Positions 1 to 11,869 of a stretch of DNA of 11,869 nt are shown piece by piece. Origin of the DNA: Planctomycetota bacterium (GTDB lineage Bacteria; Planctomycetota; Planctomycetia; Pirellulales; Pirellulaceae). The stretch is taken from the NCBI GenBank assembly GCA_019347795.1, contig JAHWKS010000070.1, positions 1 through 11,869 on the forward strand, written 5' to 3'. Both the position numbers and the translations under genes were made by a program. Numbering within the stretch: position 1 is the stretch's first letter; every line of letters starts with the position of its first letter. The notes beneath the pieces were generated by a model. The model was not told where the DNA came from and ran no database searches. It was given only the letters and a program-made list of their open reading frames with translations.

Positions 1-1
1 C

Positions 2-331
2 GGCTCGCCGGTGCGCGTTCTCCAAGGCACGGAAGTGATCGCGACCACGCACGCCGACTCGCAGGGCGAGTTCGTCCTGGCCGACCTCCGCGGCGGCGTG
101 TACCAGATCGAAACCGCTCAGACCGCGGGCGTCTATCGCCTCTGGGCCGAGAACACGGCGCCTCCCGCCGCGAACGACGGCGTGCTGCTGGTGAACGGCG
201 ATGAAGCCGTCCGCGGCAACCAGCACGGCGGCCTCCTCGGTCTGTTGGCCAATCCCTGGGTGCTGGCCTTGATCGTGGCCGCGGCCATCGCCATCCCGCT
301 GGCCCTCGACGATGACGACGACCGGAGCTGA
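2..331 (+). CDS. C-terminal part of a carboxypeptidase-regulatory-like, membrane-anchored protein (5' end outside window)
   Basis: The reading frame is open from the window edge, so this is the last ~109 residues of a longer protein. The visible part begins in a beta-sandwich of the carboxypeptidase-regulatory / Cna-B type: the pattern 'T-x-A-D-S-x-G-x-F-x-L-x-D-L-x-G-G-V-Y' is the usual strand-turn-strand signature of that fold. A ~45-residue linker follows, then one hydrophobic helix starting at 'NPWVLALIVAAAIAIPLAL' and a short acidic tail, DDDDDRS. The arrangement implies an extracytoplasmic domain held by a C-terminal membrane segment with the acidic tail on the far side. Similar proteins with an NPWV...AIAxPxA helix are frequent in planctomycetes (from memory). 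No enzymatic residues are visible and the function is unknown. It is followed directly by a terminator, so it is probably the last gene of its transcript. Confidence 0.7.
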   Translation, partial: GSPVRVLQGTEVIATTHADSQGEFVLADLRGGVYQIETAQTAGVYRLWAENTAPPAANDGVLLVNGDEAVRGNQHGGLLGLLANPWVLALIVAAAIAIPLALDDDDDRS

Positions 332-351
332 GATAGCAGGCTCTCAGCAGC

Positions 352-367
352 TTGAATGCTCATTCAA
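352..367. repeat. 16-bp perfect inverted repeat next to the terminator
   Basis: The half-sites TTGAATG and CATTCAA are separated by CT, giving a perfect 7-bp palindrome. Its right arm shares two bases with the ascending stem of the adjoining intrinsic terminator, so as RNA the two hairpins compete at their junction. As DNA it could be a small operator. Its function is unknown. Confidence 0.5.
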
Positions 368-400
368 AGCCTCGTCCGGCCACCGCCGGCGAGGCTTTTT
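366..400 (+). terminator. Intrinsic (Rho-independent) terminator
   Basis: The stem AAAGCCTCG pairs with CGAGGCTTT. Inside it CCGG pairs with CCGG around a six-base loop, with one bulged T. The stem runs into a T5 tract. It sits ~35 bp after the stop of the truncated leftmost gene and faces the right way for it. This is the clearest terminator in the window. Confidence 0.85.
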
Positions 401-417
401 GCTTGCGCCCGGTTTGG

Positions 418-423
418 TATAAC
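418..423 (+). promoter_or_regulatory. Possible -10 element (TATAAC)
   Basis: TATAAC lies just after the terminator and 51 bp before the chosen start of the oxidoreductase gene. No convincing -35 hexamer is placed 16-18 bp upstream, because the terminator T-tract occupies that position. The call therefore rests on the hexamer and its position only. Confidence 0.3.
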
Positions 424-474
424 GGCGGTCAGGCTGCGGAGATGCGTTCGCCTCGCCAACACCAGGCGCTGCTC

Positions 475-1443
475 ATGAGTCGGCAACCGCTGCGATGGGG
501 AATCTTGGGGACGGGAAAGATCGCGGAGAAGTTCGCGGCGCAACTCGTCCAGGCGCCGTCGGCGAAGTTGGCCGCGGTGGGCTCGCGCTCGCCCGATCAG
601 GCGCGGGCGTTCGCCGCCAGGCACGGTTGTCCCGAGCATGGCTCGTACGAGGCGGTGTTGTCGCAGGTCGGCGTGGACGCGGTTTATCTCTCGCTGCCGA
701 ACTTGCTGCACCATCGCTGGACGCTGGAGGCGCTGCAAGCCGGGAAGCACGTGCTGTGCGAAAAGCCGCTGGCGGTGAATGTTGAGCAGGCGGAAGAGAT
801 GTTTGCCGTCGCCCGCCGCTCGGAGCGCATGCTGGTGGAAGCCTTCATGTACCGCTGCCACGGCGCCGTGCGAGAGGTGATCGCGACGGTACGCCCCGGA
901 GGAATTGGCGAAGTGCGGGTAATTCGCACGAACTTCACCTTCAACCGTGCGGCTTCCCGGGACGACGTGCGGTATCGGCCGGAGCTTGCCGGCGGTTCGC
1001 TCATGGACGTCGGCTGCTACTGCATCAACTTCGCGCGCGCCATCACGGCGCAGGAGCCGGCCGGCATGCATGCCGTCGCACACCTGCACGAGTTGGGCGT
1101 TGATGACTATGCCGCGGGCGTGCTGGGCTTTCCCAGCGGCGCCGTCTGCTCGTTCACATGCGGCATGACAGTGGAAAACGACCGCACGACGTTCATCGGC
1201 GGCTCCGAGGGGCGGATCGCCATCGAGGATCCCTGGTTCTGCAACGGCGAATTCACCGTCATTCGCGGCGATGAGCGCGACACGATCACCGTTCCCGAGG
1301 CGCTGCCTCCCTACGCGCTGGAGGCCGAGATGTTCGCCCGCGTCGTCCGTGGAGAGGAAGGGCCCTGGATCACCCCCGAAGATTCGCTCGGCAACATCCG
1401 CGTGCTCGAGATGCTCCGCCGCCAGGTGGGACTGCCGTATTAG
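475..1443 (+). CDS. Gfo/Idh/MocA family NAD(P)-dependent oxidoreductase
   Basis: 322 aa, the normal length for the family. The N-terminal Rossmann fold opens with GILGTGKIA (residues 9-17, dinucleotide binding). The family signature CEKPLA (95-100) contains the conserved Lys97, and the C-terminal domain has DVGCY (178-182) with Arg188. VEAFMYRCH (121-129) resembles the dihydrodiol dehydrogenase / D-xylose dehydrogenase / glucose-fructose oxidoreductase branch, so a sugar or polyol substrate is likely but cannot be specified. The open frame extends back to 352, through the terminator. The ATG at 475 puts the Rossmann fold at the normal distance from the N terminus; ATG 442 is an alternative. 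There is no secretion signal, so it is cytoplasmic. The gene converges on the next gene with 8 bp between stop codons and has no terminator of its own. Confidence 0.9.
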   Translation: MSRQPLRWGILGTGKIAEKFAAQLVQAPSAKLAAVGSRSPDQARAFAARHGCPEHGSYEAVLSQVGVDAVYLSLPNLLHHRWTLEALQAGKHVLCEKPLAVNVEQAEEMFAVARRSERMLVEAFMYRCHGAVREVIATVRPGGIGEVRVIRTNFTFNRAASRDDVRYRPELAGGSLMDVGCYCINFARAITAQEPAGMHAVAHLHELGVDDYAAGVLGFPSGAVCSFTCGMTVENDRTTFIGGSEGRIAIEDPWFCNGEFTVIRGDERDTITVPEALPPYALEAEMFARVVRGEEGPWITPEDSLGNIRVLEMLRRQVGLPY

Positions 1444-1451
1444 TCGCCCGT

Positions 1452-1826
1452 TCACCGACTCTTTACCTGGCGCTTACCGCCGTGTTTCCTCGCAATGCTG
1501 CGTTTCCCCTTGCGCGGACGGACGATCCACAGCGCGATCAAGAGCGGCAAAACAATAATCGCCACCTTCGGCTTCACCGCGATCACCAGCGTCCCGGCCA
1601 ACAGCGCCTGCACGAACCACCACGGGATGCGCGTCAACTGCGGATACGCCAGCCAGAACGCCCCCAGCACCAGGCCGATGCGCAGGCCGCTGGCGCCGAG
1701 CATCAAGTACGTTTCATACGTTTCACCCGGCGGTCCCATCAGCAGCGTCAGCAAGCCGCCGAGGACGGAGATGATCGCCAGGATGCCAAGAATGGTGCGG
1801 CGCATGCGGGGAGGGGAAGCGAGCAT
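1452..1826 (-). CDS. Small hypothetical membrane protein with basic tail
   Basis: 124 aa from the ATG at 1826; an internal ATG at 1805 would give 117 aa. The chain is mostly hydrophobic, with about four membrane segments near residues 11-30, 41-60, 72-86 and 88-103. It ends in a strongly basic tail (residues 104-124, about ten Lys/Arg), which by the positive-inside rule should lie in the cytoplasm. I see no catalytic motif and do not recognise a named family. It lies downstream of map on the same strand, 62 bp after its stop, so cotranscription is possible. The intervening DNA contains a planctomycete dispersed repeat that is in frame with this gene, and the open frame continues upstream antisense-like through map. 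That extension is treated as an artefact. Confidence 0.65.
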   Translation of the reverse strand: MLASPPRMRRTILGILAIISVLGGLLTLLMGPPGETYETYLMLGASGLRIGLVLGAFWLAYPQLTRIPWWFVQALLAGTLVIAVKPKVAIIVLPLLIALWIVRPRKGKRSIARKHGGKRQVKSR

Positions 1827-1837
1827 AACGGGATCCG

Positions 1838-1862
1838 TTCCTCGCTGACGCTTCGGGTTGGT
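1838..1862 (-). repeat. Planctomycete dispersed repeat ('NPKRQRG' element)
   Basis: On the minus strand this reads ACCAACCCGAAGCGTCAGCG followed by AGGAA. One frame translates to T-N-P-K-R-Q-R-G. I recognise this from planctomycete genomes, where spurious ORFs often contain NPKRQRG. Only one copy is in this window, so the repeat status rests on memory. It sits between map and the small membrane protein, entirely intergenic. Confidence 0.6.
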
Positions 1863-1888
1863 GGTGACGCCGTTCCGGCGCCGTCGGT

Positions 1889-2686
1889 TTAGAACCGGTG
1901 CCCCTTTTGCGGGCCGTGCTGGGTGAGCGTCAGCACTTCGGGGCCTTTCTCGGTCATCAGCACCGTGTGCTCGAACTGGGCCGATAAGCCGCCGTCCTTC
2001 GTGGTGACGGTCCAGCCGTCGCGCTCGTCGAGCACGGTCAGGCGACTGCCGGTGTTGATCATCGGCTCGATGGTGAAGCAGATCCCCGGCTCCAGCCGGT
2101 CGCGTCGGGATTGGGCGTTGGGCACGTGCGGCACATTCGGCTTCTGGTGAAAGGCCCGCCCCACGCCGTGCCCGACGTACTCCTCCACGACGCTGTAGTT
2201 GTACTTTCGCGCGTGTCGGACGATCGCCTCGCCGATCGCCGAGACGGGGCTTCCCGGCCGGAGGTTGTCGATCGCCGCCCACAGGCACTCGAACGAGCAC
2301 TGCGTCACCCGGCGGGCGGCCTTGGAGACCTTGCCGATGAGGAAGGTTTCCGATTGGTCGCCGAACCACCCGTCCACGATTGTCGTCACATCGACATTGA
2401 CGATGTCCCCATCCTTGAGCCGGTAGGGGCCGGGAATACCGTGGCAGATGACGTCATTGACGCTCGTGCAGCAACTCTTGGGAAAGCCCTGGTAATTGAG
2501 CGGCGCCGGCTTGTGCCCGTGGCTGAGCGTGTAATCGAAGACGAGTTGGTCGATCTCGGCCGTGGTGACGCCTAGGCCGATGTTCTGTCGCAGGAAATCC
2601 ATCAATTGGGCGTTGAACCGCCCGGCTGCCCGCATCGCGTCTCGTTCGGTTTCGGTCAGGCGAAGTCGTCGTCGGCCGATCAGCAT
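1889..2686 (-). CDS. map: Methionine aminopeptidase, type I
   Basis: 265 aa, matching the ~264 aa of the E. coli enzyme. It removes the initiator Met from new proteins in the cytoplasm using a dinuclear metal centre. All five metal ligands are present in order: Asp99 (NVDVT), Asp110 (FGDQSETF), His173 (YVGHGVG), Glu207 (FTIEPM) and Glu239 (AQFEHT). The substrate-site histidines His82 (ICHGIPG) and His180 (RAFHQKP) are also present. The segment NYQGFPKSCCTSVNDVICHG is the usual type I pattern. The start at 2686 is the only ATG that gives the normal N terminus; upstream in-frame sequence is low-complexity and non-homologous. No strong ribosome-binding site precedes it. No secY/adk/infA neighbours are present, so it is outside the ribosomal-protein context where map often lies. 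Confidence 0.95.
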   Translation of the reverse strand: MLIGRRRLRLTETERDAMRAAGRFNAQLMDFLRQNIGLGVTTAEIDQLVFDYTLSHGHKPAPLNYQGFPKSCCTSVNDVICHGIPGPYRLKDGDIVNVDVTTIVDGWFGDQSETFLIGKVSKAARRVTQCSFECLWAAIDNLRPGSPVSAIGEAIVRHARKYNYSVVEEYVGHGVGRAFHQKPNVPHVPNAQSRRDRLEPGICFTIEPMINTGSRLTVLDERDGWTVTTKDGGLSAQFEHTVLMTEKGPEVLTLTQHGPQKGHRF

Positions 2687-2848
2687 GAACAGGGCTTTCG
2701 CAAGAGCTGTCAAGGTGAGAAAACGTAAGTCTAACAAGGGAGGTTCCCGCGGCCAACGGGCGCCGCTTTCAGGCGAGCGTGGTGGATTGGCCGCGGAGGC
2801 GCCGCGACTCGTTCCAGGAATTGCGTGCTTCGCGCGTAGCTTGTTGCT

Positions 2849-3217
2849 ATGCAAGACAATCCATACCGGCCGCCGCTCATAACTACCCCGAAGAGGCCTA
2901 GCACTACCGCGACGACAGCCGGAAGAGCGTCGTTTGCTCGACCGGCCCTCGTTTTTGGCTTCGCTGCGGCGATGATGGCGCCTTTGGCTTGGTGGGGTTC
3001 CCAGCCTGCTCCCTACAACGACATTACCCCAGCCGAATTCCTGATGAAGGCGTTCGTGCTGCTTGGAAGCTCGATCACTGTGTGGCCTTGCGCCATCCTT
3101 GCAACCTTCTTCGCCGTCAGTACGCTACGTGCAGGGGATCCACGAACGCAGCCGTTCCTCGCGATCGCGCTAGCACTGGGTGGTGTAGGTGGCGTGGTAT
3201 TCCACTTGATGACCTGA
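2849..3217 (+). CDS. Small three-helix membrane protein with N-terminal NPYRPP motif
   Basis: 122 aa. It starts M-Q-D-NPYRPP (motif at residues 4-9), followed by a Ser/Thr/Pro-rich stretch to about residue 30. Three hydrophobic helices follow, around residues 32-51, 66-88 and 101-119, with FHLMT at the C terminus. No catalytic or binding motif is recognised. The NPYxPP motif recurs at the C terminus of the unrelated membrane protein ending at 8642, and many predicted planctomycete membrane proteins carry such a motif at one end (from memory). It is divergent from map across a 162-bp gap in which no convincing promoter was seen. Base use is slightly less GC-biased than in its neighbours. The next gene follows after 86 bp on the same strand. 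Confidence 0.65.
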   Translation: MQDNPYRPPLITTPKRPSTTATTAGRASFARPALVFGFAAAMMAPLAWWGSQPAPYNDITPAEFLMKAFVLLGSSITVWPCAILATFFAVSTLRAGDPRTQPFLAIALALGGVGGVVFHLMT

Positions 3218-3303
3218 TCGACCGGCCGAATCACGCTGACGGGCTATCCCCTGCACTTTGTTTACCTGATCGGCATCGGTTTTCAACCAACTCAGTAAGA
3301 ATC

Positions 3304-4758
3304 ATGATCACCGCCGCTGCGACTCCGACGCAATTGTTCATCAACGGCCGCTGGCGCGACGCCGGCGACGGCCGCACGCTTGATGTGATCAATCCGGCGA
3401 CCGAAGAGGTGATCGCCCCGGTCGCGTACGGCGGGCGGAGCGAAACCCGCGAGGCGATCGAAGCCGCCTCGGCCGCGCTTCCGGATTGGCGCCGGCAGAA
3501 CGCCTGGGAGCGCGGGCGGCTGCTCAAGCGGACGGCCGACCTGATGCGCGATCGCTGCGATACGATCGCCCGCACGCTCACGCTGGAGCAGGGGAAGCCG
3601 CTGGCGGAGGCGAAAGCCGAAGTGCTCCACTCAGCCGACACGTTCGAGTGGTTCGCCGAAGAGGGAAAGCGGGCGTACGGACAGATCATCCCGCCGTCGC
3701 AGCCGGGGAAGCGGCACCTGACGATCAAGCATCCCGTGGGCGTGTCGGCGGCGATCAGTCCGTGGAATTTTCCGGTGACGCTGCAGGCCCGCAAGATCGC
3801 CCCGGCCTTGGCGGCCGGATGCACCGTGGTGAGCCGCCCGGCGAGTCAGACGCCGCTGAGCATCGGCCACGTGTTTGAGTGCCTGATCGAGGCCGGACTC
3901 CCGCCGGGCGTGGCGAACCTGGTAATCGGCCCCGCGGAGGAGATGGCCGACGAGTTCCTGGAGAACCCTCTCTGCCGGAAGATCAGCTTCACCGGCTCGA
4001 CCGAGGTCGGCAAGCAACTCCTTCGCCGCAGCGCCGATCAGGTGAAGCGGATCAGCCTGGAGCTCGGCGGGCATGCCCCGTTCATTATCTTCCCCGATGC
4101 CGACCCCGAGGCGGTGGCCAAGATCGCGGTGATGGGCAAGTTCCGCAACAACGGCCAGGTCTGCATCTCCCCCAGCCGGTTCTACGTCCATCAACACATC
4201 GCCGGAAAGTTTCGCGAGGCGAGCGTGGAGATGGCCCGCGGCCTGAAGCTCGGCAACGGCCTGGATGAAGGCATCGAGATTGGGCCGATGTTCGACCGCC
4301 GCGCGATGGAGCAGGCGCAGTCGCTGATCGAGGACGCCCGCACCCACGGCGCCAACGTATTGACCGGCGGCGAGCGCTCCAAGCGTTTCGACCGCGGCTA
4401 CTTCTTCGAACCGACCGTGCTGTCCGACATTACGCCCAATATGAAGCTCGTGAGCGAAGAGCCGTTCGCCCCCGTGATGCCGCTCTTGGACTTCCGCAAC
4501 CTGGACGACGTGATCGCGGCCGCAAACAACACCCGCTACGGCCTGGCCGCCTACATCTACACCAACGATATGACGACGATCTGGCGGATGACCGAAGGCC
4601 TGGAGGCGGGGATCATCGGCGTCAACGACCCGGTCCCCGCCGCGCCGCAAGGCCCCTTCGGCGGGATGAAAGAAAGCGGCCTCGGACGCGAGCTGGCCCA
4701 CGAGGGCCTGGAGGCGTACCTGGAGACGAAGTACGTTTCAATGAAGCTGCGAGATTAG
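3304..4758 (+). CDS. NAD(P)-dependent aldehyde dehydrogenase, succinate-semialdehyde / alpha-ketoglutaric-semialdehyde type
   Basis: 484 aa, a full-length ALDH. It oxidises an aldehyde to a carboxylate. Key residues are Asn155 in SPWNFPVT, general base Glu253 in LELGGHAP, nucleophile Cys287 in GQVCISP, and Glu386 in EEPFAPV. The spacing and the phrases GGHAPFI, FRNNGQVCISP and GLKLGNGLDEG are like GabD and the alpha-ketoglutaric semialdehyde dehydrogenases of pentose/uronate oxidation; sequence alone does not separate the two. The cofactor loop normally reading KPAE or KPAS is RPAS here (Arg178, Ser181). Ser in place of Glu fits NADP preference, and Arg for the ribose-binding Lys is unusual. 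The start at ATG 3304 gives the standard N terminus (LFINGRW); the frame is open further upstream but overlaps the previous gene. The 3' end faces a convergent gene only 4 bp away. Confidence 0.88.
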   Translation: MITAAATPTQLFINGRWRDAGDGRTLDVINPATEEVIAPVAYGGRSETREAIEAASAALPDWRRQNAWERGRLLKRTADLMRDRCDTIARTLTLEQGKPLAEAKAEVLHSADTFEWFAEEGKRAYGQIIPPSQPGKRHLTIKHPVGVSAAISPWNFPVTLQARKIAPALAAGCTVVSRPASQTPLSIGHVFECLIEAGLPPGVANLVIGPAEEMADEFLENPLCRKISFTGSTEVGKQLLRRSADQVKRISLELGGHAPFIIFPDADPEAVAKIAVMGKFRNNGQVCISPSRFYVHQHIAGKFREASVEMARGLKLGNGLDEGIEIGPMFDRRAMEQAQSLIEDARTHGANVLTGGERSKRFDRGYFFEPTVLSDITPNMKLVSEEPFAPVMPLLDFRNLDDVIAAANNTRYGLAAYIYTNDMTTIWRMTEGLEAGIIGVNDPVPAAPQGPFGGMKESGLGRELAHEGLEAYLETKYVSMKLRD

Positions 4759-4762
4759 CTGA

Positions 4763-5707
4763 CTACCGCGTGCAGTCGCCGGCGCGGCGCAAGGCGCGGA
4801 CGATGTAATCCCGCACGGCGGCGGCGTCCACGTTGACCGCCACTTCCGTGTTCGCCCGCTCGACATGGTTGGAGCGGCGGTCGAAAACCGTGGCGCCGGT
4901 CGTCAGCTCGCCCCGCGTCTCGACGTCGCCGGCCATCTCCACCATCTCGAACAGCTCCGGATGCACGGCCGCGGTCAGGGCCACGACATCGTGCAGGAAG
5001 ATGCTCTCCTGCCCGTGCTTCTGATGGAAATAGCGGAAGGCGAAGGTAATCACCTTGTGCAGCAGCGAGCCGGCCGCCGTCGTCTCCTCCGGAAGCTGAT
5101 CCACCAGCGAGAGCGTAATTGCGACCTTCCGCGTCACGTCCAGCGGGATGAGCGTCTTGGTGGTCGGCGAACGGAACACCTGCTGGGCGCTCAGCGGATC
5201 ATAAAACATGTTGAATTCGGCCGCGGCCGTCACGTTCCCGATGCCGCCCACGCTTCCGCCCATGATGATGATGCGGTTGACGATGCCCGCCAGGTCCGGG
5301 TCGCGCTGAAAGGCGTGGGCGACGTTGGTGAGCGGCCCGAGCGTGATCAGCGTCACTTCCTCCGGCGCGGCCCGCACTTCGTCGCAAATGATCTTGTCCG
5401 ACGGCCGGCGGTGGTGCAGCTCGGCCACGCGCAGTCCGACGTTGCCCATGCCGTCGTCCCCGTATTGATGGCGATACTCGACCGCCGGGGCGGTCTCCAG
5501 CGGCGTCGCCGCGCCGATGCGGGGATAGCGCGGCGGGTCCAGGTGCTCGATGATCGCCTGGACGTTGCGGCTGGCGCGGTCGGCCGACACCACCCCCTCC
5601 ACGGCGGTCACGGCGGTCACCTCCAGCTCCGGCTCGAACACCGCCATGCACAGCGCCACCGCACAGTCGATGCCGGGGTCACAATCGATAATTACCTTCC
5701 GGGCCAT
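4763..5707 (-). CDS. Nucleoside hydrolase-like protein (IunH family) with altered calcium site
   Basis: 314 aa, the normal family length. Nucleoside hydrolases split ribonucleosides into base and ribose using a Ca2+ site built from an N-terminal DxDPGxDD motif and a late Asp. Here the motif reads DCDPGIDCAVAL: Asp8, Asp10 and Asp14 are kept but the second Asp of the DD pair is Cys15. From the ATG at 5707 the numbering matches the Crithidia enzyme, where this residue is Ca2+ ligand Asp15. The usual Gly-Asn near residue 39 is Gly38-Val39. Other hallmarks remain: GDDGMGN (83-89), LGPLTN (123-128), IMGGS (148-152), AEFN (163-166) and LHD (238-240). ATG 5716 is an alternative start. Fold assignment is firm. 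Activity on nucleosides is uncertain because of the two substitutions; another N-riboside or a non-catalytic role is possible. Confidence 0.85.
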   Translation of the reverse strand: MARKVIIDCDPGIDCAVALCMAVFEPELEVTAVTAVEGVVSADRASRNVQAIIEHLDPPRYPRIGAATPLETAPAVEYRHQYGDDGMGNVGLRVAELHHRRPSDKIICDEVRAAPEEVTLITLGPLTNVAHAFQRDPDLAGIVNRIIIMGGSVGGIGNVTAAAEFNMFYDPLSAQQVFRSPTTKTLIPLDVTRKVAITLSLVDQLPEETTAAGSLLHKVITFAFRYFHQKHGQESIFLHDVVALTAAVHPELFEMVEMAGDVETRGELTTGATVFDRRSNHVERANTEVAVNVDAAAVRDYIVRALRRAGDCTR

Positions 5708-5753
5708 GCAACTCATTCAAACAAAGCGAGAAACGCCGGCGCCGCCTGCAAAA

Positions 5754-5782
5754 ATTCTATGGCCGGCGGCGCCCGCCCACAA
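5754..5782 (-). promoter_or_regulatory. Sigma70-like promoter for the nucleoside hydrolase gene
   Basis: On the minus strand TTGTGG (5782-5777) and TAGAAT (5759-5754) are separated by exactly 17 bp. This predicts transcription starting about 40 bases before the ATG at 5707. The spacer is very GC-rich. No other good pair was seen in this gap on this strand. Confidence 0.5.
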
Positions 5783-5822
5783 GCCTCCCCCTTTTGGGGA
5801 CTGAAGCGCGGCTGGGAATCTA

Positions 5823-5851
5823 TTGACTTCCCCGGAGAGCGTCTTTAGCAT
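5823..5851 (+). promoter_or_regulatory. Sigma70-like promoter for the anchored hypothetical protein
   Basis: TTGACT (5823-5828, 5 of 6 consensus) and TAGCAT (5846-5851, 4 of 6) have a 17-bp spacer. It points right, toward the gene starting near 5921, and implies a leader of about 60 bases. It is back-to-back with the minus-strand promoter at 5754-5782. Confidence 0.5.
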
Positions 5852-5920
5852 TCCTACGCGCGGGCAGTTTAGTAATGCGCGGTCCGGCAGGCCGCAATTC
5901 TCGAATTTGGGGTGCATTGC

Positions 5921-6661
5921 GTGCGATCACCAGTTCGCCTCCTCGTCTATAGTGTTCTCGCTCCGGCGGTGATTGCTGCGGGCGTCTTTTACGGCGCCTG
6001 GCGGGCGACGCAAGAGACGCCGGAGTTCTACGAAGTGGAGATGAAGAAGGACCCGGTCAAGCTGGTCGAGGCCGGCGACGCTATGGAGCAGCAGGTCGCC
6101 GAGCTGCACAATGAAGTCCGCCGCCCCGGGCGCTGGGAGGCGGTATTCACCGACGAGCAAATTAACGGCTGGCTGGCGGTCGATCTGCCGGATAAGTTCC
6201 CACGGGCGCTCCCCAACGGCGTTTCGGAGCCGCGGGTCGCGATTCAAGATGAGGAGGCGGTCGTCGCCTGCCGGTACAAAAACCCCAAGCTCAGCACAAT
6301 CTTCTCGATGGGCGTGGAGGTGACGCTCACCGACGAGCCGAACGTGGTGGCGGTGCGGATTCGCCAGGCCCGTGCGGGCTTGATGCCGATTCCGCTCAGC
6401 AAACTCTTGGAGCACGCCACCAAGTACGCCTACAAGTCGGAGGTCACGCTCCGCTGGATGCAGATCGACGGAGACCCGGTGGCCCTGGTGACGGTCCCCG
6501 CGGATCACGAAGATTTCGTGCACCGCATCCGGATTGAGACAATTGCGCTGCGGGACGGCGAGGTTTACCTTGCCGGCCGCACCGAGGATTCCGAACTGAC
6601 GTCGCCTCCCTCGTTCCAGCAAGCCTCGGCGCTTGTGGAAAGGCAGAACATCCAGCGCTGA
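5921..6661 (+). CDS. Hypothetical protein with N-terminal membrane anchor
   Basis: 246 aa from GTG 5921, which has GGGGTG six bases upstream; GTG 5912 in the same frame is the alternative, and there is no early ATG. A basic N terminus and one hydrophobic helix (about residues 7-27) anchor the rest, which is soluble and presumably extracytoplasmic. The soluble part begins with a charged helical stretch containing MEQQVAELHNEV, then FTDEQINGWLAVDLP, then a run of beta-rich sequence with alternating polar and hydrophobic residues. The pattern of anchor, 'F-T-x-x-Q-I-N-x-W-L' helix and beta sheet recalls YpmS/DUF2140-type and other lipid-binding envelope proteins. This is an impression, not an assignment. 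Its last 97 bp overlap the 3' end of the convergent gene at 6565-7005, affecting only the poorly conserved tails of both. Confidence 0.6.
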   Translation: MRSPVRLLVYSVLAPAVIAAGVFYGAWRATQETPEFYEVEMKKDPVKLVEAGDAMEQQVAELHNEVRRPGRWEAVFTDEQINGWLAVDLPDKFPRALPNGVSEPRVAIQDEEAVVACRYKNPKLSTIFSMGVEVTLTDEPNVVAVRIRQARAGLMPIPLSKLLEHATKYAYKSEVTLRWMQIDGDPVALVTVPADHEDFVHRIRIETIALRDGEVYLAGRTEDSELTSPPSFQQASALVERQNIQR

Positions 6662-7005
6662 TGCTCCTCGTCCCGCGGCTCGCATCGTCGCAGGACGGCT
6701 TCACCCTGCAACCGCCGTCCCGACAAGACAATCACGAACTCGTCGGCCGTCTCGCGCGCGATTTGGTACTCGCCTGCATCCCAGCGGCTCACCACGCCGC
6801 GGTTCCCGGACACCGGCCCTTCGTACTCCAAATAATCCAGGCGATGATCCGGCAGCCGCATCGCCTCGACGACTTTCCCCGGCTGCGGCGCTTCTGCCAG
6901 CGCCCAGGTGCGCAGCACCCCGCCGGACTCCAGCATCAAGTCCCAATGCGTCGGCCGGCCGAACTCCGGCGGCGTCTGGTGATGTAAGACGACGTATCGC
7001 GGCAT
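6565..7005 (-). CDS. Stand-alone LigD-type 3'-phosphoesterase domain protein
   Basis: 146 aa from ATG 7005; ATG 7014 is an alternative with GGA eight bases upstream. The sequence follows the N-terminal domain of bacterial DNA ligase D: an H...H-x-D-L-x-L-E block, a 'G-V-L-R-T-W-A-L' strand, DHRLDYLEYEG (53-63), then G-V-V-x-R-W-D-A-G-E-Y (70-80). In LigD this domain trims 3' phosphates or ribonucleotides at breaks before end joining. Equivalents of the catalytic residues appear to be His9, His20, Asp22, His54 and Tyr58. The Arg normally two residues after the Asp is Met24 (HWDLMLE). No ligase or polymerase domain follows and no ku gene is in the window. Family membership is fairly sure, activity is not. 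The final ~25 residues are nonconserved and lie in the overlap with the opposite gene. Confidence 0.75.
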   Translation of the reverse strand: MPRYVVLHHQTPPEFGRPTHWDLMLESGGVLRTWALAEAPQPGKVVEAMRLPDHRLDYLEYEGPVSGNRGVVSRWDAGEYQIARETADEFVIVLSGRRLQGEAVLRRCEPRDEEHQRWMFCLSTSAEACWNEGGDVSSESSVRPAR

Positions 7006-7122
7006 GGGTTCCATACATTCCAGCGCGAGCCACTCGGTCACATCGCAGAAGCGAGCAGCGCGCGGGGCAGGCCGTCTCAAGTCAAGGGATGCGCGGACCT
7101 ACCGCGCGGCCATTGCCGAGAG

Positions 7123-7151
7123 TAAAATACCACAGTGAAGAACTCTGGAGG
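7123..7151 (+). promoter_or_regulatory. -10-like TAAAAT and strong ribosome-binding site before the 85-aa gene
   Basis: TAAAAT (7123-7128) lies 31 bp before the start codon. There is no convincing -35 at the right distance. GGAGG (7147-7151), with an 8-base spacer to ATG 7160, is one of the best Shine-Dalgarno sites in the window and fixes the start. Confidence 0.45.
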
Positions 7152-7159
7152 CCATAGCG

Positions 7160-7417
7160 ATGCTCCGCGCTGAGGACATTCAAACCCGACTGAAAGAAAA
7201 ACCGTTTCGCCCTGTTCGCATCATAGCCAGCGAAGGGCTGCACTACGATATTCTCCATCCCGATTTGGTGCTCGTGGGCCGACGCGATCTGACCATCGGC
7301 TATCCCGGAGCAGACAATCCTTCAATTTATGATCAAGTGGTGCGCGTGGCTCTGGCTCATGTCGTAGCTATGGAGGACATCCCAGCGTCCGCTCGGGCTG
7401 CTACGGAAAACAACTAG
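7160..7417 (+). CDS. Conserved 85-aa protein of unknown function
   Basis: The start is fixed by GGAGG eight bases upstream. The protein has no membrane segment and no signal peptide. It opens with a short amphipathic helix (AEDIQTRLKEKPFRPVRI), then a beta-rich section, S-E-G-L-H-Y-D-I-L-H-P-D-L-V-L-V-G-R-R-D-L-T-I-G, and ends with VVRVALAHVVAMEDI. This layout (a helix ending in KPF-x-P-x-R, then 'G-x-x-Y-x-I-x-H-P-E/D' and 'HVV-x-x-E') is familiar to me from many short uncharacterised planctomycete proteins. No function is known to me. It is 16 bp from the next gene on the same strand, so the two are probably one transcript. Confidence 0.75.
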   Translation: MLRAEDIQTRLKEKPFRPVRIIASEGLHYDILHPDLVLVGRRDLTIGYPGADNPSIYDQVVRVALAHVVAMEDIPASARAATENN

Positions 7418-7433
7418 CGCCACGTCAACGCTT

Positions 7434-8642
7434 ATGTCCGAAGCATCGGCGGCCTCGCCGCTTCGTGTAAAATACCAGAATACGCTCGACGATTGGGTCG
7501 CGTTGCAGAAGTCGGTCGCCCTCGAACAGCGGATTTGGGTGCGGTTGGGTCCGATCCTGACGCTCGAGGCGATGATCATCGGCTGCTGCCTGCCGGGGAC
7601 GCTGTTGCTGGCCGCGGTCGGAGAGTTCAACGCGCTGTTGTGGGGCGTGGGACTGATCGTGATCTTCAACGTGCTCGTATTCCTGGCGATCCGCTGGCCG
7701 GGGGCGCCCGACCCCAAGATCTTTCGTCCCACGACGCTGGAAATCCACCCGGACTATCTGGAGATCTTCAACGATCGCGGCTGGGAGCGGCGCGACTGGC
7801 GGGCGATCGCCCGCGTGCAAGCGGCGCCCGAGCTGCTGATCATGTACCGCGACGACGGCCTGATGTACGTCGTGCCGCGCCGCGCTTTCGCGGCCTCCGC
7901 GGCCGCCGACGAATTCGCCGCCGCAGCCCAGCGGTTCCATGAACAGGCCAAAGAACGGCCGCGCGACGACCGACCTGCGGCATGGCAGGAGAGCAGTGGA
8001 CCGCCCGTGGTGGAAGCCGCGGACACGATGCAGGTTCGCTACACGGCCTCGGCTCGCGAGCTGGTTGAACTGCAAGGCGGCGCCGTCCTCCACACCGTGG
8101 AGGAACCGCCGAAGAAGCAGCCGGCCTCGGCCGGCCTGTTCTCGTGGCTGCTCCTGGCCGGGGTGATGGTGATGATGTTCCTGATGATGAAGGCCGGAGG
8201 CTCCCCCTTCTCTTCCAGCTTCGCGGCGTTCTTCGTGTTCCATGCGGTGAGCGTGCTGATGATCTTTCCCCTGCTCCGGCTGCTGAGGCTCTTTGCCGGC
8301 CGGCGGATGAAGGACTCCCCTTCGCTCACCCACACGCTGACGATTTCGCCGGCCGGGGTGGCCCTCTGGGCGCCGGGCGTCGAGACGCGCAGCGCCTGGG
8401 AGACCGTGGATGCGGTGCAGCAGAACCGCCAGTTGATCGCCTTCACCGCCAATCGGCCGGCGCTCATCTATCTGTACGTCATTCCCAAGTCGGCGTTCGC
8501 CGACGCCGAAGCGGGCCAGCGGTTCGCCCAGATGGCCGCCCGTTACCGCAAGGCCGCCGCCGAACGGGTCGAGGAGCAGGAGCTCTCCGCCGCTCCCGTC
8601 GTCGAATCCGGCAATCCTTACCAGCCCCCGCAGTCGCGGTGA
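7434..8642 (+). CDS. Membrane protein built of two tandem YcxB-like modules, C-terminal NPYQPP
   Basis: 402 aa. Module 1 (residues ~11-170) has V-K-Y-x-x-T-x-x-D-W-x-x-L, two hydrophobic helices (about 40-62 and 66-87), then the soluble YcxB-like unit with DWRAIARVQ (121-129) and MYVVPRRAF (144-152). Module 2 (~200-374) repeats the order: V-R-Y-x-x-S, helices at about 235-253 and 262-285, AWETVDAVQ (321-329), then LYVIPKSAF (347-355). In each, a Trp-containing strand, an 'I/V-x-x-V' core and a V-(I)P-[RK]-x-AF end are followed by a helix with x-x-F-A. YcxB domains normally occur once per protein. The role is unknown; a membrane-associated structural or sensing function is plausible. The tail carries NPYQPP (394-399). 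It is probably cotranscribed with the 85-aa gene. Confidence 0.75.
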   Translation: MSEASAASPLRVKYQNTLDDWVALQKSVALEQRIWVRLGPILTLEAMIIGCCLPGTLLLAAVGEFNALLWGVGLIVIFNVLVFLAIRWPGAPDPKIFRPTTLEIHPDYLEIFNDRGWERRDWRAIARVQAAPELLIMYRDDGLMYVVPRRAFAASAAADEFAAAAQRFHEQAKERPRDDRPAAWQESSGPPVVEAADTMQVRYTASARELVELQGGAVLHTVEEPPKKQPASAGLFSWLLLAGVMVMMFLMMKAGGSPFSSSFAAFFVFHAVSVLMIFPLLRLLRLFAGRRMKDSPSLTHTLTISPAGVALWAPGVETRSAWETVDAVQQNRQLIAFTANRPALIYLYVIPKSAFADAEAGQRFAQMAARYRKAAAERVEEQELSAAPVVESGNPYQPPQSR

Positions 8643-8686
8643 GCGATGCTCCGGGCAGGGCACTGCATTTGCCGCGTTCCGCGCTG

Positions 8687-8692
8687 TATAAA
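8687..8692 (+). promoter_or_regulatory. Possible -10 element (TATAAA) ahead of psd
   Basis: TATAAA, overlapping TAAAAT at 8689-8694, stands out as the only AT-rich patch in the 111-bp gap before psd. A hexamer at -35 spacing (TGCATT, 8664-8669) is poor. If real, it drives psd-pssA-pmtA. Confidence 0.35.
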
Positions 8693-8753
8693 ATAAAGGC
8701 GTGGTTAACGCGGCGAGTAGAAACCAAGGGCCATAGGGGGACGGGAGTCCGAT

Positions 8754-9749
8754 TTGACTGAGCTGAACGCGCCGCCGGGCGCTATCTTTCGCGATCGCCA
8801 GCGTGCCGAAATCGAGCCGCTCGATCCGCAGATCACCTCGATTCAACCCGGGGGCGGCGTCTGCATGCGCGTCGAATTGGCGTGGGGGCGCGTCCGGAGG
8901 GCTTACCTCAAGACGTTCCGCCGAGGCTATGTCAAACGGATGCGGCAATTGCGGCGCGGCGACCGCAACGCCTGTCCCCACGAAGTGCTCGATCCCCGAG
9001 ACCTCAAGTTTTATCGCAACCAGGGCGGATTCCACTGGGCGCCGGAGAACGACCCATTCACGTGGCGCGACCGGCTCCCGTTCGCCCGCGTCGGACTGGC
9101 GGAGCTATTGCTCATCGGCGGCGGGCTATTGCTGCTGACGGCCGTCCTGCTCGCGATCACTCCCTGGCTGGCGATCGCGCCCTGGCTGGCCATCGCGCCG
9201 GCCATCACTGCAACGGGCGTAATCTGGTTCTTCCGCAATCCGCGACGCATCGCTCCCGCGGAGTGGGGCGCTGTGGTCGGCCCTGCCGACGGCAAGATCG
9301 TCGCCGTCGAACACCTGGAGCACGACGACTTCATCGGCGGACCCGCCGTGCAGATTGGCATCTTCCTTTCGATCTTCAACGTCCATATCAACCGCACTCC
9401 CGAAGCGTGCCGCGTGATCGGCATGACCTACCGCCGCGGCAAGTTCCTCAACGCGCTCTTGCCTCGCTCCGCTCAAGAGAACGAGCAACTGACGCTGCGG
9501 CTGGAAGAAACGGCTGCGCCGCATCGACGATATGTCGTGCGGCAAATCGCCGGCGCCATTGCCCGCCGCATTGTATGCTGGGTGGTCCCCGGCGAGGAGC
9601 TTGCCCGCGGCGAGCAGTTGGGAATGATCAAGTTCGGCTCGCGAACGGAGTTGGTCCTGCCTCGCGAGGACGGACTGGCGGTGACAGCGAAGGTGGGGGA
9701 CCGCGTGAAAGCGGGCGTCACGATCCTCGCCCGCTATCGGAATGATTGA
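8754..9749 (+). CDS. psd: Phosphatidylserine decarboxylase proenzyme with N-terminal extension
   Basis: 331 aa. It converts phosphatidylserine to phosphatidylethanolamine at the membrane, using a pyruvoyl group made by self-cleavage. The catalytic part is the short (type II) form: a helical hairpin (~115-157), FFRNPRR (159-165), GPADGKI (176-182, with Asp179), NVHINR (209-214, with His211) and the cleavage motif FGSRTE. Cleavage between Gly295 and Ser296 would make Ser296 the pyruvoyl residue. Unlike usual type II enzymes of ~210-230 aa, there is a ~110-residue N-terminal extension with blocks ELAWGRVRRAYLKTF and DPRDLKFYRNQGGFHW. The start is TTG 8754, with GGGAG six bases upstream; ATG 8865 would remove 37 residues, including conserved-looking sequence. 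An 18-bp tandem duplication lies in the membrane hairpin. It is directly followed by pssA. Confidence 0.92.
   Translation: MTELNAPPGAIFRDRQRAEIEPLDPQITSIQPGGGVCMRVELAWGRVRRAYLKTFRRGYVKRMRQLRRGDRNACPHEVLDPRDLKFYRNQGGFHWAPENDPFTWRDRLPFARVGLAELLLIGGGLLLLTAVLLAITPWLAIAPWLAIAPAITATGVIWFFRNPRRIAPAEWGAVVGPADGKIVAVEHLEHDDFIGGPAVQIGIFLSIFNVHINRTPEACRVIGMTYRRGKFLNALLPRSAQENEQLTLRLEETAAPHRRYVVRQIAGAIARRIVCWVVPGEELARGEQLGMIKFGSRTELVLPREDGLAVTAKVGDRVKAGVTILARYRND
9162..9197 (+). repeat. 18-bp tandem duplication inside psd
   Basis: Two 18-bp units (9162-9179 and 9180-9197) differ at one base. They encode PWLAIA twice in the membrane-hairpin turn of Psd. The repeat is in frame and adds six residues. Confidence 0.85.
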
Positions 9750-9781
9750 ACTATCGGCGACTTTGCCTGGAGAAAGCATCC

Positions 9782-9826
9782 TTGAAGCGACTCACCCTGA
9801 AGCGCCCTCTCTTGAAGCGACCTCGC
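9782..9826 (+). repeat. Three 15-bp tandem repeats at the pssA start
   Basis: The units begin at 9782, 9797 and 9812 and share T/C-TGAAGCG followed by a CT-rich half. Each encodes L-K-R plus two residues. Each unit starts with TTG or CTG, so each could in principle serve as an initiation codon. Confidence 0.8.
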
Positions 9827-10651
9827 GCGATCGCCGTCCTGCCCACTTTGCTGACGCTGGGGAACGCCGCCTGCGGCTTCGCCGCCATCACGTTCGCCAC
9901 GCAGGTGGATCCCGTCTCGCCCGCCGCAAACCTGCTCGCGGTGGCGGGCCTCTTGATCGTGGCCGCGATGTTCTTCGACATGGTGGATGGGAGCGTCGCC
10001 CGGCTGATGCGGCAGACCAGCGACTTCGGCGCCCAACTCGATAGTCTGGCCGATGTGATCAGCTTCGGCGTCGCCCCGGCGATTCTCGTGATTCACTGCT
10101 CCTATCACTATCATCCGCGGCTCTTGTGGTGTCTGGCGGTATTGTTTGTTTTGTGCGCGCTGCTGCGGCTGGCTCGCTTCAACGTCGAGACGAGCGACGA
10201 CGACTCGCACACCTCGTTCATCGGGCTGCCCTCTCCCGCGGCCGCCGGCGCCGTGGCGTCGTTCGCCATTGCCTGGCCCGGGTTCGTGCGGCTGACGGAA
10301 GATCACATGCCGGAGCGGGTCCAGGAAATCGGAAGCTGGCTGATCACCGCCACCAGCCTCTCGCTGCCGGTATTGGCGGTGGTGCTGGGCTGCTTGATGG
10401 TTTCGCGAATCCGCTATCCGCATGTGTTCAACATCGTGTTCCGCGGCCAGAGCAGCTTTCCGTACCTGATCAAGCTGGTGTTTGCGATGGTGGCCGTCTT
10501 CGCCTTTCACGAGCTGGCCGCGCCGCTGATTTTCCTGTTTTTCGTGTTGGAGTCGCCGCTGCGGGCTTTATTTCTCGGCGGAATGGTGCGCCGGTTGCAC
10601 TCCGTCAGCGGCGACGGGTCGATCCTTGTTTCCGGTGACGAAGATGCCTAA
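9782..10651 (+). CDS. pssA: CDP-diacylglycerol--serine O-phosphatidyltransferase
   Basis: 289 aa from TTG 9782, which has TGGAGA with an 8-base spacer. It makes phosphatidylserine from CDP-diacylglycerol and serine in the membrane. The CDP-alcohol phosphotransferase signature is complete: D66-x2-D69-G70-x2-A73-R74-x8-G83-x3-D87-x3-D91. About six to eight hydrophobic helices follow. VLPTLLTLGNAACGFAAI just upstream of the first helix and FGVAPA after the motif are typical of the Bacillus-type (subclass II) PssA. A second candidate start, TTG 9746, overlaps the psd stop by three bases and would give 301 aa through translational coupling. The N terminus contains three 15-bp repeats encoding LKR. 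The product is the substrate of the upstream psd. The 3' end overlaps the methyltransferase start by 8 bp. Confidence 0.9.
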   Translation: MKRLTLKRPLLKRPRAIAVLPTLLTLGNAACGFAAITFATQVDPVSPAANLLAVAGLLIVAAMFFDMVDGSVARLMRQTSDFGAQLDSLADVISFGVAPAILVIHCSYHYHPRLLWCLAVLFVLCALLRLARFNVETSDDDSHTSFIGLPSPAAAGAVASFAIAWPGFVRLTEDHMPERVQEIGSWLITATSLSLPVLAVVLGCLMVSRIRYPHVFNIVFRGQSSFPYLIKLVFAMVAVFAFHELAAPLIFLFFVLESPLRALFLGGMVRRLHSVSGDGSILVSGDEDA

Positions 10652-11321
10652 CGCCGCTCTGCGCTCCGACCAAAGTAAGCTTTACTACCAACTGGCGGGT
10701 TGCTACGAGTCGGTATTCTCCGCCTTTATCCGCGAGCGGATTCAAAGCGCGATTCGCTCGCTGGCGATCCCGTCCGGCGCCCAGGTGCTGGAGGTGGGGG
10801 TGGGGACCGGGGTTTCGCTGCCGGCCTATCCCAAGCACGCCGACGTGACGGCCATCGACCTATCGCCCGAGATGCTGGAGCGGGCGCAGCGAAAAGTGGA
10901 GCGTCACGATTGGCGCCATGTCCGGCTGCGGGAGATGGATGCACTGAACCTGGAATACCCGGATGAGCACTTCGACTACGTGCTCTCCTTTCACGTCATC
11001 AGCGTCGTGCCCGACAGCGAGCGGATGATGCAGGAGATGGTGCGGGTCGCGAAGCCCGAGGGGACGATCGTCTTAATCAACCACTTCCGCAGCCGCTTGC
11101 CGTGGGTCGCCTCCGTGGTGGACCGGCTTGATCCCGTAACGCGGCGCCTAGGCTGGCGCACCACGCTCCGCCTCGATGACGTGGTCGAGGTCGATGAGCT
11201 GCGCGTGGAGCGGGTGTACAAGACCTCGCCGGCCTCGCTGTTTACCGTGGTGCAGGCCCGCAAGCCGACCATGCAAAGCGCTGCCAGCCGTTCCCGACGC
11301 CAGCGCGCCGAGGCGTCTTGA
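10644..11321 (+). CDS. pmtA: Class I SAM methyltransferase, probable phosphatidylethanolamine N-methyltransferase (Rhodobacter type)
   Basis: 225 aa. Seven-strand SAM methyltransferase fold: motif I VLEVGVGTGVSLPAY (48-62), acidic residue after strand 2 Asp72 (AIDLSPEMLERA), motif II region MDALNLEYPDEHFDYV (98-113), then RVAKPEGTIVLINHF (134-148). An N-terminal Y-Y-x-L-A-x-x-Y-x-x-V-F stretch, GVGTGVSLP with Ser-Leu-Pro after the glycine motif and IVLINH resemble Rhodobacter PmtA, which methylates phosphatidylethanolamine up to phosphatidylcholine; UbiE-like enzymes are the alternative. The genomic position decides: it overlaps pssA by 8 bp and follows psd, the two enzymes that make its presumed substrate. 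The start at ATG 10644 has GGTGA five bases upstream; in-frame TTG 10626 is less likely. The C terminus is basic (residues 210-225). Confidence 0.78.
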   Translation: MPNAALRSDQSKLYYQLAGCYESVFSAFIRERIQSAIRSLAIPSGAQVLEVGVGTGVSLPAYPKHADVTAIDLSPEMLERAQRKVERHDWRHVRLREMDALNLEYPDEHFDYVLSFHVISVVPDSERMMQEMVRVAKPEGTIVLINHFRSRLPWVASVVDRLDPVTRRLGWRTTLRLDDVVEVDELRVERVYKTSPASLFTVVQARKPTMQSAASRSRRQRAEAS

Positions 11322-11360
11322 CCCTTTGAGAGTCATCCAGTAACACAAGGGCTTAGAGTG

Positions 11361-11377
11361 GCCGCCGCGACGGCGGC
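11361..11377 (+). other. Strong GC hairpin between pmtA and the basic small protein
   Basis: GCCGCCG pairs perfectly with CGGCGGC around a CGA loop (7 bp). No T-tract follows, so it is not a classical terminator. It could protect or delimit the 3' end of the lipid-gene mRNA or sit in the leader of the next gene. Confidence 0.5.
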
Positions 11378-11418
11378 GCGGGTCAATCGTTCTCGAACAA
11401 TCCAAGGAACCATCGGCT

Positions 11419-11589
11419 GTGAGCATCGTACGCATCGGATCGAACGAAAAATACGCGTCCCACTGGGACGAGGTCTTCGGCGGCAAAAAGGGCAAGTCCG
11501 CCGCCAAGAAGAAGACGGCGAAATCTCCCGCCAAGCCCGCCAAAGCGAAAACCTCGGCCAAGAAGAAGGCCGCCAAAAAGAAGAAATAA
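11419..11589 (+). CDS. 56-aa Lys/Ala-rich basic protein
   Basis: It starts at GTG 11419, with AAGGAA (11404-11409) nine bases upstream, and ends with TAA at 11587. The first ~20 residues are a distinct, conserved-looking head (MSIVRIGSNEKYASHWDEVF). The remaining 34 residues after two Gly are about half Lys (17) and a quarter Ala (9), with Ser, Thr, Pro and Gly spacers: an unstructured, strongly positive tail like those of histone H1-like or DNA/RNA-binding proteins. I recall similar small planctomycete proteins with a V-R-x-G-x-N-x-K-Y-x-x-x-W head and a KKxAK tail; no function is known to me. Nucleic-acid binding is an inference from charge. It is short enough to be missed by length cut-offs. 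Neighbours on the same strand are pmtA (97 bp before) and the selenoprotein (71 bp after). Confidence 0.75.
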   Translation: MSIVRIGSNEKYASHWDEVFGGKKGKSAAKKKTAKSPAKPAKAKTSAKKKAAKKKK

Positions 11590-11660
11590 CAAGTACAGAT
11601 CAAATTCGGTCGCCTGCGATCCGCGAATCCGGGCGCCACGGAACAAAGAGGAAGCAAAGG

Positions 11661-11869
11661 ATGAAGGTCCAACTTCGCTACTGCGCCGCGTGAAACTATG
11701 AGCCCGCGGCCGTCAGTCTGGCGGCCAAGATTCTCACCGCCCACAAGCAGCGCATCGCCGGCCTGGAGCTGGCGCCATCCTCCGGCGGCTGCTTCGAGCT
11801 GACCGTCGGCGATGAATTGATTTACTCCAAGCTCGCCACGGGCGAATTCCCCGACGAAGCCGCCATGGT
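11661..11869 (+). CDS. SelW/Rdx-family selenoprotein (CxxU, UGA = selenocysteine), 3' end outside window
   Basis: ATG 11661 has GAGGA (11648-11652) with an 8-base spacer. The frame reads MKVQLRYCAA, then TGA, then NYEPAAVSLAAKIL and on without another stop to the window edge (69 codons visible of an expected ~85-95). Reading TGA as selenocysteine gives Cys8-Ala-Ala-Sec11 at the end of the first beta strand, exactly the redox position of the Rdx family (SelW, SelT, SelH; thioredoxin-like fold). Family marks continue after it: U-N-Y-x-P, then P-S-S-G-G-C-F-E-L-T-V and L-I-Y-S-K-x-x-T-G-x-F-P. A SECIS-like hairpin lies 14 bases after the TGA. The usual role is a small thiol/selenol redox protein; the partner is unknown. 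The alternative is a Cys-to-stop nonsense mutation, disfavoured by the hairpin and the intact downstream frame. A standard annotation would miss this gene. Confidence 0.85.
11691..11693 (+). other. Recoded TGA codon (selenocysteine 11)
   Basis: In-frame TGA at codon 11, at the second redox position of a C-x-x-U motif. The protein family match continues immediately on both sides in the same frame. Confidence 0.83.
11708..11726 (+). promoter_or_regulatory. Bacterial SECIS-like stem-loop
   Basis: GGCCGUC pairs with GGCGGCC (7 pairs, one of them U-G) around the five-base loop AGUCU. The loop begins 21 bases after the TGA, inside the coding region as bacterial SECIS elements are. The G in the second loop position followed by UCU closely resembles the AGGUCU loop of E. 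coli fdhF, whose GU contacts SelB. Confidence 0.75.

Follow-up and report, generated by a model that had tools for sequence, protein, structure and literature searches.

The window, which is the whole 11,869-nt stretch of DNA that was analysed, constitutes the entire contig C380 of a planctomycete genome (5.92 Mb in 976 contigs, 72.11% complete) and carries a selW-like selenoprotein gene at its 3' end (11661-11869, + strand). The ATG start codon (11661-11663) lies 8 nt downstream of GAGGA (11648-11652, + strand), which from its sequence is the likely ribosome-binding site, and opens a run of ten codons; codon 11 is a TGA (11691-11693, + strand), and the frame then continues for 58 codons without a stop up to the contig end at position 11869, so that 69 codons can be read. 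Since the window is the entire contig, the 3' end of the gene is absent; judged by relatives of equal length class (75-81 codons), approximately 6-12 codons are missing. With the UGA read as selenocysteine (U), the product is MKVQLRYCAAUNYEPAAVSLAAKILTAHKQRIAGLELAPSSGGCFELTVGDELIYSKLATGEFPDEAAM, in which the C-A-A-U (CxxU) redox motif is encoded at 11682-11693 (+ strand). This layout agreed with the initial annotation, which had described an ATG behind a good ribosome-binding site, ten codons, a TGA and then an uninterrupted frame.

Directly upstream of selW there is a small lysine-rich ORF of 56 aa (11419-11589, + strand; GTG start assumed), which has the motif VRxGSxxKYAxxWxxxFG, or one close to it, at its N-terminus and had no match in Pfam or NCBIfam. 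Elsewhere in the window, a phosphatidylserine decarboxylase ORF is followed by a CDP-alcohol phosphatidyltransferase ORF with a 4-base overlap (8754-10651, + strand); these are likely to be a phospholipid synthesis pair.

The read-through product was compared with protein family profiles. It matched the Pfam Rdx profile (PF10262) with 62.3 bits (cut-off 22.6, E = 5e-17) over profile positions 1-66 of 74, and the alignment ran across the TGA, which bore out the earlier claim that Rdx similarity spans this codon. It also matched the SelW/T/H profile TIGR02174 (CXXU_selWTH) with 58.7 bits (cut-off 34.2). The sequence of the full-length orthologue from relative G001 matched solved Rdx/SelW chains, namely 3dex (3.4e-10) and Selenoprotein W, 2npb (9e-4). 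In common with SelW-like bacterial selenoproteins (PF10262, TIGR02174), the product has CxxU near its N-terminus and matches the Rdx profile; according to two surveys (PMC1088965, PMC2398784), members of this group likewise contain a UGA in frame and, after it, a hairpin whose small apical loop includes a G. No class-level difference from these proteins was found; the narrower equivalog NF041051 (SelTWH_Campy, cut-off 88) was not reached by the truncated window product (66.9 bits) or by the full-length G001 orthologue (76.2 bits).

Conservation of the gene was determined in 60 genomes: that of the window, one from its genus, 35 from its family and 23 from its order. In 28 of these, the window's own counted, there was an Rdx gene interrupted by a single internal stop, in each case a TGA. 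The TGA site was identical in all 28 genes, each of which encoded YCxxU near the N-terminus, with N, D or G as the next residue and Y after it; the site corresponded to residue 11 in 26 of the 28 (starts picked by script). The 27 complete genes were 70-81 codons long and ended in TGA (12), TAG (11) or TAA (4), the window's gene running off its contig. When the 58 codons after the TGA were compared between the window and 22 relatives, five relatives with a 3-residue gap being left out, mean pS was 0.66 and mean pN 0.23; the frame past the TGA evolves as a protein, under purifying selection. This protein-like evolution, together with the sharing of the TGA among the 28 genomes, showed that the gene is not a product of chance.

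Within the coding sequence, past the UGA, the RNA folds into a hairpin (11708-11726, + strand) whose core stem pairs 11711-11715 with 11719-11723 around a GUC loop (11716-11718, + strand). The three-base loop position, 22 nt past the UGA, started with G in 28 of 28 TGA genes. At least five contiguous pairs were formed at this place in 25 of the 28 genes, with fewer in the other three, and among 200 offsets along the gene it was the strongest, the runner-up reaching only 7 of 28. The outer three pairs of the eight-pair stem were weak (paired in 18, 11 and 15 of the 28 genes). Covariation was tested on the five-pair core in 27 distinct sequences against 500 shuffles; with kinship uncorrected and coding constraint acting on the same bases, 97.0% of cells were paired, the cells altered on both sides numbered 8 compared to 1.3 (sd 1.0) after shuffling, and the covariation score was 0.345 compared to 0.173, with each of the last two values reached by 0 of 500 shuffles. 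Two pairs were altered on both sides, a count that 15 of 500 shuffles reached, and there were 7 further pair types, a number attained in 8 of the 500. Shifting the partner by 1-3 columns reduced core pairing to 27-43%. The conserved, covarying hairpin past the UGA is a bacterial SECIS.

The initial annotation had predicted that selA, selB, selD and a tRNA-Sec would be encoded elsewhere in the genome, and all four were found, selB as a fragment and selD as part of a fusion. The tRNA-Sec, with anticodon UCA, scored 65.5 bits (gathering score 47) and was also identified by ARAGORN; a second match, at 47.1 bits, was barely above the gathering score. The selA match scored 547 bits. The selB match, located where contig C715 begins and hence cut, scored 286 bits and covered positions 2-233 of 581. 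The selD match (L112) was located in a 755-aa ORF (G000:C143, 921-3188, - strand) with a pyridine-nucleotide-disulphide oxidoreductase at its N-terminus (TIGR03169, 366 bits) and selD behind it. This fusion passed the selD profile TIGR00476 (256.8 bits, cut-off 125), yet it also resembled TIGR04369 (fusion_not_SelD; 442 bits, under the cut-off of 700), and for this reason its sequence makes it a likely, not a certain, working SelD. Fusions of SelD with an NADH-dehydrogenase-type domain are known and are described as the commonest SelD fusion (PMC2398784, PMC4561486). Elsewhere among the relatives selD occurred either in a TGA form or as a stop-free fusion; one genome (G057) had four selD matches (contigs C1, C97, C80 and C21), each with one internal TGA and each likely to be a Sec-containing SelD.

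To relate selW to the Sec machinery across the 60 genomes, a Sec-using genome was defined as one with at least two of the following: selB over its cut-off, selA over its cut-off and a tRNA-Sec of at least 60 bits. At E <= 0.001 the tRNA-Sec model matched all 60 genomes as well as all 14 control genomes and for this reason was not used as a marker; above the gathering score it matched 46 of 60 genomes and 5 of 14 controls, and the line of 60 bits, placed at an observed gap in the scores, retained 32 of 60 genomes. Similarly, selB at E <= 0.001 was matched in all 60 genomes and all 14 controls, presumably through other GTPases, and hence the curated cut-off was used, which was exceeded in 32 of 60 genomes and 2 of 14 controls. 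Matches over the cut-off were obtained for selA in 38 and for selD in 33 of the 60 genomes. By this definition, a TGA-containing selW was present in 27 of 34 Sec-using genomes compared to 1 of 26 others (Fisher p = 1.5e-9, uncorrected for kinship). The single exception, G003 (99% complete), had a TGA selW, a selD that contains one TGA, and a tRNA-Sec of 65.8 bits; neither selB nor selA was over its cut-off in this genome. Its selW lies 2.9 kb from the start of a contig, on the side where four relatives have selB 3.0-3.5 kb after selW, so this absence may be due to a gap in the assembly.

Cysteine forms of the protein were also sought. Named genomes were scanned with a pattern in which Cys replaced Sec, so that the scan could detect Cys homologues only; from 23 pattern matches it yielded 6 loci. 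The closest Cys orthologue (L119, from a Planctomycetaceae bacterium) was 71% identical to the window's product and had TGC at the Sec site, giving CxxC where the 28 TGA genes have CxxU. Its genome encodes selB (371 bits) on contig C76, which by its number is the contig of L119 itself, and a similar lysine-rich reading was present upstream of the gene. Since the TGA form was far commoner among the relatives searched, L119 is likely, on this comparison of sequences, to represent a Sec-to-Cys replacement. Four contiguous pairs were formed at the hairpin position in L119; this does not demonstrate decay of the element, because the distant Cys form L123 also had four and three of the TGA genes had fewer than five. 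The other five Cys loci were from Dehalococcoidia, Phycisphaerales, Verrucomicrobiales, Myxococcales and Caulobacteraceae. The window's genome itself encodes a Cys-type paralogue (L001, on G000:C659; 106 bits), which belongs to the Rdx family like selW but has a CTGC motif and no UGA. Eight of the 60 genomes had full-length, stop-free Rdx matches of a different, higher-scoring kind; a Sec-containing SelW was lacking in G007 and G041 among these eight, and short stop-free Rdx fragments were found in G006 and G046.

Database searches returned 675 homologues, several of which, among the matches listed, bore the JGI name "selenoprotein W-related protein". In the 16 sequences examined, the Sec site was occupied by Trp in nine (P0004, P0006-P0011, P0019 and P0022) and by Cys in four, including P0003, which resembles L119; the remaining three (P0055, P0061 and P0117) were 58-aa forms starting past the site. 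One of the latter, the Planctomycetaceae protein P0061, was the same as the selW product of G017 after residue 20, the first letter excepted. From their sequences, the Trp forms are probably gene calls in which UGA was translated as Trp.

These database entries bear on two other explanations of the internal UGA. The nine Trp forms look as if called with UGA as Trp, as would be the case if the genetic code were altered and UGA encoded tryptophan or another standard residue throughout the genome. UGA is, however, the terminal stop in 12 of the 28 selW genes, so that it bears two meanings inside the same gene, which is evidence against reassignment of the code; of 10 window ORFs checked for their last codon, 4 also ended in it, and the genome has a tRNA-Sec(UCA). 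An altered code was rejected on the selW terminal stops and the tRNA-Sec(UCA), and we regard it as highly improbable. The 58-aa entries, in turn, could indicate that the real product starts downstream of the UGA and lacks the redox motif. Such short forms are, however, what a gene caller delivers when UGA is taken as a stop, and a downstream start is at odds with the conservation of residues before the UGA (YC in 28 of 28 genes), with an Rdx profile that begins before the UGA and with a covarying hairpin that would be left without evident purpose; these three observations led to its rejection, and the chance that it is correct appears negligible. Finally, a pseudogene with a disabling TGA, or a sequencing error in which TGC or TGT was miscalled as TGA, might be entertained for a fragmented source genome (976 contigs, 72% complete) but was refuted by the relatives, in which the identical TGA was kept in 28 of 60 genomes with protein-like substitution after it, and has scarcely any probability. 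Decay of the gene in relatives, a concern raised at the outset, was not seen; they had kept the TGA or, in L119, had Cys, with no further internal stop.

Taken together, the gene is a genuine one, of a type that gene finders can truncate, and its internal UGA is very probably read as selenocysteine. The proposal of a hidden SelW-like selenoprotein with an in-frame TGA was supported by the Rdx match, the conservation of the gene, the SECIS and the Sec genes. We estimate a probability of about 97% that the gene encodes a SelW-like (Rdx) thiol oxidoreductase with a CxxU active site, in which the UGA at codon 11 would be decoded as Sec via the SECIS. The conserved UGA, the conserved and covarying hairpin, the co-resident Sec genes and the purifying selection past the UGA were all observed here. 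In the proposed mechanism, the SelA/SelB/SelD/tRNA-Sec system would decode codon 11 as selenocysteine, directed by the SECIS inside the coding sequence, with its loop starting 22 nt past the UGA. From knowledge of the family, selenium would thereby be inserted into the SelW-like protein, and the Cys-Sec pair would carry out thiol/selenol redox chemistry on a thioredoxin-like fold.

The neighbourhood of selW was also compared among the relatives. In 16 of the 28 genomes, a lysine-rich reading similar to the upstream ORF was found in the 600 nt preceding selW, with a motif that was written after the sequences had been viewed and a count that has no chance control. In the 26 genomes where both genes were located, selW and selB shared a contig in seven; the distance was 1.6-3.5 kb in five of these, 18 kb in G005 and 112 kb in G020, a single-contig genome. 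The occurrence of selW in 27 of the 34 Sec-using genomes, the proximity of selB (within 3.5 kb in 5 of 26) and the recurrent lysine-rich ORF suggested the speculative, and in our view rather unlikely, idea that in this order SelW is the core selenoprotein, the one for which the Sec machinery is retained, with the lysine-rich protein as a possible partner or client. The distance of 112 kb in G020, and the fact that nearness was seen in only 5 of 26 genomes, argue against it.

The selW-like CxxU family is a standard family of bacterial selenoproteins (PMC1088965, PMC1794560, PMC2398784). SelW-like proteins are among 25 selenoprotein families of the Sargasso Sea, with a bacterial SECIS (PMC1088965), and head the list of most abundant families in the Global Ocean Sampling data, with 427 selenoproteins compared to 56 Cys homologues (PMC2398784). 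In Sec-using organisms, Cys homologues of this family are stated to be very rare or absent (PMC1794560), which fits the 28 TGA forms found here. In Epsilonproteobacteria, according to PMC4607533, selW genes in particular were wholly missed by genome annotation. A 2016 report (PMC4807772) described planctomycetes that have several selenoproteins and a complete set of Sec genes; like the organism studied here, the Porphyra isolates P1 and P2 of that report are planctomycetes with complete Sec-insertion genes and selenoproteins. The term SelW was absent from the main text of that paper, the table of selenoprotein candidates being placed in its supplement. No report on SelW in planctomycetes in particular was met in the literature consulted, which does not imply absence from print. 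The initial annotation had suggested that planctomycete selenoproteins are little discussed; given the standing of the family and the 2016 report, this overrated the novelty of the gene.

The finding is an additional, well-supported case of a well-known and common bacterial selenoprotein family; it will not surprise specialists and leaves knowledge of the mechanism of selenocysteine insertion unchanged. It confirmed from raw sequence a gene that automated calls can cut to 58 residues or read with an active-site Trp. Among the 60 genomes of one order, it documents 28 with a conserved Sec-containing SelW, which has a covarying SECIS and for which a Cys counterpart exists.
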